NCBI RefSeq assembly: GCF_000723185.1
Contig: NZ_CBTY010000006.1
Span: 248,001 to 312,000 of the forward strand
Source: Candidatus Nitrosotenuis uzonensis
GTDB taxonomy: Archaea > Thermoproteota > Nitrososphaeria > Nitrososphaerales > Nitrosopumilaceae
Direction of reading: 5' to 3'
Length of the DNA: 64,000 bases
Shown here: one piece after another, positions 1-64,000 of the stretch
Position numbering within the stretch: the first letter of the stretch is position 1
Layout of the letters: each line of letters begins with the position of its first letter
The notes under the pieces: model-generated
Seen by the model: only the letters and a program-made list of their open reading frames with translations
The model's database searches: none
Told to the model about the DNA's origin: nothing
Translations under genes and position numbers: made by a program

Positions 1-2
1 CT

Positions 3-1427
3 GCAATCGAATTCTTCTTCCACGCGATGGGAGGCAGGGAGGGACTTGTAGACACAGCAGTCAGAACACAACAGTCTGGATACATGCAAAGAAGACTTGT
101 CAACGCACTTGAGCACATCAAGCTGGAATATGATGGAACAGTCAGAGATCCGCATGGACACATAATACAGTTCCTGTACGGTGAAGACGGAATTGACGTG
201 GCAAAGTCCGACCATGGTGAGGCATTCAACATCAACAGGCTGATCGAATCGGAGACAATAGTTGATTCTGGCAAAAAGGCAACAAAAGAGGAGGCAGAGG
301 AACTACTCAAAAAATACACTAAAACATTTAACCCAAGATTGACAAAGCTTGTAGAAGAAGGAATACTCAATTCAAAGCTTAGTAGGGATGGAGCCGAGAA
401 GGTGCTCAAGAAAGCACTTGATCTTTACAACAAGGCAAAGGCAGAGCCTGGACAGGCAGTAGGCATAGTTACCGCACAGTCAATCGGAGAGCCGGGCACA
501 CAGATGACACTTAGAACATTCCACTTTGCAGGAATCAGGGAAAGAAACGTAACACTGGGTCTTCCAAGACTTATTGAACTGGTAGATGCCAGAAAAAAAC
601 CCGTAACGCCTACGATGGACATCTATCTTGAGGAAAAATACAAAAAGTCAAGAGAGAAGGCAATCGAGGTTGCACGAAACACGTTACAGACAAAGGTAAG
701 CGCACTAGTCGCAAATGTTGATACGGATTATTCCACACAAATTACAATCGAGCTTAGTGAAGCAGCTTTGAGCCAGAGGGGTTGCACTATTGAAGAGGTT
801 GAAACTGCACTTGCATCAAACAAAAAATTCAAGCTAGAAACGGCAGGACACACAATAAAGCTGAACTTGGCTGAAGCATCTGATGCTCCCACAGTAATAG
901 CAATCAGAAACAAGGTGCTAAACACAATTGTAAAAGGAGTTCCTGACATAACCAGAGTCACAGTGGCACAAAAAGATGATGAGTGGGTCATTCAGACTAC
1001 AGGCTCTAACCTTTCAAAGGTTCTTGAAATTGATGGTATAGACAAGCAGAACGTGAGGACAAACAACGTGTTTGAGATTGCTGCAACGCTTGGAATAGAG
1101 GCTGCACGAAATGCACTAATCAATGAGCTGAGCACAACCTTGGAGGATCAGGGACTAGAAGTTGACTCCAGATACATCATGCTAGTGGCAGACATGATGT
1201 GCTCTAGAGGATATTTGCAGCAAATAGGAAGACACGGTATCGCAGGAACAAAAGATAGTGTGCTTGCAAGAGCTGCATTTGAAATCACGGTACCCACAAT
1301 CGCCGAGGCTGCGCTTACTGGCGAAGTTGAAGAGCTAAAGGGCGTAACTGAAAACGTAATTGTTGGAAGCAACATTCCTGTTGGCTCTGGAACAGTTGAC
1401 TTGTTCATGCAAGTCTCCAAACACTAG
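3..1427 (+). CDS. rpoA: DNA-directed RNA polymerase subunit A, unsplit (3' part, open at left edge)
   Basis: Large catalytic subunit of archaeal RNA polymerase; only the C-terminal 474 codons are in the window. The reading frame is open to the left edge, and the codons just before the first ATG read AIEFFFHA, the known lead-in to the bridge-helix region ([14 protein letters not shown]), so the ATG at 27 is internal. The trigger-loop segment follows ([19 protein letters not shown]). In most archaea the gene is split into A' and A'' between these two blocks; here translation continues without a break, which is the thaumarchaeal state. The catalytic NADFDGD motif must lie upstream of the window. 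It probably belongs to the rpoB-rpoA operon that continues, after an insertion, into rpl30e-nusA-rps12-rps7. Confidence 0.95.
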
Positions 1428-1446
1428 GCTCTCTTACACAGGTAAA

Positions 1447-1457
1447 ATTTTTATTTA
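1447..1457 (+). promoter_or_regulatory. TATA-like promoter of the MgtC/SapB gene
   Basis: An A/T-rich box (TTTTTATTTA) is centred about 28 nt before the TTG at 1481. That spacing fits a leaderless transcript and gives the inserted envelope genes their own promoter after rpoA. Confidence 0.5.
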
Positions 1458-1480
1458 CAATCAGATCGAACTCGCTCTAG

Positions 1481-1963
1481 TTGTTTGAGTTTATCAACGG
1501 CACTGAACTCAAAGTTCTGATAAACTTTGGGTTTTCAATGTTAGCTGGGATTCTAATAGGTATAGAACGAGAGAGCCGTGGCAAACCTGCTGGAATAAGT
1601 ACATTTTCACTTGTAATTTCAGGTTCGATGGTCTTCACGTTTTTGTCTTCGCAGGTAGATCCTGCCTCGACCACAAGGATTGCAGCATATGTGGTTGGAG
1701 GAATAGGATTTCTGGGTGGCGGCATGATCATAAAAGGTGATATAAAAAATATCTTCAATCTTACGACTGCAGCAAGTATCTGGTTTGCGGCATCAATTGG
1801 GATGGCAATCGGATTTGGCTATTACTTTCTTGCGATAATAGGAATAATAGTGTGCGTTCTAACACCTCGCATTCCTCATATTACCAAGATTAAAAAATCC
1901 AAAGCCGTCCCCAAGTCACAAAATTCAGAAGATGACTACACGCCACCACTGGATTCTGACTAG
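1481..1963 (+). CDS. MgtC/SapB family membrane protein
   Basis: A 160-residue membrane protein of the MgtC/SapB family. The conserved N-terminal signature is visible: a first hydrophobic helix ending GILIGIERESRGKPAG, then a Gly-rich helix (VVGGIGFLGGGMII) and two more hydrophobic segments, followed by a basic/polar tail. Bacterial relatives are linked to Mg2+ limitation and pH homeostasis, but the archaeal role is not established. The start is TTG at 1481, about 28 nt after a TATA-like box. It is the first of three envelope-related genes lying between rpoA and rpl30e, where archaeal rpo operons usually run on without a gap. Confidence 0.85.
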   Translation: MFEFINGTELKVLINFGFSMLAGILIGIERESRGKPAGISTFSLVISGSMVFTFLSSQVDPASTTRIAAYVVGGIGFLGGGMIIKGDIKNIFNLTTAASIWFAASIGMAIGFGYYFLAIIGIIVCVLTPRIPHITKIKKSKAVPKSQNSEDDYTPPLDSD

Positions 1964-2020
1964 GAACATACATGCTGGTAATTAGTTAACTTCAAAAATT
2001 GCATTGAATCATACTAACTG

Positions 2021-3199
2021 TTGATTGTTTTATTGTTGATGGCATTCATGATTTTCGGGGCATATGCACAGCAGATTCCAGACTACTACAAGCCGTATGC
2101 ACCAATTTATACTGACAAAGAAGTGTATACTTGGACTGATAAAGTTAGAATAACAATAGTGGCGCCAAGCTGGAACGCAGACAGATACTCAATAGATACA
2201 ATAGGAGATGAGACATCACACGCAGTGAAAATTTCAACGTCGACCAAATCGCTTTCGCCATACCGACTGACTGAGACAAGTCAGAACAGCGGAGTGTTCA
2301 CAGGAGAGGTGATACTTACTGGATTCTCACATGATGTTGATGGTGATGGCAGACCGGATACAAACCCGCGTACTGTGGGAGCTGGACCTACTGGCGGTAT
2401 GTTGGAAACAAAAAGAGATGACGGACTAACGGTCTCATTTGAGTTTGCTGACGGCGTGGTGCTAACAAATTCTGCCAAAGTAAGCTGGAATTCTGGAACT
2501 ATACGATTCTCAAATCCAAGCTATCTTATCTCAGATACTGTCGTTGTTCGAGTAGTAGATCCTGACATGAATTTGAATCCTGAAGCACCTGATACCCTTA
2601 CAGTAGATGTGGTGTCGGACTCTGATTCTGCAGGTGTGTCTGTTTCTGCAACTGAAACATTAGATGACTCTGGCATATTCGAGGTTGCGGTAATACTTAC
2701 TCAAACCGGCAAGTCAAGCGGTAATAGGCTACATGCGCTTCCTGGAGATGCGATTACGGCAATATACAAGGACAGAACACTACCTACCCCGTTTAGCATT
2801 TCGGATCACAAAGACGTGATTGCAACTGCGACGGTTGGGTCGATAACTCCGCAAACACAAAGGATTAGACTCGGCGACCTCTTCTTTACAGATTTTACAG
2901 GAAACCGTATAGAACAATTAATGCAGTCACAACAGGTGCAGATTGTGAATCGTGTGACAAACAATGAAGATTATCAACAAGATTTTGTTTGTATAATGCA
3001 AATAAGTGATGCAACCAATACAATAATCTCAATCGCGTGGATTAGTGGCCAGCTCAGAGCAGGACAAAGCTTTGACGTTTCGCAATCGTGGGTTCCAAAA
3101 GAAAGCGGCACTTATAAGATTGAAACTTTTGTATGGAAATCACTTGATGATCCGCGTGCACTCTCACAAAACAGTGAAAGGGAAATTCGCGTGCAGTAG
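2021..3199 (+). CDS. Secreted S-layer-type domain protein
   Basis: A 392-residue predicted secreted protein. It has a short hydrophobic signal sequence (IVLLLMAFMIFGAYA, with AYA-Q as plausible cleavage site) and no C-terminal membrane helix, so it is probably released or bound to the cell surface. The body is beta-rich: a first domain with SGVFTGEVILTG, a DVDGDGRPDTN loop resembling a calcium-binding site, then a second module with VVVRVVDPDMNLNPEAPD and SDSDSAGVSV. These phrases match the repeat domains of thaumarchaeal S-layer and related surface proteins as I know them. The start is TTG at 2021; an ATG seven codons in would shorten the signal too much. No enzymatic motif is seen. Confidence 0.7.
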   Translation: MIVLLLMAFMIFGAYAQQIPDYYKPYAPIYTDKEVYTWTDKVRITIVAPSWNADRYSIDTIGDETSHAVKISTSTKSLSPYRLTETSQNSGVFTGEVILTGFSHDVDGDGRPDTNPRTVGAGPTGGMLETKRDDGLTVSFEFADGVVLTNSAKVSWNSGTIRFSNPSYLISDTVVVRVVDPDMNLNPEAPDTLTVDVVSDSDSAGVSVSATETLDDSGIFEVAVILTQTGKSSGNRLHALPGDAITAIYKDRTLPTPFSISDHKDVIATATVGSITPQTQRIRLGDLFFTDFTGNRIEQLMQSQQVQIVNRVTNNEDYQQDFVCIMQISDATNTIISIAWISGQLRAGQSFDVSQSWVPKESGTYKIETFVWKSLDDPRALSQNSEREIRVQ

Positions 3200-3210
3200 A
3201 GGATAAGAAT

Positions 3211-3219
3211 CTTATAATA
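3211..3219 (+). promoter_or_regulatory. TATA-like promoter of the Kazal-domain gene
   Basis: The box CTTATAATA is centred about 23 nt before the ATG at 3238, consistent with a leaderless or very short-leader mRNA. Confidence 0.5.
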
Positions 3220-3237
3220 TTGATACATCATTAACGC

Positions 3238-4425
3238 ATGGCTAAAACTATGCTGTCTATACTGACAGCAGGTGCTTTGTTCTCAGCTGCACTTTTTGCA
3301 TCTTTTGGGATGGCAGAATCTGTAGATGCACTCAAGGCACAAAACACTCCGACTACAAAATCGTTCGGCCAAAAGACTGCGTCAAAAATCTGTGGTGATC
3401 AGCTTTGTACAGAGGCAAGAAAGCCGGTACTCTCAAAACCAGAAAAGCCGGTCGCGTGTACCATGGAATACATGCCTGTATGCGGTGTTGACGGCAAGAC
3501 ATACGGCAATATGTGTATGGCAAATGCTGAAGGAGTAGCAGTTGCATACAAGGGCGAGTGCACAGCAACTCCACAACAAAAACCGATGGCATGCACAAAA
3601 GAATACATGCCTGTATGCGGTGTTGACGGCAAGACATACGGCAATATGTGTATGGCAAATGCAGCTGGCGTCTCTGTAGAATACAAAGGAGAATGCACTG
3701 CAAAACCTGCAGATAAGGTGCATATATCAAAAATTGTTACGGGTACAGCAACCTCAATCCAAGATCCAGGTCTTGGACACGAATCACACCAACTTGCAGT
3801 GATATTACCGCCAAGCGACAAAATCTACAAAGGAATGCTGACATATTCTGCGTCAGAACCAGTACAACTTGTAGCATTGACTGGACCTCTTGCAGAAGGA
3901 CAAGACAAGGGACAACCAATATGGACACCTGACGGCAAGACCAAGTTTGCATTGACGCTAATTGAGGCAGATCCTGCTGGAACATGGAACTTTGCAGCAA
4001 ACGCACTTGCAGTGCACACTAAAAAGACAGAACCATTCACGGTAAGCTATACGGTAAGCTATGTAGAAAAACAAAGATCAGAGACAGTAAAGACGGGTAC
4101 AGCAACCTCAATCCAAGATCCAGGTCTTGGACACGAATCACACCAACTTGCAGTGATATTACCGCCAAGCGACAAACCATACAGCGGACTTGTAACATTT
4201 GCAGCATCCGAACCAGTACAACTTGTTGTACTACATGGCCCTCTTGCAGAAGGACAAGACAAGGGACAACCAATATGGACACCTGACGGCAAGACCAAGT
4301 TTGCTCTAACTTTGGTTGAAACGCAAGCCTCGGGGACATGGAACTTTGCTGGAAACGCACTTGCAGTGCACACTAAAAAGACAGAACCATTCACGGTAAG
4401 CTATACGGTCGTAGCGGCTCAATAA
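3238..4425 (+). CDS. Secreted protein with two Kazal domains and two C-terminal repeats
   Basis: A 395-residue secreted protein with an N-terminal signal sequence (ILTAGALFSAALFASFGMA). Two Kazal-type serine protease inhibitor domains follow (about residues 73-109 and 118-154), each with the signature PVCGVDGKTYGNMC and a closing GEC. The second half is two copies of a ~118-residue module (from about residues 168 and 286) carrying TSIQDPGLGHESHQLAVILP, then a GPLAEGQDKGQPIWTPDGK stretch, both ending EPFTVSYTV. The Kazal pair implies extracellular protease inhibition or calcium-independent protein binding; the C-terminal module has no family I recognise. Both halves arose by tandem duplication, and the DNA copies are still perfectly identical over 62 and 84 bp. 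It has its own TATA box and a T-rich 3' end. Confidence 0.85.
   Translation: MAKTMLSILTAGALFSAALFASFGMAESVDALKAQNTPTTKSFGQKTASKICGDQLCTEARKPVLSKPEKPVACTMEYMPVCGVDGKTYGNMCMANAEGVAVAYKGECTATPQQKPMACTKEYMPVCGVDGKTYGNMCMANAAGVSVEYKGECTAKPADKVHISKIVTGTATSIQDPGLGHESHQLAVILPPSDKIYKGMLTYSASEPVQLVALTGPLAEGQDKGQPIWTPDGKTKFALTLIEADPAGTWNFAANALAVHTKKTEPFTVSYTVSYVEKQRSETVKTGTATSIQDPGLGHESHQLAVILPPSDKPYSGLVTFAASEPVQLVVLHGPLAEGQDKGQPIWTPDGKTKFALTLVETQASGTWNFAGNALAVHTKKTEPFTVSYTVVAAQ
3466..3527 (+). repeat. Kazal-coding direct repeat, copy 1
   Basis: A 62-bp stretch repeated without a mismatch at 3601-3662, 135 bp (45 codons) away and in the same reading frame. It encodes the core of a Kazal domain. Confidence 0.95.
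3601..3662 (+). repeat. Kazal-coding direct repeat, copy 2
   Basis: Perfect copy of 3466-3527. Identity at synonymous positions points to recent duplication or gene conversion. Confidence 0.95.
3739..3822 (+). repeat. C-terminal module direct repeat, copy 1
   Basis: An 84-bp stretch repeated exactly at 4093-4176, 354 bp (118 codons) away. Further near-identical blocks follow in both copies. Confidence 0.95.
4093..4176 (+). repeat. C-terminal module direct repeat, copy 2
   Basis: Perfect copy of 3739-3822 inside the same gene. Confidence 0.95.
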
Positions 4426-4430
4426 ACACC

Positions 4431-4445
4431 ATTTTTTATTTTTTG
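4431..4445 (+). terminator. T-rich terminator after the Kazal-domain gene
   Basis: Two T6 runs lie directly after the stop codon, the usual archaeal intrinsic termination signal. It would isolate the Kazal gene from rpl30e, which has a TATA-like box just downstream. Confidence 0.5.
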
Positions 4446-4478
4446 AGTTTGTTATTGATCAAATTTTTCAATGATAAG

Positions 4479-4487
4479 TCTATAAAG
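4479..4487 (+). promoter_or_regulatory. TATA-like promoter of rpl30e
   Basis: The box TCTATAAAG predicts a transcription start near 4509. That lies downstream of the TTG at 4495 and supports the ATG at 4522 as the start of rpl30e. Confidence 0.45.
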
Positions 4488-4521
4488 GAGATTTTTGGGA
4501 TCGTCATTACACTGTGATAAT

Positions 4522-4830
4522 ATGGGCAAATTACTTGAAAAAGCACTAAAGGACGCACTCTCTGAGAACAAGTGTATACTGGGAGAAAAACAAGTATTAC
4601 AGTCAATCAAGAACGCAAAGCTTGTAATCGTTTCAAAGTCGCTCTCAAAAGAATCATCTGATAAGATAACTGATTCTGCAAACGGACAAAAAATATCAAC
4701 CCTGCAGTTTGATGGATCGTCAGTAGCGCTTGGAAGACTTTGCGGATTGCAATTCAGGGTATCCGCAGCATCACTTACGGCAATCCCAGATTCTAACGTC
4801 AAAGCAATTCTAAAAGAAGAGACAAAATGA
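4522..4830 (+). CDS. rpl30e: Large ribosomal subunit protein eL30 (L30e)
   Basis: A 102-residue L7Ae/L30e-fold RNA-binding ribosomal protein. The sequence runs from GKLLEKALKDALSENK through a KNAKLVIVSKSLS strand to the C-terminal VALGRLCGLQFRVSAASL, matching L30e in length and order of elements. The ATG at 4522 is preferred over the TTG at 4495, which adds nine atypical residues and lies upstream of the predicted transcript start. The position before nusA-rps12-rps7 is the classical archaeal order, but rpoA is now 3.1 kb upstream because of inserted envelope genes. Confidence 0.88.
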   Translation: MGKLLEKALKDALSENKCILGEKQVLQSIKNAKLVIVSKSLSKESSDKITDSANGQKISTLQFDGSSVALGRLCGLQFRVSAASLTAIPDSNVKAILKEETK

Positions 4831-4892
4831 AAATCTGTAATTTCTCTCAAAGTTTAAATGAGACGCAAATCGTGTCGGAATAATTAAGGAAA

Positions 4893-5351
4893 ATGCCTCA
4901 AACAATCAAATTAACAACTGATCAAATGCGATTGATTTCGCTTTTTCAAAACGTAACCGGAGCATCTGCACGTGATTGCGTTGAGGATGAGAAACAAAAT
5001 CGGGTTATTTTTGTTGTAAATGAGGGAAAGATGGGTCTTGCTATAGGAAAGGGTGGCTCACACATTAGAAATTTGCAAAATATCATAAAGAAAAATGTAG
5101 AACTAGTAGAATACTCTGATGATCCAGTAAAGTTTTTGAAAAACATGCTCAACAACAAACTTGTATCGGATGTCAAACTGAACAAAAGACTTGATGGTTC
5201 TACGCAAGCAATAGTTATAGTTGACGCAAAGAAAAAAGGAATTGTTGTAGGCCGTGAGGGCAAGAATGCGGAAAAAGCACGTCTTCTGGCAAAAAGATAC
5301 TTTGAAATTACAAGCGTTTTAATTAACAGTCCTGATAAAGTGAGCGAGTGA
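4893..5351 (+). CDS. nusA: NusA-like transcription elongation/termination protein
   Basis: A 152-residue archaeal NusA homologue consisting only of two KH RNA-binding domains; the bacterial N-terminal polymerase-binding and S1 domains are absent, as is normal in archaea. GxxG loops are visible as GKGG (about residue 50) and GREG (about residue 121). The ATG at 4893 begins [14 protein letters not shown]. It lies between rpl30e and rps12 and ends 4 nt before the rps12 start, so the two are co-transcribed. Confidence 0.9.
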
Positions 5352-5355
5352 TAGT

Positions 5356-5793
5356 ATGGCAAAGTCTCCATTAGGGTTATTTGCAGGAAGAGTTCTGAAG
5401 ACAAAACGAAAGCGACAGCGATGGTCCATTGGAACATACAAGCGAAGAACTTTAGGTCTTGACCGAAAGTCAAACCCGATGGGTGGTTCGCCACAAGCAC
5501 GGGGAATTGTTTTGGAAAAAGTAGGAATTGAGGCAAAGCAGCCAAACTCAGCTGTCAGAAAATGTGTCAGAGTTCAGCTTATCAAAAATGGAAGAACGAT
5601 CACTGCATTTCTTCCGCGAGACGGAGCAATGAACTTCATCGATGAACATGACGAGGTTCACGTAGAAGGAATGGGGGCATCAATGGGTGGCGCAATGGGA
5701 GATATCCCTGGAGTACGATTCAAGGTTTTCAAGGTAAACGGTACCTCACTGCGCGAGCTTGTCAGGGGCAGAAAAGAAAAACCTAGGAGATGA
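5356..5793 (+). CDS. rps12: Small ribosomal subunit protein uS12
   Basis: A 145-residue S12 of the archaeal/eukaryotic type, part of the decoding centre. The near-universal [10 protein letters not shown] loop is present at about residues 62-71, followed by a conserved [11 protein letters not shown] segment and a basic C-terminus. The gene is 4 nt downstream of nusA and overlaps no neighbour; rps7 starts 4 nt after its stop. Confidence 0.96.
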
Positions 5794-5797
5794 GAAG

Positions 5798-6397
5798 ATG
5801 ACCGAGAGTCCAAATCTTTTGCTGTTTAGAAAATGGGATCTTTCCGGAGTTGAAATCAACGATCCGGGGCTCAAGACTGTAATCTCACTTAAAAAATCAA
5901 TCATGCCGCTTACATTTGGAAGATCCTCGCTCAAACGCTTCAACAAAACAGAGGTCAACATAGTTGAGCGACTTGCAAACAAACTAATGCATTTTGGAAA
6001 AAAATATGCAAAGAACACCGGAAGAATGGGTGGCAAGAAAACAAGAGCAATCAACACAGTAAAGGCCGCATTTGAGATAATTCATCTAAAGACTGGAAAG
6101 AATCCAGTGGAGGTTTTAGTGAGGGCAATTGAGCACTCTTCTCCTAACGAGGACACCACAAGAATAGTGTATGGTGGTACTGCATACCATGTGTCAGTCG
6201 ATGTCTCGCCTCTAAGACGCGTTGACCTTGCATTACGGTTCATTGCAGACGGCGTAAAAGAATCATCGTTCTCAAACCCCAAATCCATGGAAGAATACTT
6301 GGCCGAACACCTTATTGCAGCATCAAGCAACGATCCTACAGCCCCATCTGTAAAGAAAAAGAACGAGCTGGAAAGAATAGCACAAGCATCCAGATAA
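5798..6397 (+). CDS. rps7: Small ribosomal subunit protein uS7
   Basis: A 199-residue S7, the primary binder of the 3' domain of 16S rRNA. The RMGGKKTRAINTVKAAFEII block and a C-terminal ERIAQASR are typical. The ATG at 5798 is chosen because a GGAGATGA ribosome-binding sequence sits just upstream (over the rps12 stop). An upstream start at 5759 would overlap rps12 and add 13 unrelated residues. The usual next gene, tuf/EF-1A, is not here; a tRNA on the other strand follows. Confidence 0.95.
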   Translation: MTESPNLLLFRKWDLSGVEINDPGLKTVISLKKSIMPLTFGRSSLKRFNKTEVNIVERLANKLMHFGKKYAKNTGRMGGKKTRAINTVKAAFEIIHLKTGKNPVEVLVRAIEHSSPNEDTTRIVYGGTAYHVSVDVSPLRRVDLALRFIADGVKESSFSNPKSMEEYLAEHLIAASSNDPTAPSVKKKNELERIAQASR

Positions 6398-6439
6398 AAT
6401 AAAGTAGCCCGAGGCAGATTCGAACTGCCGTCTCGGCGT

Positions 6440-6454
6440 ATCCACTCATGAGAT
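6440..6454 (-). other. Predicted tRNA intron at canonical position 37/38
   Basis: Fifteen extra bases lie in the anticodon loop of tRNA-Gln between G37 and A38, the standard archaeal intron position recognised by the splicing endonuclease. Confidence 0.6.
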
Positions 6455-6470
6455 CCAGAGCGCCGAATCC

Positions 6471-6487
6471 TTAGCCTGAAAGATCAT
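6471..6487 (-). other. Predicted non-canonical tRNA intron in D arm
   Basis: About 17 extra bases separate the D loop (AGCGGCCAA) from the rest of the D stem (GGAT). Removing them restores a standard D arm; the boundary could shift by a few bases. Confidence 0.5.
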
Positions 6488-6534
6488 TTGGCCGCTAGAC
6501 TATCGGGCTACTGAAAACTGCACAAATACCTTGG

Positions 6535-6544
6535 AATATAAAAT
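6535..6544 (-). promoter_or_regulatory. TATA-like promoter of tRNA-Gln
   Basis: AATATAAAAT lies about 30 nt upstream of the mature tRNA 5' end on the reverse strand. Confidence 0.5.
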
Positions 6545-6553
6545 TACTTCAGC

Positions 6554-6871
6554 CTACTTCGTACGCACTTCCCGAATCGCAGTTGCATAATCACAATCAG
6601 CTCTTAGTCTCATATATGGAATGAGCCTGTAATGTATGGAGTACAGATGTTTTTCCTTGTACAGTATGTTTTTCTGCAGTAATGATGCGATTCCTCTTGA
6701 TGCTACAGTAAGTGATACATCAAATTCGGCACACACAGCATCACGCTTTTTTTGATACTGCTCGAGTGTAAATGCTACACTGTCAAGCTCTAATATGAGC
6801 GGCCAGACAATCTCCTTCCAGACAAATCTTCGGTTTTCGGTACCGGACGCGTACTTGCCTTTCTCACTCAA
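6554..6871 (-). CDS. Hypothetical protein, possible winged-helix
   Basis: A 105-residue protein of no family I can name. It is mainly helical. The segment around residues 55-85 (SRGIASLLQKNILYK then a beta-like YSIHYRLI) looks like a recognition helix plus wing, so a DNA-binding winged helix is possible but not shown. The start is TTG at 6871. It lies upstream of tRNA-Gln on the same strand and diverges from the YkgJ-type gene; only 38 nt separate the two starts. Confidence 0.55.
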   Translation of the reverse strand: MSEKGKYASGTENRRFVWKEIVWPLILELDSVAFTLEQYQKKRDAVCAEFDVSLTVASRGIASLLQKNILYKEKHLYSIHYRLIPYMRLRADCDYATAIREVRTK

Positions 6872-6909
6872 CGTTAAATAGCATTAACAAATTAGTTATA
6901 ACTGCATAG

Positions 6910-7614
6910 TTGTTTCAAAAAGAAATTGAAGAATCGTTACAACTCTTAGAAAAAAAATGGCAAGTTGATCCTGTTCTAAAGGACTTTATGCTTGCAAAAA
7001 GAACAGACGTGTCCGATCATCCAATCAAAGTGGGCGATGTCATATTTCACGTCCCGTTTCTGAATGATGAAAAAAAATTTATACTTTGGAAATGCTTCTG
7101 GCCAGATTGCCACAACTGCTGTGAAAGACAAGGCCGACTCCCACTTACCTCTGATGACTTGATTACAATAGGACGTGGCCTGAAATACCAAAAGGCGTCA
7201 GATTTTATAAAGAATGAAACATTGGTGGCAAGCTGGATTGAATCCAGTCCTTCAGGTGGTCAGATCGTAATGACATCCGTAAACCTGAAAAGAAAACAGG
7301 ATGAAACTGAAGCGGACGACGGCACACACGTAAGATGCAGGTTTCTTGATGATGCTGGCGCATGCAAGCTGCATCCTGCCAGGCCCGGCGTATGTTATTT
7401 ATATCCATTCTCAACATGGCTTGAAAATGATAGGGGTATGGCAAGGGTTCACTCTACATTCCAGTTCACTGGGGACTGCCCAGGATTCTATCTTTCAGAA
7501 TCGCTTGATCCTATGAAAGAAATTCTAAAGGAGTATGCAGTCACAATATATGATTACAACATGAAATATACAAGAACTCAAAGAGAAGGCTTTGGATGTT
7601 CTAGCTTTGTCTAA
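6910..7614 (+). CDS. YkgJ-family cysteine cluster protein
   Basis: A 234-residue protein of the YkgJ/UPF0153 family (putative zinc- or iron-sulfur-binding). The family signature is present: a first cysteine group CFWPDCHNCC at about residues 60-69, then CRFLDDAGACKLHPARPGVCYLYPF split over residues 142-166, and a later Cys in GDCPGF. The family's biochemical role is unknown. The start is TTG at 6910. Its 3' end overlaps the convergent oxidoreductase by 4 bp. Confidence 0.8.
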   Translation: MFQKEIEESLQLLEKKWQVDPVLKDFMLAKRTDVSDHPIKVGDVIFHVPFLNDEKKFILWKCFWPDCHNCCERQGRLPLTSDDLITIGRGLKYQKASDFIKNETLVASWIESSPSGGQIVMTSVNLKRKQDETEADDGTHVRCRFLDDAGACKLHPARPGVCYLYPFSTWLENDRGMARVHSTFQFTGDCPGFYLSESLDPMKEILKEYAVTIYDYNMKYTRTQREGFGCSSFV

Positions 7615-8621
7615 GCCTTTGCCACTTTCATCAGGTCACGCATGTGTATTTCCATGCCGAATCTCTGCTCGTTCTTTTTCATGTACCTGAATATGGAAAT
7701 TAAATCAACAATACTTCGTATAGCAGAAAAGTTTCCATTCATCTTTGCGCGAATAAAATTCAAAACCTTACCATAAATTGCAAAATATTGCAGAACTTCC
7801 TCTCTGTATTTTGGTAGATCGTGCATATTCCTTACAAAAATATCCGCACAGATCATACTGGGTATGATCCCCTCGCCGAGCAGAGGATACACAGTCCCTA
7901 TGGACTCGCCTACACCTACTACCTTACCGTGATAGAATGGCTCGCACATGTTAGGCGTTGCAAGCCTGATGGGGCGCCCAACTGTCTTGGTGACTTTGCC
8001 ACCATATTTCTCAAAGAATTTGTCAGTTTCAACTATGTGGTTTTTCTTATAGTCTCCTGCCCCTATGTGAGCCATATTCTCGTTTAGAGGGAAATACCAG
8101 AAATATCCAGTCATACCGGAAAATGGTTTGACAAAAAAATCGTCAATTGGAACCTTACCGTCATACTGGATTTTGTACTGGTAAGTTGGAAGGAAAAAAT
8201 CTTTTTTGATTTTTGGCAAGTAGCTTCTATGGAATCCTGTACAATCTACAATTAGGTCAAACTCTTTTTCTAATTCTTCAAGCTTTGGAACCACGCCGTA
8301 ATGTATCTTGACTCCCTCTGCCATTTTCTTTATCAGGCCGATTTTGTCAAACGTGACAAGACCTTTTAACTTGATATCAAATCTTTCGTTGTTGTTCATA
8401 TCAATGTGCATATCCTTTCCATGATGTATGATGAAATCATCAAAGTTTATTCCAGATTTTGCGCACAGACCTCGCATCTCGTTAGCAGATGTGCCCCATG
8501 CACAAATAGAGTCGTGGTTTTCCTCTGTCATGCGCTCGAACCCTACTACATCATGGTCTTTTTTGAGTCTGGATAGAAGGTATCCGCCAGCTACACCAAC
8601 TCCTACTACGGCTATTTTCAT
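7611..8621 (-). CDS. FAD-dependent oxidoreductase (geranylgeranyl reductase-like)
   Basis: A 336-residue flavoprotein. The start ATG at 8621 gives an N-terminus MKIAVVGVGVAGGYLLSRL, a textbook GxGxxG FAD-binding fold; the longer reading frame adds 15 poorly fitting residues. Further family marks are DLIVDCTGFHRSYLP and, late in the protein, VVGVGESIGTVYPLLGEGI, the second FAD contact of geranylgeranyl reductase and related hydroxylases. A role in saturating archaeal isoprenoid lipids is possible, but the protein is shorter and lacks features that would settle substrate. Confidence 0.75.
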   Translation of the reverse strand: MKIAVVGVGVAGGYLLSRLKKDHDVVGFERMTEENHDSICAWGTSANEMRGLCAKSGINFDDFIIHHGKDMHIDMNNNERFDIKLKGLVTFDKIGLIKKMAEGVKIHYGVVPKLEELEKEFDLIVDCTGFHRSYLPKIKKDFFLPTYQYKIQYDGKVPIDDFFVKPFSGMTGYFWYFPLNENMAHIGAGDYKKNHIVETDKFFEKYGGKVTKTVGRPIRLATPNMCEPFYHGKVVGVGESIGTVYPLLGEGIIPSMICADIFVRNMHDLPKYREEVLQYFAIYGKVLNFIRAKMNGNFSAIRSIVDLISIFRYMKKNEQRFGMEIHMRDLMKVAKA

Positions 8622-8688
8622 TTGAGTAAAAGTCTCTTCTAGTCTAATAAATAGAATATGCGCCAAAGCCGGCTAGAGGTAACATCAT

Positions 8689-11535
8689 CTATTCTATGTA
8701 CAAGGCCGGTTTGAACGGTCTTGCCATCCTAGCCTTGTTTTTAGGATCAAACTTGGAAGGATCAGACTCTGCAAACACCTGTATGTCTACTGCAAACTCT
8801 TTTTTTACAAGCCCTGAGAGCTCGGAAGCAAGGATTCTGCCTTCGTCTATGGGTTCTGTGTTTGCCCTAATCTTCCTCATTTCAGTTGATTCAGCCAAGA
8901 TGGAATTTACCGACTTTTTGACAAAATCTGGATCTTTTTTGATATTTTCGGTTTCCGGATCTGCTATGAGATCTTTTATGATGGCCCCTATGTTTGTCTG
9001 GCCGGAGATCACAGACCTTGCTATCTTTTGGAACGCCTTACTCTTCCACGAATCTGCAGTGTACAGGATAATTTTCTGCGGTGATATTTTAGTTACCTTG
9101 AGAACATTCTTGATGTCATCTATGGTTGACTGGAGAAGCTCCTCTGATTGCATTGCAATCTTGTCAGCTTCGTTGGTGGCCCTTGGCCATTCTGATCTTG
9201 ATGCCAAACCTGGATTCCCAAGCCTTTCCCACATTTCCTCTGCAATATGAGGTGCAAACGGAGATAGCATTGCCACTCGCACACTGAGAATCTTGTGCAG
9301 TATTCCTGAGATGTCAGTTCTTCCCTTCGCTTCGGTTCTTTTTAGGTACCACTGTAAGTCTGATTCAAAACTGAACAGGATGTGATGAAGGGCTTCTCGT
9401 AATCTCATCTTTTCAATAGCGCCTGTAGTTTGTGTGATCAGGCTGTCCAGCTTACCTAAAATCCATTTATCCTCTGATTGCATGGAGGGAGAGGTTCCGG
9501 ACTTGTACTTTACACAATCATCGTAAATCGTCTCAAGCTTGCTCTTTATGGTATTGACTGATTCCAAGTTAAAATCTGCATCTTGCAGAAGCTCAGCTGA
9601 TATTATTATGGCAAGTCGAATGGGATCCGCACCATAATCACTGATTGCCTTACGTAGTGGAATTATGTTTCCCATGGACTTTGACATTTTTTTTCCGTCC
9701 ATTAGCACCGAACCATTTACTACTATCTGCTTTGGCCACAGATTTTCTGGGAATATAGCAACATGATTTAGCACAAAAAATGTTAGATGGTTTGGGACAA
9801 GATCACGGCCAGAATGTCTTGCATCTACTGGATAAAAGTAAGCAAAATCATAGCGAATCCTACTGAGGGTTTTCTGTTGTATTTTACACCTTGCAGATAT
9901 CTCAGACGCATTTCCTTTTTCAAAAAACACAAACTCAAAGAATTCGTCTGTCAGGTTATCAGCTGACAATTCTCCGGCATTGACATATTTGGCCAAAATG
10001 TAATATGCCATGTAAATTACCGAGTCGGAAAGACTTTCTACAATCCATCCTTGGTCCCAGGGGAGGTTGGTTCCAAGACCGTGCTGTCTTGCACATGCTC
10101 TTTGCCGAAGCCAGCCCACCACATAGTTGAATTCCGTTCTGATCTCGTTTGGAAGTATACTCATCCTCTCAAAACACAGGTTTGCCTTGTCCTTCCATGA
10201 TTGGTCAAGGTAATTGAGAAACCACTGGTTGTTGAGCAGCTTTACAACACACTCTGCCCCGCATCTGCACCTCACAGGCCCGTTATTGAGCTCCAGAAGC
10301 ACATCAGAATTTTTGGATTCTGCAAGCCATGCCTTTATTTCTTCTTTGGCATCTGAGACTTTGAGTCCTGCGAATCTCCCTGTATTCTCTCTGAGAACAC
10401 CAGAATAGAACTCCTTTGAGTACAATTCATTTGTAGCCTCATCGAGCCTTGTGTCATCCTGATCTTTGATCCCAAGCCTTTCGACAATCTCTTTTGCCGG
10501 AATCTCGCCAAATTCATCCGTCCTGATAATTGAAATGGGTGTAATACTTATGGTGGGATCCTTTTTTTGATAATCTACAAGTGCTTGATAGTCAAACGGC
10601 GCATGTGCAGGAACAGACATAACGATTCCAGTACCTGTCTGAGATTCGACAAAACTTGCTGGAAAAATTGGTATATTCTTATCCATTATGGTAACATGCT
10701 TGCCTACAAACTCGGAACCTGGAACTTCTTGGATCAATGATACTGTCTTGTTCAAAAATTCCATTTTCCTTGCACATTCTGGACTAACAAGCCAAATCTC
10801 ATCATCTACTTTCACCTTTTGGTATGTTATCTGCGGATTTATCCAAAGATTCGTTACTCCAAAAATTGTCTCCGGCCTTAGCGTAGCTGTTGGTATTATC
10901 ATTCCATCCAGATGAAATTTTACTAGAATGTACTCGGTAAAGTCTGGTTCCACGTCCCCCTGTGTATCATGCTGTGATACCGGGTTCTGATCCTTTGGAC
11001 ACCAGCCCACCGGGTGAGAGCCCTGCACGATATAGTTAAGCGATTTGAGTTTTCTGAACTGCCATTCTATGAATTTCTTGTAGACGGGATCTATGGTGGT
11101 GAACTCTCGCCTCCAGTCTATCGAGTATCCCATCTCTATCATTCCCTGCTTGATTTCTTCATGAAAATAGTCTGCTATCTTGACAGGCTCTACAAACTCC
11201 TTTATCGTACTCTGCGGAACGTGATATATCTTTTCAAAATTTTCGATTAGTTCTCTGTCTCCTTCTTGAACGCGTTTTGCCATACCAAGTATGGGCGTGC
11301 CTGTATAATGGAAACCCATCGGAAACAATGTGTTGAATCCCTGCATACGCAAAAAACGTGCATGTACATCAGCTAGCGTGTAGGTCCTACCATGCCCTAT
11401 GTGTTGGGGAGAGTTTGGATACGGGTATGCCACAGTGACAAATTTTTTCGGTCTATGATCTGGCTCTATCTCAAACTCTTTCTGAGATGTCCATATGTTG
11501 CGCCATTTCCTTTCTATTTCATTCCATGGAATCAT
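8689..11535 (-). CDS. leuS: Leucyl-tRNA synthetase
   Basis: A 948-residue class I synthetase charging tRNA-Leu in the cytoplasm. HIGH motif: PQHIGHGRTYT near residue 43. KMSKS motif: DGKKMSKSMGN near residue 615. Between them lies the CP1 editing domain with TGTGIVMSVPAHAP. Length and the C-terminal extension fit the archaeal/eukaryotic cytosolic type. The ATG overlaps the alaS stop in an ATGA junction, so the two synthetases form a translationally coupled operon with alaS first. Confidence 0.97.
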   Translation of the reverse strand: MIPWNEIERKWRNIWTSQKEFEIEPDHRPKKFVTVAYPYPNSPQHIGHGRTYTLADVHARFLRMQGFNTLFPMGFHYTGTPILGMAKRVQEGDRELIENFEKIYHVPQSTIKEFVEPVKIADYFHEEIKQGMIEMGYSIDWRREFTTIDPVYKKFIEWQFRKLKSLNYIVQGSHPVGWCPKDQNPVSQHDTQGDVEPDFTEYILVKFHLDGMIIPTATLRPETIFGVTNLWINPQITYQKVKVDDEIWLVSPECARKMEFLNKTVSLIQEVPGSEFVGKHVTIMDKNIPIFPASFVESQTGTGIVMSVPAHAPFDYQALVDYQKKDPTISITPISIIRTDEFGEIPAKEIVERLGIKDQDDTRLDEATNELYSKEFYSGVLRENTGRFAGLKVSDAKEEIKAWLAESKNSDVLLELNNGPVRCRCGAECVVKLLNNQWFLNYLDQSWKDKANLCFERMSILPNEIRTEFNYVVGWLRQRACARQHGLGTNLPWDQGWIVESLSDSVIYMAYYILAKYVNAGELSADNLTDEFFEFVFFEKGNASEISARCKIQQKTLSRIRYDFAYFYPVDARHSGRDLVPNHLTFFVLNHVAIFPENLWPKQIVVNGSVLMDGKKMSKSMGNIIPLRKAISDYGADPIRLAIIISAELLQDADFNLESVNTIKSKLETIYDDCVKYKSGTSPSMQSEDKWILGKLDSLITQTTGAIEKMRLREALHHILFSFESDLQWYLKRTEAKGRTDISGILHKILSVRVAMLSPFAPHIAEEMWERLGNPGLASRSEWPRATNEADKIAMQSEELLQSTIDDIKNVLKVTKISPQKIILYTADSWKSKAFQKIARSVISGQTNIGAIIKDLIADPETENIKKDPDFVKKSVNSILAESTEMRKIRANTEPIDEGRILASELSGLVKKEFAVDIQVFAESDPSKFDPKNKARMARPFKPALYIE

Positions 11536-14237
11536 ACGTTCACTGTCTTTTTGATTAGCAACTCTGCATGTGATATTGCCTCTGCAAGCCTTGCTGTGTC
11601 CTTTCCGCCACCCTGACCAAATCTAGCGTCACCGCCCCCTGATCCGCCAAGCTTTGATGATATTTCTTTTACTAAATCACCTGCCTTAAACTGTGCCTGC
11701 TCTCCAGCAAATACTATGATTCGAATTCCAGATCCTCTTACAACAAGTGCACAGTACAGTAAAGTAGGCTCCTGTCTTATTGCATCCTCGCCAACTGCGA
11801 TGTGAAATTCCTCATCCAACTCCTCATCTATTGTACTATAGAATTTGATTGGGCCGAATCTCTTTGCGGATTCTATTGCTTGGCGTGCAACCGTGGAGCT
11901 TGTTCTCTTTATTAACTGCTTTAGCTTCTTCTTGGCCGATTCTGAATCGCTCATCGCATGTTCAAATGACTTGATAATCTTCTCTCTGTTGGAGCCAAGC
12001 GATTTTATTATTGAGATGATGTCTTCTTCCTGTTTTTGTACAAACTCTATTGCCGATCTACCTGAAACAAATTCCAGTCGTATGACTCCATCTTGGATCC
12101 TCTCAGACTTGGTAATCTTGATAAGGCCTAACTCGCCGGTCCTCCTGACATGTGTTCCGCCGCATGCCTCTACGTCAAAATCTTCAATTCTAACTATTCT
12201 AACTGATTTTACGGGTACAACCCCTCCCTGGTAAATCCTAAATCCAAACGTTTGCTCTGCCTGTCCCCTTTCATATTCTTGGATGGTGACTGGCAGATTT
12301 TTTTGAATTACGGTATTTGCAAAGCTTTCTATCTTTCTTATTTCCTCATCTGTTAGGCTGGAGTGATGAGTTATGTCCAGTCTCCCATAGTCTTTTTCCT
12401 TGAACGCAGAGTGTTGCCACACCCAAGAGCCAAGTACGTTTCTTGCAGATGAGTTGATTACATGGGTGCTGGTGTGATGCTTTGTAATGCCGGAGCGCCT
12501 ATCGATGTCTATTTCACATGATACTAATTGGCCTTCCTTTGGGGCGATGCCGCTTATCTCATGCAATACAACGTTGCCATGTTTTGTGACATCTATTACA
12601 CTCTGGCCGTTTATCCTGCCATGATCGGGCTCTTGCCCTCCGCCCCTTGCATAAAATGACGTTCTATCAAGCACTACAAATTTACTTTTCAGTACTCTGA
12701 GTACCTTGGCATCAAATTTTACAGGATCGTCTTTATAGAACAGCAAATCAGTTTCAGGAATGCCAGTGAGGTCAAACTCCTCAACAGCCTTCTTCTTTTC
12801 GGACTGGTGGAGATCAGATAGTTTTGTGTAAAAACTGTCTGGAATTTCTGATATTACATTATATTCTTTGAGATAGTCTGGGGTTACGCCGTCTGACTCG
12901 TAAAGCCTTATCATATCGTCCACGTTTAACACCTTTTTCTGAGATTTCAAATTATGGGCAATTTTTTCCATCCTGGATTTTGATTCGTGGTACCTGCCTA
13001 CTTCAATTCCTATTATGGTTTTTACCTCTGATCTATACTGCTCAAGCTCCGGGTATGTCTTTTTCAGATAGTCTATGTGGCTATCGATTAGCTCGTCAAG
13101 GTCAACTCGCAATCCGAGTCTGTCTATGGTGGCCATTATTCTGCGGAGTATTATTCTGAGGTTATACCCGCCTCCCACGTTGCTTGGAAGTGCTCCATCG
13201 GATATGGCAAAAATCAACGTCCTTAGGTGATCTGCAATCATGTAAATTCCCTCAAGCGGTGTGATTATCCTGGTCATCTTATCATCAGTCAGTCCGGATT
13301 CTTTTATGGCCGACCTTCTTACGTGAGAAAGATCCGGATACTTTTCAAGCCCCTTTGCAATTTCTGTAAAATACCTGGTGAGCATCACGGAGTCAAAATC
13401 GATTCCAGACTTTTGCAGTAGTTTCTCTGTTATGGGTCCAAAGCAACAGTCATACGCCGTTGGTGTGCCCATCGTTATCCATGCAAATCTTTCAAGACCT
13501 GCGCCCATGTCTATGATTCTCTGATCAAGCGTAGTGTGGTTTCCAAGCTCACCTTGAAATTCGGTGAACACGGCATTTCCAAGCTCAAGGCCTCTTACAT
13601 AGTATTCAAGCGATGAACCAAAGGAACCGCCTCCGGCCCACACATCTTCAACAAAGACTATCTCGCTTTTGTTTATTCCAAATGCGTCTGTTAGGAGTCT
13701 GAAATCAAGGTCTACACATTCGTCCTTCCAGTATCCACTGCCATTTGGTATGCTGTGTTGGCCAATCATGCAAAAACTGGAAAAATGCCTTCCTGTGACC
13801 CCGACATTTTCAATATCCTTGAATCTCAGACACGTTTGGGGAACTATGAGCGGATTTGCAGGAAACTCAAATACGACCTTTGAGCCCATCACCCTTTGAA
13901 AATCAACAATGGATGCGATTGTAAAGTAAAGATCGTCTCTCCATCTGCACACTACTGGATATCTGCTAATTGACGTATGACCGTTCTTTACAAAAAACGA
14001 TTCTACCTGCCTCCATGCATCAGTATAGTCAAAACGCTTTGAGGTTGGAGGGTTTCCAATAAACGAATAAGTGTCATCAGAATGCTCCGGGCATTGATTC
14101 CTGCCATCCAAGGTCCAGAAAAACCGCTTGCACACAGAGCATGATTTGCGGATAAACCCCTGCTCTTCGAACAGCTTGACCTTGTAATACCTGTCCGGTT
14201 CGGATGAAAACTTGGCAAGAATCTCTTCCTTATTCAT
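11532..14237 (-). CDS. alaS: Alanyl-tRNA synthetase
   Basis: A class II synthetase of the archaeal type, 901 residues from the ATG at 14237. An N-terminal zinc-like pair CSVCKRFFWTLDGRNQC precedes the catalytic core. The editing domain shows the metal-binding HHTSTHVINSSARN and, farther on, CGGTH. The C-terminal DHHA1-type domain has GSGGGDARFGQGGG. An in-frame ATG at 14297 would add 20 residues, but the TATA-like box at 14297-14307 places the transcript start near 14278, so 14237 is preferred. The 3' end overlaps leuS by 4 nt. Confidence 0.95.
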   Translation of the reverse strand: MNKEEILAKFSSEPDRYYKVKLFEEQGFIRKSCSVCKRFFWTLDGRNQCPEHSDDTYSFIGNPPTSKRFDYTDAWRQVESFFVKNGHTSISRYPVVCRWRDDLYFTIASIVDFQRVMGSKVVFEFPANPLIVPQTCLRFKDIENVGVTGRHFSSFCMIGQHSIPNGSGYWKDECVDLDFRLLTDAFGINKSEIVFVEDVWAGGGSFGSSLEYYVRGLELGNAVFTEFQGELGNHTTLDQRIIDMGAGLERFAWITMGTPTAYDCCFGPITEKLLQKSGIDFDSVMLTRYFTEIAKGLEKYPDLSHVRRSAIKESGLTDDKMTRIITPLEGIYMIADHLRTLIFAISDGALPSNVGGGYNLRIILRRIMATIDRLGLRVDLDELIDSHIDYLKKTYPELEQYRSEVKTIIGIEVGRYHESKSRMEKIAHNLKSQKKVLNVDDMIRLYESDGVTPDYLKEYNVISEIPDSFYTKLSDLHQSEKKKAVEEFDLTGIPETDLLFYKDDPVKFDAKVLRVLKSKFVVLDRTSFYARGGGQEPDHGRINGQSVIDVTKHGNVVLHEISGIAPKEGQLVSCEIDIDRRSGITKHHTSTHVINSSARNVLGSWVWQHSAFKEKDYGRLDITHHSSLTDEEIRKIESFANTVIQKNLPVTIQEYERGQAEQTFGFRIYQGGVVPVKSVRIVRIEDFDVEACGGTHVRRTGELGLIKITKSERIQDGVIRLEFVSGRSAIEFVQKQEEDIISIIKSLGSNREKIIKSFEHAMSDSESAKKKLKQLIKRTSSTVARQAIESAKRFGPIKFYSTIDEELDEEFHIAVGEDAIRQEPTLLYCALVVRGSGIRIIVFAGEQAQFKAGDLVKEISSKLGGSGGGDARFGQGGGKDTARLAEAISHAELLIKKTVNV

Positions 14238-14296
14238 CTTCTGAGTGTCAACCTGACCGATATTAAGGAATGTCGATTGCGCCGACCGGATTGCCA

Positions 14297-14307
14297 TAAA
14301 TTAAATA
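14297..14307. promoter_or_regulatory. Shared TATA-like element between alaS and its divergent neighbour
   Basis: TAAATTAAATA reads as a TATA-like box on both strands. It sits about 30 nt before the ATG at 14332 on the + strand and about 65 nt before the alaS ATG on the - strand. Confidence 0.45.
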
Positions 14308-14331
14308 CAATCCTTGTTGCAAGCTCTTCGT

Positions 14332-14844
14332 ATGTTTGGCCGCAAGCCCAAGGGAATCAAAGAGGGAGACTATGTCTTTGCATCAAAGCCTGATGGCCAA
14401 TTCAACAACATTGTTTTTGGAATGGCAACTGGAGTGAATGGGAAAAAAATCGGCGTAAGCGGACTTGTAGTTAACGCGGTAGGACTGAAAAACAAAATAG
14501 CGCAAGGAAAGGCCGGACCTAGATCTGTCGAAATTCTACAAAACCCGACTCCGGAAAACTGCATTCTGGCATTCATATATCGAACGGAACATGAAACATT
14601 CAACGAAGTTCTTGACGTTGATGAAAACAAGGTGATTCCAATCTCGGAGAAGGCATACTATGTCCTTGACGGTTGGATAAGGGAATCCATTCCAGAACTG
14701 CTAAATAATGTGCTTTCTTTACCTGATGGCCCAGAGCGGGATCAGGCAAAGCGTGTTGTCAAGCAAAGAATGGACACACTCTATGACAAAAATCTAAAAC
14801 AGAATCTCTATTCTGTATGCAGAAGCTTGAAGATTCTTAACTGA
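14332..14844 (+). CDS. Conserved hypothetical protein
   Basis: A 170-residue soluble protein that I do not assign to a named family. It begins MFGRKPKGIKEGDYVFASK, has a Gly-rich beta stretch (NGKKIGVSGLVVNAVG) and ends in a long helical region rich in charged residues. No signal peptide, membrane helix or catalytic motif is seen. The ATG at 14332 fits a leaderless start about 30 nt from the TATA-like element shared with alaS. The next gene, for stalk protein P1, has its own promoter. Confidence 0.6.
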   Translation: MFGRKPKGIKEGDYVFASKPDGQFNNIVFGMATGVNGKKIGVSGLVVNAVGLKNKIAQGKAGPRSVEILQNPTPENCILAFIYRTEHETFNEVLDVDENKVIPISEKAYYVLDGWIRESIPELLNNVLSLPDGPERDQAKRVVKQRMDTLYDKNLKQNLYSVCRSLKILN

Positions 14845-14852
14845 TCCGCATA

Positions 14853-14862
14853 GTTTTATATT
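14853..14862 (+). promoter_or_regulatory. TATA-like promoter of rpl12
   Basis: GTTTTATATT lies about 31 nt before the ATG at 14888. Confidence 0.5.
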
Positions 14863-14887
14863 ATCCTCAAAGAACAGCCACAATACG

Positions 14888-15190
14888 ATGGAATACGTTT
14901 ACGCTGCATTAATTTTGCACAAACTAAAGATGGAAGTTAACGAAGCTAACATTAGTAACATCATAAAGGCTACCGGAGCTACAGTAAATGAGGCCCAAGT
15001 CAAGGCGCTCGTTTCAGCCCTCGCAGATGTAAATATCGAAGAGGCAATCAAGGCAGCACCAGTCGCAGTGGCAGCAGCACCGGCAGCGGCAGCAGCTGCA
15101 GCAGCACCGGCGGCAGAGGCCAAGAAGGAAGAAGCACCAGGTAAATCTGAAGAACAGGCCATGGAAGGTCTTGCTTCTCTATTCGGCTAA
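14888..15190 (+). CDS. rpl12: Large ribosomal subunit protein P1 (archaeal L12)
   Basis: A 100-residue acidic stalk protein that recruits translation GTPases. The N-terminal helical dimerisation domain (MEYVYAALILHKLKMEVNE) is followed by a long Ala-rich hinge with APAAAAAAA, a charged KKEEAP segment and the conserved tail MEGLASLFG that binds elongation factors. In other archaea it follows rpl10 in one operon; here it stands alone on the opposite strand, with a channel gene between it and rpl10. Confidence 0.95.
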   Translation: MEYVYAALILHKLKMEVNEANISNIIKATGATVNEAQVKALVSALADVNIEEAIKAAPVAVAAAPAAAAAAAAPAAEAKKEEAPGKSEEQAMEGLASLFG

Positions 15191-15248
15191 GTCTTTCTAC
15201 AAATTTTTCACCTTTAATTTTATCTAGTTTGTTGTACTGGACATTCTA

Positions 15249-15878
15249 TTGTCTGATACCACATTTGCATTCCTCATCCATGCCATAGATCTGTTCGGAA
15301 CAATGGCTTTTGCCGTGACCGGGGCATTCAAGGCAATAGAGCACAAATCTGACATAGTCGGAATCATCATACTTTCAATAATTACTGGAGTTGCAGGCGG
15401 AACAATACGTGATGTGATAATTGGCAGACTTCCTCCCAACTCTATTACCGATCCGTCGTATGTTGGTATCTGTATGGCATCTGGCGTGACACTTTTCTTT
15501 TTGTATCCTCATCTGCACAAACACTGGAATGTTTTCCTAAAGTTTGATGCCATAGGAATTGGTGTGTTCTCAATAACTGGGGCCACATTTGCATACAACA
15601 TCTTCGGATTGAACTTTCTTGCAATTGCGTTTGCAGGAATACTCACGGCAGTAGGAGGCGGAATACTGCGAGATGTATTTGTAAACGAGGTTCCAATAGT
15701 GTTCGTAAAGGAGCTATATGTTACAGCAAGCTTTGTCGGGATAGTGTTCTTTTACTTTTTACTTGTACTGCAGGCGCCGCTCTACGCCGCATCTATTGCT
15801 GGCATTTTGGTAACCACGATACTCAGGCTAGTTGCAATGAAATACAACTGGAACTTGCCAAGGGCAAGAGAGCGATAA
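15249..15878 (+). CDS. TRIC-type cation channel / UPF0126 family membrane protein
   Basis: A 209-residue polytopic membrane protein of about seven hydrophobic helices. It is built as two repeats of the UPF0126 (YicG) unit, each with the family motif: GGTIRDVIIG near residue 57 and GGGILRDVF near residue 140. Prokaryotic members form trimeric monovalent-cation channels homologous to TRIC. The TTG at 15249 is used because the first helix starts eight residues later. It is convergent with rpl10, with 1 bp between the stops. Confidence 0.88.
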   Translation: MSDTTFAFLIHAIDLFGTMAFAVTGAFKAIEHKSDIVGIIILSIITGVAGGTIRDVIIGRLPPNSITDPSYVGICMASGVTLFFLYPHLHKHWNVFLKFDAIGIGVFSITGATFAYNIFGLNFLAIAFAGILTAVGGGILRDVFVNEVPIVFVKELYVTASFVGIVFFYFLLVLQAPLYAASIAGILVTTILRLVAMKYNWNLPRARER

Positions 15879-15879
15879 A

Positions 15880-16746
15880 CTATGCAGGAGTGTATCCTTT
15901 TGCCTTTGAGGCTACTGCCTGGGCTCTCGCATTCGCTCTTTGCAAGACCTGCTCTTTTGTCTCGTCCGTCATGTAGCCTGCCTCTATTGCAACAGAACGC
16001 GAGCCCTGAGCTGCTTTTGCAAGCACCTGTTTGATGTTATCGGCTGTAATGTATGCTGCCTCGATTGAAAGCGAAACTGCCTCTTGATGCGCCTGTGCAA
16101 ACAGGTTCCTGTACTGTTCTAGATCTATTATGAGCTCTTCTCTTTTGTACTGTATGCCGTCCTCGATCGCAGTATCAAGGAGTATTCCTGCCTCAACAGT
16201 CTTGATATCAAGCTTTTGGAGCAGTGTGGCAAGTTTTTCAGGCACTGGCTGGCCCTTCTTTACCGGCGTGGAATCCTTTAGAATCCAGATTGTTCCCTGG
16301 TCTATTTTGGTTGGAATGCCTGCTTCTTTGAATTCGGTGAGCATCGGTCCAGGAGCAATTCCCGTATTTTTGGCAGGAACTGTGACATCGATGCTTGCAA
16401 TATCTCCGCCCCTTGCGTACATCATCACCTTGTTCTTTCCAAGCAAAACGTTCAGCTTAAACGGAGACATGTTTGTGAACATGAGAACACACTGTCCAGT
16501 AAGGGACTCTACGAGCTTTTGCAACCCTGGGATACTCAAAGTGGAAAGTGCCTTTTTTGCAACTTTGTCTTTTATGCTGATTACTTCAACCTGACCTAGA
16601 AACTTTTTTCGTAACGGCAACAGCTGTGAGGATCTTACCTTTTCCATTCTTACAAGTGCCATGACCTTGTATTTTTTTGGCAATTCTTGTAGCTGCTGGT
16701 ACATCTGAGCTTTCTTTTGTGGATAGACTGTTCTGTTCTCGTGCAT
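15880..16746 (-). CDS. rpl10: Large ribosomal subunit protein uL10 (P0)
   Basis: A 288-residue stalk base protein binding 23S rRNA, L11 and P1 dimers. The N-terminal RNA-binding domain (KKYKVMALVRMEKVRSSQL) and the insertion with GAIPVFLAG-equivalent VPAKNTGIAPGPMLTEF are typical. The C-terminal spine contains two related helices (SIEAAYITADNIKQVL and AIEAGYMTDETKEQVL) for P1 binding. The protein ends in KAKGYTPA and lacks the acidic tail with GLxxLFG usual in archaeal P0. It directly follows rpl1 with no spacer. Confidence 0.93.
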   Translation of the reverse strand: MHENRTVYPQKKAQMYQQLQELPKKYKVMALVRMEKVRSSQLLPLRKKFLGQVEVISIKDKVAKKALSTLSIPGLQKLVESLTGQCVLMFTNMSPFKLNVLLGKNKVMMYARGGDIASIDVTVPAKNTGIAPGPMLTEFKEAGIPTKIDQGTIWILKDSTPVKKGQPVPEKLATLLQKLDIKTVEAGILLDTAIEDGIQYKREELIIDLEQYRNLFAQAHQEAVSLSIEAAYITADNIKQVLAKAAQGSRSVAIEAGYMTDETKEQVLQRANARAQAVASKAKGYTPA

Positions 16747-17412
16747 TTACTTTCTTACCTGTTGTACTTGTTTGATTGGTTTTCCCATTGACGTCTTTAC
16801 CATTATTCTTCTGATGTTCTTGTCCCCGCTTGGAAGCTTTTTCTCAATTGCACTGATCACTGCGTGGGCATTTGCCGCAAGATCCTCATCACTCATTGAC
16901 TCATCGCCAATCTTGCACGATATTGACAGAGAGTTTTTTACTTTCACTCTAATTGATGATCTAAATCTGTCCAAAAATGACTCGATGGGTGCGTTAAACG
17001 GAACTGGCACTGGCATCTTTCCCCTCGGGCCAAGCAGCTGACCGAGCACCTTACCGACTGTTGTCATAAGTTGCGTGTCGGCAAGGAAGAAATCGTAATT
17101 GTTGATGAACTTGCGCGCCTCGCGCTTGTTTGCAGCAAGTGAGTTTATCTCATCAGAACCTATGACCCTGTCAGCATTGGCGTTTTTTGCCTTCAGTCCC
17201 ATGTCTCCTCCTGCCATCACACAGACAGTAGTTGGCGTGCTAAGTTTCTTTGGAAGCTGGATTGTCTCGTTCATGGCAAATCCTTTTTTGACATCAATAT
17301 CCTTTAGCACTACGTACAGCTCAACTGATTGTCTGAACTTGCGCTCCTTGTCAGTTGACTTTGCATCCTTTATCATTTTGACTAATTCTGACTCGTTGAT
17401 CAACGAAGTCAC
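16747..17412 (-). CDS. rpl1: Large ribosomal subunit protein uL1
   Basis: A 221-residue L1, the mobile L1-stalk protein. Recognisable parts are GGDMGLKAKNANADRVIG, the LGPRGKMPVPVP loop and a C-terminal KTSMGKPI. L1 in archaea often represses its own operon by binding an mRNA copy of its rRNA site; such a site would lie near 17413-17440, but I cannot demonstrate it. It is the first gene of rpl1-rpl10 and diverges from the Lrp-type regulator. Confidence 0.95.
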   Translation of the reverse strand: MTSLINESELVKMIKDAKSTDKERKFRQSVELYVVLKDIDVKKGFAMNETIQLPKKLSTPTTVCVMAGGDMGLKAKNANADRVIGSDEINSLAANKREARKFINNYDFFLADTQLMTTVGKVLGQLLGPRGKMPVPVPFNAPIESFLDRFRSSIRVKVKNSLSISCKIGDESMSDEDLAANAHAVISAIEKKLPSGDKNIRRIMVKTSMGKPIKQVQQVRK

Positions 17413-17534
17413 TCCAAGAAAGCCTATTTAAAATCGTTTGTTGGGCAAAAAAGAAAATCTCCCGAAAATTGTAAATTTTTCTAAAAACGGCGGGGATACT
17501 TTGTATATAATACAACTTCTTGCATTCAAACTTA

Positions 17535-17544
17535 CATTTATTAA
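17535..17544 (+). promoter_or_regulatory. TATA-like promoter of the Lrp-family gene
   Basis: CATTTATTAA is centred about 30 nt before the TTG at 17570. This argues against longer upstream starts, which would lie ahead of the transcript. Confidence 0.5.
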
Positions 17545-17569
17545 CATCAAATCCGGAATTTCGGAGACA

Positions 17570-18028
17570 TTGCATAAACTAGATGACCTTGACCTAAAGC
17601 TTTTGTATGAATTGACTCGTGATGGAAGCATCTCTGTTCCAAACCTATCAAAGAAGATGGGGATAAACGCATCCGTGCTTTACAGCAGGATCAAGCGCCT
17701 GACAAAAAAGAATATCATAAAGAAATTTACGGTCGTAGTCGATGAGGCGCAGCTTGGAATAGGCGTCAAGGCCACAATAGGCATCAACAGGGATCCGAAA
17801 CTAAAGGATGCAATTCACAAGCAACTTTTACAGACTCCGGAAATCGTGTCGATATCGGAGGTCACAGGCAGATTTGACATCATGGTGGGCGTTCATGCCG
17901 AAAACCTTGAGAAGCTTCACAACATAGTCATTGACAAGATAGGTAAAATCGAAGGAATACAGAGCACCGAAACATTTGTTGAGCTTCAAAAGACGGATAA
18001 AGAGCCTTCCTACCTTGTCTCAAAATAG
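17570..18028 (+). CDS. Lrp/AsnC-family transcription regulator
   Basis: A 152-residue regulator. An N-terminal helix-turn-helix (LDDLDLKLLYELTRDGSISVP, continuing into SKKMGINASVLYSRIKRL, both read in parts) is followed by a RAM/AsnC effector domain with EVTGRFDIMVGVHAENL. These proteins form octamers or dimers sensing amino acids; the ligand here is unknown. The TTG at 17570 is chosen for its distance from the TATA box and because HKLDD is where family members usually start. It lies antisense between rpl11 and rpl1, splitting what is otherwise a ribosomal operon. Confidence 0.85.
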   Translation: MHKLDDLDLKLLYELTRDGSISVPNLSKKMGINASVLYSRIKRLTKKNIIKKFTVVVDEAQLGIGVKATIGINRDPKLKDAIHKQLLQTPEIVSISEVTGRFDIMVGVHAENLEKLHNIVIDKIGKIEGIQSTETFVELQKTDKEPSYLVSK

Positions 18029-18511
18029 CTAATTGAATTTGCTATCCCATTTTCCTGCATTGATTTCTGCAGTGAATTCTTTTGGAGTTTTACCCTCTAT
18101 TTTAATTCCCAAGGAGACGCATGTTCCTGCAACCTCTTTTGCAACTGACTTTAGCGATGATGCATATGACGACTCTAGTTTGGCTTTTGCGACCTTTACC
18201 AGCGAGTCGACGTTGATATCGCCAACCCATGTTGAGCCGCTTGTACCTGAGCCCTTTTGTATGCCTGCCTCTTTTAGGATCAAGGCGGCAGCGGAGGGGA
18301 TGCCTATAATTACTTCCCATTTCTTGGTTTTGGTGTCGACTGATACTGTAACTGGAACCTTCATGCCCTCAAAGTCCTTGGTCTTGGTGTTGATAGTGTT
18401 TATGATCTCCATGATGTTCACTCCCAAAGGACCAAGTGCTGGGCCTAGCGGAGGACCTGCAGATGCTTGCCCTCCTGTAACAAGTGCGGAAATGGACTGA
18501 GTATCAGACAT
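18029..18511 (-). CDS. rpl11: Large ribosomal subunit protein uL11
   Basis: A 160-residue L11, part of the GTPase-associated centre. The hallmark GGQASAGPPLGPALGPLG lies near the N-terminus, and the C-terminal rRNA-binding domain contains the conserved GTCVSLGIKIEGK. The ATG at 18511 follows a GTGAG ribosome-binding-like sequence; a GTG four codons upstream is the alternative. It ends adjacent to the stop of the convergent Lrp gene. It is preceded by spt5 and secE, the standard archaeal order. Confidence 0.95.
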   Translation of the reverse strand: MSDTQSISALVTGGQASAGPPLGPALGPLGVNIMEIINTINTKTKDFEGMKVPVTVSVDTKTKKWEVIIGIPSAAALILKEAGIQKGSGTSGSTWVGDINVDSLVKVAKAKLESSYASSLKSVAKEVAGTCVSLGIKIEGKTPKEFTAEINAGKWDSKFN

Positions 18512-18545
18512 AATTTGGCTCACTTTGCTGAAGATTTAATCCTTC

Positions 18546-19010
18546 CTAAGCAGACGATATTTTCAAATAGTTAGAGTCTACCGTTACTGGCAGCTGGTAT
18601 GGGGCATCAAGTAAAATTACGGTTGCCTCTTGCTTGTCATTATCGACCCTTGTCACGGTTGCCTTCATTCCCTTGAACGGGCCGCCGATAATCTCAACTA
18701 CATTGTCTACTGCAATCTGCGGGGCGGTACTCTTTGTAACAAGGTATCCTTCGATATCTTTGAACTCCATCTCTCCTCTGAGCTGCCCTCGTATGTGTCT
18801 TATTCCTTGCAACGCATCAAAGGCTGCATTTGCATCTTTTGCCTCAATTACAATGTATCCCTTCAAGTTATCAACCAGAAGAACCGACAAAAGATTAAGA
18901 CTGCCTGTCTTTATCTTGTTTTGCAACAAGTTGAGCACTACCTTTTCTTGACCTCCAGTGGTCCTGACTGCAAAAAGATGCGACTTGATTTCTTGAGACA
19001 AATTTATCAC
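18546..19010 (-). CDS. spt5: Transcription elongation factor Spt5 (NusG)
   Basis: A 154-residue Spt5/NusG. The N-terminal NGN domain (SHLFAVRTTGGQEKVV ... IRHIRGQLRG) binds the polymerase clamp, and a C-terminal KOW domain carries VVEIIGGPFKGMKATV. The start is GTG at 19010, overlapping the last base of the secE stop (TAGTG), so translation is coupled. Confidence 0.94.
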   Translation of the reverse strand: MINLSQEIKSHLFAVRTTGGQEKVVLNLLQNKIKTGSLNLLSVLLVDNLKGYIVIEAKDANAAFDALQGIRHIRGQLRGEMEFKDIEGYLVTKSTAPQIAVDNVVEIIGGPFKGMKATVTRVDNDKQEATVILLDAPYQLPVTVDSNYLKISSA

Positions 19011-19174
19011 TATCTGAATACGGAGAATACAAACTGAATTATAAATCCAATCGCCCCAATGGCACCAACGCCCAAAAGAACCAGTCTTAGGTGTTGCATA
19101 TAGTCCTCTTTGTCTGACTTTTTGGCAAGCTTCATAGTGTTTGCCATGTTCTTGAGGGTAGTTTTTACATCCAT
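19010..19174 (-). CDS. secE: Preprotein translocase subunit SecE (Sss1)
   Basis: A 54-codon gene directly upstream of spt5. The product begins MDVKTTLKNMANTMKLAKK, has the conserved amphipathic part ending EDYMQHLRLVLLG and one membrane helix (VGAIGAIGFIIQFVFSVF), which is the expected architecture of archaeal SecE/Sec61-gamma. It works with SecY (30857-32287 here) in the inner-membrane channel. Small size makes it easy to miss. The order secE-spt5-rpl11 supports the call. Confidence 0.92.
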   Translation of the reverse strand: MDVKTTLKNMANTMKLAKKSDKEDYMQHLRLVLLGVGAIGAIGFIIQFVFSVFR

Positions 19175-19214
19175 CGCTGGAAGTTAATATGGTGTCCTTA
19201 TATCTCTTATTTCG

Positions 19215-19991
19215 ATGGAACTGCTGGTTGCATACGAAAAGGATCCTGCTGGTTACAACATGGCAAAATTCATCTCAAAAGGCCTCAAAAAAGACGGTGA
19301 CCTCTTTAGGGGCAAAAACTTTGATCTACTAATAATTCCAACGCCTGCAATATCTGCTGACTGGCTTGAGGAAAAGTACGTCTATGACGGTTTTGTGTTC
19401 TTATCAAAACACGCAGCCCAATCGGGCGAGCTTGCACTTACATGTCATAGTACTGGAAATTTCGCAGATGCGCAGTTTGGAGGCAGGGAAAGACAGGTGG
19501 CAGTACCACACCCACATCTTCAAAAAGCCTACATGAAGTCACTCTGGCAAAGAAAGAGCGACTATGCAAAATTTCAGATCATAATAGAGGCTACGCACCA
19601 CGGGCCGACTGCTCTGAGCAAACCAACACTGTTTATAGAAATAGGCACTACTGAAAGACAGTGGGTTGACGAGAATCTTTGCAGCTCGGTTGCAAGTATC
19701 ATACTAAAGACGTTATCTGAGCCGCTGGAGGACAGCCCGGTGGCAATTTGTATTGGTGGTACGCATTACCCTGAAAAATTCACAAAAGAGCTAATACACG
19801 GAAAGTATGCACTTGGAACCGTGATTCCAAAGCATGCCCTTGATCTTCTTGACGAGGATCTGTTCTCACACATTATGAGCAGGAATAGGCATGCTACGGC
19901 TGCGCTTGTCGACTGGGCAGGACTTGGCAAACAAAAACAAAAAGTACTTGATTTGCTAAAGACGACCAATCTGGAAGTGGTAAGAGTTTGA
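19215..19991 (+). CDS. dtdA: D-aminoacyl-tRNA deacylase, archaeal type
   Basis: A 258-residue DTD2-type enzyme that removes D-amino acids from mischarged tRNAs. Family motifs are EATHHGPTAL near residue 124, IEIGTTERQW, and GGTHYP near residue 181, providing the histidines of the active site. The archaeal protein is unrelated to bacterial DTD1. The ATG at 19215 follows a T/A-rich stretch. The stop overlaps the next gene's TTG start (TTGA), so the two are co-translated. Confidence 0.92.
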   Translation: MELLVAYEKDPAGYNMAKFISKGLKKDGDLFRGKNFDLLIIPTPAISADWLEEKYVYDGFVFLSKHAAQSGELALTCHSTGNFADAQFGGRERQVAVPHPHLQKAYMKSLWQRKSDYAKFQIIIEATHHGPTALSKPTLFIEIGTTERQWVDENLCSSVASIILKTLSEPLEDSPVAICIGGTHYPEKFTKELIHGKYALGTVIPKHALDLLDEDLFSHIMSRNRHATAALVDWAGLGKQKQKVLDLLKTTNLEVVRV

Positions 19992-20290
19992 ACGAACTAG
20001 AGCAGCGAGTCTACAAGAAACTTCTTCGAGTTCCCAAGGGTAAGGTAACGACATATGGTGATCTTGCAAAGGCCGTCGGAATAAAAAACGGCCAGCGTGT
20101 AATCGGCCAGATAATGAACAAAAATCCATTTCCTGTGATAATTCCGTGTCACCGCGTAGTGAATTCTGATGGGAAGATTGGCGGGTATTTCTACGGCCAG
20201 AATGTAAAGACTGAGATGCTATCAAAAGAAGGAGTGACAATAAAGGACGGGAAAATTCAAAATTGGGAAAAGACTCTTTTTAGATTCTAG
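19988..20290 (+). CDS. Methylated-DNA cysteine methyltransferase-like protein
   Basis: A 100-residue MGMT/Ogt C-terminal domain protein. The helix-turn-helix and active site are visible: GKVTTYGDLAKAVG and IIPCHRVV, where the cysteine accepts alkyl groups from O6-alkylguanine. It contains only the DNA-binding domain, so it may be a complete minimal Ogt or a related single-domain repair protein; the PCHRV cysteine favours activity. Start TTG overlaps dtdA by 4 nt. It is convergent with rpl19e and overlaps it by 4 bp. Confidence 0.88.
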   Translation: MNELEQRVYKKLLRVPKGKVTTYGDLAKAVGIKNGQRVIGQIMNKNPFPVIIPCHRVVNSDGKIGGYFYGQNVKTEMLSKEGVTIKDGKIQNWEKTLFRF

Positions 20291-20742
20291 GACTTTCTGT
20301 GCGCCTTTACTTCATCTATGAGAGTTCTTAGATGAGCGATGTTTCTTACGGTGTTTCCTCCGACTTTGCGGTACAGATTCCAAAATTCTGGATTTGTAAT
20401 TTCCTTTCTATCCTTTGCAACTTTGAGTCTGTAACGCAGTGCCCTTACTTTCTTTACATATACTTGTTTTTTGCCTACGCGGGCACCCTTGCGACCTTTC
20501 TTTGATCCAGTGGTAGTTCCTCGCTTTCTCTTTTGCATCTTCTTGAACTTTGATCTACCGCGTGACGTGCCGCCTGCTGGTTTTATCGTAATCGCGCCTG
20601 CTGAAATTAGACTGCGTATATTGTCGCGTGTGATCGCATCTGCAATATCGTCTGAGCTCTCAGGATCAAACTTTATCCTGGCTAGTCCTACTCCAACAAC
20701 TCGCGAGACAAGTCGCTTTTTAGCTTTAAGATTTACTACCAC
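20287..20742 (-). CDS. rpl19e: Large ribosomal subunit protein eL19
   Basis: A 151-residue basic protein matching L19e: LKAKKRLVSRVVGVG at the start, then SRGRSKFKKMQKRKRG and the long basic helix ending RTLIDEVKAHRKS. It is the second gene of rpl32e-rpl19e, with a 17-bp overlap of reading frames, and corresponds to the middle of the archaeal spc operon relocated here. Confidence 0.95.
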   Translation of the reverse strand: MVVNLKAKKRLVSRVVGVGLARIKFDPESSDDIADAITRDNIRSLISAGAITIKPAGGTSRGRSKFKKMQKRKRGTTTGSKKGRKGARVGKKQVYVKKVRALRYRLKVAKDRKEITNPEFWNLYRKVGGNTVRNIAHLRTLIDEVKAHRKS

Positions 20743-21133
20743 TTGTCCTCACCCTGGCGTTGAATATCTTAAATTTCTTCTCTGTTGCCTTGGCAACTAT
20801 CTCGAGTCTTTTTTTAGTACCTACACTATGCGCAATTCTTACTCCGTCTGACTTTGGATCAAGTCTTTGCAAATCGACTAGATTGTGAACTAGATTATCT
20901 GTAAACCCCGAGGGGTGTAAACCGCGTGCAGATTTTGGACCACCGTATCCTACCTTTACAAGGCCCGGTCTACCGCGGAATTTTTGTTTTCGCTGGTGAT
21001 TGTCAACTCCCTTGGGTTTTCTCCAAGATGATACTGCCAGTCTTTTGTATCTCCAACTTTCCTGTCTTACAAATTCTGGTCGGTGCTCTGCGACTTTCTG
21101 TCTTGCAGCCAGCTTTTCCTTATTAATAGTCAA
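20726..21133 (-). CDS. rpl32e: Large ribosomal subunit protein eL32
   Basis: A 135-residue L32e with the diagnostic sequence ESWRYKRLAVSSWRKPKGVD and then GYGGPKSARGLHPSG. It leads the two-gene unit rpl32e-rpl19e. In other archaea these genes sit between rpl6 and rpl18; here rpl18 starts 7.7 kb away on the other strand, so the spc operon has been broken. Confidence 0.95.
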   Translation of the reverse strand: MTINKEKLAARQKVAEHRPEFVRQESWRYKRLAVSSWRKPKGVDNHQRKQKFRGRPGLVKVGYGGPKSARGLHPSGFTDNLVHNLVDLQRLDPKSDGVRIAHSVGTKKRLEIVAKATEKKFKIFNARVRTSGSKS

Positions 21134-21274
21134 CAGACAGACTCTTTGATTTTACAATAAATAGGTTACTTGAAGCTAGAGCAGGCAAAAGGAAGAGATA
21201 ATAACGTAACCTGCAAGCCCATGTTATTCAATGAAGACGCATGGATCTTCAATTGCGAGGTGGAATTTTAGAAA

Positions 21275-22876
21275 ATGACAGAATCAAAAACCGCCCTTTC
21301 GGCCAAGTTCTTATCGCAGGTTGCTAGCTTTGGGATTTCTCCCTCAAAAATATACCGGAACCTGCCTGTAGAGAAGCTGGTGGAGGCTGCAATAAAGAGA
21401 AATGAGGGAATACTCACAAGCACGAATTCACTTGCAGTAAAGACAGGCAAGTATACTGGAAGGTCTCCAGACGACCGCTTCATAGTAGATGATGATGAAA
21501 CTCATGATAATGTAGACTGGGGCAAGATAAATCACCCATTTCCAATAGACAGATTTGATAAGATTCTAACTAAGATGAAAAAATTTGTGGAGGGGAAGGA
21601 GATCTTTGTATTCGACGGCTTTGTGGGTGCAGACAAGGAAAATCGACTTGCAATACGCGTAATAAACGATCATGCGTGGCAAAGTCTTTTTGCGCGCCAG
21701 CTTTTCATAAGGCCCTCCGCAGCAGAGCTGGAAGAACATGAACCAGAATTTACGGTAATGTGCATAAACGATTTTGAGGCAATCCCGGAGGTAGATGGAA
21801 CTGCATCTAACGTGTTCATCCTCATCAACCTGACAAAAAAACTGGTATTAATCGGCGGCACCAGCTATGCAGGAGAAATGAAAAAATCAATGTTCTCAGT
21901 AATGAACTATCTCCTCCCAAAGAAGGGAATCTTTCCAATGCATTGCTCTGCAAATATTGGAAAGAACGGAGACACCGCATTATTTTTTGGGCTGTCCGGA
22001 ACAGGCAAAACCAGCCTTTCAGCTGACACAAACAGGATGTTGATTGGAGATGATGAACACGGTTGGTCAGATAATGGTGTCTTTAACTTTGAAGGAGGCT
22101 GTTATGCAAAATGCATCAACTTGAATCAAGAGTCAGAGCCTCAGATATGGAACGCAATCAAATCCGGCGCCGTACTTGAAAACGTAGTAATTGATAAGCA
22201 AACACTCAAACCTAACTTTGATGACAGCTCACTGACTGAAAACACGAGAGCAGCATATCCACTAGAATACATCCCAAGCGCAGTGTTTCCAAGTGTTGGT
22301 GGAAATCCAAAAGTGATGGTATTTCTTACAGCAGATGCGTTGGGAGTCTTACCTCCAGTATCGAGACTCACAAAGGAAGGAGCAATGTTCCACTTTATGT
22401 CTGGCTACACTAGCAAGCTTGCAGGAACGGAAAGGGGAATCAAAGAGCCCAAGGCAACATTCTCTGAGTGTTTCGGAGCTCCATTCATGCCAAGACCTGC
22501 GACAGTATATGCAAAATTGCTTGGAGATAAAATCCGAAAGCACAACACGGTCGTATATCTTATCAACACGGGCTGGTCTGGAGGCCCGTATGGCGTTGGT
22601 AAGAGAATTAGCATAAAGTATAGTAGGGCGATGGTAACTGCTGCTCTAACTGGGGCTCTTGATATTGTAAAATACAGACACGACGATCTATTCAATCTGG
22701 ATGTTCCAACCACATGTCCTGACGTTCCGCCGGAGGTACTTGATCCAAGACAGACTTGGCAGGACAAGGATGCATATGATCTGTCTGCAAAAAAATTAGC
22801 ACAAATGTTTGTGGACAACTTTAAAAAATTCAAGAACGTAGCGCAAGAAATAATCGATGCTGGACCAAAACCGTAG
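21275..22876 (+). CDS. pckA: Phosphoenolpyruvate carboxykinase (ATP)
   Basis: A 533-residue ATP-type PEPCK, interconverting oxaloacetate and PEP, the entry to gluconeogenesis from the dicarboxylate branch of carbon fixation. The kinase-1a loop GLSGTGKTSLSAD lies near residue 238, followed by DDEHGW (kinase-2 region) and NTGWSGGPYG. N-terminal TGKYTGRSPDDRF is typical. The ATG at 21275 follows a GAGGTGGA sequence at good distance. A 141-bp leader region separates it from divergent rpl32e and contains a 16-codon open frame. Confidence 0.96.
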   Translation: MTESKTALSAKFLSQVASFGISPSKIYRNLPVEKLVEAAIKRNEGILTSTNSLAVKTGKYTGRSPDDRFIVDDDETHDNVDWGKINHPFPIDRFDKILTKMKKFVEGKEIFVFDGFVGADKENRLAIRVINDHAWQSLFARQLFIRPSAAELEEHEPEFTVMCINDFEAIPEVDGTASNVFILINLTKKLVLIGGTSYAGEMKKSMFSVMNYLLPKKGIFPMHCSANIGKNGDTALFFGLSGTGKTSLSADTNRMLIGDDEHGWSDNGVFNFEGGCYAKCINLNQESEPQIWNAIKSGAVLENVVIDKQTLKPNFDDSSLTENTRAAYPLEYIPSAVFPSVGGNPKVMVFLTADALGVLPPVSRLTKEGAMFHFMSGYTSKLAGTERGIKEPKATFSECFGAPFMPRPATVYAKLLGDKIRKHNTVVYLINTGWSGGPYGVGKRISIKYSRAMVTAALTGALDIVKYRHDDLFNLDVPTTCPDVPPEVLDPRQTWQDKDAYDLSAKKLAQMFVDNFKKFKNVAQEIIDAGPKP

Positions 22877-22877
22877 G

Positions 22878-24920
22878 TTACCTAAGACGAATTATCAAGC
22901 CTAATGCGATTATCCCTGATACCGCTAGTACAACGATCAACACTTGCTGGCCTGGAATATTCAGAGCTCTAAGGTCGAACATCTGCCTTTGTGTAGCATG
23001 TTCAACTATTATGCTACTGTAAACTGTTTTTGTCTCATTGTTGGCCTTCAGCTCAGCCTGTATCCAGTATGTTCCTGGTTGGTAAATTGCAACTGGTTCA
23101 TGTCTGGTTGGAGTGACTGAGACGCTGTTGACAAGCCTGGAATCCGAATTGAATACGGATATCTTCGCATACGACCATTCCTCTTGATAGTATAGAGAAA
23201 AGTCCAGTTTACCGCCGTCATCTGATACATGTATTGCAGCATCTGATATACGCAGTATGACTGGTATGCGGTATTTGGTTTGGCCGTCGGAGATAATGAT
23301 CCTGCCTTCATATTGACCTGCAGATTGGTCTACTAGTGAAGCTGTAATCTCTAGCAGATTTCCGCTAATAGAATAACTGAATTCTGCCACTGGATGTTCA
23401 AAATCAAACTCAACTTGTATGTCGGAATCTTCTTGATTTAGCGTCTTTAACTGAAAGATGGTTGTACTACTCGTTTCAAACGGTGACAGATCAAAGATGG
23501 CGTGGTCTGGAATAATGATGAGATTTGCACCAAAGGCACGAGTAACATTCAGCCTGCCAGCACCGCTGACCTCGTACGGAAAGCCAGTGCCGAATGTATC
23601 TGCAACAGGATCCGCCGTAGTAGTAAGTATTGATGCGACTTCCTGCGGACTAAGTGATGGCGATTTTTGTAAAAGCAGAGCACTTGCGCCTGCAACGTGA
23701 GGTGCTGCAAAACTTGTCCCGCTTGTGAGATTATAGCCTCCGTTTATCGATGTAGTGTTTACAAAAACACCGGGGGCAACAAGATTCGGTTTTATATAAA
23801 ATGGCGAGACTGGACCCCTTGAGCTAAAAAAAGAGACAAAGTCTGGATGATAGAAAATGTTGATGGTGCCGACAGTCTTGTTTTGTAGCATATTTGCCAG
23901 ATCAAGCCCATCCTCATTTGATATGGATACTGTTGGAATTCGCGGCTTGTAGTCAGGACCCTCCTCTTTGTTTCTAAGATCACCAAGGAAGATTCCCGGC
24001 TCATTATTGAATACAATGAGTGCTTTTGCTCCAGCGTTTGCGGAATTCTTTTCTTTCTGTGAAAAGTATATCAGCTCATTTTCTTTATCACTGCCTCTCT
24101 GAACTAACAATATCTTGTCTTTTGCGTCAATTTTTGCGAGATCCTCTTCCCTGCCGTACTTGCCAAACACAATCTCGCCAGTTATAGTCTGACTTGTGGG
24201 CTGCATGCCTACCATGGGCAACACTTGAAATCGTTTGCCATCAACCTGTAGCGTCGCTACTAAACTCGCGGTTATGTTATTGTATGTGGCGCCAACTGTG
24301 ATAGCATGTGGGTCCTTACCCGGGCTCCCTATGGTCATCCTATCCGGACCGCTATTTCCAGCAGCAACTATTACCACAACACCGCTACGAACTGCGTCGT
24401 TTATAGCATCCTCAATTCTGTCATTTGTGCGATTCACTCCAAGGCTTATGTTGATAATATCTGCACCATCTGAGATGGCTCGTTTTATTGCGTTGACAAT
24501 GAGCTCCGACGAGACTGCGTTGCCTGTATCGGATACACGGTAAGCCAGAATCTTCGCATCAGGTGCAATTCCTCTCATGATTCCATTTGCGGCAATTATT
24601 CCTGCCACCTCGGTTCCATGACCATTTATGTCCATGGGGCTGTTGTCGTTTTCAACAAAGTCGTATCCACCAACAACTTTGCTGTCATGTCCAAAGCCTA
24701 ACAGGTCGGGATGATTATAGTCTACTCCAGTGTCAATGACTGCAACTTTGATTCCATTCCCTGTGAAACCAAGTCCATGGGGCTGTTGAACACCGACATA
24801 TTTGGAACTCTTGTCCAACTGAATATCAAGTGCTGGTTCGTCATGAATTTTGTTCGATAGCAAAATAATACATGATGCGATAAGGCAGAAACAAAAAACT
24901 ACAACGCTTGGGTTTTTCAT
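22878..24920 (-). CDS. Secreted membrane-anchored subtilisin-like protease (S8)
   Basis: A 680-residue serine protease. A signal sequence (VVVFCFCLIASCIILL) is followed closely by the catalytic domain: Asp63 in VAVIDTGVDYNHPD, His101 in NGHGTEVAG, Asn in AAGNSGP, and Ser at about 400 in SGTSFAAPHVAGA. A PA-type insertion lies between the His and Ser regions. Beta-rich C-terminal domains end in one membrane helix (VLIVVLAVSGIIALGLII), so the enzyme is probably anchored outside the cell. There is almost no room for a pro-domain. It diverges from sod. Confidence 0.93.
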   Translation of the reverse strand: MKNPSVVVFCFCLIASCIILLSNKIHDEPALDIQLDKSSKYVGVQQPHGLGFTGNGIKVAVIDTGVDYNHPDLLGFGHDSKVVGGYDFVENDNSPMDINGHGTEVAGIIAANGIMRGIAPDAKILAYRVSDTGNAVSSELIVNAIKRAISDGADIINISLGVNRTNDRIEDAINDAVRSGVVVIVAAGNSGPDRMTIGSPGKDPHAITVGATYNNITASLVATLQVDGKRFQVLPMVGMQPTSQTITGEIVFGKYGREEDLAKIDAKDKILLVQRGSDKENELIYFSQKEKNSANAGAKALIVFNNEPGIFLGDLRNKEEGPDYKPRIPTVSISNEDGLDLANMLQNKTVGTINIFYHPDFVSFFSSRGPVSPFYIKPNLVAPGVFVNTTSINGGYNLTSGTSFAAPHVAGASALLLQKSPSLSPQEVASILTTTADPVADTFGTGFPYEVSGAGRLNVTRAFGANLIIIPDHAIFDLSPFETSSTTIFQLKTLNQEDSDIQVEFDFEHPVAEFSYSISGNLLEITASLVDQSAGQYEGRIIISDGQTKYRIPVILRISDAAIHVSDDGGKLDFSLYYQEEWSYAKISVFNSDSRLVNSVSVTPTRHEPVAIYQPGTYWIQAELKANNETKTVYSSIIVEHATQRQMFDLRALNIPGQQVLIVVLAVSGIIALGLIIRLR

Positions 24921-24952
24921 TATGATCGGTATATCGACTAGTAAATACCGAT

Positions 24953-24961
24953 GTTTATAAT
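24953..24961. promoter_or_regulatory. TATA-like element between subtilase and sod
   Basis: GTTTATAAT reads as TATA-like on both strands, about 36 nt from the subtilase ATG and about 95 nt from the preferred sod ATG. It is the strongest such element in this divergent spacer. Confidence 0.4.
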
Positions 24962-25049
24962 ATTGCCAAATTAATTCCGGATGACATTAACGTTCTGTAA
25001 AATCAGAGTAATACCAAATCGTTAAATTATGAATGGATTTATCAGTTAC

Positions 25050-25670
25050 ATGGGAAAATATACACTTCCTGAAGTACCATATGCATACGATGCATTGGAG
25101 CCACACATTGACGCAAAAACGATGGAAATACACCACACAAAACATCACCAGGCATACACAAATGGTCTGAATGACAACTGGGAAAAACTGCCCGCAGATC
25201 TTCAAAGCAAAGACCTGCTCGACGTTCTTGCAAACATAAACCAGGTGCCAGAGGCAGTACGGGGTGCAATTAACTTTCATGGCGGAGGATACGACAACCA
25301 CCGACTGTTTTGGAACAACATGAAAGCAAACGGTGGTGGAACACCAGGGGGGGCACTTGCAGATGCCATAAACAAGACATTTGGAAGCTTTGATGCCTTC
25401 AAAGAGCAGTTCTCAGCTAAAACTACGGCAATACAAGGAAGCGGCTGGGGGTGGCTTGTCTTTAATCCAAAATCAAACAACGTAGAATACAAAGCAATGC
25501 CAAACCAAACTAGTCCAAGAACCGAAGGATTAGTACCTCTACTGGGACTTGATGTCTGGGAACATGCGTACTATTTGAAATACCAAAACAAGCGAGCAGA
25601 CTACGTAGGTGCGTGGTGGAACGTGGTTAACTGGGATGAAGTGGCAAGTCGCTTCTCCAAGGCAAAATAA
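25050..25670 (+). CDS. sod: Superoxide dismutase (Fe/Mn)
   Basis: A 206-residue cytoplasmic Fe/Mn superoxide dismutase. Metal ligands are visible: His in IHHTKHHQAY (residue about 26 and neighbouring), His in GYDNHRLFW, and Asp/His in LDVWEHAYYLKYQN. The second-sphere QGSGWGWLV is present. The ATG at 25050 gives MGKYTLPEVPYAYDALEP, the usual family start; an ATG seven codons upstream is the alternative. It ends in a T-rich tract and is convergent with the cupin gene. Confidence 0.95.
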   Translation: MGKYTLPEVPYAYDALEPHIDAKTMEIHHTKHHQAYTNGLNDNWEKLPADLQSKDLLDVLANINQVPEAVRGAINFHGGGYDNHRLFWNNMKANGGGTPGGALADAINKTFGSFDAFKEQFSAKTTAIQGSGWGWLVFNPKSNNVEYKAMPNQTSPRTEGLVPLLGLDVWEHAYYLKYQNKRADYVGAWWNVVNWDEVASRFSKAK

Positions 25671-25677
25671 TTCTTCT

Positions 25678-25687
25678 CTTTTTTTTG
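25678..25687. terminator. T-tract terminator after sod
   Basis: A run of eight or more T residues follows the sod stop codon. Confidence 0.45.
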
Positions 25688-25688
25688 T

Positions 25689-26084
25689 TCATTCTTCCAA
25701 CCAATCATTTTTGATCTTTGCATTGGTGCCTATTGCAAAAGCTATTCCTTTCCATGGCTCTGAGAATTTGTTGTAAAATCGGTGCGGCACTCTAGGTGGT
25801 ATGAATATGAGTGTCTTTGGATGTACTGTCCTAGTGGTACTGCCTACTGTGACAAGACATTTTCCATCAAGGCAGTAGACTATGACAAACTCATTTCTGT
25901 GTGTATGCATCTTGTGCACCTGACCAGCTTCTATTCTTGCTTCAAGCCCTGCGATTCTATTACCTTTGATTTTTTCGTTTAGCAACATTTTGATTTTGAG
26001 CTTGTCTGTAGGATGCTCATTTTTGTACGGATACTGCCATCTTGATCTTGATCTTGTAAATTTTCCATTTTTTGATAAGGGCAT
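25689..26084 (-). CDS. Cupin-domain protein
   Basis: A 131-residue single-domain cupin. The metal-binding motif 1 is recognisable as GQVHKMHTHRNEFVIVYCLDGK and motif 2 as PKTLIFIPPRVPHRF (read in parts). The histidines could bind Fe, Mn or Ni, and the substrate is unknown. The ATG at 26084 is preferred because a TATA-like box lies 28 nt upstream; the longer reading frame runs back into pfdA and has an unrelated, Cys-rich N-terminus. Confidence 0.8.
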   Translation of the reverse strand: MPLSKNGKFTRSRSRWQYPYKNEHPTDKLKIKMLLNEKIKGNRIAGLEARIEAGQVHKMHTHRNEFVIVYCLDGKCLVTVGSTTRTVHPKTLIFIPPRVPHRFYNKFSEPWKGIAFAIGTNAKIKNDWLEE

Positions 26085-26107
26085 ATTTCTTTGTAGTACA
26101 TGAATGC

Positions 26108-26115
26108 ATTTATAG
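26108..26115. promoter_or_regulatory. Single TATA-like element shared by cupin and pfdA
   Basis: ATTTATAG on one strand is CTATAAAT on the other. Its centre is about 28 nt from both the pfdA ATG (26140, +) and the cupin ATG (26084, -), the right distance for leaderless transcripts in both directions. Confidence 0.5.
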
Positions 26116-26139
26116 GATACTGGAGCAAGTTCGGGGTAA

Positions 26140-26559
26140 ATGAGTGAGGAACAAGCACAACAACTTCTATACCAGATGCAAGTCTTGGAATCTTTTGCGG
26201 CAAATCTTGAACAAAAAGAACATGCAATAGTTACGTTTCTTCGAGAAGCAATGGCATCCATACAGTCGATTAAAGCAATTCAGAATCAGGAATCTGAATC
26301 TCTTGTGCCCGTTGGGCTCGGCACGTATGTCAAGGCCACGATTTTTGGAAATTCCAAAGTAATACAAGACATCGGAGCTGGAATTGCAGTTGAAAAAGAC
26401 CCAGAGTCTGCGATAAACTATCTGGAAACTAGAATAAAGGAACTGCAAGTGGCACTCAATGATACATCTACTCAAAAACACGAAACGATGATGAGAATCG
26501 AACAACTAAAAGAAGAAATGAATAATTTCATTCAATCTGCAAATCCGTCACAACAATAG
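26140..26559 (+). CDS. pfdA: Prefoldin subunit alpha
   Basis: A 139-residue alpha subunit of the hexameric chaperone prefoldin. N- and C-terminal coiled-coil helices flank a central beta-hairpin segment (LVPVGLGTYVKATIFGNSKVIQDIGAGI), the family's conserved part. The beta subunit is at 57150. It starts leaderless at 26140 and precedes ftsY by 9 nt, a common archaeal pairing. Confidence 0.93.
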   Translation: MSEEQAQQLLYQMQVLESFAANLEQKEHAIVTFLREAMASIQSIKAIQNQESESLVPVGLGTYVKATIFGNSKVIQDIGAGIAVEKDPESAINYLETRIKELQVALNDTSTQKHETMMRIEQLKEEMNNFIQSANPSQQ

Positions 26560-26568
26560 GCGAGATTA

Positions 26569-27891
26569 ATGTTTGACAAATTACGTTCTGCATTCTCATC
26601 TGCTGTTAAGAGCTTCGGAGAAAAGGAACTAAAAGCAAGTGATATTGATGACATCCTATTTCAGCTTGAGATTGCGTTAATGGAATCTGATGTCGCTACG
26701 GAAGTTATTGAATCGATCAAATCTGATTTGAAAAAACAACTGGTGGGAACATCCGTTGACAAAAAAGAGATCGAAGGGTTTGTAAAAAATAGCCTTGTCA
26801 AGATAATATCTGATCTTTTCGACGCAGCAGGAACTATTGATATAATTGAAAAGATTCAATCTAAAAAAAATGCTGGAGAACCATGCGTTATCTTGTTTGT
26901 CGGAATTAACGGAACTGGAAAGACTACCACTCTTGCCAAGATTGCGTATCTTTTAAAAGAAAATAAATTTTCAATAGTGATTGCAGCAGCAGATACTTTC
27001 AGGGCCGGTGCAATAGAACAGATTACAGAGCATGCAAACAGATTGAATCTTAAAGTGATTGCTCAAAACTATGGTGCGGATCCTGCAGCAGTAGCAAGAG
27101 ATGCAGTATTACATGCAAAATCACATAAAATTGATTGTGTTCTGATTGACACGGCGGGAAGGATGCAGACTAGTAGAAACCTGATGGACCAAATTGAGAA
27201 GATCACTAAAGTTGTAAAGCCTGATTTGAAGATCTTTGTAGGTGATTCACTTGCTGGAAACGATACTGTAAACCAAGCAAGAGAGTTCTATCAACATACA
27301 GAATTTGATGGTGCTATACTGACAAAAAGTGACGCGGATGCAAGGGGAGGAGCAGCTTTATCCGTTGTAAAGATAACATCAAAACCTGTTATTTATGTGG
27401 GCATGGGTCAAGAATATGCTGACATAAGACCATTTGATAAGAAACTGTTTCTTGAAACAGTATTTGGAGAAGGTTTGAGTATGGTACAACCAGAACCAAA
27501 ACCAGAACCAAAACCAGAACCAAAACCAGAACCAAAACCAGAACCAAAACCAGAACCAAAACCAGAACCAAAACCAGAACCAAAACCAGAACCAAAACCA
27601 GAACCAAAACCAGAACCAAAACCAGAACCAAACAAAATCACTGATCCGTTCGAAGGCATCAAAGACGATGACATATCGAAATTTGCAGACCTGTATGATG
27701 TAGCTCCACCAGAAAACGATGAACAAGCATTCCTAATGGCTAGTAGAATACGAAAATGGATATCTGATGGACGTCCAAAACCTGAAGAGCAGAAGAAAAA
27801 AGAACATGATGAGACTGAACAGGAGAAAGTTAAAGAAGACAGGAAAGAAAAACCAAAGAAGAAAGGATTTTTCGGATGGATGAAAAAATGA
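26569..27891 (+). CDS. ftsY: Signal recognition particle receptor FtsY with (PEPK)n C-terminal tail
   Basis: A 440-residue SRP-receptor GTPase. The N domain (residues 1 to ~90) begins almost at once, without the usual acidic N-terminal domain. The G domain has G1 GINGTGKTTT (near 113), the DTFRAGA insertion-box motif, DTAGRMQ and the nucleotide-base motif TKSD, and ends near VFGEG at about 304. After it come twelve PEPK/PEPN units (residues 308-355), a predicted small domain with DPFEGIKDDD, a charged linker rich in K/E and the tail KKKGFFGWMKK. That basic-aromatic end resembles a membrane-binding amphipathic segment. The 4-nt overlap with argF suggests co-translation. Confidence 0.93.
   Translation: MFDKLRSAFSSAVKSFGEKELKASDIDDILFQLEIALMESDVATEVIESIKSDLKKQLVGTSVDKKEIEGFVKNSLVKIISDLFDAAGTIDIIEKIQSKKNAGEPCVILFVGINGTGKTTTLAKIAYLLKENKFSIVIAAADTFRAGAIEQITEHANRLNLKVIAQNYGADPAAVARDAVLHAKSHKIDCVLIDTAGRMQTSRNLMDQIEKITKVVKPDLKIFVGDSLAGNDTVNQAREFYQHTEFDGAILTKSDADARGGAALSVVKITSKPVIYVGMGQEYADIRPFDKKLFLETVFGEGLSMVQPEPKPEPKPEPKPEPKPEPKPEPKPEPKPEPKPEPKPEPKPEPKPEPNKITDPFEGIKDDDISKFADLYDVAPPENDEQAFLMASRIRKWISDGRPKPEEQKKKEHDETEQEKVKEDRKEKPKKKGFFGWMKK
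27490..27630 (+). repeat. 12-bp minisatellite in ftsY
   Basis: Eleven perfect copies of CCAGAACCAAAA and a partial twelfth, without a single mismatch, encode PEPK repeats. A 12-bp period preserves the frame when copies are gained or lost. Confidence 0.97.
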
Positions 27892-28793
27892 TCAAAACCA
27901 AAGATCTCTTAACACTTGGTGAACTTGACAGAAAACAAATCGTACAGATATTAGAACTTGCAATAAAGATGAAAAAGGATCTAAAAAAAGGCATAACAAA
28001 ACCAGTTCTAAAAAATAAAACACTGGCCATGATATTCCAGAAACCCTCCACACGAACCAGAGTCAGCTTTGAGACTGGAATGTTCCAGCTTGGAGGTCAC
28101 GCAATACATATGTCTGCACAAGATCTACAACTGTCGCGTGGTGAAACTATAGATGACACCGCTAAAACACTTTCAAGATATGTTGACATAATAATGGCAC
28201 GAGTCTATGATCACTCTACAATAGTCTCGCTTGCCGAGTCTGCAAGCGTTCCAGTAATTAATGGCCTATCAAATTCTTTTCACCCGTGCCAGATCCTAGC
28301 AGATCTGATGACAATTAAGGAAAAGAAAAGACGCTTTAATGGACTCAAACTTGCATGGATTGGAGATGGGAATAACGTCTGTAATTCTATGATATATGGC
28401 TGCTCGCGTGTGGGCATCTCGATTTCAATCGCAACACCAAAAGGATTTGAGCCGAATTTACAAGTGGTAAAAGAATGCCGTAACCTCACTGAAATTAATT
28501 TGTTCCAGGATCCAAATATGGCAGTAAAAGACGCTGACATCATAGTTACAGATACATTTGTTTCAATACATGACAAACCTGGTCGACTTGAAAAATTCTA
28601 CCCGAAATACCAAGTAAACTCGTCACTTATGGAGCGAGCCAAAAAAGACGCCATTTTCATGCATTGCCTACCTGCAAAAAGGGGTCAAGAAGTAACCTCA
28701 TCCGTAATTGACGGATCGCAATCTGTTGTATGGGATGAAGCTGAGAATCGCCTTCATACTCAAAAAGCGCTGCTTGCACTGCTTACTTTCTAA
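27888..28793 (+). CDS. argF: Ornithine carbamoyltransferase
   Basis: A 301-residue OTCase making citrulline from ornithine and carbamoyl phosphate in arginine synthesis. The carbamoyl-phosphate loop STRTRVSFE is near residue 52, the ornithine-side HCLPAKRG motif near 261, and a FHPCQILADL segment lies between. The ATG at 27888 overlaps the ftsY stop (ATGA); an ATG four codons upstream is possible. Metabolically it is unrelated to its neighbours. Confidence 0.94.
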   Translation: MIKTKDLLTLGELDRKQIVQILELAIKMKKDLKKGITKPVLKNKTLAMIFQKPSTRTRVSFETGMFQLGGHAIHMSAQDLQLSRGETIDDTAKTLSRYVDIIMARVYDHSTIVSLAESASVPVINGLSNSFHPCQILADLMTIKEKKRRFNGLKLAWIGDGNNVCNSMIYGCSRVGISISIATPKGFEPNLQVVKECRNLTEINLFQDPNMAVKDADIIVTDTFVSIHDKPGRLEKFYPKYQVNSSLMERAKKDAIFMHCLPAKRGQEVTSSVIDGSQSVVWDEAENRLHTQKALLALLTF

Positions 28794-28832
28794 CGTTTAT
28801 AAGAGCTGTTTCGAGATTTGTCCAATATCGCA

Positions 28833-29315
28833 ATGGCATATTCGACGATACTCCGACGTTTACGTGAGGAAAAAACTAACTATAAGAAGCGTAAGCTAAT
28901 GCTAATGAGCAGGCGTGATTTTGTAACCGTACAAATCTCAAACGAAAACACCTTGGTACAAATCCACAAGCCTGAATTTACTGGCGATAAAGTAATTGCA
29001 TCTGCACACTCCAGATTCCTTATATCAAAAGGCTGGAAAGGTTCAAGAAAGAACGTACCTGCAGCATATCTGACAGGCTATTATGCCGGAAAAAAGGCAC
29101 TCTCAAAAGGGGCCAAAGACGTGATCTTGTATAGTGGCACAAGAAAATACACACAGAGAATGGCAGCTGCATTAAGGGGTATCATAGATGCCGGCCTTGA
29201 GGTACCTGCAGACAAGGAAGCACTTCCAAATGATGCCAGAATTAATGGCGAGCATCTTAAAGTCAAAAACGATATTGCAAAAATAAAATCATCCATAGAT
29301 GGTGAGGTCAAGTAA
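28833..29315 (+). CDS. rpl18: Large ribosomal subunit protein uL18
   Basis: A 160-residue archaeal L18 that binds 5S rRNA. It starts MAYSTILRRLREEKTNYKKRK, and has the conserved SRFLISKGWKGSRKNVPAAY and GLEVPADKEALPND parts. The ATG at 28833 is preferred over the TTG at 28818. It begins a run rpl18-rps5-rpl30-rpl15-secY, the end of the spc operon. Confidence 0.95.
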   Translation: MAYSTILRRLREEKTNYKKRKLMLMSRRDFVTVQISNENTLVQIHKPEFTGDKVIASAHSRFLISKGWKGSRKNVPAAYLTGYYAGKKALSKGAKDVILYSGTRKYTQRMAAALRGIIDAGLEVPADKEALPNDARINGEHLKVKNDIAKIKSSIDGEVK

Positions 29316-29317
29316 GT

Positions 29318-29968
29318 ATGAGCCAAACATCACAGCAAAGACCACCACGAGAAAAACGTGCACCGCGAAGGGAAGAAGAACAGCCATGGGTTCCAAGAAC
29401 AGAACTCGGCAAAAAAGTCGCAGCTGGAGTTATCACGTCAATGGACGAAATTTACGCTAATGGACTTAGAATTCAAGAAGCAGGGATCATCAAAAAACTT
29501 TTGCCAGATCTTAGAACAGAAGTAATTGATGTTGGAATGGTCCAGACCATGACACCAAACGGGCAGCGCACCAAATTCAAGGCAATGGTAGCTGCAGGAA
29601 ATGAAAATGGCTACCTTGGAATCGGTCAAGGCAAATCAAAACAAATGAGAGTCGCAATCGAAAAAGCAACTACAAACGCATATCTTAACGTAAGTCCAGT
29701 AAAGCTGGGTTGTGGCAGCTGGGAATGCAGATGCGACCAATCCCACTCTGTGCCGTTCAAGGTGAGAGGAAAAGGAGGAAGCGTGGTCGTTGAAATCGTT
29801 CCTGCCCCAAGAGGCCTAGGACTTGTTGCAGGAGGAAAAATAAGAAATCTTCTCAAACTTGCAGGACTTAAGGATGCTTGGACAACGGCAAAAGGCTCAA
29901 CTGCTACAATGAATTCAACATCAAAGGCTGTCTTAGAGTGCCTCAGACAGACATTCAGCCAAGGTTGA
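29318..29968 (+). CDS. rps5: Small ribosomal subunit protein uS5
   Basis: A 216-residue S5 with a basic N-terminal extension. The double-stranded-RNA-binding part carries KFKAMVAAGNENGYLGIGQG and the C-terminal domain has VEIVPAPRGLGLVAG. A CGSWECRCD cluster, usual in archaeal S5, is present. The start is 2 nt after the rpl18 stop. Confidence 0.96.
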   Translation: MSQTSQQRPPREKRAPRREEEQPWVPRTELGKKVAAGVITSMDEIYANGLRIQEAGIIKKLLPDLRTEVIDVGMVQTMTPNGQRTKFKAMVAAGNENGYLGIGQGKSKQMRVAIEKATTNAYLNVSPVKLGCGSWECRCDQSHSVPFKVRGKGGSVVVEIVPAPRGLGLVAGGKIRNLLKLAGLKDAWTTAKGSTATMNSTSKAVLECLRQTFSQG

Positions 29969-29973
29969 TTGAA

Positions 29974-30441
29974 ATGGCAAAAGCATACCTTGTAGTCAGA
30001 ATGCACGGGCAAATCAATGTCCCTCATTGGGCTACCAACACTTTGGAACTACTCAAATTAGACAAAAAATTCAGAGCTACAATAGTTCCTGCCAAAGATA
30101 ACACACTTGGCATGCTTAATAGAATAAAGCATTATGTTTCATGGCAGGAAGCTGATCTGAATATTACAAAAGAATTGTTTAACAAAAAAGCAAGAAAATC
30201 AGGATATAAAAAAATAACAGACGATGATCTAGTGCAGCTAGGCTTCAAATCAATTGACGAACTTGCTTCTTCAATAACTGAAGGAAAAACATCTATGAAT
30301 AGGATTAAACCGATCAAACCTTGGTTTGCCCTCTCTCCACCAAAAAAAGGATTCAAACGAAGTACAAGAAAGACTTACGGGGAAGGCGGAATCTTGGGAC
30401 AAAATAAAGAACTTGCAGAGCTTGTAAGGAGCATGATCTAG
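29974..30441 (+). CDS. rpl30: Large ribosomal subunit protein uL30
   Basis: A 155-residue archaeal L30 with MAKAYLVVRMHGQINVP at the start and a C-terminal KGFKRSTRKTYGEGG. The ATG at 29974 lies 5 nt after rps5 stops; the extended open frame upstream overlaps rps5 in another phase and is not coding. Confidence 0.95.
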   Translation: MAKAYLVVRMHGQINVPHWATNTLELLKLDKKFRATIVPAKDNTLGMLNRIKHYVSWQEADLNITKELFNKKARKSGYKKITDDDLVQLGFKSIDELASSITEGKTSMNRIKPIKPWFALSPPKKGFKRSTRKTYGEGGILGQNKELAELVRSMI

Positions 30442-30864
30442 ATGGCAACAAGACTGCGAAAAACAAGAAAATTCAGAGGGTCCAGAACGCATGGCTGGGG
30501 TCAGATAGGACAGCACAGAGCAAGCGGCCACAAAGGGGGTCTTGGAAAAGCAGGACTGCACAAGCACCTTTTCAGCACATTACTGAAGGACAACCCTGAT
30601 CACTTCGGTCATGATTCCACTCATCCACCTCACCCGATTGTTACAAAGAAATGGGCAAGTCTTAGGGACCTAGATGACATCTTTGCCAAACACGGCAAAC
30701 AAGAAGGCAGCAAAAAGGTATTAGATCTTGACGGCTTAGGATATGACAAACTTCTAGGAGGAGGACAAGTACAAGGTGCCTACTCCATCAAAGTCCAGCG
30801 ATACACCGCTTCTGCAGAAGAAAAGATCAAAAAGGCAGGGGGAGAGGTGTTAGCTGTTGAGTGA
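30442..30864 (+). CDS. rpl15: Large ribosomal subunit protein uL15
   Basis: A 140-residue L15 with the N-terminal basic arm TRKFRGSRTHGWGQIGQHR and glycine-rich HKGGLGKAGLHKH that thread into 23S rRNA. It begins directly after the rpl30 stop and overlaps the secY start by 8 nt. Confidence 0.95.
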   Translation: MATRLRKTRKFRGSRTHGWGQIGQHRASGHKGGLGKAGLHKHLFSTLLKDNPDHFGHDSTHPPHPIVTKKWASLRDLDDIFAKHGKQEGSKKVLDLDGLGYDKLLGGGQVQGAYSIKVQRYTASAEEKIKKAGGEVLAVE

Positions 30865-32287
30865 GGGCACAGCGACAGGCTTTGTCAAAAAAGTCGTTGA
30901 AAAAGTAGAACCATATCTAGTACAAGTACCAAAACCGAAAAAGAAACTATCTTTGCAGACAAGACTGCTTTGGTGCGGACTTGCATTACTTATCTATCAG
31001 GTAATGGGCCAGACACCACTTTTCGGTGCAACCGCTCCTGAATTTGACTTTCTGGCCTTTGCAAGGGTGATTTTTGCATCCCAGCAGGGAACCCTAATAG
31101 AGCTTGGAATAGGACCAATAGTTACGGCTGGATTACTCATGCAACTCTTGAAGGGTTCTGAGATTCTCAAATTCGACTTTACAAAGCCTGACGAAAGAGG
31201 AGTCTTCCAGACTGCAACAAAACTTGTAACTTACATAGTGATTATAGTAGAATCAATAGTGTATGCTACCGCAGTATATGGACCAGGAGTAACAAACCCG
31301 ACCGTACTGTACGTGATAATTGGACAGCTGATCTCGGCGTCCATCATAATCATGTTCCTTGATGAGCTGATTCAGAAAGGATGGGGGCTTGGAAGTGGAA
31401 TCAGTCTTTTCATCATGGCAGGAGTTGCCCAGCAGATTCTCTGGAGCATATTCAGTCCGCTAATCGCAGGAGATGGCACGCCGATAGGTGTGGTGCCATT
31501 TGTAGCACACTCATTCATGCAGGGTGACATATCTGAGATATTCTTTAGGGCAAACCAGCTGCCTAGCATATTTGGTTTATGCATTACTGCGGGAATTCTG
31601 CTTATTCTAGTGTATACTCAATCAATCAAAGTCGAAATACCTATTGTATCTACAAAGTATAGGGGATTTGCCGCCACGTATCCAATCAAGCTAATGTACG
31701 TCTCAAACATCCCAGTAATTCTGGCGTCTGCACTTACTGCAAACGCAGTGTTCATAGGCCAGATGATGTGGGCCAACTTTAATCCGCGCAACGATAACAT
31801 TTTGTTTAACATAATAGGCCAGTTTGATCTTACAAGTCCGTCAACGCCGATAGGCGGCATAATCTACTACATCACGCCTCCAAGAGGACTGGATCTAGCC
31901 GTACTTGATCCTACAAGGGCAGTAGTATACGTTCTTTTTATGATCGGAATAGTTGTTGTATTTGGAAGGTTATGGGTAGAGCTTGGCGGTCTGTCTCCAA
32001 AGAGCGCAGCAAAGAACCTGCTTGATGCAGATGTGCAAATTCCAGGATTTAGAAAGTCGAACCAGCCGGTCGAAGCATTACTCAACAAGTACATTCCATC
32101 AGTTACGATAATTGGATCTATGATACTAGGCGCATTGGCCGGTGTCTCAGACGTGCTTGGCGTATTCGGAAGTGGAATTGGAATATTGCTCATGGTCGAT
32201 ATTCTGATAAATTATTACCAACAACTGATTCGAGAACAGGTCGAAGTTGTCATGCCCCGCCTTGGTGCGTTACTTGGTAGAAAGTAA
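30857..32287 (+). CDS. secY: Preprotein translocase subunit SecY
   Basis: A 476-residue, ten-helix Sec61-alpha/SecY channel. The plug region and first helices follow KKLSLQTRLLWCGLALLIYQ; GLLMQLLKGSEIL and the large cytoplasmic loop with STKYRGFAATYPIKLMYVSNIP, read in parts, are typical. The start is TTG at 30857 within the rpl15 end. Partner SecE is at 19010-19174. Confidence 0.96.
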   Translation: MSEGTATGFVKKVVEKVEPYLVQVPKPKKKLSLQTRLLWCGLALLIYQVMGQTPLFGATAPEFDFLAFARVIFASQQGTLIELGIGPIVTAGLLMQLLKGSEILKFDFTKPDERGVFQTATKLVTYIVIIVESIVYATAVYGPGVTNPTVLYVIIGQLISASIIIMFLDELIQKGWGLGSGISLFIMAGVAQQILWSIFSPLIAGDGTPIGVVPFVAHSFMQGDISEIFFRANQLPSIFGLCITAGILLILVYTQSIKVEIPIVSTKYRGFAATYPIKLMYVSNIPVILASALTANAVFIGQMMWANFNPRNDNILFNIIGQFDLTSPSTPIGGIIYYITPPRGLDLAVLDPTRAVVYVLFMIGIVVVFGRLWVELGGLSPKSAAKNLLDADVQIPGFRKSNQPVEALLNKYIPSVTIIGSMILGALAGVSDVLGVFGSGIGILLMVDILINYYQQLIREQVEVVMPRLGALLGRK

Positions 32288-32852
32288 AAAAGTCGTCATA
32301 GTTGGGATTGCCGGCGTAGGCAAGACTACGCTGGTGGCAAAGATAGTAGAGATACTCAACTCCAAGAAAAAAAGCGTGAGTGTTCACAGCTTCGGTACAA
32401 TAATGTTCGAAGAGGCAAAAAGAATGGGCATCAAAGATCGTGACGAACTAAGAAAACTTCCAGTGGAAAAACAAAAGGAACTACAAATGATGGCAGCAAA
32501 AACAATATCTGGATTTAACGATAACGTTGTAATCATCGACACGCATGCATTCATATCTACAAAAGAAGGATTCTACCCCGGTCTTCCATATCACGTGCTC
32601 GGGGAACTGAAGCCTGAAAATCTAATAACCGTGTCTGCAAGGCCCGAAGAGATCTACAATAGAAGGATGAAGGACTCGACAAGACACCGGGACATTATAT
32701 CTATTGAGAATATAAAAAAAGAACTTGCTGTTCAGGACGCCATGCTGTCTAGCTGCGCTGTACTGACAGGCTCTCCAATGAAATCAGTACTGAACTCAGA
32801 GGGAAAGGTTGAAGAAGCAGCTAATGAGGTAATAAACGCAATAGGTCTTTGA
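32274..32852 (+). CDS. adkA: Adenylate kinase, archaeal type
   Basis: A 192-residue archaeal adenylate kinase. The P-loop is VVIVGIAGVGKTTL at the N-terminus, and the substrate region has FISTKEGFYPGLP, as in the trimeric archaeal enzymes. The start is taken as TTG at 32274, overlapping secY by 14 nt; longer frames add non-homologous residues. The order secY-adk-DUF106-cmk-cbf5 is conserved across archaea. Confidence 0.92.
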   Translation: MVESKKVVIVGIAGVGKTTLVAKIVEILNSKKKSVSVHSFGTIMFEEAKRMGIKDRDELRKLPVEKQKELQMMAAKTISGFNDNVVIIDTHAFISTKEGFYPGLPYHVLGELKPENLITVSARPEEIYNRRMKDSTRHRDIISIENIKKELAVQDAMLSSCAVLTGSPMKSVLNSEGKVEEAANEVINAIGL

Positions 32853-32853
32853 A

Positions 32854-33471
32854 ATGGAACCGGTAATAATATTGCATTTTTTGGAATCACTCTTGTTGCA
32901 GGGTGATTTTTTTGGGATACATAAAGGTCCGCTGGGAAGCGCAGACCCGATAGTAAAAGGTATGGTACCTTCCATGTTTGGAATAGTTGGATTTGCAGTG
33001 TTGTTGAACCTGTTTAATGCAGTGGTCAGACGCAAGCTGGTAGACCAAGAGAAACTCAAAAGAATAATGAAGGAAACCCGAGCTTGGCAGAAGGAGCGTA
33101 TGGCTGCGTTTAGGGCAAAGGACATGGAAAAACAGGCAGAGCTTAACAAAAAATCCGCCTATATGACAAAACTCAATCAGGAAATGATGCAGATGAACAT
33201 GAGGCCTATGATGATTACCTTCGTTCCACTGATTTTGATCTTCTATTTTGTACTACCACCGTTATTCTCGTACACAGTTGCAGTATCTCCAATCCCACTC
33301 AATGTAATCCCTGGAAACTACTTTGAGCTTACATGCACTGCCGAAAAAGTTGACGGACAGATATGCCAACATGTAAACGAGGTCTATTTTTGGGCTTGGT
33401 ACTTTTTGTCCTCGATTGCGCTTAGCGGCATCATTATGAAGCTGACCAAGACATCGATGGATCTAACCTGA
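32854..33471 (+). CDS. DUF106 membrane protein, YidC/Oxa1/EMC3-like insertase
   Basis: A 205-residue membrane protein. A first membrane helix (GMVPSMFGIVGFAVLLNL) is followed by a long charged cytoplasmic coiled coil (about residues 62-110, rich in K/E/M), then a second helix (MMITFVPLILIFYFVLPPLF), an extracellular loop with two cysteines and a third helix. This is the layout of the DUF106 relatives of YidC/Oxa1 and eukaryotic EMC3, which insert membrane proteins. Its place beside secY supports this role. Confidence 0.9.
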   Translation: MEPVIILHFLESLLLQGDFFGIHKGPLGSADPIVKGMVPSMFGIVGFAVLLNLFNAVVRRKLVDQEKLKRIMKETRAWQKERMAAFRAKDMEKQAELNKKSAYMTKLNQEMMQMNMRPMMITFVPLILIFYFVLPPLFSYTVAVSPIPLNVIPGNYFELTCTAEKVDGQICQHVNEVYFWAWYFLSSIALSGIIMKLTKTSMDLT

Positions 33472-33472
33472 A

Positions 33473-34033
33473 TTGCCAAAATCAATTATAGTTTCAGGCC
33501 CACCAGCCATCGGCAAGACTACTGTATCAAAAGGCCTTGCCAAAGAATTTGGAATGCAGAGCCTCAGTGGCGGCGACGTGCTCAAGGAACTGGCAAAGGA
33601 ACAGGGATTTAAAACGGAAAGAGACGATTGGTGGGACACAAAAGACGGGATGAAGTTTCTTGACCAGAGAAAAGACAACTATGAATTTGACAGAAAAGTC
33701 GATGAGAGGCTAAAAGAAATATTCCTAAAGGGCAACGTAGTCATTACAAGCTACACACTTCCATGGCTTGTTAAAGGTGGTATCAAGATCTGGCTTGGAG
33801 GATCAAGGAAGATAAGTGCGGAACGGATGCAGACACGTGATAACATGTCTCATTCTGAGGCATTTGAGATTGTAAAAAAAAGATATGATGAGAACAAAAT
33901 GCTCTACAAAAAACTATACGGATTTGACTTTGGAGACGACTTGTCGGTATTTGATATAGTGATAGACACGGATGGACTGGATGCAAAGACCGTGCTTAAC
34001 ATGGCAATTCAAAAGGCAAGGGCTCTGCTTTGA
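33473..34033 (+). CDS. cmk: Cytidylate kinase, archaeal type
   Basis: A 186-residue kinase phosphorylating CMP/dCMP. The P-loop is IIVSGPPAIGKTTVSKGLAK, followed by a nucleotide-binding WLGGSRKISAERMQTRD region with the conserved ALLRD-like RDNMSHSEAFE. The start is TTG at 33473, 1 nt after DUF106 stops. Its end overlaps cbf5 by 4 nt. Confidence 0.92.
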   Translation: MPKSIIVSGPPAIGKTTVSKGLAKEFGMQSLSGGDVLKELAKEQGFKTERDDWWDTKDGMKFLDQRKDNYEFDRKVDERLKEIFLKGNVVITSYTLPWLVKGGIKIWLGGSRKISAERMQTRDNMSHSEAFEIVKKRYDENKMLYKKLYGFDFGDDLSVFDIVIDTDGLDAKTVLNMAIQKARALL

Positions 34034-35031
34034 CGCTGCCGCAACTGCAAAATCTCGTGGTAATTGATCAGGATCTGATCGATGAAAACCATGGGGTGTA
34101 CTATGACAAAAGAACAGTCGAGGATCTCCTAAACTATGGTCTGATACTGCTTGACAAGCCACCAGGACCCACAAGTCATGAGACTGTGGCGTGGGCAAAA
34201 CGAATACTAAAGATTCCAAAAATCGGCCACAGTGGAACCCTTGATCCGCAGGTCTCAGGAGTGCTTCCTCTGGGACTTGGTGAGGCGACAAAGGCGCTTG
34301 GAGTACTCCTGCTTGGACCAAAAGAATACTATGGTCTTGGAAGGCTTCACTCCCTTCCCAGCAAGGAAAAACTGTATGGAGTGCTGAACCAATTCAAAGG
34401 TGAGATATTTCAAAAGCCTCCGCAACGTTCGTCAGTTTTACGACAGACAAGAACAAGACACATTTACGAGCTTGAGGTTGTTGAACAAAAAGAGAGACTC
34501 TTGCTCTTGCGGGTGTTATGCGAGGCAGGAACATACATCAGAAAACTATTCTACGATATAGGTGAGATACTAGGACCTGGTGCCACTATGATAGAGCTTA
34601 GGCGCTCACGAGTCTACCAGTTTAATGAAAGCCAAAAGCTGATCACACTGCATGAGTTGGCCGACGCATACGCAGAATGGAAGGAAAAAGGAGATGATTC
34701 CAAGCTTCGTAAGATGATTCTTCCAATAGAATATGCTTTGACTGAAATAAAGTCTGTAGTAATACGCGATTCGGCAGTGGATGCTCTATGCCATGGAGCG
34801 CAGCTTGCAATTCCAGGAATACTGCAGATATCACCAAACCTATCAAAAGGAGACCTTGTTGGAATCTATACTCAGAAGGGAGAAGTTGTTGCACTGGCAG
34901 AATCCCTAATGTCGGAGGCTGAAATCAAGGACGCAACAAAAGGTTACGCATTCGTGACAAAAAGGATAATCATGGCACCTAACACATATCCAAAAAACTG
35001 GCGAACAAAACCAAAACAGAAAGACCAATAA
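34030..35031 (+). CDS. cbf5: H/ACA RNP pseudouridine synthase Cbf5
   Basis: A 333-residue Cbf5/TruB-family enzyme that isomerises uridine in rRNA (with guide RNAs) and tRNA. The catalytic Asp lies in GHSGTLDPQVSGVLP (near residue 75). A C-terminal PUA domain begins around residue 235 (SVVIRDSAVDALCHGAQLAIPG). The start TTG overlaps the cmk stop. Confidence 0.94.
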   Translation: MTLPQLQNLVVIDQDLIDENHGVYYDKRTVEDLLNYGLILLDKPPGPTSHETVAWAKRILKIPKIGHSGTLDPQVSGVLPLGLGEATKALGVLLLGPKEYYGLGRLHSLPSKEKLYGVLNQFKGEIFQKPPQRSSVLRQTRTRHIYELEVVEQKERLLLLRVLCEAGTYIRKLFYDIGEILGPGATMIELRRSRVYQFNESQKLITLHELADAYAEWKEKGDDSKLRKMILPIEYALTEIKSVVIRDSAVDALCHGAQLAIPGILQISPNLSKGDLVGIYTQKGEVVALAESLMSEAEIKDATKGYAFVTKRIIMAPNTYPKNWRTKPKQKDQ

Positions 35032-35032
35032 A

Positions 35033-35476
35033 ATGCTTCCAAAAGGACTTGTAATTGCGGTAGTTTCTGGCATGTTGGCATCCGGTGTACTAGGTGCATA
35101 TTTTATCAAAATTGCATCAGAGCAGTACGAACTGGAGTTCGTGGAGGGACCATCTGTTTCAGTAATGGTGGAAAAACCTGACTACAAACTAGGCGAGACT
35201 GTAAGAATAACCATAATCAATTCTGGAACGGAAAAGATTGAGATTGCAAAGGATCTTCCTACAATACAAATAAGAGCATTGGATGGAACTGTGTTTTACT
35301 CTGAGTATCTTAGCCCTCTGATACTGGAACAAAAACAAGAACGCTTTTTTGATTGGAATCAGCGAAAAAGTGATGGCTCTCAAGTACTTGAAGGCAGGTA
35401 CGTGGTTGATGTACTAGTATATGGTGAAGACAAACAAAAGCTCACTGATCGTCTGACAATTAACATACTCAAGTAG
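35033..35476 (+). CDS. Membrane-anchored protein with BsuPI-like beta domain
   Basis: A 147-residue protein with an N-terminal membrane or signal helix (GLVIAVVSGMLASGVLGAYFI) and one exported beta-sandwich. Phrases such as YKLGETVRITIINSGTEKIEI and FFDWNQRKSDGSQVLEGRYVV follow the pattern of the BsuPI (intracellular proteinase inhibitor) domain, which here more likely binds a surface protein. The start is 1 nt after cbf5. Confidence 0.65.
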   Translation: MLPKGLVIAVVSGMLASGVLGAYFIKIASEQYELEFVEGPSVSVMVEKPDYKLGETVRITIINSGTEKIEIAKDLPTIQIRALDGTVFYSEYLSPLILEQKQERFFDWNQRKSDGSQVLEGRYVVDVLVYGEDKQKLTDRLTINILK

Positions 35477-35514
35477 GAAAAATTTAAAACGAGTCTGCCA
35501 AATGTGAAGTTAGG

Positions 35515-36603
35515 TTGGCAAAAATCAAGGTAGGACTTGTCGGTATAGGTAACTGCTTTTCTGGACTTATTCAAGGAATAGAATACTATAGGCAGAATCC
35601 AAAGCAAAAGGTAATTGGTATAATGCACGAGAAAATCGGCAATTACTCTATTCATGACTTGGATTTTGTGGCAGGATTCGACGTGGGAATAAACAAGGTA
35701 GGCAAGACAATCAACGAGGCCATATATGAATACCCAAACATGGTGGATTGGATCCCAAAAAACAAAATGCCAAAGACAAAATCGCTAGTATATGAAAGCC
35801 CAGCGCTTGACGGTGTGGGAATCTGGGTCGAGAACAGAGTCAAACCACTCAAAAGCAAAAAGAGCTCAGAGCAACTTGCGCGTGAAATAAAAAAGACAAT
35901 AGACAAGACCGGCGCTGAAATAATAGTATCGTATCTTCCAGTAGGATCTGAGAAAGCAACGCAGTTTTGGGCACAGATATGCCTTGACACAAACACTGCG
36001 TTTGTAAATTGCATTCCATCTTTTATTGCATCAAATAAAAAATGGGGAGATAAATTTGCACAAAAAAAGATTCCAGTAATAGGCGATGACATAAAAGGCC
36101 AGGTTGGCGCAACCATAGTTCATAGGACTCTGGCAAAGCTTTGCGATGATCGTGGAACGAAAATCGAGAAAACATATCAGATTAACGTTGGTGGAAACAC
36201 CGACTTTCTCAACATGAAAGAGCAAGAGAGGCTAGTTAGCAAGAGGATTTCAAAAACTGAAAGCGTACAGAGCCAACTTTCTCAGAGACTTGCAGATGAC
36301 CAAATCTATGTCGGACCGTCCGATTTTATCCCGTTCCTAGGCAACACAAAACTGATGTTCATGAGAATAGAGGGAAGACAATGGGCAAACATCCCGTACA
36401 ATATGGAAGTGCGACTTGAGGTCGATGACAAGGCAAACTCTGCAGGAATAGTAATTGACGCTGCCCGTCTTGCAAAAATTGCGCTGGAAAGAAAGATTGG
36501 TGGCCCGGTAATACCTGCATGTGCATACCTAATGAAGCATCCGCCAAAACAGATGAGCGATCCGCAAGCAAAAGCAGAGCTTGAAAAATTCATCAAGGCA
36601 TAA
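35515..36603 (+). CDS. ino1: myo-Inositol-1-phosphate synthase
   Basis: A 362-residue NAD-dependent synthase converting glucose 6-phosphate to inositol 1-phosphate, the head-group precursor of archaeal phosphoinositol lipids. The Rossmann motif is VGLVGIGNCFSGLIQG; later VGGNTDFLNM and the active-site region DDIKGQVGAT, plus the C-terminal GGPVIPACAYLMKHPP, are typical of the archaeal/actinobacterial form. The start is TTG at 35515. An AT-rich box lies about 30 nt upstream. Confidence 0.94.
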   Translation: MAKIKVGLVGIGNCFSGLIQGIEYYRQNPKQKVIGIMHEKIGNYSIHDLDFVAGFDVGINKVGKTINEAIYEYPNMVDWIPKNKMPKTKSLVYESPALDGVGIWVENRVKPLKSKKSSEQLAREIKKTIDKTGAEIIVSYLPVGSEKATQFWAQICLDTNTAFVNCIPSFIASNKKWGDKFAQKKIPVIGDDIKGQVGATIVHRTLAKLCDDRGTKIEKTYQINVGGNTDFLNMKEQERLVSKRISKTESVQSQLSQRLADDQIYVGPSDFIPFLGNTKLMFMRIEGRQWANIPYNMEVRLEVDDKANSAGIVIDAARLAKIALERKIGGPVIPACAYLMKHPPKQMSDPQAKAELEKFIKA

Positions 36604-36624
36604 TCTCTGCAGTGGAAAATCACT

Positions 36625-36634
36625 ATTATATAAT
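36625..36634 (+). promoter_or_regulatory. TATA-like promoter of tRNA-Ser
   Basis: ATTATATAAT lies about 38 nt before the mature 5' end of tRNA-Ser. Confidence 0.5.
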
Positions 36635-36667
36635 CAAATTTTGGATGAATCATGTCGCAAGACATAT

Positions 36668-36767
36668 GCCGGGGTCGCCTAGCCTGGTAGGGCGCGCGCC
36701 TGGAATTTACAAAAACCATAAAGCGCGTACTCGCAAGGGTTCGAGAGTTCAAATCTCTCTCCCGGCG
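36668..36767 (+). tRNA. tRNA-Ser(GGA) with 16-nt intron
   Basis: A class II tRNA: acceptor GCCGGGG/TCCCGGC, discriminator G, anticodon stem CGCGC/GCGCG with loop CTGGAA-A giving anticodon GGA at 36702-36704, a long variable arm (ACTC-GCAA-GGGT) and T arm GAGAG-TTCAAAT-CTCTC. Sixteen nucleotides after position 37 (36706-36721) are extra, leaving an 84-nt mature tRNA. CCA is not encoded. Its last 18 nt form part of a 29-bp direct repeat with 37377-37405. Confidence 0.92.
36706..36721 (+). other. Predicted intron of tRNA-Ser(GGA)
   Basis: Sixteen A/T-rich bases interrupt the anticodon loop between A37 and A38, the canonical archaeal tRNA intron position. Confidence 0.75.
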
Positions 36768-36778
36768 CCTTGATTTTT
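36750..36778 (+). repeat. Putative att site, tRNA side
   Basis: A 29-bp sequence covering the last 18 nt of tRNA-Ser and the next 11 nt, including the T5 run that would end its transcript. It is repeated exactly at 37377-37405. Confidence 0.85.
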
Positions 36779-36811
36779 CTTAAAATCAACGAAACTGGTA
36801 GTGCTGGGCAT

Positions 36812-36821
36812 CTTTTTATAT
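36812..36821 (+). promoter_or_regulatory. TATA-like promoter of the antitoxin-toxin operon
   Basis: CTTTTTATATT-type box about 29 nt before the antitoxin ATG, so the mRNA is probably leaderless. Confidence 0.55.
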
Positions 36822-36835
36822 TATAGTAAGCTATA
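36822..36835 (+). promoter_or_regulatory. Inverted repeat, likely antitoxin operator
   Basis: TATAG-TAAG-CTATA is a perfect 5-bp inverted repeat between the TATA box and the start codon, followed by a second TATAGTA at 36832-36838. Position and symmetry suit autorepression by a dimeric antitoxin. Confidence 0.45.
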
Positions 36836-36845
36836 GTACATTATA

Positions 36846-37076
36846 ATGCATACGAGTATACAAGTTGAAAAAGAGATCAAGGCACGTCTTGACAAGCTCA
36901 AAAATCATCCTCGTGAGACCTACAACGACGTGCTTGCTAGACTCATAAAAATAGCCCAAGATGATGATGTGCTAAGTCCTGCAGTAATCAAAAACATCGA
37001 GGAAGGAATAGCGGACATAAAGGCAGGCCGTGTCTATAGCTCAGCCCAAGTAAAAAAGAAGCTGGGACTAAAGTAA
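36846..37076 (+). CDS. RelB-like antitoxin
   Basis: A 76-residue protein with an N-terminal ribbon-helix-helix pattern (MHTSIQVEKEIKARLDKLK, then YNDVLARLIKI), a DNA-binding dimer fold, and a C-terminal helix-rich tail (IEEGIADIKAGRVYSS, AQVKKKLGLK) typical of regions that wrap a RelE-type toxin. It is predicted to neutralise the next gene's product and repress the operon. The ATG lies about 29 nt from a TATA box. The toxin starts 1 nt after its stop. Confidence 0.8.
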   Translation: MHTSIQVEKEIKARLDKLKNHPRETYNDVLARLIKIAQDDDVLSPAVIKNIEEGIADIKAGRVYSSAQVKKKLGLK

Positions 37077-37077
37077 G

Positions 37078-37329
37078 ATGGAATGGCAGGTAGTATGGTC
37101 TGAGAAATCGGTAAAACAGTTAGAAAAAATCGACAAAAAAGACGCACAAAGAATCTATGATTGTGTTCTGGACTGTGCCAATGATCCGTTTAGGGTAGCA
37201 ACTAGGTTGAGTGGTTCACCTTTTTTTATATTGCGCGTCGGGAGTTATCGAGTGATTTTAGACTTGCAACAAAACAATTTGGTTGTTTTTGTAATTCAAG
37301 TAGATCTTCGAAAAAGGATCTACAAATAA
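37078..37329 (+). CDS. RelE/ParE-family toxin
   Basis: An 83-residue protein with the RelE/ParE superfamily pattern: WQVVWSEKSVKQLEKIDKK at the start, a middle RLSGSPFFILRVGSYRVIL strand-turn-strand, and a C-terminal VIQVDLRKRIYK. Basic and aromatic residues at the C-terminus are consistent with mRNA cleavage on the ribosome, but the gyrase-directed ParE branch cannot be excluded. It is the only effector gene within the tRNA-bounded segment. Confidence 0.82.
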   Translation: MEWQVVWSEKSVKQLEKIDKKDAQRIYDCVLDCANDPFRVATRLSGSPFFILRVGSYRVILDLQQNNLVVFVIQVDLRKRIYK

Positions 37330-37376
37330 GCTTTAGTAGTTTTACACCCATGAGAGGCGGCATCAAACTGAATTAA

Positions 37377-37405
37377 CAAATCTCTCTCCCGGCGCCTTGA
37401 TTTTT
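37377..37405 (+). repeat. Putative att site, distal copy
   Basis: Exact copy of 36750-36778. It contains only the last 18 nt of tRNA-Ser, so it cannot make a tRNA. The rest of 37330-37602 holds no gene; besides this copy I see only a tRNA-Lys-like fragment. Confidence 0.85.
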
Positions 37406-37446
37406 TCAGGGTTTGGACATAAATTTTTGAAAATCTAAAAAAGCTT

Positions 37447-37482
37447 GTTGGGCTTTTAACTCATCAAGTTCAAATCCCATGC
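37447..37482 (+). pseudogene. tRNA-Lys(TTT)-like 3' fragment
   Basis: The order TTGGG-CTTTTAA-CTCA (an anticodon stem-loop with TTT) followed by GTTCAAATCCC (T loop) matches the layout of archaeal tRNA-Lys, but the variable region is shortened, the T stem does not pair and there is no D arm or acceptor stem. It looks like a decayed tRNA piece next to the island. Confidence 0.4.
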
Positions 37483-37602
37483 TGTATACTCAAAACAAGT
37501 AATTGAAGAGTCTATCTTCTATGATTTGCGAATTTTTGTATATTGCATTATCATCATGTTGTATTCACAAGCCATTAATGGTTCTGCCATCAAGAATAAC
37601 TG

Positions 37603-38898
37603 TTGGCCAAGTTCAACATTGCAATTATTGGAGGGGGAATACTAGGTACTGCAATATCTTACTGGCTTTCAGCACTTTCTGACGTAAGAGTATGTGTACT
37701 AGAAAAAGAAATATCTGTAGCTGCACATGCAAGCGGTAGAAACACCGGTGTAGTGCATTCGCCGTTCTATCTTGATCCGCAAAAAAAGAAAAAGATCGCC
37801 GCAGCATCGTTGATATCGCATAGCATGTGGAAAAAGCTTGCATCCAACGGAAACATTCCGTGGAACGAATGTGGCACACTAGAAGTGGCACTTGATGAGG
37901 CACAACACAAATCACTTGAAAAATACGTACGATGGGGACAGCAAAACGGCATTCCAGACAGTGAGTTAAAACTGCTTGACGCAAGCGGAGTCTCTACAAT
38001 GGAACCTAATGTAAAATGTCATTCAGGATTGTATTGCACCCGGGACGTTTCCACTGACTTTGGTGCACTTACATACGAATTATGCAAGATATCAGAAGAT
38101 GCTGGAACCAAATTCGTATTCGGAAAGGCAGCAACAAAGATAACTGCATCCGCAGACAATGTAGTGATATCGCTTAGTGACCAATCAAACATAGAATGCG
38201 ATTTTATGATAAATTGTGCTGGTGGGCATTCACTTGATATTGCAAAAAAGATCGGACTTGGCATAAGCTATACCGCATTGCACTTTCGAGGTGAGTATTG
38301 GGTGGCAGACAAGCAACACGCAAATCTTGTAAATACCAACGTCTATTCTGTGGCAAAATTCCCAAACTTTCCTTTTCTTGATCCACATTGGATAAAAAAG
38401 GCCAATGGGCAAACCGAGATCGGTCCTAATGCTGTACCTGTATCTGATGCGGAAGCCTACTCTGGCTACATTGGAAGTGTGCCAAAAACTCTCTCAAAAC
38501 TAAAGGAGATCTTGAGTGGAAATGCCGCAAAATTACTTGTAAACCAAGAGTTTCTCTCACTTGTGTCAAAGGAATGGAGGAGCTCCCTTTCCAAGAGTGC
38601 GATGGTAAACAGAGTAAAAGAATTCATCCCTGCAATAAGCCCGTCACATTTTACAAAAAAGGGAACTGCTGGAATACGCAGCCCAATAGTTGCAAATGAC
38701 GGCAAATTTGTATCGGAAATCCTAGAGCTTGAATCTGAAAACTCGTTACACATTATAAATTACAATTCGCCAGGAGCTACTGGCGCTCCTGCATATGCGG
38801 CATCACTTGTAGATAGGATGCAACAAAAAGGATTGATAAAGATCACATCTAAAAATACTATGTGGGATTACTCTAAGATAATTGAGAATATGCCGTAA
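37603..38898 (+). CDS. FAD-dependent oxidoreductase, L-2-hydroxyglutarate oxidase-like
   Basis: A 431-residue flavoprotein of the DAO/LhgO family. The FAD-binding motif FNIAIIGGGILGTAISYWLS and VCVLEKE are followed by AAHASGRNTGVVHSPFYL, the conserved substrate-side loop of L-2-hydroxyglutarate oxidases, and DFMINCAGGHSLDIAKK. The likely role is oxidation of a 2-hydroxy acid with transfer of electrons to a carrier, but the substrate is not proven. The start is TTG at 37603. Confidence 0.82.
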   Translation: MAKFNIAIIGGGILGTAISYWLSALSDVRVCVLEKEISVAAHASGRNTGVVHSPFYLDPQKKKKIAAASLISHSMWKKLASNGNIPWNECGTLEVALDEAQHKSLEKYVRWGQQNGIPDSELKLLDASGVSTMEPNVKCHSGLYCTRDVSTDFGALTYELCKISEDAGTKFVFGKAATKITASADNVVISLSDQSNIECDFMINCAGGHSLDIAKKIGLGISYTALHFRGEYWVADKQHANLVNTNVYSVAKFPNFPFLDPHWIKKANGQTEIGPNAVPVSDAEAYSGYIGSVPKTLSKLKEILSGNAAKLLVNQEFLSLVSKEWRSSLSKSAMVNRVKEFIPAISPSHFTKKGTAGIRSPIVANDGKFVSEILELESENSLHIINYNSPGATGAPAYAASLVDRMQQKGLIKITSKNTMWDYSKIIENMP

Positions 38899-38910
38899 TC
38901 AAAATTCATA

Positions 38911-39198
38911 TTGTTTGCCTGTTCTCAAAAAGTGATGTTGCCTGACAGATGCTCGATTAGGGAAGGGGGAAGACCATGCGTCAACCCACCTGAATTTGTC
39001 ATGTCGATTCTCTCAAAGGACGGGGAATACATGATTGGTGTAACATGTGAGAATCACAAGAATGTGTTCTCAGATAAGATGCAAGTGTTGCAGGAGGAGG
39101 GCAAGCTTCCTCAAGGGCAGATCAACTTTACAGCGCTAAAGGCAGTCGGTACAGATTGCATCAAGGCACATCCTGATGATCTGATAAACATAGAGTGA
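38911..39198 (+). CDS. Conserved hypothetical Cys-containing protein
   Basis: A 95-residue protein with five cysteines (4, 14, 23, 46, 83 approximately), including DRCSIREGGRPCVNPPEFV and GVTCENHKNV. Spacing could suit a metal site, but no family is recognised. The start is TTG at 38911; an ATG eight codons later would remove one Cys. It is 12 nt after the LhgO-like gene and probably in its operon; it is convergent with the 2-hydroxyacid dehydrogenase. Confidence 0.6.
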   Translation: MFACSQKVMLPDRCSIREGGRPCVNPPEFVMSILSKDGEYMIGVTCENHKNVFSDKMQVLQEEGKLPQGQINFTALKAVGTDCIKAHPDDLINIE

Positions 39199-40170
39199 TT
39201 ACACGACAGAGTAAACCATCTTTTTTCCTTCAAGACCGCGAACGAGATTGAGTACTGTTAGCTGTGCCATCTTGGCGCGTGTCTCTTCGGTTGAACTTCC
39301 TATATGGGGTGCAAGAACTATATTCTGCATTTTTGTGAGATTGTTTTTAACTCCAATCGGCTCGCATTCAAAAACATCCAATGCAGCCCCAGCAATCCTT
39401 TTCGATTTTAGTGCGGTGAGAAGATCGTATTCGTTTACTATTTTACCGCGTGCCGTGTTTATCAGAAATGAACTGCTTTTCATTTTTGCAAAAGTAACTT
39501 TGTTTATGAGGTGATGAGTTTGATGACTATATGGCACATGCACGGAAAGCACATCACTTTCTGCAACAAGCCTGCTCATGCTGACGTATTTTGCACCGTT
39601 TCTCTTCTCGGCACTTTTGGAAAGTGGCGTCCTGCTGTGATAGATCACATTCATTCCAAATGGCTTGACTCTTTTTGCTACCGCCCTACCTATCCTACCC
39701 ATACCAAGTATCCCAAGCGTTTTTCCACAAAGATCGACGCCGACATAATCATGCGCACCAAATATGGTGCGCCATCTTCCTGCACGAATCAACCTGTCCC
39801 CTTCAGTTACGCGGCGCATTACATCAAGCATTAGTGCAACCGTAAGATCCGCAGTCGCATCTGTGAGAACATCTGGGGTGTAACCGATCGCAATCTTGCG
39901 TTCTTTTGCAGCCTGCAAGTCTATGTGGTCATATCCAACGCTGTACGTGCTGATTACTCTGAGATTCCTTGCTGCATCAAAAACATCCCTGTCTATTCTG
40001 TCATAAGGAAAGCATACTAGGCCTACCGCATCCGCAATCTTGCGTTGGAGCAGATTTTTTGGCATTGGTATTTTTCCTGAATGTATCTCAAGGCGATATT
40101 TTTTTTGAATCTCTTTGATTGCAAAGTCATGCAGTTTTCGTGTGAGTAGAACTTTTGGTTTAGCTTTCAC
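39199..40170 (-). CDS. D-isomer-specific 2-hydroxyacid dehydrogenase (glyoxylate reductase-like)
   Basis: A 323-residue NAD(P)-dependent dehydrogenase. The nucleotide-binding motif is LGILGMGRIGRAVAKRVK; catalytic Arg is in NTARGKIVNEYDLL, Glu in FECEPIG and His in APHIGSSTEETR. This fits the glyoxylate/hydroxypyruvate reductase branch. GTG at 40170 is preferred as start because a TATA-like box lies 28 nt upstream and KAKPKVLLTRKL is the usual N-terminus; the longer frame runs into the divergent small gene. Confidence 0.88.
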   Translation of the reverse strand: MKAKPKVLLTRKLHDFAIKEIQKKYRLEIHSGKIPMPKNLLQRKIADAVGLVCFPYDRIDRDVFDAARNLRVISTYSVGYDHIDLQAAKERKIAIGYTPDVLTDATADLTVALMLDVMRRVTEGDRLIRAGRWRTIFGAHDYVGVDLCGKTLGILGMGRIGRAVAKRVKPFGMNVIYHSRTPLSKSAEKRNGAKYVSMSRLVAESDVLSVHVPYSHQTHHLINKVTFAKMKSSSFLINTARGKIVNEYDLLTALKSKRIAGAALDVFECEPIGVKNNLTKMQNIVLAPHIGSSTEETRAKMAQLTVLNLVRGLEGKKMVYSVV

Positions 40171-40193
40171 TTTATGCAAGTATTTTATCAAAT

Positions 40194-40202
40194 CTTTATA
40201 TG
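40194..40202. promoter_or_regulatory. TATA-like element between two divergent genes
   Basis: CTTTATATG / CATATAAAG lies 28 nt from the dehydrogenase GTG (40170, -) and about 34 nt from the small zinc-finger TTG (40232, +). Confidence 0.45.
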
Positions 40203-40231
40203 ATTTGTTGTCTGTACAGATGTGACAGCAG

Positions 40232-40366
40232 TTGAAAGACGAAGAAGAGTTTGCGCTGTGTGTTGAATGTGGCAACGCAATAGAAAAGTGTGTCTGTGTA
40301 TGCCCATATTGCGGCGAACGCGACAAGTGCGAATGTGCATTGTTTGAGGCAGCAACGGGCGGATAA
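40232..40366 (+). CDS. Small cysteine-rich (zinc-ribbon-like) protein
   Basis: A 44-codon gene. The product has eight cysteines in two groups, CVECGN plus KCVCVCPYCGERDKCEC, an arrangement expected of a small zinc-binding domain with two CxxC knuckles. The start is TTG after a TATA-like element, and the stop TAA is 40 nt before the oxidoreductase alpha gene. No function is recognised. Coding is supported by the clean Cys spacing and promoter position rather than by a known family. Confidence 0.6.
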   Translation: MKDEEEFALCVECGNAIEKCVCVCPYCGERDKCECALFEAATGG

Positions 40367-40377
40367 AATAGAATATT

Positions 40378-40386
40378 CTTAATAAC
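40378..40386 (+). promoter_or_regulatory. TATA-like promoter of korA
   Basis: CTTAATAAC is centred about 26 nt before the GTG at 40407. Confidence 0.4.
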
Positions 40387-40406
40387 AAACAAGGTGTAGA
40401 AACAAG

Positions 40407-42317
40407 GTGAGCACGGACATCAGCTGGTTGATTGGCGGCCCTCAGGGAAGCGGCGTGGAATCTGCAGCCAACATATTTTCTCGGGCATGCGCAGCTATGG
40501 GGTATAACATCTTTGGAAAAAGAGAATACTATTCTAACATAAAAGGTGAGCACAGCTACTTTGTGGTCCGGGTCTCGGACAGGGAAGTAAGATCAAGTGT
40601 AAATGATGTTTCGGTTATGGTCGCATTCGATGCAGAGACGATATTTAGACACTATGATGAAATTGCAAAGGACGGCGCGATAATATACGATTCTGATATT
40701 GCCCAAGTAAAGATAGACGAGGTACATACCATAGATGCACCGTATAAGGCAAGACTGCTAAAACAGCTTGAACTCAACAACAAAAAGCCGATCGTCTCAG
40801 AACTGCTTGAAATTGCAAAGGACAAGGGCGTGAAGATTTACACGGTTTCATTTAAGACAATACTTGCAAACCTTGCAGATGAAATGAACAACCCACGACT
40901 GAAGGGAATGGTGAGAATGTACAACGTACTTGCAGTCTCATTTTCACTGGGATTACTAAAGATGCCACCGCAGACAATTCTGGAATCAATTGATATGATA
41001 TTTGCAAAAAAGAAAGCAATAGCTGACATCAACAAGAGCGCCGCAACGTATGCTTACAATTATGCATCTGTCAAGTTTACAGACTGTGCACAACTGCTCA
41101 AGCCTGTACAAAAGCAAAGTGACATGATTTTGGTGCAGGGATATCAAGGAACTGCACTCGGCAAGATGGCATGCGGCTGCCGGTTCCAATCATACTACCC
41201 CATAACGCCTGCGTCAGATGAGAGCGTATTCCTCGAGTCAAACGAAATACTGGAGGTCAAGGACAACAGGCCCGGCTCCACACTTGTAATCCAAACTGAG
41301 GATGAGATATCAGCTATGGGCATGATGATAGGCAGCGCATTGACTGGAACAAGATCCTCTACTAGTACATCAGGTCCTGGGTTTTCTCTTATGGCAGAAG
41401 CCCTTGGATGGGCAGGAATCAATGAGGTGCCGATAGTTATCACTTTATACCAAAGAAGTGGACCATCTACAGGACTTCCTACAAGGCACGGGCAGGATGA
41501 TCTGCTGTTTGCAATCAACGCAGGGCACGGCGAATTTCCAAGAATTGTTTATGCGTCAGGCGATGTTGAGGAGAGCTTTTACGATACTGCACGGTGCTTT
41601 AACTATGCTGACATGTACCAGCTTCCGGTAATACACATGATGGACAAATTCCTTGCAAGCTCCGTTCTTACATGCAAAAAATTTGATACAAACAAGATCA
41701 CCATAAACCGCGGCAAGCTATTGGAAAAAATAGACAATGGAGATTACAGAAGATTCGAGCTTACCGACGATAACATCTCCCCAAGATCCAAACTGGGCCT
41801 TGAGAACGGAATATTCTGGAACACTGGCGATGAAAGCGACGAGAAAGGACACATCACGGAGGATCCAGTATTGAGAGTTCAGATGATGGACAAGCGTCTT
41901 GCAAAGCTCTCACACATTCTAAAGACTGTGCCTGATGAGGAGCAGGCAGTCTCGTTTGGAACCGCGGAGACATGTATAGTAAGCTGGGGCTCACCAAAGG
42001 GGCCGATTCTGGACGCACTTGAAATGCTACAAAAGGAGAACATCAAGATAGGATTCATTCAGATAAAGCTGATACACCCATTCCCGGTCCAATACATGAA
42101 ATTCCTGCTCAAAGACGTCAAGACGATAATTGACATAGAGGCAAACCAGACAGGCCAGCTAGGCCAGGTGCTAAAGCAGAATCTTGAGAGGGGACCAGAC
42201 TATTACATCCTAAAATATACTGGACGGGCCATGACCTCAACTGAGATATACGATTCACTAAAAAACATAATAGAAAAGAAGGCGCAAGAAAGGCAGGTAC
42301 TCACACATGGAGCTTAA
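40407..42317 (+). CDS. korA: 2-oxoacid:ferredoxin oxidoreductase, fused gamma-alpha subunit
   Basis: A 636-residue subunit of a two-subunit thiamine-dependent oxidoreductase for 2-oxoglutarate, pyruvate or similar acids. The N-terminal gamma domain (residues 1 to ~190, [20 protein letters not shown]) is joined to the alpha domain, which has [27 protein letters not shown] and [15 protein letters not shown]. The YPITP motif marks the two-subunit alpha-beta enzymes. It reduces ferredoxin in the TCA-type carbon route. Start GTG at 40407; the end overlaps korB by 11 nt. Confidence 0.92.
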
Positions 42318-44361
42318 TCTGGGCGATTACAAGACTGACGTGCACAACGACTGGTGCCCTGGCTGTGTGCTTCCTGACACCATGATACACTGCAATCCGT
42401 CAGTAAAGCAAATCCAGCAAGTCAGCGTGGGCGAGAGAGTGCTAGGAAGGGACGGATTCTACCACAAGGTTAGCGAGGTAATGGCACACATTCATCGTGG
42501 CAAGGTGTTCAAGATAATGACAAAGTTTTTTGGCCCTACGTATCTTACCGACGAGCATCCAGTGCTGATTGTAAGACGTGAGCATCCAAAACTGCACAAC
42601 AAAAACTTTGACGCGATATGGACTAGGGCTGACCAAATAAAAGAAAAAGACTATCTTGTTTACCCAATACAAAAGGAAGAATTAGATAGAGAATACATCC
42701 AGGTTGACTACAAACTAAAAGACACGCTCAGCAAACTTTCAGATAAAATTCCGCTAAATGATGATGTTTTAAGAATGTTTGGTTACTATATTGCAGAAGG
42801 ATACGTGCATGGCAGATCTGTATGTTTCACCTTTAATTCAAGAGAGCTGGAATTTCTAAATGATGTAGAAAATACAATGCTGCAGGTTTTTGGACTGAGA
42901 GGAACAAGAAAAACAAAACGAAACGCAACCACAATAGCATTCCACTGTGCACCGTTAGGAAGGGTCTTTCTTGAATGGTTCGGCCAGAAGGCACTTGATA
43001 AAAAAATCCCCCATTTTGCAATGCTGCTTCCAGCAGAAAAGCAGAAGAGCCTGATAAAGGGTATGTGGCGCGGAGATGGTTGGATAAGCACAAAGCAGCT
43101 TCGAGGCAACTTCAAGACTGTATCAAAAATCCTTTCCGAACAACTCAAAACATTATTGTTGCGGCAAGGAGTGGTGCCTACTATCTCTGTCAACAAAAAA
43201 TATGGCATTCATAAAGAATCTTATTCGATTCAGGTTGTCAATGACCGTGATTTTGCAATATTATGTAAGATAATCGATGAAAAACTCGAACAAAAACTGC
43301 ATACTGGCAAGCCCACTTCTTCCATCATCACACCTGATTACATGCTTATCCCTGTCAGAAAAATCGAGAGTTTTGACTATGACGGACCTGTCTATAATCT
43401 AGAGGTAGACGATGTTAACTCGTATGTAAGCGAGAATGCCATTTTGCATAACTGCGGAGATTTTGGCATTGTAAATGCAATACAAATGTCGCTCTCAGAA
43501 ATGCAGATTCCACGTCACAAGGCTGCAATATTCTCAGGAATCGGCTGCTCTGGGAAAACATCGCATTTTATCAACGTCTATGGTGTGCACACGCTGCATG
43601 GAAGGGTCCTAACATTTGCACAGGGCGCCAAGCTTGCAAATCCTGACATGGAAATAATAGCGGTGGGAGGAGACGGAGACGGATTGGGAATTGGGGCAGG
43701 ACACTTTGTGGCAGCAGGGCGTAGAAATCTTGACATGACATACATCATATTCAACAACGGAGTATACGGGTTAACAAAAGGCCAAGCGTCGCCTACACTT
43801 AAGCTTGGCGAAAAAACAAAATCACTCCCAGCACCAAACACAAACTATAACGTAAATCCTATAGGCCTTGCAATAGCCAGCGGGTTTACTTTTGTTGCAA
43901 GAGGATATGCGTACGACGTGCGACACCTAAAGGATCTGATAGTTGCTGCAGTGCAACACAAGGGGCTTGCATTCCTTGACGTGCTGCAGCCATGCCCTAC
44001 ATATAATGATATTAACACAAGGGACTGGTATGCCGGAATGGACAGAGTCGATGAGGTGACAAAAAAACCACAACCGCGAACGTATCACCTTGAGGATACC
44101 GGCTATGATCCGGTGGTCCACTATGGCTCTGAAACCGAGCTTAACGAAAAACTCGCACAGGCACTAATAAAATCGCTAGAATGGGACACAAAGATTCCGA
44201 CCGGAATATTCTACAAAAACGAGGTGATAAGCCAGTATGATAAGAGAATCATGGACAAAATTCCAAACTATCTTGAAAACTATCCTGCAATACAGACAAT
44301 ATCTGCAAACGGCAGGCCTACTACGGACATTTCTCCCATATTGGACTCGCTTTCAATATGA
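42307..44361 (+). CDS. korB: 2-oxoacid:ferredoxin oxidoreductase beta subunit, intein-containing
   Basis: A 684-residue precursor: N-extein residues 1-19, intein 20-382, C-extein 383-684, giving a 321-residue mature protein after splicing. Joined exteins restore [16 protein letters not shown], the [4Fe-4S] and thiamine-pyrophosphate region. Two more predicted cluster cysteines are in [10 protein letters not shown] and LQPCPTYND; the TPP motif is [15 protein letters not shown] followed by [11 protein letters not shown]. Splicing must precede cluster assembly, because the intein separates the first two ligand cysteines. It is the partner of korA, which it overlaps by 11 nt. Confidence 0.95.
42364..43452 (+). 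mobile_element. Intein with LAGLIDADG homing endonuclease in korB
   Basis: A 363-residue in-frame insertion. Block A is [10 protein letters not shown] with Cys1; block B is [10 protein letters not shown] with Thr81 and His84 of the precursor; the DOD endonuclease has its two helices at FGYYIAEG (158-165, acidic Glu164) and [10 protein letters not shown] (249-258, Asp257); block F is [18 protein letters not shown]; block G is LHN followed by Cys+1. All residues needed for protein splicing are present, and both LAGLIDADG motifs keep their acidic residue, so endonuclease activity is plausible. Confidence 0.95.
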
Positions 44362-44370
44362 GGTGATCTG

Positions 44371-44796
44371 GTGACGGAAAACACACAAACCGATGCAAAG
44401 TCAGAATATCTATCAATATGCGATATCTGGAAGGACAGTGTACACAAAATAATAACAAAGGCAGAGTTCCAGACTCCGCTTTACATCCAGGCCTATACAC
44501 AGGTCCATGCAGAATTCCTGCATTCCATCGATAACATTTATGGCACTTGTTATATGTGGCAAAAACAGTATTTTGACAAGCTTGGAATAGACAAGAATGC
44601 AATCGATGCGTATGCCAAACTGTACGAAAATCTCACAGAATATGTAATAAAGTCGATGGACGCATATGCCGAATATCAAAAATATCGTGCTGATGTGGCA
44701 ATCGAGGCCATGAAATCTGGCAATATCTATGTGCGCCAATGCCTCGATATGTACGCCAAAATGATCTCGTTGTGGAACGCGAGCCTCAAAAAATGA
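44371..44796 (+). CDS. Hypothetical helical protein, phasin-like
   Basis: A 141-residue, probably all-helical cytoplasmic protein with many Tyr, Lys and Ala (IWKDSVHKIITKAEF, YAEYQKYRADVAIEAM). Length and amphipathic helices resemble phasin or PhaE-like polyester-granule proteins, but this is shape similarity only. The start is GTG at 44371 after an AGGTGAT ribosome-binding sequence that overlaps the korB stop, so it is likely co-transcribed with korAB. Confidence 0.5.
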   Translation: MTENTQTDAKSEYLSICDIWKDSVHKIITKAEFQTPLYIQAYTQVHAEFLHSIDNIYGTCYMWQKQYFDKLGIDKNAIDAYAKLYENLTEYVIKSMDAYAEYQKYRADVAIEAMKSGNIYVRQCLDMYAKMISLWNASLKK

Positions 44797-44857
44797 TTTA
44801 CCCACAAATGCTTATGGAAAATTAATTTAACCTCGACCTACAAGGTGTAAACTATAA

Positions 44858-45292
44858 TTGAATTTGACTGAAGCAAACAAGATATTTAGAAAATCTATAA
44901 TCAAAGGCTATTTTGAGCCAAACCTCCTCAATCTGGACTTTAGCAAATCTAACATAAAGCATCCAACCATACCTGACGATGGCCTGATGCAGTCAAATCT
45001 GCTGCACATATTTTTTGATATTGAGACGGGAGCTGACTATCCTGACGGCGATGAGTGGTTCATCGCCGAATTCCTGTTTCCTTACAGCATCAAAATACCT
45101 GACAGCGTAAAGGGGCCTGATTATTTTACCACCTTGTCACTTGAAGGAGGGAGCAACTATTGGCACCACCGCGAGCTCATACGCTTCAAGTACGGCAAAT
45201 CAAAAAAACTCATAGAGTCATTGGATTTTTTGGAAACTAAATATCGCGAGCTACACTCACTTCTAGAACCACTTGAAAAAGACATCAAATGA
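44858..45292 (+). CDS. Hypothetical protein
   Basis: A 144-residue soluble protein of unknown function. It has an aromatic/acidic middle (FDIETGADYPDGDEWFIAEF) and a charged helical C-terminus (ESLDFLETKYRELHSLLEP). No signal or membrane segment is seen. The start is TTG at 44858. It is convergent with the next gene, overlapping it by 8 bp. Confidence 0.55.
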   Translation: MNLTEANKIFRKSIIKGYFEPNLLNLDFSKSNIKHPTIPDDGLMQSNLLHIFFDIETGADYPDGDEWFIAEFLFPYSIKIPDSVKGPDYFTTLSLEGGSNYWHHRELIRFKYGKSKKLIESLDFLETKYRELHSLLEPLEKDIK

Positions 45293-45821
45293 CAGGCTTC
45301 CAGACGTTGTTTACAAGGTTGAATTTTTTCTCGCTTGCAAATAATGTGTGAAGCTTCCATTTTCTTGTCTCGACATCGAAAATGTAGATGACTTTTGATA
45401 CCTGATGTGGTATGTTAACCGAGCTGAGCTGGAACGGCAGAAGCTCACTTACAAAGTCAAGCTTCTCAAGAGCATTATCAAACCAACTGCGATCATCCAC
45501 ATCAAGAACAAACCCGATGACGGGAATGCCATTAAAACTAATTTCAATTTTAAGTGCGTTTCCCCTACCGCGACGCCTCTTCATCTCCTTGAAGATCGCC
45601 TTTACCTTGTCCCATCTTCGATGCTCAAACCATTTGAAGAATTCTTCGTTAAACTCTAGTGGCACTGAAATGTATAGAGTGCTGACAAATCCTGGTTCAG
45701 GTTCTGCAAGCTCGTGCTGCTGTACCCTGAAACGCTCACCGAATATCTCATAGATTACCTCGCTCTCCCAGGGCGAGATTCCAAAATATTGCATGGATGC
45801 TTCTAGAAATTCACCACTCAA
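45285..45821 (-). CDS. Hypothetical protein
   Basis: A 178-residue soluble protein with no recognised family. It alternates hydrophobic strands with charged helices: VSTLYISVPLEFNEEFFKWF, a basic KEMKRRRGRGNALKIEISF, and a C-terminal VIYIFDVETRKWKLHTLF. No catalytic motif is apparent. Its upstream neighbour on the same strand is a single-pass membrane protein. Confidence 0.55.
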   Translation of the reverse strand: MSGEFLEASMQYFGISPWESEVIYEIFGERFRVQQHELAEPEPGFVSTLYISVPLEFNEEFFKWFEHRRWDKVKAIFKEMKRRRGRGNALKIEISFNGIPVIGFVLDVDDRSWFDNALEKLDFVSELLPFQLSSVNIPHQVSKVIYIFDVETRKWKLHTLFASEKKFNLVNNVWKPVI

Positions 45822-45865
45822 TGTCTTTTTGCCTTGAAAATTATAATTAAAGTTTCAAGCCAAAA

Positions 45866-46429
45866 TCAGATCGTGTTCAGGTATTTCCACAGGTAAAACA
45901 GGCCCACCGTACCGATGACAAAAATCATGGGTTTCCAGGCAAAAACCGGTATGCTCGGAGTTGTCAGCTTTATCTTGTAGTTGTCAAACACTGTATGGAC
46001 GTAGTTTTTGACCTTGTCGCTCCAGACACTGTATTCTATTTGGTGTTTTCTCAAAAGGCTCTCTACCTCGTAAATTACTGGTGTTCTCTGGCAGAAAAGA
46101 TGCTGCAGATAATCTCTTGAGACCTCAACTTCTGCTTGTATTGCGACAAATCCTTTTTTGATATCAAACATCCTCAGATGCATTTCCCAGGGTTTTTTGA
46201 GCTTCAATGAGAGGCCATCCCCTATCTGGCGCTCCTGTTTGTGCTCGAACTTGACCTTGGTAAAGCCCTCTATGGCAAGTATCCTTAGAATTTCTTCGGC
46301 GCTTTTTTTGACAATCACCGTGAGTTGTTCTACTCCCTTCTCATCAATATCGACTGTCTGCCTCTGACCGTTTTCCAAGGATATCGTTTTTGGATACTTT
46401 GTAAGATATTCCTGAACCAACGCTGTCAT
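45866..46429 (-). CDS. Hypothetical C-terminally anchored membrane protein
   Basis: A 187-residue protein with one C-terminal membrane helix (PMIFVIGTVGLFYLWKYL) and a large soluble N-terminal part, a tail-anchored layout. The soluble part has beta-strand pattern and KPWEMHLRMFDIKKGFVAIQ. No family is recognised. It lies between cofE and the previous hypothetical gene on the same strand. Confidence 0.55.
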   Translation of the reverse strand: MTALVQEYLTKYPKTISLENGQRQTVDIDEKGVEQLTVIVKKSAEEILRILAIEGFTKVKFEHKQERQIGDGLSLKLKKPWEMHLRMFDIKKGFVAIQAEVEVSRDYLQHLFCQRTPVIYEVESLLRKHQIEYSVWSDKVKNYVHTVFDNYKIKLTTPSIPVFAWKPMIFVIGTVGLFYLWKYLNTI

Positions 46430-46470
46430 TTCTTAAAATCTGTTATTTAAAGCAATTACGTGATGAGAAT

Positions 46471-47229
46471 CTACGAGCTGCTCTGGAACCCTCGCACGTA
46501 CACACACATCTCCGAGGGAACAATCATCTCTTCTGGGCTTATTCTCCTATCAGTTAGGCTTGCACCGGAGTCTCTTACTATTGCAATTGGAGTTGATTCT
46601 GCACCTTCGCCCATCCTGTGATTTGCAATCGATGCCAGATTGTCTGCAGTTGCCTTCAGGGTTACCTTGAGGGGATTTCCGTCAAGGTCTATCTGGCCGC
46701 GCATGTCCTGCACCGGTTCAAAGCCAGCGCAAGCAATCGCAATTCCAGTTGTCCCCGACCTTGCTGGCATCAGCCTACTGTCAACTATGATGATGCCTGT
46801 ATGAATTCCCATCTCCAAGTAAAGTCTTCTTTTAAGGTTCTCTGCTACCTTGTATGATTCATCCGGATACAAAATCACCTTGCCGCTCTTGACGTTCGAC
46901 TTGTCAATGCCAGCATTTGGCGCAAGCACTCCGTCATATGATGCCAGAATGAAACCTGATACTCCACCAAATATCATATCTGATTCACGTAGAATTATTT
47001 CTGCAAACTTGGAAGCCATCTTGTACTTGCGAGATAGACTTTCAGCATCCGCTGACGGTACGGTGTCTGCTAGATTCAGGATGCGGCCCTGAGAGTTGGC
47101 AACGTATTTGCTCGATATTACAATAATATCGCCGTCTACAATCTTGTCTTTGAGCAGGTCAATTACATCATGGTATAGGTCAAACGGCCCGTCCTTTCTT
47201 GATGCCTTTACCGGGATGACACTTAGCAT
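46471..47229 (-). CDS. cofE: Coenzyme F420-0:L-glutamate ligase
   Basis: A 252-residue CofE ligase adding glutamate to F420-0 with GTP. Recognisable parts: DGDIIVISSKYVANSQGR at the start, SGFILASYDGVLAPNAGIDKSN (read in parts), and IIIVDSRLMPARSGTTGIAIA, plus NHRMGEGAESTPIAIVR. It indicates that the organism makes coenzyme F420. No other cof gene is nearby. It diverges from the first dehydratase large-subunit gene. Confidence 0.92.
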   Translation of the reverse strand: MLSVIPVKASRKDGPFDLYHDVIDLLKDKIVDGDIIVISSKYVANSQGRILNLADTVPSADAESLSRKYKMASKFAEIILRESDMIFGGVSGFILASYDGVLAPNAGIDKSNVKSGKVILYPDESYKVAENLKRRLYLEMGIHTGIIIVDSRLMPARSGTTGIAIACAGFEPVQDMRGQIDLDGNPLKVTLKATADNLASIANHRMGEGAESTPIAIVRDSGASLTDRRISPEEMIVPSEMCVYVRGFQSSS

Positions 47230-47291
47230 GACATGACTGTGGACATCGTACTTTTAATTGTCTCCAAAGCTTTTAATCCGAATTCAAAGAT

Positions 47292-48572
47292 GTGTGCTCT
47301 GTGAACATTACAGAGAAGATACTCGCACGAGCGTCATCAAAGTCTCGAGTGGCTCCAGACGACATTGTGTTTGCAAACGTGGACAAGGCGATGATTCACG
47401 ACGTGTCCGGCCCAGGAGTGATAAAGGTATTTGAGAAGCTCAAAAAGGAGGGCATTCCAGTTGAGAAGCTCTGGGATTCTTCGAAAATTTGGGTCGCAGA
47501 GGATCACTTTGTCCCATCTGCTGAAAAGATATCGGCCGAAAATATCGTCAAGCTAACCAAGTTTACCAAGCAATATGGGATTGAAAAACACTTCAAATAC
47601 GGAATGGGGCAATACGGAATATGTCATACACTGTCCCACGAGGAAGCAATGGTGCTTCCAGGCGAGGTGTATGTTGGCGGAGACTCTCATACGAACACCA
47701 CTGGTGCGCTTGGTGCTTTTGCCTGCGGACTAGGACACACTGATGTGGCCTACGTGCTTCTAAACGGCAAGATATGGTTCAAGGTGCCGCAGACTCTATA
47801 CTTTAAGCTAAATGGAAGACTTTCTGATAACGTCATGGCAAAAGACTTCATACTCAAAATAATAGGTGACATAGGCACAGACGGCGCGGCATACGAGACC
47901 ATGCAGTTTGGAGGAACTGGCATCTCTGAGATGTCAGTAGAATCAAGGCTCACTTTGTGTAACATGACTACAGAAGCGGGAGCAAAAAATGGAATCATCG
48001 AGCCTGATCAAAAAGTGTTTGAATATCTTGCACAGCGAGGTGCAACAAAATACTCTCCAGTGTATGGTGATGAGGATGCAGAGTATGCCAAGGTGTATGA
48101 ATACGAAGCATCAGAACTTGAGCCCCTTGTGGCAAAACCATATTCGCCTGAAAATATTGCGGTCGTACGCGACGTGGCGGGGGTGGAGCTTGACAAATCG
48201 TATATTGGATCATGCACCGGGGCAAAATATGAAGACCTTGAGGCTGCCGCAAGGATATTGAAAGGAAGAAAGGTCAAAATAAGAACGGAAGTGCTACCTG
48301 CGGCGATCTCAATTTACAAGAGAGCAATGGAAAATGGACTGATCAAAATATTTCTTGACGCCGGCGTCACTGTGGGACCGCCAACATGCGGTGCCTGCTG
48401 CGGTGCGCACATGGGCGTCCTTGCAAAGGACGAAGTATGCATTAGTACAACCAACAGAAACTTTCCAGGACGAATGGGGCATGTAGAATCAAAAACCTAC
48501 CTTGCATCGCCTCTTGTTGCAGCAGCGTCTGCAGTTACAGGAAAGATAACGGACCCACGTGATCTGAGATGA
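47292..48572 (+). CDS. Aconitase-family dehydratase large subunit, archaeal LeuC/HacA type
   Basis: A 426-residue large subunit with a [4Fe-4S] active site. Motifs: GGDSHTNTTGALGAFACGLGHTD, the first cluster Cys in IGSCTGAKYEDLEAAAR, and the Cys pair in PPTCGACCGAHMG. It is of the short archaeal subfamily (3-isopropylmalate dehydratase / homoaconitase). The usual SCTN is SCTG here, which may reflect different substrate handling. Together with the overlapping small subunit it could serve leucine, lysine (homoaconitate) or citramalate routes. A GTG three codons later is an alternative start. Confidence 0.87.
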   Translation: MCSVNITEKILARASSKSRVAPDDIVFANVDKAMIHDVSGPGVIKVFEKLKKEGIPVEKLWDSSKIWVAEDHFVPSAEKISAENIVKLTKFTKQYGIEKHFKYGMGQYGICHTLSHEEAMVLPGEVYVGGDSHTNTTGALGAFACGLGHTDVAYVLLNGKIWFKVPQTLYFKLNGRLSDNVMAKDFILKIIGDIGTDGAAYETMQFGGTGISEMSVESRLTLCNMTTEAGAKNGIIEPDQKVFEYLAQRGATKYSPVYGDEDAEYAKVYEYEASELEPLVAKPYSPENIAVVRDVAGVELDKSYIGSCTGAKYEDLEAAARILKGRKVKIRTEVLPAAISIYKRAMENGLIKIFLDAGVTVGPPTCGACCGAHMGVLAKDEVCISTTNRNFPGRMGHVESKTYLASPLVAAASAVTGKITDPRDLR

Positions 48573-49051
48573 CAGGCAAGGTAATCAAATACGAGCGTGA
48601 CAATATAGACACGGACGTCATACTTCCAGGACAATATCTGAAGCTTCATGACTATGATGAGATAGCAAAACACGCAATGGAGGGAATTGACCCGACATTC
48701 CACTCGAAGGTAAAGCCCGGTGATTACATTGTGGCTGGAAAAAACTTTGGGTGCGGCTCTAGCAGGGAACATGCGCCTATAGCGCTTAGCCACTGCGGAA
48801 TAAAGGGCGTTCTGGCAATCTCGTTTGCAAGGATCTTTTATCGAAACGCAGTAGATGGGGCATTTCTTCTTCCAATAGAAATAGACGAGCAGACGTACAA
48901 AAAGATCTCAGATGGGGATCAAATTGAAGTTGACACACAGAAAAACCAGATAAAGAACATTACCAAGAACGAAACGTATGCTATCAAGCCATTCTCCGAG
49001 ATTGTGGCAAAGATAATCGAGGCTGGTGGTCTCTTCAAGTACAAACCTTAG
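48569..49051 (+). CDS. Aconitase-family dehydratase small subunit, archaeal LeuD type
   Basis: A 160-residue small subunit (swivel domain). Hallmarks are [13 protein letters not shown] at the start and [15 protein letters not shown] near residue 58. The loop after PGQ, which controls substrate choice in methanogen relatives (YLRT in homoaconitase, YLVY in isopropylmalate isomerase), reads YLKL, so specificity is open. It overlaps the large subunit by 4 nt (ATGA). Confidence 0.88.
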
Positions 49052-49097
49052 CGCGGCGCTTTTAGATTTTATATCCAGTGCGTGTAGCTTTACTGTA

Positions 49098-50504
49098 ATG
49101 CCTAGGACTATTTTTGAGAAGATATGGGATGATCACAAGGTGACAGAGATTGACGGGAGATCTCTACTATATGTTGACAGGCACCTTGTCCATGAGGTGA
49201 CATCGCCACAGGCATTTGACGGACTTAGGATTAACAAGCGCAAAGTGAGGAGAACCGATCTTACATTTGCTACGATGGATCACAACGTGCCAACGTCCAA
49301 CAGGTCCCTTCCTATAGTAGACCAGATATCTGCAACGCAGATAAGAACTTTAGAGCAGAACTGCAAGGAATTCGGAATACCGCTTTTCGATCTGCACAGT
49401 CCGTATCAGGGTATAGTGCATGTGATAGGGCCGGAGCTTGGCATAACACTTCCAGGTACGACCATAGTATGCGGTGATAGCCACACGTCAACCCACGGGG
49501 CATTCGGAGCATTTGCGTTGGGAATAGGCACAAGCGACGTAGAGCACGTTCTTGCTACTCAATGTATCGTGCTTGACAAGCCAAAGACTTTTGAAATAAG
49601 AGTGGATGGAAAGAGGAAAAACCCACACACCATAACAGCAAAGGATATCATACTGTCAATAATAAAGAAAATCGGCACAGGTGGGGGGACGGGCACAGTA
49701 ATAGAATACCGCGGCCAAACAATCTCCGATCTAACAATGGAGGAGAGGATGACAATATGCAACATGTCAATAGAGGCAGGAGCTCGAGCAGGGCTTGTGG
49801 CTCCTGATCAGAAGACATTTGAGTATTTGCGGGGTAGAATGTATACGCCAAAAAACTATGATGATCTTGTGTTACAGTGGCAAGAGCATCTGAAAACTGA
49901 TAGCAACGCCAAATTCGACAAGACATTCTCTATTGACGTAACGGACATAGCGCCGCAAGTAAGCTGGGGTACAAACCCTGCGATGACGACCGATGTAACG
50001 GATGTGGTGCCAAGTCCTGATGAATATGCCAAGGGCAACAGGAGCGAGGAGGCTGCAGCAAAAAAGGCACTTGAATACATGGGACTTGTGCCGGGCACGC
50101 CAATCACCGATATTAAGGTAGACCGGGTCTTTATCGGCTCGTGCACAAACGCAAGGCTGCAGGATCTCATAGAGGCAGCAAGCATCATAAATGGAAACAA
50201 GGTGGCGCCAAACGTGAGGGCCATGGTGGTTCCGGGCTCGCAGCAGGTAAAAAAACAGGCAGAAGATCTTGGCCTTGATAAAATATTCAAGGATGCAAAT
50301 TTTGAGTGGCGTGAGTCCGGGTGTAGTATGTGCCTTGGGATGAATCCGGACATTCTGGCACGCGGAGAAAGGTGCGCTAGCACATCGAACAGAAACTTTG
50401 AGGGCCGGCAGGGCTCTGGAGGAAGAACCCATCTTGTGAGTCCTATAATGGCAGCCGCGGCAGCGATTGCAGGACACTTTGTAGACGTAAGGGAGATGGT
50501 CTGA
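49098..50504 (+). CDS. leuC: 3-isopropylmalate dehydratase large subunit, bacterial type
   Basis: A 468-residue LeuC. It starts [14 protein letters not shown] and has the long-form features [37 protein letters not shown], cluster cysteines in [15 protein letters not shown] and [13 protein letters not shown], and [16 protein letters not shown]. This is the bacterial-style enzyme of leucine synthesis. The ATG at 49098 is the family start; the extra upstream codons overlap the preceding gene. Confidence 0.94.
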
Positions 50505-50523
50505 TATAGAAAAATTCCACATA

Positions 50524-51078
50524 GTGAAAAGTATGGCAACTCCGCTTGATAGAGCCAATGTCGACACGGACCAGATTGTGCCAAAACAATTTCTCAAACT
50601 TGTACAGCGGACAGGATTTGGCAAATTCCTCTTCTATGACTGGCGCTTTGAGCCTGACGGAAGTCCCAAAAAGGATTTTGTCCTAAACGATGAGCGTTAC
50701 TCGGCGTCCCACATACTGCTTGCGGGGGATAACTTTGGATGCGGCTCTAGCAGGGAGCACGCAGCGTGGGCACTCAAAGACTATGGCTTTGATGTGATCA
50801 TAGCACCTTCCTTTGCAGACATATTCTACAACAATTGCTTCAAAAATGGTATACTGCCGATTTCCGTTGATAGGGCTATGATAGATGATCTTATGAGAAC
50901 AAACTTGCCAATAGAGGTGGACCTGCAAAATCAAACAATAAAATACGACGGCAAGTCGATCTCGTTTGACATAGACCCAAGCAGAAAGAAGACGCTACTT
51001 GAAGGACTAGATGATATTGCCGTCACACTTCAACATGAAGAAAAGATATCTGCCTTTGAGAAGGCGCATCATCTCTGA
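50524..51078 (+). CDS. leuD: 3-isopropylmalate dehydratase small subunit, bacterial type
   Basis: A 184-residue (from GTG 50524) LeuD with MATPLDRANVDTDQIVPKQF and [18 protein letters not shown]. The family N-terminus MEKF... is encoded just upstream in the same frame: an ATA at 50506 is followed by EKFHIVKS, with GGGAGATGG 7-15 nt before it, so translation may truly start at the non-standard ATA codon. It follows leuC directly and is convergent with the nucleotidyltransferase. Confidence 0.92.
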   Translation: MKSMATPLDRANVDTDQIVPKQFLKLVQRTGFGKFLFYDWRFEPDGSPKKDFVLNDERYSASHILLAGDNFGCGSSREHAAWALKDYGFDVIIAPSFADIFYNNCFKNGILPISVDRAMIDDLMRTNLPIEVDLQNQTIKYDGKSISFDIDPSRKKTLLEGLDDIAVTLQHEEKISAFEKAHHL

Positions 51079-51791
51079 GACATCTTTGTAATTATCTTTC
51101 TTACTGTATCTTTTTTTCGTTCAAGCACGTTTGGCGATTCGACATCAAGCCAATCTGTCTTGCCTATGTCAAACGAACTTACGAGCCCTTCTTTTGAGAG
51201 TTCCTGCAGTATGTCGTAGGAAAGGTTGAGGTTCTTTTTTTTGCGCATTTTTCTCCTTATAATTTGTATTATCTTTGGAGAGAGAACATAGATTCCAGTG
51301 CACTCATGATCATGCATTTTAACAAGCGGTTTTTCGATGAATTGCATGACTTTGCCGTCTTGGACTTTTGCAAATCCAGTCTCCTCTTTACGGTATTGTC
51401 GTGTAGCTATGCACGCCATGCTCTTTTTTGCAACAAAATGCTTGTACATTTTTTGTATGTCAACGGCACCTATGTTATCAACAAACCATAGCACAAACGG
51501 CTCGCCATTCACTATCTTTTGTAGATGCATAAGGTCACCTGCAGTTCCGCTCTCAGAATCTTGTACGAATCTGATCTTTGAGGTACCCTCAAAATAATGC
51601 CTTATCTGACCGCCTAGACCAGCAATGTCCGTGACTATGACTATCTCTGAGATCATCTTTAGCGATGAGAGGTAATCTGTAATGTATGATATGAGTGGCC
51701 TTCCGTCAAGTGGGATCATTGCCTTTGGGAAATAATCCGTAAAGGGCCTTCCACGCGTCCCTTTTCCACCTGCTAAAATTACTGCTTTCAA
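51069..51791 (-). CDS. Sugar nucleotidyltransferase-like protein
   Basis: A 240-residue NTP-transferase fold protein. From TTG 51791 it reads LKAVILAGGKGTRGRPFTDYFPKAMIPL, the nucleotide-binding and catalytic-Lys signature of glucose-1-phosphate or mannose-1-phosphate nucleotidyltransferases. It lacks a C-terminal left-handed helix domain, so the sugar is uncertain. The reading frame extends upstream into rps9, but the TTG lies right at the family start. It occupies the position where rpoN-rpoK often follow rps9. Confidence 0.83.
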   Translation of the reverse strand: MKAVILAGGKGTRGRPFTDYFPKAMIPLDGRPLISYITDYLSSLKMISEIVIVTDIAGLGGQIRHYFEGTSKIRFVQDSESGTAGDLMHLQKIVNGEPFVLWFVDNIGAVDIQKMYKHFVAKKSMACIATRQYRKEETGFAKVQDGKVMQFIEKPLVKMHDHECTGIYVLSPKIIQIIRRKMRKKKNLNLSYDILQELSKEGLVSSFDIGKTDWLDVESPNVLERKKDTVRKIITKMSQR

Positions 51792-51792
51792 T

Positions 51793-52239
51793 CTACCTGT
51801 ATGATTTCTGCTTTCTTCTTCTGGCTCCAGGACCGCCAAACTTCTTTGGTTCCTTCCTTCTTGCATCGCCGCTCAGAAGATGTTTATCAAAATCATTGAT
51901 CTTCTTTTTCAGATCAGTCCTTACTGGCTTGGTAAATGGGTGCTCCTTTGGCTCTTTTTTGGATTTGGTCCATCCTGTGAGTGCTCTTGAGATTGCAGTT
52001 GCCGCAGCATACGCCTGGCCCATGAAGCCGCCGCCCTTGACCCTTACTGAAATGTCCACTTTGCTTCTTAGCTCGCCAAGTAGCTCAAGCGGACCTAGAA
52101 TTACTTCTCTTGCAGTCTCTTGTGGAATCATCTCAGCTGGAACGTTGTTTATCCTTACTCTACCAGTGCCCTTAGTTATGTACACGTGAGCCCTTGAGGT
52201 CTTTCTTGTCGCAAAATAGATCTCAGTCTTGGGTGTCAT
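51793..52239 (-). CDS. rps9: Small ribosomal subunit protein uS9
   Basis: A 148-residue S9 with an invariant C-terminal basic tail ending RRRKQKSYR that contacts P-site tRNA, plus KGGGFMGQAYAAATAISRAL. It overlaps rpl13 by 4 nt and is the last ribosomal gene of rpoD-rpl18e-rpl13-rps9. Confidence 0.95.
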   Translation of the reverse strand: MTPKTEIYFATRKTSRAHVYITKGTGRVRINNVPAEMIPQETAREVILGPLELLGELRSKVDISVRVKGGGFMGQAYAAATAISRALTGWTKSKKEPKEHPFTKPVRTDLKKKINDFDKHLLSGDARRKEPKKFGGPGARRRKQKSYR

Positions 52240-52679
52240 TGTGTCCAGCCTACCTCCCTTGCCAGATCTGCCATTGTGGTGTAGTTTGCCGAAGGCCTTG
52301 TTATCTTTGCGTTTTCTAAAATCATCTTGTCTTTGGAGCGTAATTCAGATGGGACGCCAATGTATGTTCTAAGTCGCTTCAATGCAGCATGGCCTGAGGG
52401 CTTTTTCCTTGGAAGCATTCCACGTATCATTCTCTCTATGATTGTGTCAGGCCTTCTTGGGTGATACGGGCCGTGCTTTGGATGCAGAACGCTAGACACT
52501 TTCAAAAAGTTGCGGTATTCGTCGATTATATTGCGTCTGTTGCCGCTGATCATTATCTTCTCGCAGTTTACTATGGAGACATGATTGCCCTGTAGTAAAA
52601 GCTTGGCAACGTTTGAGCTGAGCCTACCAGCAAGAAGGTCAGTACCGTCAACTATGATTATCTGGGCTTGTTTATCCAA
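52236..52679 (-). CDS. rpl13: Large ribosomal subunit protein uL13
   Basis: A 147-residue L13: IIIVDGTDLLAGRLSSNVAKLL at the N-terminus (read in parts), HPRRPDTIIERMIRGMLPRK in the middle, both standard. It overlaps rpl18e by 8 nt and rps9 by 4 nt. Confidence 0.95.
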   Translation of the reverse strand: MDKQAQIIIVDGTDLLAGRLSSNVAKLLLQGNHVSIVNCEKIMISGNRRNIIDEYRNFLKVSSVLHPKHGPYHPRRPDTIIERMIRGMLPRKKPSGHAALKRLRTYIGVPSELRSKDKMILENAKITRPSANYTTMADLAREVGWTQ

Positions 52680-53019
52680 TTATTCTCACTCCTTTACCTG
52701 TAGGAAATTTTGAGATTATGTCGTTGTGATTGATTATTCTGCCGCCTGAGCTTTGGATTTTTCTTGCTGCCGCAGTAGATATGGAAAAACAGTATAATGT
52801 GATTTTATGTGATATGTTTCCGGTTCCTAGGACTTTGCCTGGTACTATAACCACATCGTTTTCCTTGGTGACGCTTCCTAGTCTTCCCACGTTTACAACC
52901 CGCCTTGCTATGGTAGGTTTTTGAAGCATCTCTGCCAGCTTTGACCAAATCGGAGCCTTGTTCTTAGTCGATGCCAACTTTAGATCCTTTACTGTTCTGA
53001 TGACTAATTGATTGGTCAT
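52672..53019 (-). CDS. rpl18e: Large ribosomal subunit protein eL18
   Basis: A 115-residue L18e (L15-like fold). It begins MTNQLVIRTVKDLKLAS and carries VIVPGKVLGTGNISHKIT. The ATG at 53019 is preferred; an upstream frame start at 53043 adds eight residues and nearly abuts rpoD. Confidence 0.93.
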   Translation of the reverse strand: MTNQLVIRTVKDLKLASTKNKAPIWSKLAEMLQKPTIARRVVNVGRLGSVTKENDVVIVPGKVLGTGNISHKITLYCFSISTAAARKIQSSGGRIINHNDIISKFPTGKGVRIIG

Positions 53020-53058
53020 AGATTTAGCCCATTTGCAACCCAAATATAATATGTATGA

Positions 53059-53697
53059 TCAGGCTTTGAGCTCTGCAATCATACCCTTGAATTCTTCAAG
53101 TCTCTGCTCAAGTTCATCTATTGCAGAAACGACTATCTGTTCTGGAGCGAGTGCGCCTGTCGTTTCAACTGTCAAGATGTATTCTTCCGGCTTGTCCGTG
53201 TGGGTAAGAACTGAGATATTCGCAGAATTCCACTTTGCATGATCTGTTCCACGGCCAAGCCTTGCATATGCTTCCAACTTTACCTTCTGGCCAGGGGCAA
53301 TCTGGACTATGGGAATCTTGTCGGAAACGGGCTTTATCGTTTCGTCCTCTGAGCTCATCTCAGCCGAAGTAACAATACGCGTGCTGTCTGTGTTGCCAGA
53401 ATCGATTACAAGCATTACCCTGCAGTTTGAGCATCCAGTCTTGCTTTGGCAAGCACATTTGAGTGGCTCTGCAAATCTTTTCAGATCCGTCTTTATGGGA
53501 ATTAGACCAAGTCTATGGGCTATTCCCTCATCTGACATGACTGAAGAATTTTCAATAATGTCGACTGTGTCTATGGCAAAGACTGGCACACCGTTAAGGC
53601 ATATCCTCCTTAGGGCATTTGCATACTGGAGAGGAACACCCTTCAGTTTGACTGAAATGCGTTGTGTGTCTTTTGAAAGTACTTCTAAGGAAGGCAA
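53059..53697 (-). CDS. rpoD: RNA polymerase subunit D (Rpo3)
   Basis: A 212-residue alpha-like subunit that nucleates polymerase assembly with subunit L. The N-terminal assembly motif PLQYANALRRICLNGVPVFAID is split over residues 21-44. A cluster KCACQSKTGCSNC near residues 79-91 (CxCx5CxxC) corresponds to the zinc loop of eukaryotic Rpb3; I see no ferredoxin-like cluster set of the Sulfolobus type. It begins the operon rpoD-rpl18e-rpl13-rps9. Confidence 0.93.
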   Translation of the reverse strand: MPSLEVLSKDTQRISVKLKGVPLQYANALRRICLNGVPVFAIDTVDIIENSSVMSDEGIAHRLGLIPIKTDLKRFAEPLKCACQSKTGCSNCRVMLVIDSGNTDSTRIVTSAEMSSEDETIKPVSDKIPIVQIAPGQKVKLEAYARLGRGTDHAKWNSANISVLTHTDKPEEYILTVETTGALAPEQIVVSAIDELEQRLEEFKGMIAELKA

Positions 53698-53778
53698 ACA
53701 GAAAAAATTTTGTCAGTCCACATAAAAATCTAGCGTGTTTTTGACAGAGATAAATACCGATCATTCCTTACCTACGCC

Positions 53779-54465
53779 ATGACCGATGTGACCGTGATTA
53801 GGCATTCTGTGGGTGGAGAAAAGTTTGAGATTCTGGTAAAGCCAGATCCTGCATTGGAATACAAGCTTGGCAAAAGAAAGGATATTTCCACAGTTCTAGT
53901 ATCTGATGAGGTCTATACGGATTCCGGCAAGGGAACCAGGGCCTCAACTGAGAAACTACTCAAGGCATTCAACACCCAAGATACAAATGCGATAATAGAA
54001 CAAATTCTAAGAAAAGGTGATCTAAATCTTACCACAGATCAGCGAAGAAAAATGATTGGGGAAAAAAGAAAACAGATCATCGAGTTTATCGCAAAAACAT
54101 ATGTGGATCCACGATCACACCTGCCGCACCCGCCGCTTAGGATAGAGCAGGCTCTAGAGCAAGCGCGCGTCTCAATCGACCCGTTCAAAAACACCGACGA
54201 GCAGGCAAAAGACATAGTTGAAAAATTGCGCTCAATAATTCCGCTAAAGTCCGAAAACCTTCTGTTGGAGATTACGGTTCCGGCTCAGTATGCTTCGCAG
54301 TCGTATGCGGTTCTGAAATCGACCGGCACTTTGAAAAAAGAAGAATGGCAAAATAACGGTTCACTTAAAGCAATACTAGAAATACCTGCGGGCGCAAGGG
54401 CAAACGTGATCGACAGACTCGGCTCAATAACCAAGGGGACAGCCACTGTGGAGATGGTAAAATAA
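53779..54465 (+). CDS. sbds: Ribosome maturation protein SBDS
   Basis: A 228-residue Sdo1/SBDS that helps release the anti-association factor from 60S-like subunits. FEILVKPDPALEYKLGKRKD and SDEVYTDSGKGTRAS form the FYSH domain; the central helical bundle has RRKMIGEKRKQIIEFIAKTY and VDPRSHLPHPPLRIEQAL. It leads the exosome operon, its last base overlapping the rrp4 start. Confidence 0.93.
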   Translation: MTDVTVIRHSVGGEKFEILVKPDPALEYKLGKRKDISTVLVSDEVYTDSGKGTRASTEKLLKAFNTQDTNAIIEQILRKGDLNLTTDQRRKMIGEKRKQIIEFIAKTYVDPRSHLPHPPLRIEQALEQARVSIDPFKNTDEQAKDIVEKLRSIIPLKSENLLLEITVPAQYASQSYAVLKSTGTLKKEEWQNNGSLKAILEIPAGARANVIDRLGSITKGTATVEMVK

Positions 54466-55145
54466 TGGATGATATAAAACGCAAATACGTAATCCCGGGA
54501 GATGTGATAACAAGCGGCCCTTACAGAGCTGAGGACAACGTACATCTTTTTGGTGACAAGATTATTGCAACAACTGTGGGAATCTCTGAAATCTATGACA
54601 GCGGAGTACGTGTCATCCCTCTAACTGGAATCTATATTCCAAGAATTGATGATTTTGTTATCGGCAAGGTAAAATCGCATACTTCTCTTTCATGGGAGGT
54701 CGACATTAATTCATGCTATCCTGGCATACTTCCTGCTCAAGACGTCTTTGGACGTGATTTTAATCCTAAAACACACGAGCTCACATCAAGACTCAAGACC
54801 GGTGACCTAATTGCGTGCAGAATTGCAAACTTTGATCGTTCAAGAGACCCACTAATCACAATAGGTGATAGGGACTTGGGCAAAATTGAGGATGGCGAGC
54901 TTGTCAAGATATCGCCATCCAAGGTACCGCGACTTATTGGAAAGCGCGGCTCCATGATTCAGACTATAGAAAACGCCACAAAAGCGATGATAACAATAGG
55001 ACAGAACGGGTACATTGTAGTCTCGGCTGAAAATCCAGATGGATTATTAAAGGCACTGGATGCCATCAAAATGGTTGAAGAACAGGCACACGTTCCAAAT
55101 TTGACCGAAAGAATACAAGAAATGTTAGGATCAAAAAGTGAATAA
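54465..55145 (+). CDS. rrp4: Exosome cap subunit Rrp4
   Basis: A 226-residue RNA-binding cap protein with N-terminal (VIPGDVITSGPYRAEDNVH), S1 (VIGKVKSHTSLSWEVDIN) and KH (PRLIGKRGSMIQTIENAT) domains. It delivers RNA to the Rrp41-Rrp42 hexamer. It overlaps SBDS by 1 nt (TAATG) and precedes rrp41 by 2 nt. Confidence 0.95.
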   Translation: MDDIKRKYVIPGDVITSGPYRAEDNVHLFGDKIIATTVGISEIYDSGVRVIPLTGIYIPRIDDFVIGKVKSHTSLSWEVDINSCYPGILPAQDVFGRDFNPKTHELTSRLKTGDLIACRIANFDRSRDPLITIGDRDLGKIEDGELVKISPSKVPRLIGKRGSMIQTIENATKAMITIGQNGYIVVSAENPDGLLKALDAIKMVEEQAHVPNLTERIQEMLGSKSE

Positions 55146-55147
55146 AA

Positions 55148-55879
55148 ATGGGAGTAAAAAAATCAGATATAGTACTGTTAGATGACAAAGGAATCAGATG
55201 CGACGGCAGAAAAATAGACGAGCCGCGCAGAATAATGATCAAGGCAGGCGTCCTCAAGAACGCTAATGGATCTGCCTACATAGAGTTTGGCGAAAACAAG
55301 ATCCTTGCAGGCGTGTTCGGACCAAGAGACGTACACCCAAAACATCTTGCAAACACAGACAGGGGAATACTCAGATGCAGATACCACATGCAGCCTTTCT
55401 CGGTAGGCGAGAGAAAGAATCCTGCACCGTCAAGAAGGGAGATTGAGATTTCAAAAGTAATCAAGGAAGCATTGGAACCGGCAGTAATGCTTGAGAGTTT
55501 TCCAAGGACAGTAGTGGATGTGTTCATAGAGATTCTACAGGCTGACGGCGGTTCAAGATGCGCTGCACTTGATGCCGCTGCTGTAGCGCTTGCAGATGCG
55601 GGCATACCAATGCGAGACATGGTATCAGCATGCGCAGCCGGCAAAGTGGCAGACACGATTGTTCTTGACATTAACAACGAGGAGGATCAGGAAGGCCAGG
55701 CCGATATGCCTGTTGCGTACATGCCTAACCTTGGCAAAGTAACTCTTATCCAGCTTGACGGAGTGCTGACGCCTGAAGAATATGAGAAATGCGTCAACAC
55801 TGCAATAGGTGGGTGCAAGCTTGTATACGAGATACAAAAGAACGCGTTACGCGAAAAGTTTTTCGGTGAAAATTCATGA
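55148..55879 (+). CDS. rrp41: Exosome catalytic subunit Rrp41
   Basis: A 243-residue RNase PH-family 3'-5' phosphorolytic subunit. It has the phosphate/RNA-binding RNPAPSRREIEIS-type segment (ERKNPAPSRREIEIS), and the catalytic aspartates in EDQEGQADMPVAYMP near residue 185. It pairs with Rrp42, whose gene overlaps by 4 nt (ATGA). Confidence 0.96.
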   Translation: MGVKKSDIVLLDDKGIRCDGRKIDEPRRIMIKAGVLKNANGSAYIEFGENKILAGVFGPRDVHPKHLANTDRGILRCRYHMQPFSVGERKNPAPSRREIEISKVIKEALEPAVMLESFPRTVVDVFIEILQADGGSRCAALDAAAVALADAGIPMRDMVSACAAGKVADTIVLDINNEEDQEGQADMPVAYMPNLGKVTLIQLDGVLTPEEYEKCVNTAIGGCKLVYEIQKNALREKFFGENS

Positions 55880-56679
55880 GTGGCATACTGGATGATCTAA
55901 AAAAGAAAAAAGTCCTCTCACTTATCAAAGAAGGGCAACGAATTGACGGCAGAGCACTTGATGAGCCAAGACAGATTACAATAGATGTTGGCGTGATTCC
56001 AAAGGCTGAGGGCTCTGCTAGGATAAGACTTGGCGATACAGAAGTGGTTTGTGGAGTAAAAATTCAGCCTGACAAGCCATTCCCTGATCTTGGGGACAGG
56101 GGCATCTTCATATGCACAGCGGAAATACTTCCTCTGGCAGATCCAAGCGTGGAGCCGGGTCCGCCTGGAGAGGAAGTAATTGAGCTAGCACGAGTTGTAG
56201 ACAGGGGCATCAGAGAAAGTGGAATGATTGATCTTACAAAACTGGTGCTTGAGAAGAATAAATCGGTAATAGGACTATTTGTCGATAACAGCGTTACAGA
56301 TTATGACGGGAACCTTTTTGACGCTTGTTCTTATGCATCAGTGGCAAGCATACTTTCTTGCAGAGTGCCTAAATGGGAGCTCGTAAATGACACACCGACC
56401 CTTGTTGAGGGTCAGTTCTCGGAACCGCCAATCACTACCATCCCAGTTTCTGTGACTATGGGAAAGATAGGCGATACCATAATAGTGGACCCGAATGCAG
56501 ACGAGTGGGCCTGCATGGATGCAAGGATAACCATGACTACAAACAACGCAGGTAACATATGTGCAATCCAGAAGGGTGGAACCGACGGATTTACAGTAGA
56601 ACAGCTTATGCAGTGTTCCAAGGTCGCAATCTCGACCGGAGCAAAAATAAGGGAGATAATCAAGTCCATAGGTAAGTAA
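55876..56679 (+). CDS. rrp42: Exosome subunit Rrp42
   Basis: A 267-residue non-catalytic RNase PH-fold partner of Rrp41. GQRIDGRALDEPRQITIDVG and PLADPSVEPGPPGEEVIELA are typical. The catalytic aspartates of Rrp41 are replaced by family-specific residues, as expected. The gene overlaps rrp41 by 4 nt. Confidence 0.95.
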   Translation: MSGILDDLKKKKVLSLIKEGQRIDGRALDEPRQITIDVGVIPKAEGSARIRLGDTEVVCGVKIQPDKPFPDLGDRGIFICTAEILPLADPSVEPGPPGEEVIELARVVDRGIRESGMIDLTKLVLEKNKSVIGLFVDNSVTDYDGNLFDACSYASVASILSCRVPKWELVNDTPTLVEGQFSEPPITTIPVSVTMGKIGDTIIVDPNADEWACMDARITMTTNNAGNICAIQKGGTDGFTVEQLMQCSKVAISTGAKIREIIKSIGK

Positions 56680-56681
56680 GA

Positions 56682-56894
56682 ATGCTCAAAAAAGGCGCAT
56701 CACTGATAGGTTTTGGAGCCAAATATGGCATCAAACACAGGAAAAAGTATACACAGGTTCATGTATTATTAAAGTCAAAAAGAAAGTGCCCTGAATGCGG
56801 CTCGATAAAGTTTGGCAGGCAGGCAGTGGGAATCTGGGCATGCAAAAAATGCGGCTACAAGGTTGCCGGTACTGCTTACGATGTCAGCGTTTAG
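56682..56894 (+). CDS. rpl37ae: Large ribosomal subunit protein eL43 (L37Ae)
   Basis: A 70-residue zinc-ribbon ribosomal protein. The zinc site is CPECGSIKFGRQAVGIWACKKCG (read in two parts), with CPxCG and CxxC. It follows rrp42 closely and overlaps pcc1 by 14 nt. Confidence 0.94.
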   Translation: MLKKGASLIGFGAKYGIKHRKKYTQVHVLLKSKRKCPECGSIKFGRQAVGIWACKKCGYKVAGTAYDVSV

Positions 56895-57126
56895 TGCTAG
56901 AATAGAGATCCGTGCAAAAGAAAAGACAAGGGCGATCTTCGATTCCATAAGAACTGATGATAAATTCTATCCTGAGAATCCGACCAGGACCAAATTTGAA
57001 GTGAAACAAAACAAGATGCAAATAACAATAGAATCAGATGAGATCTCGCACTTGAGGGCCAACCTCAACTCGATACTCCGGCTAATCCAGGCAAGCGAAG
57101 ATTCTATAGAATCGGTAAAGATATAA
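56881..57126 (+). CDS. pcc1: KEOPS complex subunit Pcc1
   Basis: An 81-residue Pcc1, the dimerisation subunit of KEOPS, which makes t6A in tRNA. FSARIEIRAKEKTRAIFDSI and ISHLRANLNSILRLIQASED match the family. The ATG at 56881 lies inside the end of rpl37ae in another frame, the usual archaeal arrangement. Confidence 0.87.
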   Translation: MSAFSARIEIRAKEKTRAIFDSIRTDDKFYPENPTRTKFEVKQNKMQITIESDEISHLRANLNSILRLIQASEDSIESVKI

Positions 57127-57149
57127 GAAAAAACAAGAGCAATGACTTG

Positions 57150-57521
57150 ATGTCGTCCGGACAACAGATTCCTCCATGGCTGCAAGAGCAGATAATGAAA
57201 CTCCAGCAGTCGCAACAAAACCTCCAGTCTATAATGGCGCAAAAACAACAGGTCGACATGGAACAGATAGAATCGGACAGGGCGCTTGAGGAATTAAAGA
57301 AAATAGCTGACAGCGAGACCGTCTACAAGCACAGTGGATCAATTCTGATAAAGTCCACAAAAGCTGCCTTGATTGCAGAATTGGAGGAGAAAAAAGAGCT
57401 TGCAAACACGCGCTCTGCAGTTCTGGCAAAGCAGGAAGCAAGACTCAAGGAAAGCATAAAGGAACAAGAGACAAAGATAAACGAGATGATTCGCGGCGGA
57501 CAAAAACCTAGTCCACAATAA
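57150..57521 (+). CDS. pfdB: Prefoldin subunit beta
   Basis: A 123-residue beta subunit: two coiled-coil helices around a short hairpin (DSETVYKHSGSILIKSTKAA). PPWLQEQIMKLQQSQQNLQ is the N-terminal helix. It partners PfdA (26140-26559). An immediately preceding TTG is an alternative start. Confidence 0.93.
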   Translation: MSSGQQIPPWLQEQIMKLQQSQQNLQSIMAQKQQVDMEQIESDRALEELKKIADSETVYKHSGSILIKSTKAALIAELEEKKELANTRSAVLAKQEARLKESIKEQETKINEMIRGGQKPSPQ

Positions 57522-57552
57522 ATTATTAACAATATAACGTATTTCTGGTTAA

Positions 57553-58236
57553 ATGAAAATCGAGGCCATTCGAATAGTAGTGGATGAGCGTGAAAGAAAA
57601 AGCGGTATCCCGGATCTACTCAGAGCGGTGGGCGTGAACCTTGAAGTAAAGACACTGCCAATAGGGGATTACATAGTGGCACCTGAGACAATAATTGAAC
57701 GGAAGAGCATCCATGATCTAATATCGTCCGTCTTTGATGGAAGGCTTTTTGATCAGTGCAATAGACTCAAAGAACACTTTGCCAATCCTGTCATACTCAT
57801 GGAAGGTAATGTTGATGAAATAGAGCACATAGTAGAAAACCCACTAGTGTTCTACGGCGCAGTATCTAGCATTGCGATTGACTTTAAAATTCCTATAATT
57901 CCTACCCCGAGCGCTGCGCATACAGCAAAGCTGCTAATATCAATGAGCTCTCGCAAAGAGGTAACCAGAGGACCGTTTCTAAAAAAGATAAAAAAATCAG
58001 ACGATTTGCAAAGACAGCAACTTTCCGTGCTCTGCAGCCTGCCTGGTATAGGAGAAAAGCTTGCGGTAAGAATGCTCCAAAAATTTGGCTCACCATCAAG
58101 GACTCTCAATGCATCGTTTGCAGAGCTTGCAAAGGTTGAAGGCCTTGGCGAGGCTAGGGCAAAGAAGATAAAGCAAATGCTCGAGCAGCAAAGCAAATTC
58201 AAAAAAGAATCCAACCAGAAGACCCTTGATAACTAA
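57553..58236 (+). CDS. XPF/ERCC4-type structure-specific nuclease
   Basis: A 227-residue endonuclease of the XPF/Mus81/Hef nuclease family, without a helicase. Catalytic motif: VVDERERKSG then IERKSIHDLISSVFDGRLF (ERKxxxD). A C-terminal helix-hairpin-helix pair is at LCSLPGIGEKLAVRML and LAKVEGLGEARAKKIKQML. It cleaves branched or flap DNA at forks; archaeal forms work with PCNA. A PCNA-binding QKTLDN-like end (NQKTLDN) is possible. Confidence 0.92.
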   Translation: MKIEAIRIVVDERERKSGIPDLLRAVGVNLEVKTLPIGDYIVAPETIIERKSIHDLISSVFDGRLFDQCNRLKEHFANPVILMEGNVDEIEHIVENPLVFYGAVSSIAIDFKIPIIPTPSAAHTAKLLISMSSRKEVTRGPFLKKIKKSDDLQRQQLSVLCSLPGIGEKLAVRMLQKFGSPSRTLNASFAELAKVEGLGEARAKKIKQMLEQQSKFKKESNQKTLDN

Positions 58237-58997
58237 TGTTTGACATACTTGTATCATCGCAATGGCTAGCAGAACACTTGGATGATGACCTGGTGGTGGT
58301 CGATACAAGATCAAAAGTGGCGTACATGTACGGCCATATTCCAAACTCTGTGTCAATAACAGTCGAGCAGGTTATATCGATTAATGAGCACGGTGCGCAC
58401 CTTGTACCGGAGCCAGATGTGTTATCTGGGTTATTTGGTGCATCAGGAATAGACAGGGACAAGACTGTGATAGTTGCAGGCGAAGCAATGGATCCTTCGC
58501 TTGCAAGGGTGGCATGGACACTGCAGTATCTTGGACATGAGAACCTCAAGATTCTGGACTTGGGAATCAGCGCCTGGCAGAATACTGGACTGGCAATGAC
58601 AAGGATGCAACCAAAGATGGCGACAACAAAGTTTGTTCCAAACATAAACTCAAAGATGCGAATACGGGCAGAAGAGCTAAAGGAAAAACTTGGCAGCGTG
58701 CAGATCCTTGATGCGCGAACTCCTCAGGAGTTTTTCGGAGGACATCTGCCCGGCTCGGTACTTATTCCATTTACTGACGGAATAGGCCAGAGCAACATCT
58801 TTGAGTCAAAAGACAATCTTAAAAGATTGTTTGAGCAAAAGAATGTTCTTACGGACAGAGAAATCATCTGCTATTGCATGCACGGACACCGCGCTTCAAG
58901 TCTGTTTTACCAGCTAAAACATGCCGGCTTTGACAATGTCCGGCTATACGATGGCTCGTTTATAGACTGGTATTCAAGAAGGTTTCCTCTTCAATAG
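58236..58997 (+). CDS. Thiosulfate/3-mercaptopyruvate sulfurtransferase (rhodanese)
   Basis: A 253-residue two-domain rhodanese. The catalytic Cys is in the C-terminal domain, CYCMHGHRAS near residue 215; the N-terminal domain (VVVDTRSKVAYMYGHIPNS) lacks it. It overlaps the nuclease stop by 1 nt (TAATG) and the convergent nob1 by 24 bp. A second rhodanese is at 60357. Confidence 0.9.
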   Translation: MFDILVSSQWLAEHLDDDLVVVDTRSKVAYMYGHIPNSVSITVEQVISINEHGAHLVPEPDVLSGLFGASGIDRDKTVIVAGEAMDPSLARVAWTLQYLGHENLKILDLGISAWQNTGLAMTRMQPKMATTKFVPNINSKMRIRAEELKEKLGSVQILDARTPQEFFGGHLPGSVLIPFTDGIGQSNIFESKDNLKRLFEQKNVLTDREIICYCMHGHRASSLFYQLKHAGFDNVRLYDGSFIDWYSRRFPLQ

Positions 58998-59462
58998 TTT
59001 TCTTGTAAGCCGATTTCCGCAGATTGGGCAGGCATTCACTGCAGTGAACTCTTTTTTGCAGGCAGAGCAATAATGCCTCCACCTTCCAACATCGCGTATT
59101 CCATTTGTCATGACTGGATGGATTGATATCTTCATGTTTTTAGCCAGATTGGAAACCGCAAAATCATCGGTGACTATATGGCCTCCTGTTTGGAGGGCAA
59201 GAGCAACAGCAGAAATATCTGCCTTTGAAAGCTCCTGAAAGTCGCCCGTCTTTTTTGCCATGTCCACTACTACCTTGATACTCTGAGGTTCCGCATCCAT
59301 TATCTTCAATCTGCCTGTCTGGATTAGAATTTCAATGGCCCCGTGGCATTTCTTTATGTGTTCTATTTCCTCAAAGACAAGTGAAGTAGTATGTCCCAAC
59401 TCTGGTGATGCAAACGGGATGCCAGCATAAAACGCGCTGGCATCGTAAATTCTAAAACCCAA
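58974..59462 (-). CDS. nob1: Nob1-type PIN-domain endoribonuclease with zinc ribbon
   Basis: A 162-residue Nob1 that matures the 3' end of 16S rRNA. The PIN-domain acidic residues are visible in RIYDASAFYAG, KADISAVALALQ and HIVTDDFAVSNLA. A C-terminal zinc ribbon has HYCSACKKEF and ACPICGNRL. It overlaps nadK by 11 nt. Confidence 0.9.
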   Translation of the reverse strand: MGFRIYDASAFYAGIPFASPELGHTTSLVFEEIEHIKKCHGAIEILIQTGRLKIMDAEPQSIKVVVDMAKKTGDFQELSKADISAVALALQTGGHIVTDDFAVSNLAKNMKISIHPVMTNGIRDVGRWRHYCSACKKEFTAVNACPICGNRLTRKLLKRKPS

Positions 59463-60267
59463 GCTTGCTCATCTGTCTGAGGCCTTGGCGCTTTATCCTG
59501 ACAAACACCGCCTGGATCTTGTGTTTTTTTATCACTATGGGCTCTTCAAAGCTTGCAGTCTTGATCACTTGGGCGTCCATGACTATATTAGTGTCATGTG
59601 AGCATATGATCTGGATTTTCTCATCTGGCACCACAATTGACGGCAGGCGTCTGACGGGGGCTACTGGCGTGATTATGAGAACGTCTAGACTTTCATGCAG
59701 TATGGGGCCGCCAAGAGAGAAAGAATGTCCTGTAGAGCCACTTGGCGTTGAGATCATAACTCCATCCATTTTCTGCTTTACTACGTCGTTCTGAAACTTT
59801 ATCTCAAACTCTGATGTCTTGGTAAGATTCTGCCTGTTGATGTAAATCTCGTTTAGGGCAGGGGGAAACTCCTCGCCGCCCACTGAGGCAACAACCCTGG
59901 TTCTCTTGTCAAGCCATATTTTGTTTGCTTTGATATCGTCTATTGCATGGTCTATCCTGTCTATTGTAATCTCAGATAATATGCCACGGTTGCCTCCCAC
60001 ATTGATCGTAAGAAGAGGCGTCTCGGTCTTCAGACTCCTAAACGTCCTCAATGTCGTGCCGTCGCCACCAAGGGTTACAATCAGGTCCAGTTTTTTGTCT
60101 GCAAGGTCGTCAACAGACTCAACCTTTTTTGCACCATCTACGAAGACAGGCGCTATGGTGAACACCTCGGCCTTGTTAGCAAGAAATTTTTTTGCTACCT
60201 TTTTTGCGGCACTTTCGGCCTCCTCTGAGCCAAACTTGCTTACGACTGCGACCCGGGATAGTTTCAA
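59452..60267 (-). CDS. nadK: NAD kinase
   Basis: A 271-residue NAD/polyphosphate kinase producing NADP. The GGDGT motif is LGGDGTTLRTF near residue 74, and NVGGNRGILSEI plus STPSGSTGHSFSLGGP complete the family pattern. TTG at 60267 is chosen because a TATA-like TTTTTAAAT lies 27-35 nt upstream; an ATG at 60291 is the alternative. It is followed by nob1. Confidence 0.92.
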   Translation of the reverse strand: MKLSRVAVVSKFGSEEAESAAKKVAKKFLANKAEVFTIAPVFVDGAKKVESVDDLADKKLDLIVTLGGDGTTLRTFRSLKTETPLLTINVGGNRGILSEITIDRIDHAIDDIKANKIWLDKRTRVVASVGGEEFPPALNEIYINRQNLTKTSEFEIKFQNDVVKQKMDGVMISTPSGSTGHSFSLGGPILHESLDVLIITPVAPVRRLPSIVVPDEKIQIICSHDTNIVMDAQVIKTASFEEPIVIKKHKIQAVFVRIKRQGLRQMSKLGF

Positions 60268-60293
60268 CCACAACCCATTGTGCAGGTTCATTT

Positions 60294-60302
60294 AAAAATC
60301 AT
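60294..60302 (-). promoter_or_regulatory. TATA-like promoter of nadK-nob1
   Basis: TTTTTAAAT on the reverse strand places transcription about at the TTG start of nadK. Confidence 0.45.
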
Positions 60303-60356
60303 CGGCTTCCAAACAAGAAAAACAATTAAGTATGAACTCGGTGGGTGTAATTTGAA

Positions 60357-61202
60357 ATGAGTTACGCTCATCCAGAAGTACTAGTTGACACCGAATGGGT
60401 GTCAAAGAATCTCAACAACGCCAATACGCAAATAGTGGAGGTCGATTATGATCCTGAAAATGGATACAGAAAAGGCCACATTACAGGGGCAAGGTTGGTG
60501 TGGTGGAGGCGTGACATAAACGACCCTCAGACGCGTGATATTGTAAACAAGCAGCAGTTTGAAGCACTGATGTCAAAAAACGGAATAAAGCCAGATACTG
60601 AGGTGATTCTTTATGGCGATTTTAACAACTGGTTTGCTGCTTTTGCATTCTGGGTTTTCAAGTATTATGGCCACAAAAACGTGAAGATAATGAACGGCGG
60701 CAGGAAAAAATGGGAGCTTGAAAAGCGACCATATGTTACTGAAGAGCCTGCAATCGCATCTACAAACTATGTAGCACAGCCGCCTGACGAGGGGCTGAGG
60801 GCATACCTGTTCGATGTGAGACGCGCCCTTGACAAAAGCGAGATTGCTCTAGTTGATGTGCGTTCTCCAAAAGAGTTCACAGGTGAGATTACTGCACCAC
60901 CAGAATATCCGATGGAACACGCGCAGAGAGGCGGACACATTCCAAAGGCGCAGAATATACCGTGGGCAACCGCAATAAATGACGCTGACGGTACGTTCAA
61001 GTCAGTAGAAGAGCTAAAGCAGAACTACGTTCCAAAGGGAATCACACCAGATAAGGAGGTCATTTGCTACTGCAGAATCGGCGAACGCTCTTCACATTCA
61101 TGGTTTGTCTTAAAGTACCTTCTTGGATACCCGCAGGTAAGGAACTATGATGGTTCGTGGACCGAATGGGGAAACATGATAGGCAACCCTATTGAAAAGT
61201 AA
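60357..61202 (+). CDS. Thiosulfate sulfurtransferase (rhodanese)
   Basis: A 281-residue two-domain rhodanese. The N-terminal half begins SYAHPEVLVDTEWVSKNL. The C-terminal domain has IALVDVRSPKEFTG and the active-site loop VICYCRIGERSSHSWF with Cys near 239. The CRIGER loop identifies a thiosulfate-type enzyme, distinct from the neighbour at 58236. A short hypothetical gene follows after 1 nt. Confidence 0.92.
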   Translation: MSYAHPEVLVDTEWVSKNLNNANTQIVEVDYDPENGYRKGHITGARLVWWRRDINDPQTRDIVNKQQFEALMSKNGIKPDTEVILYGDFNNWFAAFAFWVFKYYGHKNVKIMNGGRKKWELEKRPYVTEEPAIASTNYVAQPPDEGLRAYLFDVRRALDKSEIALVDVRSPKEFTGEITAPPEYPMEHAQRGGHIPKAQNIPWATAINDADGTFKSVEELKQNYVPKGITPDKEVICYCRIGERSSHSWFVLKYLLGYPQVRNYDGSWTEWGNMIGNPIEK

Positions 61203-61203
61203 G

Positions 61204-61515
61204 TTGAGCCAAGAACTACCAATTCTAAAAAAAGGCGCATACTATACAATCCGCGACGGTCAGGACGATCTGATAATGGAGGACAGGACAAAACGCGGTC
61301 TCACAGTCCGAGAAAGGTCGCTAGATGAGAAGATACCAGTCCTTGCAGACAAGGGTATGATTCATGATATGGACGGCATAGGGCACAAGGTTGCGATAAG
61401 ATGGTATTTTCCCAAAAAAGAGTACGATCTTGCAAAAGTGCTAGTGCATGCGGAGTCCATGGAAAAAAGGTATGCCGAGCTTCGTGAGCTTACGTGTCCG
61501 GACGATTCTGAATAG
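61204..61515 (+). CDS. Conserved hypothetical protein
   Basis: A 103-residue protein without a family I recognise. It reads SQELPILKKGAYYTIRDG, then KTKRGLTVRE-like basic stretch and ends LRELTCPDDSE. The TTG at 61204 is preferred (1 nt after the rhodanese stop); 61192 would overlap. Position suggests it works with the rhodanese, perhaps as a sulfur-accepting or structural partner, but this is inference. Confidence 0.55.
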   Translation: MSQELPILKKGAYYTIRDGQDDLIMEDRTKRGLTVRERSLDEKIPVLADKGMIHDMDGIGHKVAIRWYFPKKEYDLAKVLVHAESMEKRYAELRELTCPDDSE

Positions 61516-61521
61516 AGAAGA

Positions 61522-62515
<994 letters not shown>

Positions 62516-62542
62516 AAACGTCTGGTATATTCTGAGGATGTA

Positions 62543-64000
62543 ATGGCAGTAAATCCATTTACAATCTTTGTATTTGACATTTTCATATTCTCTGCCATTT
62601 TACTTACTGTGTACACTGTGAACTTTTATTATTTGGCGTTCCGCTCCATTAGAAGAAAGGACAAGTATCCGGTGGCCTCGCTTGGGACACCGACCGTGAC
62701 TATCCAACTTCCAATCTACAACGAAAAATACGTGGCAGCAAGGCTGGTCAAATCCGTGTGCGATATGGATTATCCAAAAGATAGAATGAAGATAATGGTG
62801 CTTGACGATTCTGACGATGAGACCGTCGAGATAATAAGCGACCTTGTCACTGAATACAAGAAAAAAGGATATGATATTGCACACATCAGGCGTGGGACAA
62901 GAAAAGGCTACAAGGCAGGCGCTCTCAAGTACGCGATGAATCTTACTGACACCGAATTTGTCGCAATATTTGATGCCGATTTTATACCGCCGTCATGGTT
63001 TTTGAAACGTGCGATCCCGTATTTTGCGTCACCAAATATAGGTCTGGTGCAGTGCAGGTGGGGACACGTCAATGAGAATTATTCGGCAATGACACAGGCA
63101 CAGGCACTGAGCCTTGACTTCCACTTTCTAATTGAGCAAAAGGCAAAGAGCAACTCACACCTTTACATGAACTTTAATGGCACTGCAGGTATATGGAGAA
63201 CTGAGTGTATCGATGATGCAGGTGGATGGCATACGTCTACGCTTGTAGAAGATCTTGATCTGAGCTATAGGGCACAGATGAAAGGATGGAAGTGCATATT
63301 TATCCCGGATATAGTTGTCGACGCAGAGCTGCCGGTCCAGATGAATGCTGCAAAAAGACAGCAGTTCAGGTGGGCAAAAGGGGCAATACAATGTGCCGTC
63401 AAACTGCTTGGGGATATACTGATAAAAAGAAACATTCCGTTCGAGACCAAGATACAGGCATTTGTGCAGCTTACAAGGCACTTTGGGTATCCGCTTTTGC
63501 TCATCCAGTTTTTGGCATTGCCTATATTGCTTGCAGCCAACATAAACTTGCATGTGGTAAAATTCGTGCCAGCCCTTACGATAGCCACGTATCTTGCAAT
63601 GGGTCCTGTCGCATATCTTCTTGTCATATACAATGTATGGGGAAAGAACTGGAAGCAAAAGGCAAAGATTCTACCATACCTTCTGATCTATTCTGCAGGC
63701 ATGGCAGTCAATAACACAGTGGCAGTATTTGATGGAATGTTTGGCAAAAAAAATGAGTTCCTGCGGACGCCAAAATATGGCATAGTGAACAAATCAGATG
63801 ATTGGCGAGATAAAGCGTACAACCTGCCGTTCACAAAGACAACACTGCTTGAGATCTTCTTTGGAGTATACGGACTGATTGGAATAATGATTGCGATATT
63901 CTCAAAAAATCCTGTGTTTGCACCGATCATTGCAATACCGACAATAGGGTTCTTTTACATCGCATACCTTAGCTTTGCACACTCTAAATTTAAAAGAAAT
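62543..64000 (+). CDS. Family 2 glycosyltransferase, membrane-bound (open at right edge)
   Basis: At least 486 codons with no stop in the window. An N-terminal membrane helix (FDIFIFSAILLTVYTVNFYY) precedes a GT-A catalytic domain: TVTIQLPIYNEKYVAARL, the DxD in FDADFIPPSW, the acid in TLVEDLDLSYRAQMKGW and QQFRWAKGAI (QxxRW). Several C-terminal membrane helices follow. This is the cellulose-synthase-like processive GT2 layout, likely making a surface polysaccharide or glycolipid. The ATG at 62543 is the only good start. Confidence 0.9.
   Translation, partial: MAVNPFTIFVFDIFIFSAILLTVYTVNFYYLAFRSIRRKDKYPVASLGTPTVTIQLPIYNEKYVAARLVKSVCDMDYPKDRMKIMVLDDSDDETVEIISDLVTEYKKKGYDIAHIRRGTRKGYKAGALKYAMNLTDTEFVAIFDADFIPPSWFLKRAIPYFASPNIGLVQCRWGHVNENYSAMTQAQALSLDFHFLIEQKAKSNSHLYMNFNGTAGIWRTECIDDAGGWHTSTLVEDLDLSYRAQMKGWKCIFIPDIVVDAELPVQMNAAKRQQFRWAKGAIQCAVKLLGDILIKRNIPFETKIQAFVQLTRHFGYPLLLIQFLALPILLAANINLHVVKFVPALTIATYLAMGPVAYLLVIYNVWGKNWKQKAKILPYLLIYSAGMAVNNTVAVFDGMFGKKNEFLRTPKYGIVNKSDDWRDKAYNLPFTKTTLLEIFFGVYGLIGIMIAIFSKNPVFAPIIAIPTIGFFYIAYLSFAHSKFKRN

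Follow-up and report, generated by a model that had tools for sequence, protein, structure and literature searches.

A class 1-type intein with a LAGLIDADG endonuclease domain at the predicted cluster-binding motif of KorB in Candidatus Nitrosotenuis uzonensis

Introduction

Standard class 1 splicing yields the mature host protein, and the freed intein can act as a homing endonuclease. According to the accounts of Callahan et al. (2011) in PMC3922620 and PMC10663303, a natural disulfide between Cys(-3) and Cys1 of the P. abyssi MoaA intein blocks the first splicing step, and in the Ssp DnaE intein a Cys introduced at -3 by design creates a redox trap. Oxidation-sensitive splicing of the Mycobacterium tuberculosis SufB intein is cited in PMC6195587, and an effect of zinc on splicing has a precedent in another intein, that of mycobacterial DnaB (PMC7360933).

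Here, an intein in the beta subunit of 2-oxoacid:ferredoxin oxidoreductase (KorB) of the ammonia-oxidizing archaeon Candidatus Nitrosotenuis uzonensis was analyzed. It shares with the MoaA intein of P. abyssi, whose host is oxygen-labile, a Cys(-3) that can pair with the catalytic Cys1; the host protein is a different one, and the disulfide has been demonstrated for MoaA and is predicted for KorB. The SufB intein likewise resides in an Fe-S cluster protein, as indicated in PMC6195587, but that host is an assembly protein of the SUF system. No report of an intein at the KorB site was found in the open-access literature, covered largely through titles and abstracts, and the curated family models contained no entry for a KorB intein.

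Results

Host gene and reading frame

The window comprises 64,000 nucleotides (positions 248,001 to 312,000 of contig NZ_CBTY010000006.1, assembly GCF_000723185.1), and all features below lie on its + strand. The gene for the alpha subunit (korA, 40407..42317), identified by Pfam matches to POR_N (4e-55), POR (2e-30), and PFOR_II (1e-11), is located directly upstream of korB and overlaps its start by 11 bases. The korB precursor is a single open frame of 684 amino acids (42307..44361), consisting of N-extein, intein, and C-extein. Only one match to KorB was present in the whole genome, and KorB must be made functional because this is the sole copy.

The insertion occupies residues 20-382 of the precursor, between WCPG and CGDFG. 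The N-extein (19 amino acids; 42307..42363) ends in HNDWCPG, at a border that matches empty alleles, and the C-extein (302 amino acids; 43453..44361), placed by the joined-extein match, begins with CGDFG. When the insertion was removed, the joined exteins formed a protein of 321 amino acids containing WCPGCGDFG, as the earlier note had read the frame. The joined sequence scored 436.4 bits against the NCBI KorB equivalog model NF041171 and passed its cut-off of 423 bits, whereas the unspliced frame (415.5 bits) fell below it. The CXGC cluster motif and the TPP_enzyme_C and PFO_beta_C domains were found in the host protein, which could be aligned to its nearest solved relatives, the Sulfolobus tokodaii enzymes 5b46/5b48.

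In StOFOR2, the Cys12-Cys15 loop corresponds to the conserved CXGC motif and ligates the cluster (PMC5020499). By homology to this loop, Cys(-3) and Cys+1 of KorB are predicted to be the first two [4Fe-4S] ligands, in agreement with the ligand role proposed earlier for Cys+1. Since these two ligands are 363 residues apart in the precursor, cluster assembly would take place only after splicing.

Anatomy and predicted structure of the intein

The previously proposed in-frame intein of 363 residues (42364..43452) proved exact in its limits; natural empty alleles in 14 of 15 congeners bear out its two borders to the codon. The insertion was confirmed as an intein with a two-motif LAGLIDADG endonuclease, far beyond chance, with Pfam matches to LAGLIDADG_3 (9.5e-16) and Intein_splicing (1.3e-10) that both exceeded their cut-offs.

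All the splicing and endonuclease motifs named in the earlier note were located. The first splicing nucleophile, Cys1 (42364..42366), T62 and H65 of block B (T62-x-x-H65; 42547..42558), and N363 were invariant in an alignment of 47 inteins. The C-terminal splicing region with blocks F and G (43339..43452) ends in H362-N363 and is followed by Cys+1 (43453-43455), the second splicing nucleophile and predicted [4Fe-4S] ligand (PMC5020499). The homing endonuclease domain (approximately residues 128-315; 42745..43308) matches the I-DmoI and PI-PkoII endonucleases and contains two DOD motifs; the first, ten residues long (42772..42801), carries the catalytic acid E145, and the second, GMWRGDG (43060..43080), the catalytic acid D238. 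Cys(-3), the first Cys of the CPGC cluster motif (42355..42357), was a Cys in 45 of 45 KorB-site inteins. The precursor thus reads W-Cys(-3)-Pro-Gly-Cys1, in which Cys(-3) and Cys1 form a CxxC.

An AlphaFold model of the intein, built on the 47 inteins, reached a pLDDT of 93.2 and a pTM of 0.91. It replaced an earlier model from 11 near relatives, which had a poor Hint domain and a pLDDT of 30-40 at the ends. The closest structures were TliVMA (7qss; Z 34.6, 338 residues, rmsd 2.9) and PI-PkoII (2cw7; Z 32.2), which share a Hint splicing fold with an inserted LAGLIDADG endonuclease and aligned over residues 1-363, but reside in other host genes and are 20-23% identical over the structural alignment. 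Separately, the Hint part matched hedgehog domains as well as the Mtu RecA and Ssp DnaB mini-inteins, all with Z 18-19, while for the endonuclease part the match was I-DmoI (Z 16.2). The restored host frame, the Cys1/TxxH/Asn/Cys+1 set, and the modeled Hint fold point to a class 1 intein, and the two DOD motifs with their acids and the predicted alpha-beta fold to a LAGLIDADG enzyme.

Presence and absence among close relatives

KorB was present in 190 of the 200 Nitrosopumilaceae genomes sampled, and 11 of these 190, including that of the window, carried the intein. Among the 15 congeners with KorB, the single carrier was G076, whose locus (L003) is contained with full identity in the record L087 of Candidatus Nitrosotenuis chungbukensis MY2; the site was empty in the others, whose KorBs were 84-88% identical to that of the window. 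Nearly all close relatives thus lack the insertion at exactly this site, the check that the earlier note had proposed. The KorB of Nitrosotenuis chungbukensis, which contains the intein, shared 99% of its residues with that of an empty relative (G082).

Both endonuclease acids were retained in 10 of the 11 family copies. In the remaining one (L012, genome G144), both were lost, and the endonuclease part was far more diverged than the splicing blocks, which were intact. The dN/dS ratio was approximately 0.07 for the endonuclease (nine relatives), 0.065 for the N-splicing part, and 0.04 for the C-splicing part, which are rough estimates with dS near saturation; these values suggest purifying selection on the splicing and endonuclease parts alike. 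When the N. chungbukensis locus (L003) was set against L048, the nearest relative with an empty site, no co-conversion tract was visible beside the intein, and divergence between the two was even along korA-korB.

Three further inteins were encoded in the same genome (L161-L163 set): a mini-intein in an SNF2-type helicase (G000:C8:155889-156425), one in MCM (G000:C6:172765-173877), and one in ribonucleotide reductase at NP|CGEQ (G000:C6:8061-9041).

Occurrence at the same codon across archaea and bacteria

A scan of approximately 85,000 species genomes yielded 402 relatives, and the best 80 were taken into the analysis. Including the window and L012, at least 45 sequences, some of them near-duplicates, had an intein at the same KorB/PorB codon. 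According to the taxon names in the records, many of which are metagenome bins, the carriers on the Nitrososphaerota side were Nitrosopumilaceae, Nitrososphaera, Nitrosocaldus, and other Nitrososphaerales. Other archaeal carriers belonged to Bathyarchaeota, Thermoplasmata, Micrarchaeota, Parvarchaeota, and Aenigmatarchaeota, and bacterial ones to Bipolaricaulota and Levyibacteriota. The earlier note supposed that no intein had been described at this site, and the open-access reports and curated families covered here are consistent with it. The site is not unique to the window, however: in at least 44 other sequences the same codon is occupied by a member of this intein clade. The site thus appears to be undescribed although widespread in public genomes, while inteins of this kind are known.

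In the intein tree, the KorB-site inteins fell on one side of a branch (97), and their sister clade consisted of inteins that interrupt IscU/NifU at its first cysteine (SH-aLRT 99). The tree of the KorB hosts conflicted with the intein tree. A constraint that held the Nitrososphaerota inteins as one clade was rejected (p 4e-9), as was one that grouped the hosts sharing one intein subclade (p 7e-5); for a grouping of the Thermoplasmata and Parvarchaeota hosts, p was 0.50. The inteins of a Thermoplasmata locus (L100) and two Parvarchaeota were 67-69% identical versus 42% for their KorBs, and those of Micrarchaeota and Nitrososphaeria were 56-63% identical versus 42-47%. The conflict between intein and host trees therefore indicates that the element moves between phyla. 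No viral, phage, or plasmid KorB carriers were found, only distant inteins (22-27% identity) in other genes.

Several individual loci deserve mention. Between L100 and L096, L101, and L102 (Thermoplasmata, Parvarchaeota), inteins were 61-69% and KorBs about 41% identical, which may reflect transfer between symbiont and host lineages. An Aenigmatarchaeota KorB-like frame of 1013 amino acids (L086:2932-5970) contained two inteins, one at WCPG|C and a distant relative at SGIG|C, the latter being another conserved cysteine of the enzyme. In a Chloroflexi-labelled sequence (L116:2458-5400), the codons for CGDFG were deleted together with the C-terminal splice region of the KorB intein, owing either to a broken allele or to misassembly, and in L097 a frame break was present soon after the KorB intein.

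Relatives at other cysteine sites

The hosts of relatives outside KorB were named from motifs. In IscU/NifU, inteins directly preceding the first of the scaffold cysteines (GNPV|CGD) were found in many archaea and bacteria (L117, L118, L121-L131, L133, L134, L136, L137, L139, L140, L142, L150, L153). Like the KorB intein, they are inserted before Cys-Gly-Asp, and Pro is frequent at -2 at both sites; unlike it, they reside in a cluster scaffold and lack Cys at -3. The common Cys-Gly-Asp and the frequent Pro at -2 could explain a host jump between KorB and IscU.

In thioredoxin-reductase-like proteins (L132, L149, L151), the intein splits the active-site CxxC (CAT|CD), leaving a natural Cys(-3)/Cys1 pair. 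NuoI contained inteins at three positions (CHF|CTDYCP, CGF|CVDACP, and a third), each directly before a cluster cysteine (L030, L032, L040, L135, L138, L141, L143, L144, L147, L152, L154, L036, L042, L038), and a further relative was detected in a radical-SAM enzyme at CDF|CW. Inteins in a PHP/EndoQ-like protein (IPAH|CWTP; L145, L146, L148) came from small-genome archaea. Relatives away from redox cysteines also occurred, in S-adenosylmethionine synthetase and the EndoQ-like protein. In a control set of general inteins of the phylum, which covered few sites, none was at an Fe-S CxxC; most were at ribonucleotide reductase, MCM, helicase, and other ATPase sites. The Tes (tetraether synthase) intein family was also searched for in the class as a candidate comparison, but the top matches began beyond the intein region and provided no comparison site.

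The wider lineage may repeatedly colonize cluster- or disulfide-forming cysteines (KorB, IscU/NifU, NuoI, radical SAM, thioredoxin reductase), with the host CxxC making many of the precursors redox-gated and the inteins a recurrent checkpoint, acting after translation, on Fe-S and redox enzymes in archaea and some bacteria. We regard this generalization as tentative and rather doubtful; a preference for redox cysteines is not statistically firm because the distinct sites are too few.

Discussion

Very probably, a class 1 endonuclease-bearing intein homed into a conserved codon of korB, that of the second cluster cysteine, where it self-splices and spreads, and where slowed splicing under oxidation is to be expected. 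Its anatomy, borders, predicted fold, distribution, and horizontal movement can be seen from the sequences. For splicing, homing activity, and oxidation sensitivity, knowledge of the intein family provides the basis. Splicing would proceed by an acyl shift at Cys1, transfer to Cys+1, and cyclization of Asn363, and would join WCPG to CGDFG and restore the C-P-G-C motif that is predicted to bind the [4Fe-4S] cluster. The LAGLIDADG domain would cut empty korB alleles, so that the element spreads and, over longer times, crosses phyla. Oxidation would slow splicing through Cys(-3)/Cys1, for which the MoaA intein of P. abyssi is the model.

Oxidation-sensitive splicing is a specific prediction because the precursor CxxC has the geometry of the MoaA redox trap, with a Cys(-3) predicted to be pairable with Cys1. 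Redox control of KorB splicing is thus plausible. The earlier note had also considered a redox-responsive enzyme, and the CxxC pair, which it did not mention, is the strongest reason to propose such responsiveness. However, the host motif needs Cys(-3) anyway, so that its presence does not indicate that a redox trap has been selected for.

The chances are even that the intein is purely selfish and splices fast in all cell conditions, its position at a cluster cysteine being due to the targeting of the most conserved codons and the need for Cys at +1. Such an element would explain the patchy distribution, the precisely empty alleles, the transfer across phyla, and the conserved endonuclease, and L012, with its decayed endonuclease and intact splicing blocks, is what the homing cycle predicts. 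Selfishness by itself nevertheless leaves an effect of oxidation possible, and the CxxC makes such an effect chemically likely. A selfish element with redox sensitivity as a by-product is favored, owing to the patchy presence and to a CxxC that comes from the host motif.

Alternatively, the intein may have been retained as a regulatory switch, in which a Cys(-3)-Cys1 disulfide keeps KorB inactive and cluster-free under oxygen stress, reduction releases it, and the benefit retains the intein. The CxxC geometry at every KorB-site intein, the relatives at other redox cysteines (CxxC of NuoI and thioredoxin reductase, radical SAM, IscU), and the MoaA intein, which acts in this way in published work as reviewed in PMC10663303, speak for a switch. 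We consider it unlikely, however. The intein is dispensable, given its rarity in the family and its absence from a 99%-identical relative, and an element found so sporadically in near-identical relatives is unlikely to have an essential role in regulation. Carriers among DPANN archaea and Bipolaricaulota indicate no single lineage or lifestyle, and the CxxC is supplied by the host site. In addition, relative oxygen tolerance has been reported for the (ab)2 OFORs found in aerobic microbes (PMC5020499), which weakens the need for oxygen protection of KorB.

Broken relatives such as L116 and L097 exist elsewhere, but nothing in the genome of the window suggests a dead insertion that no longer splices and leaves KorB inactive; with all catalytic residues intact, the low dN/dS of both splicing parts, and a single-copy KorB, this is very improbable. 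An assembly or contamination artefact, to which the many metagenome bins among the carriers might point, has a negligible chance, given the same allele in Candidatus Nitrosotenuis chungbukensis MY2 and in independent assemblies, always within a host-like KorB.

The KorB intein adds an apparently unpublished insertion site in an enzyme of central carbon metabolism. For the question, still debated in the field, of whether Fe-S enzymes are gated by inteins according to redox state, its Cys(-3)/Cys1 pair within the cluster motif would offer a simple mesophilic test. The intein clade has crossed phyla and probably also domains, and among archaea it has passed between small symbiont-type lineages and others. 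Since its sister clade occupies IscU, a jump appears to have taken place from one Fe-S gene to another, the two being unrelated but having Cys-Gly-Asp in common at the site.
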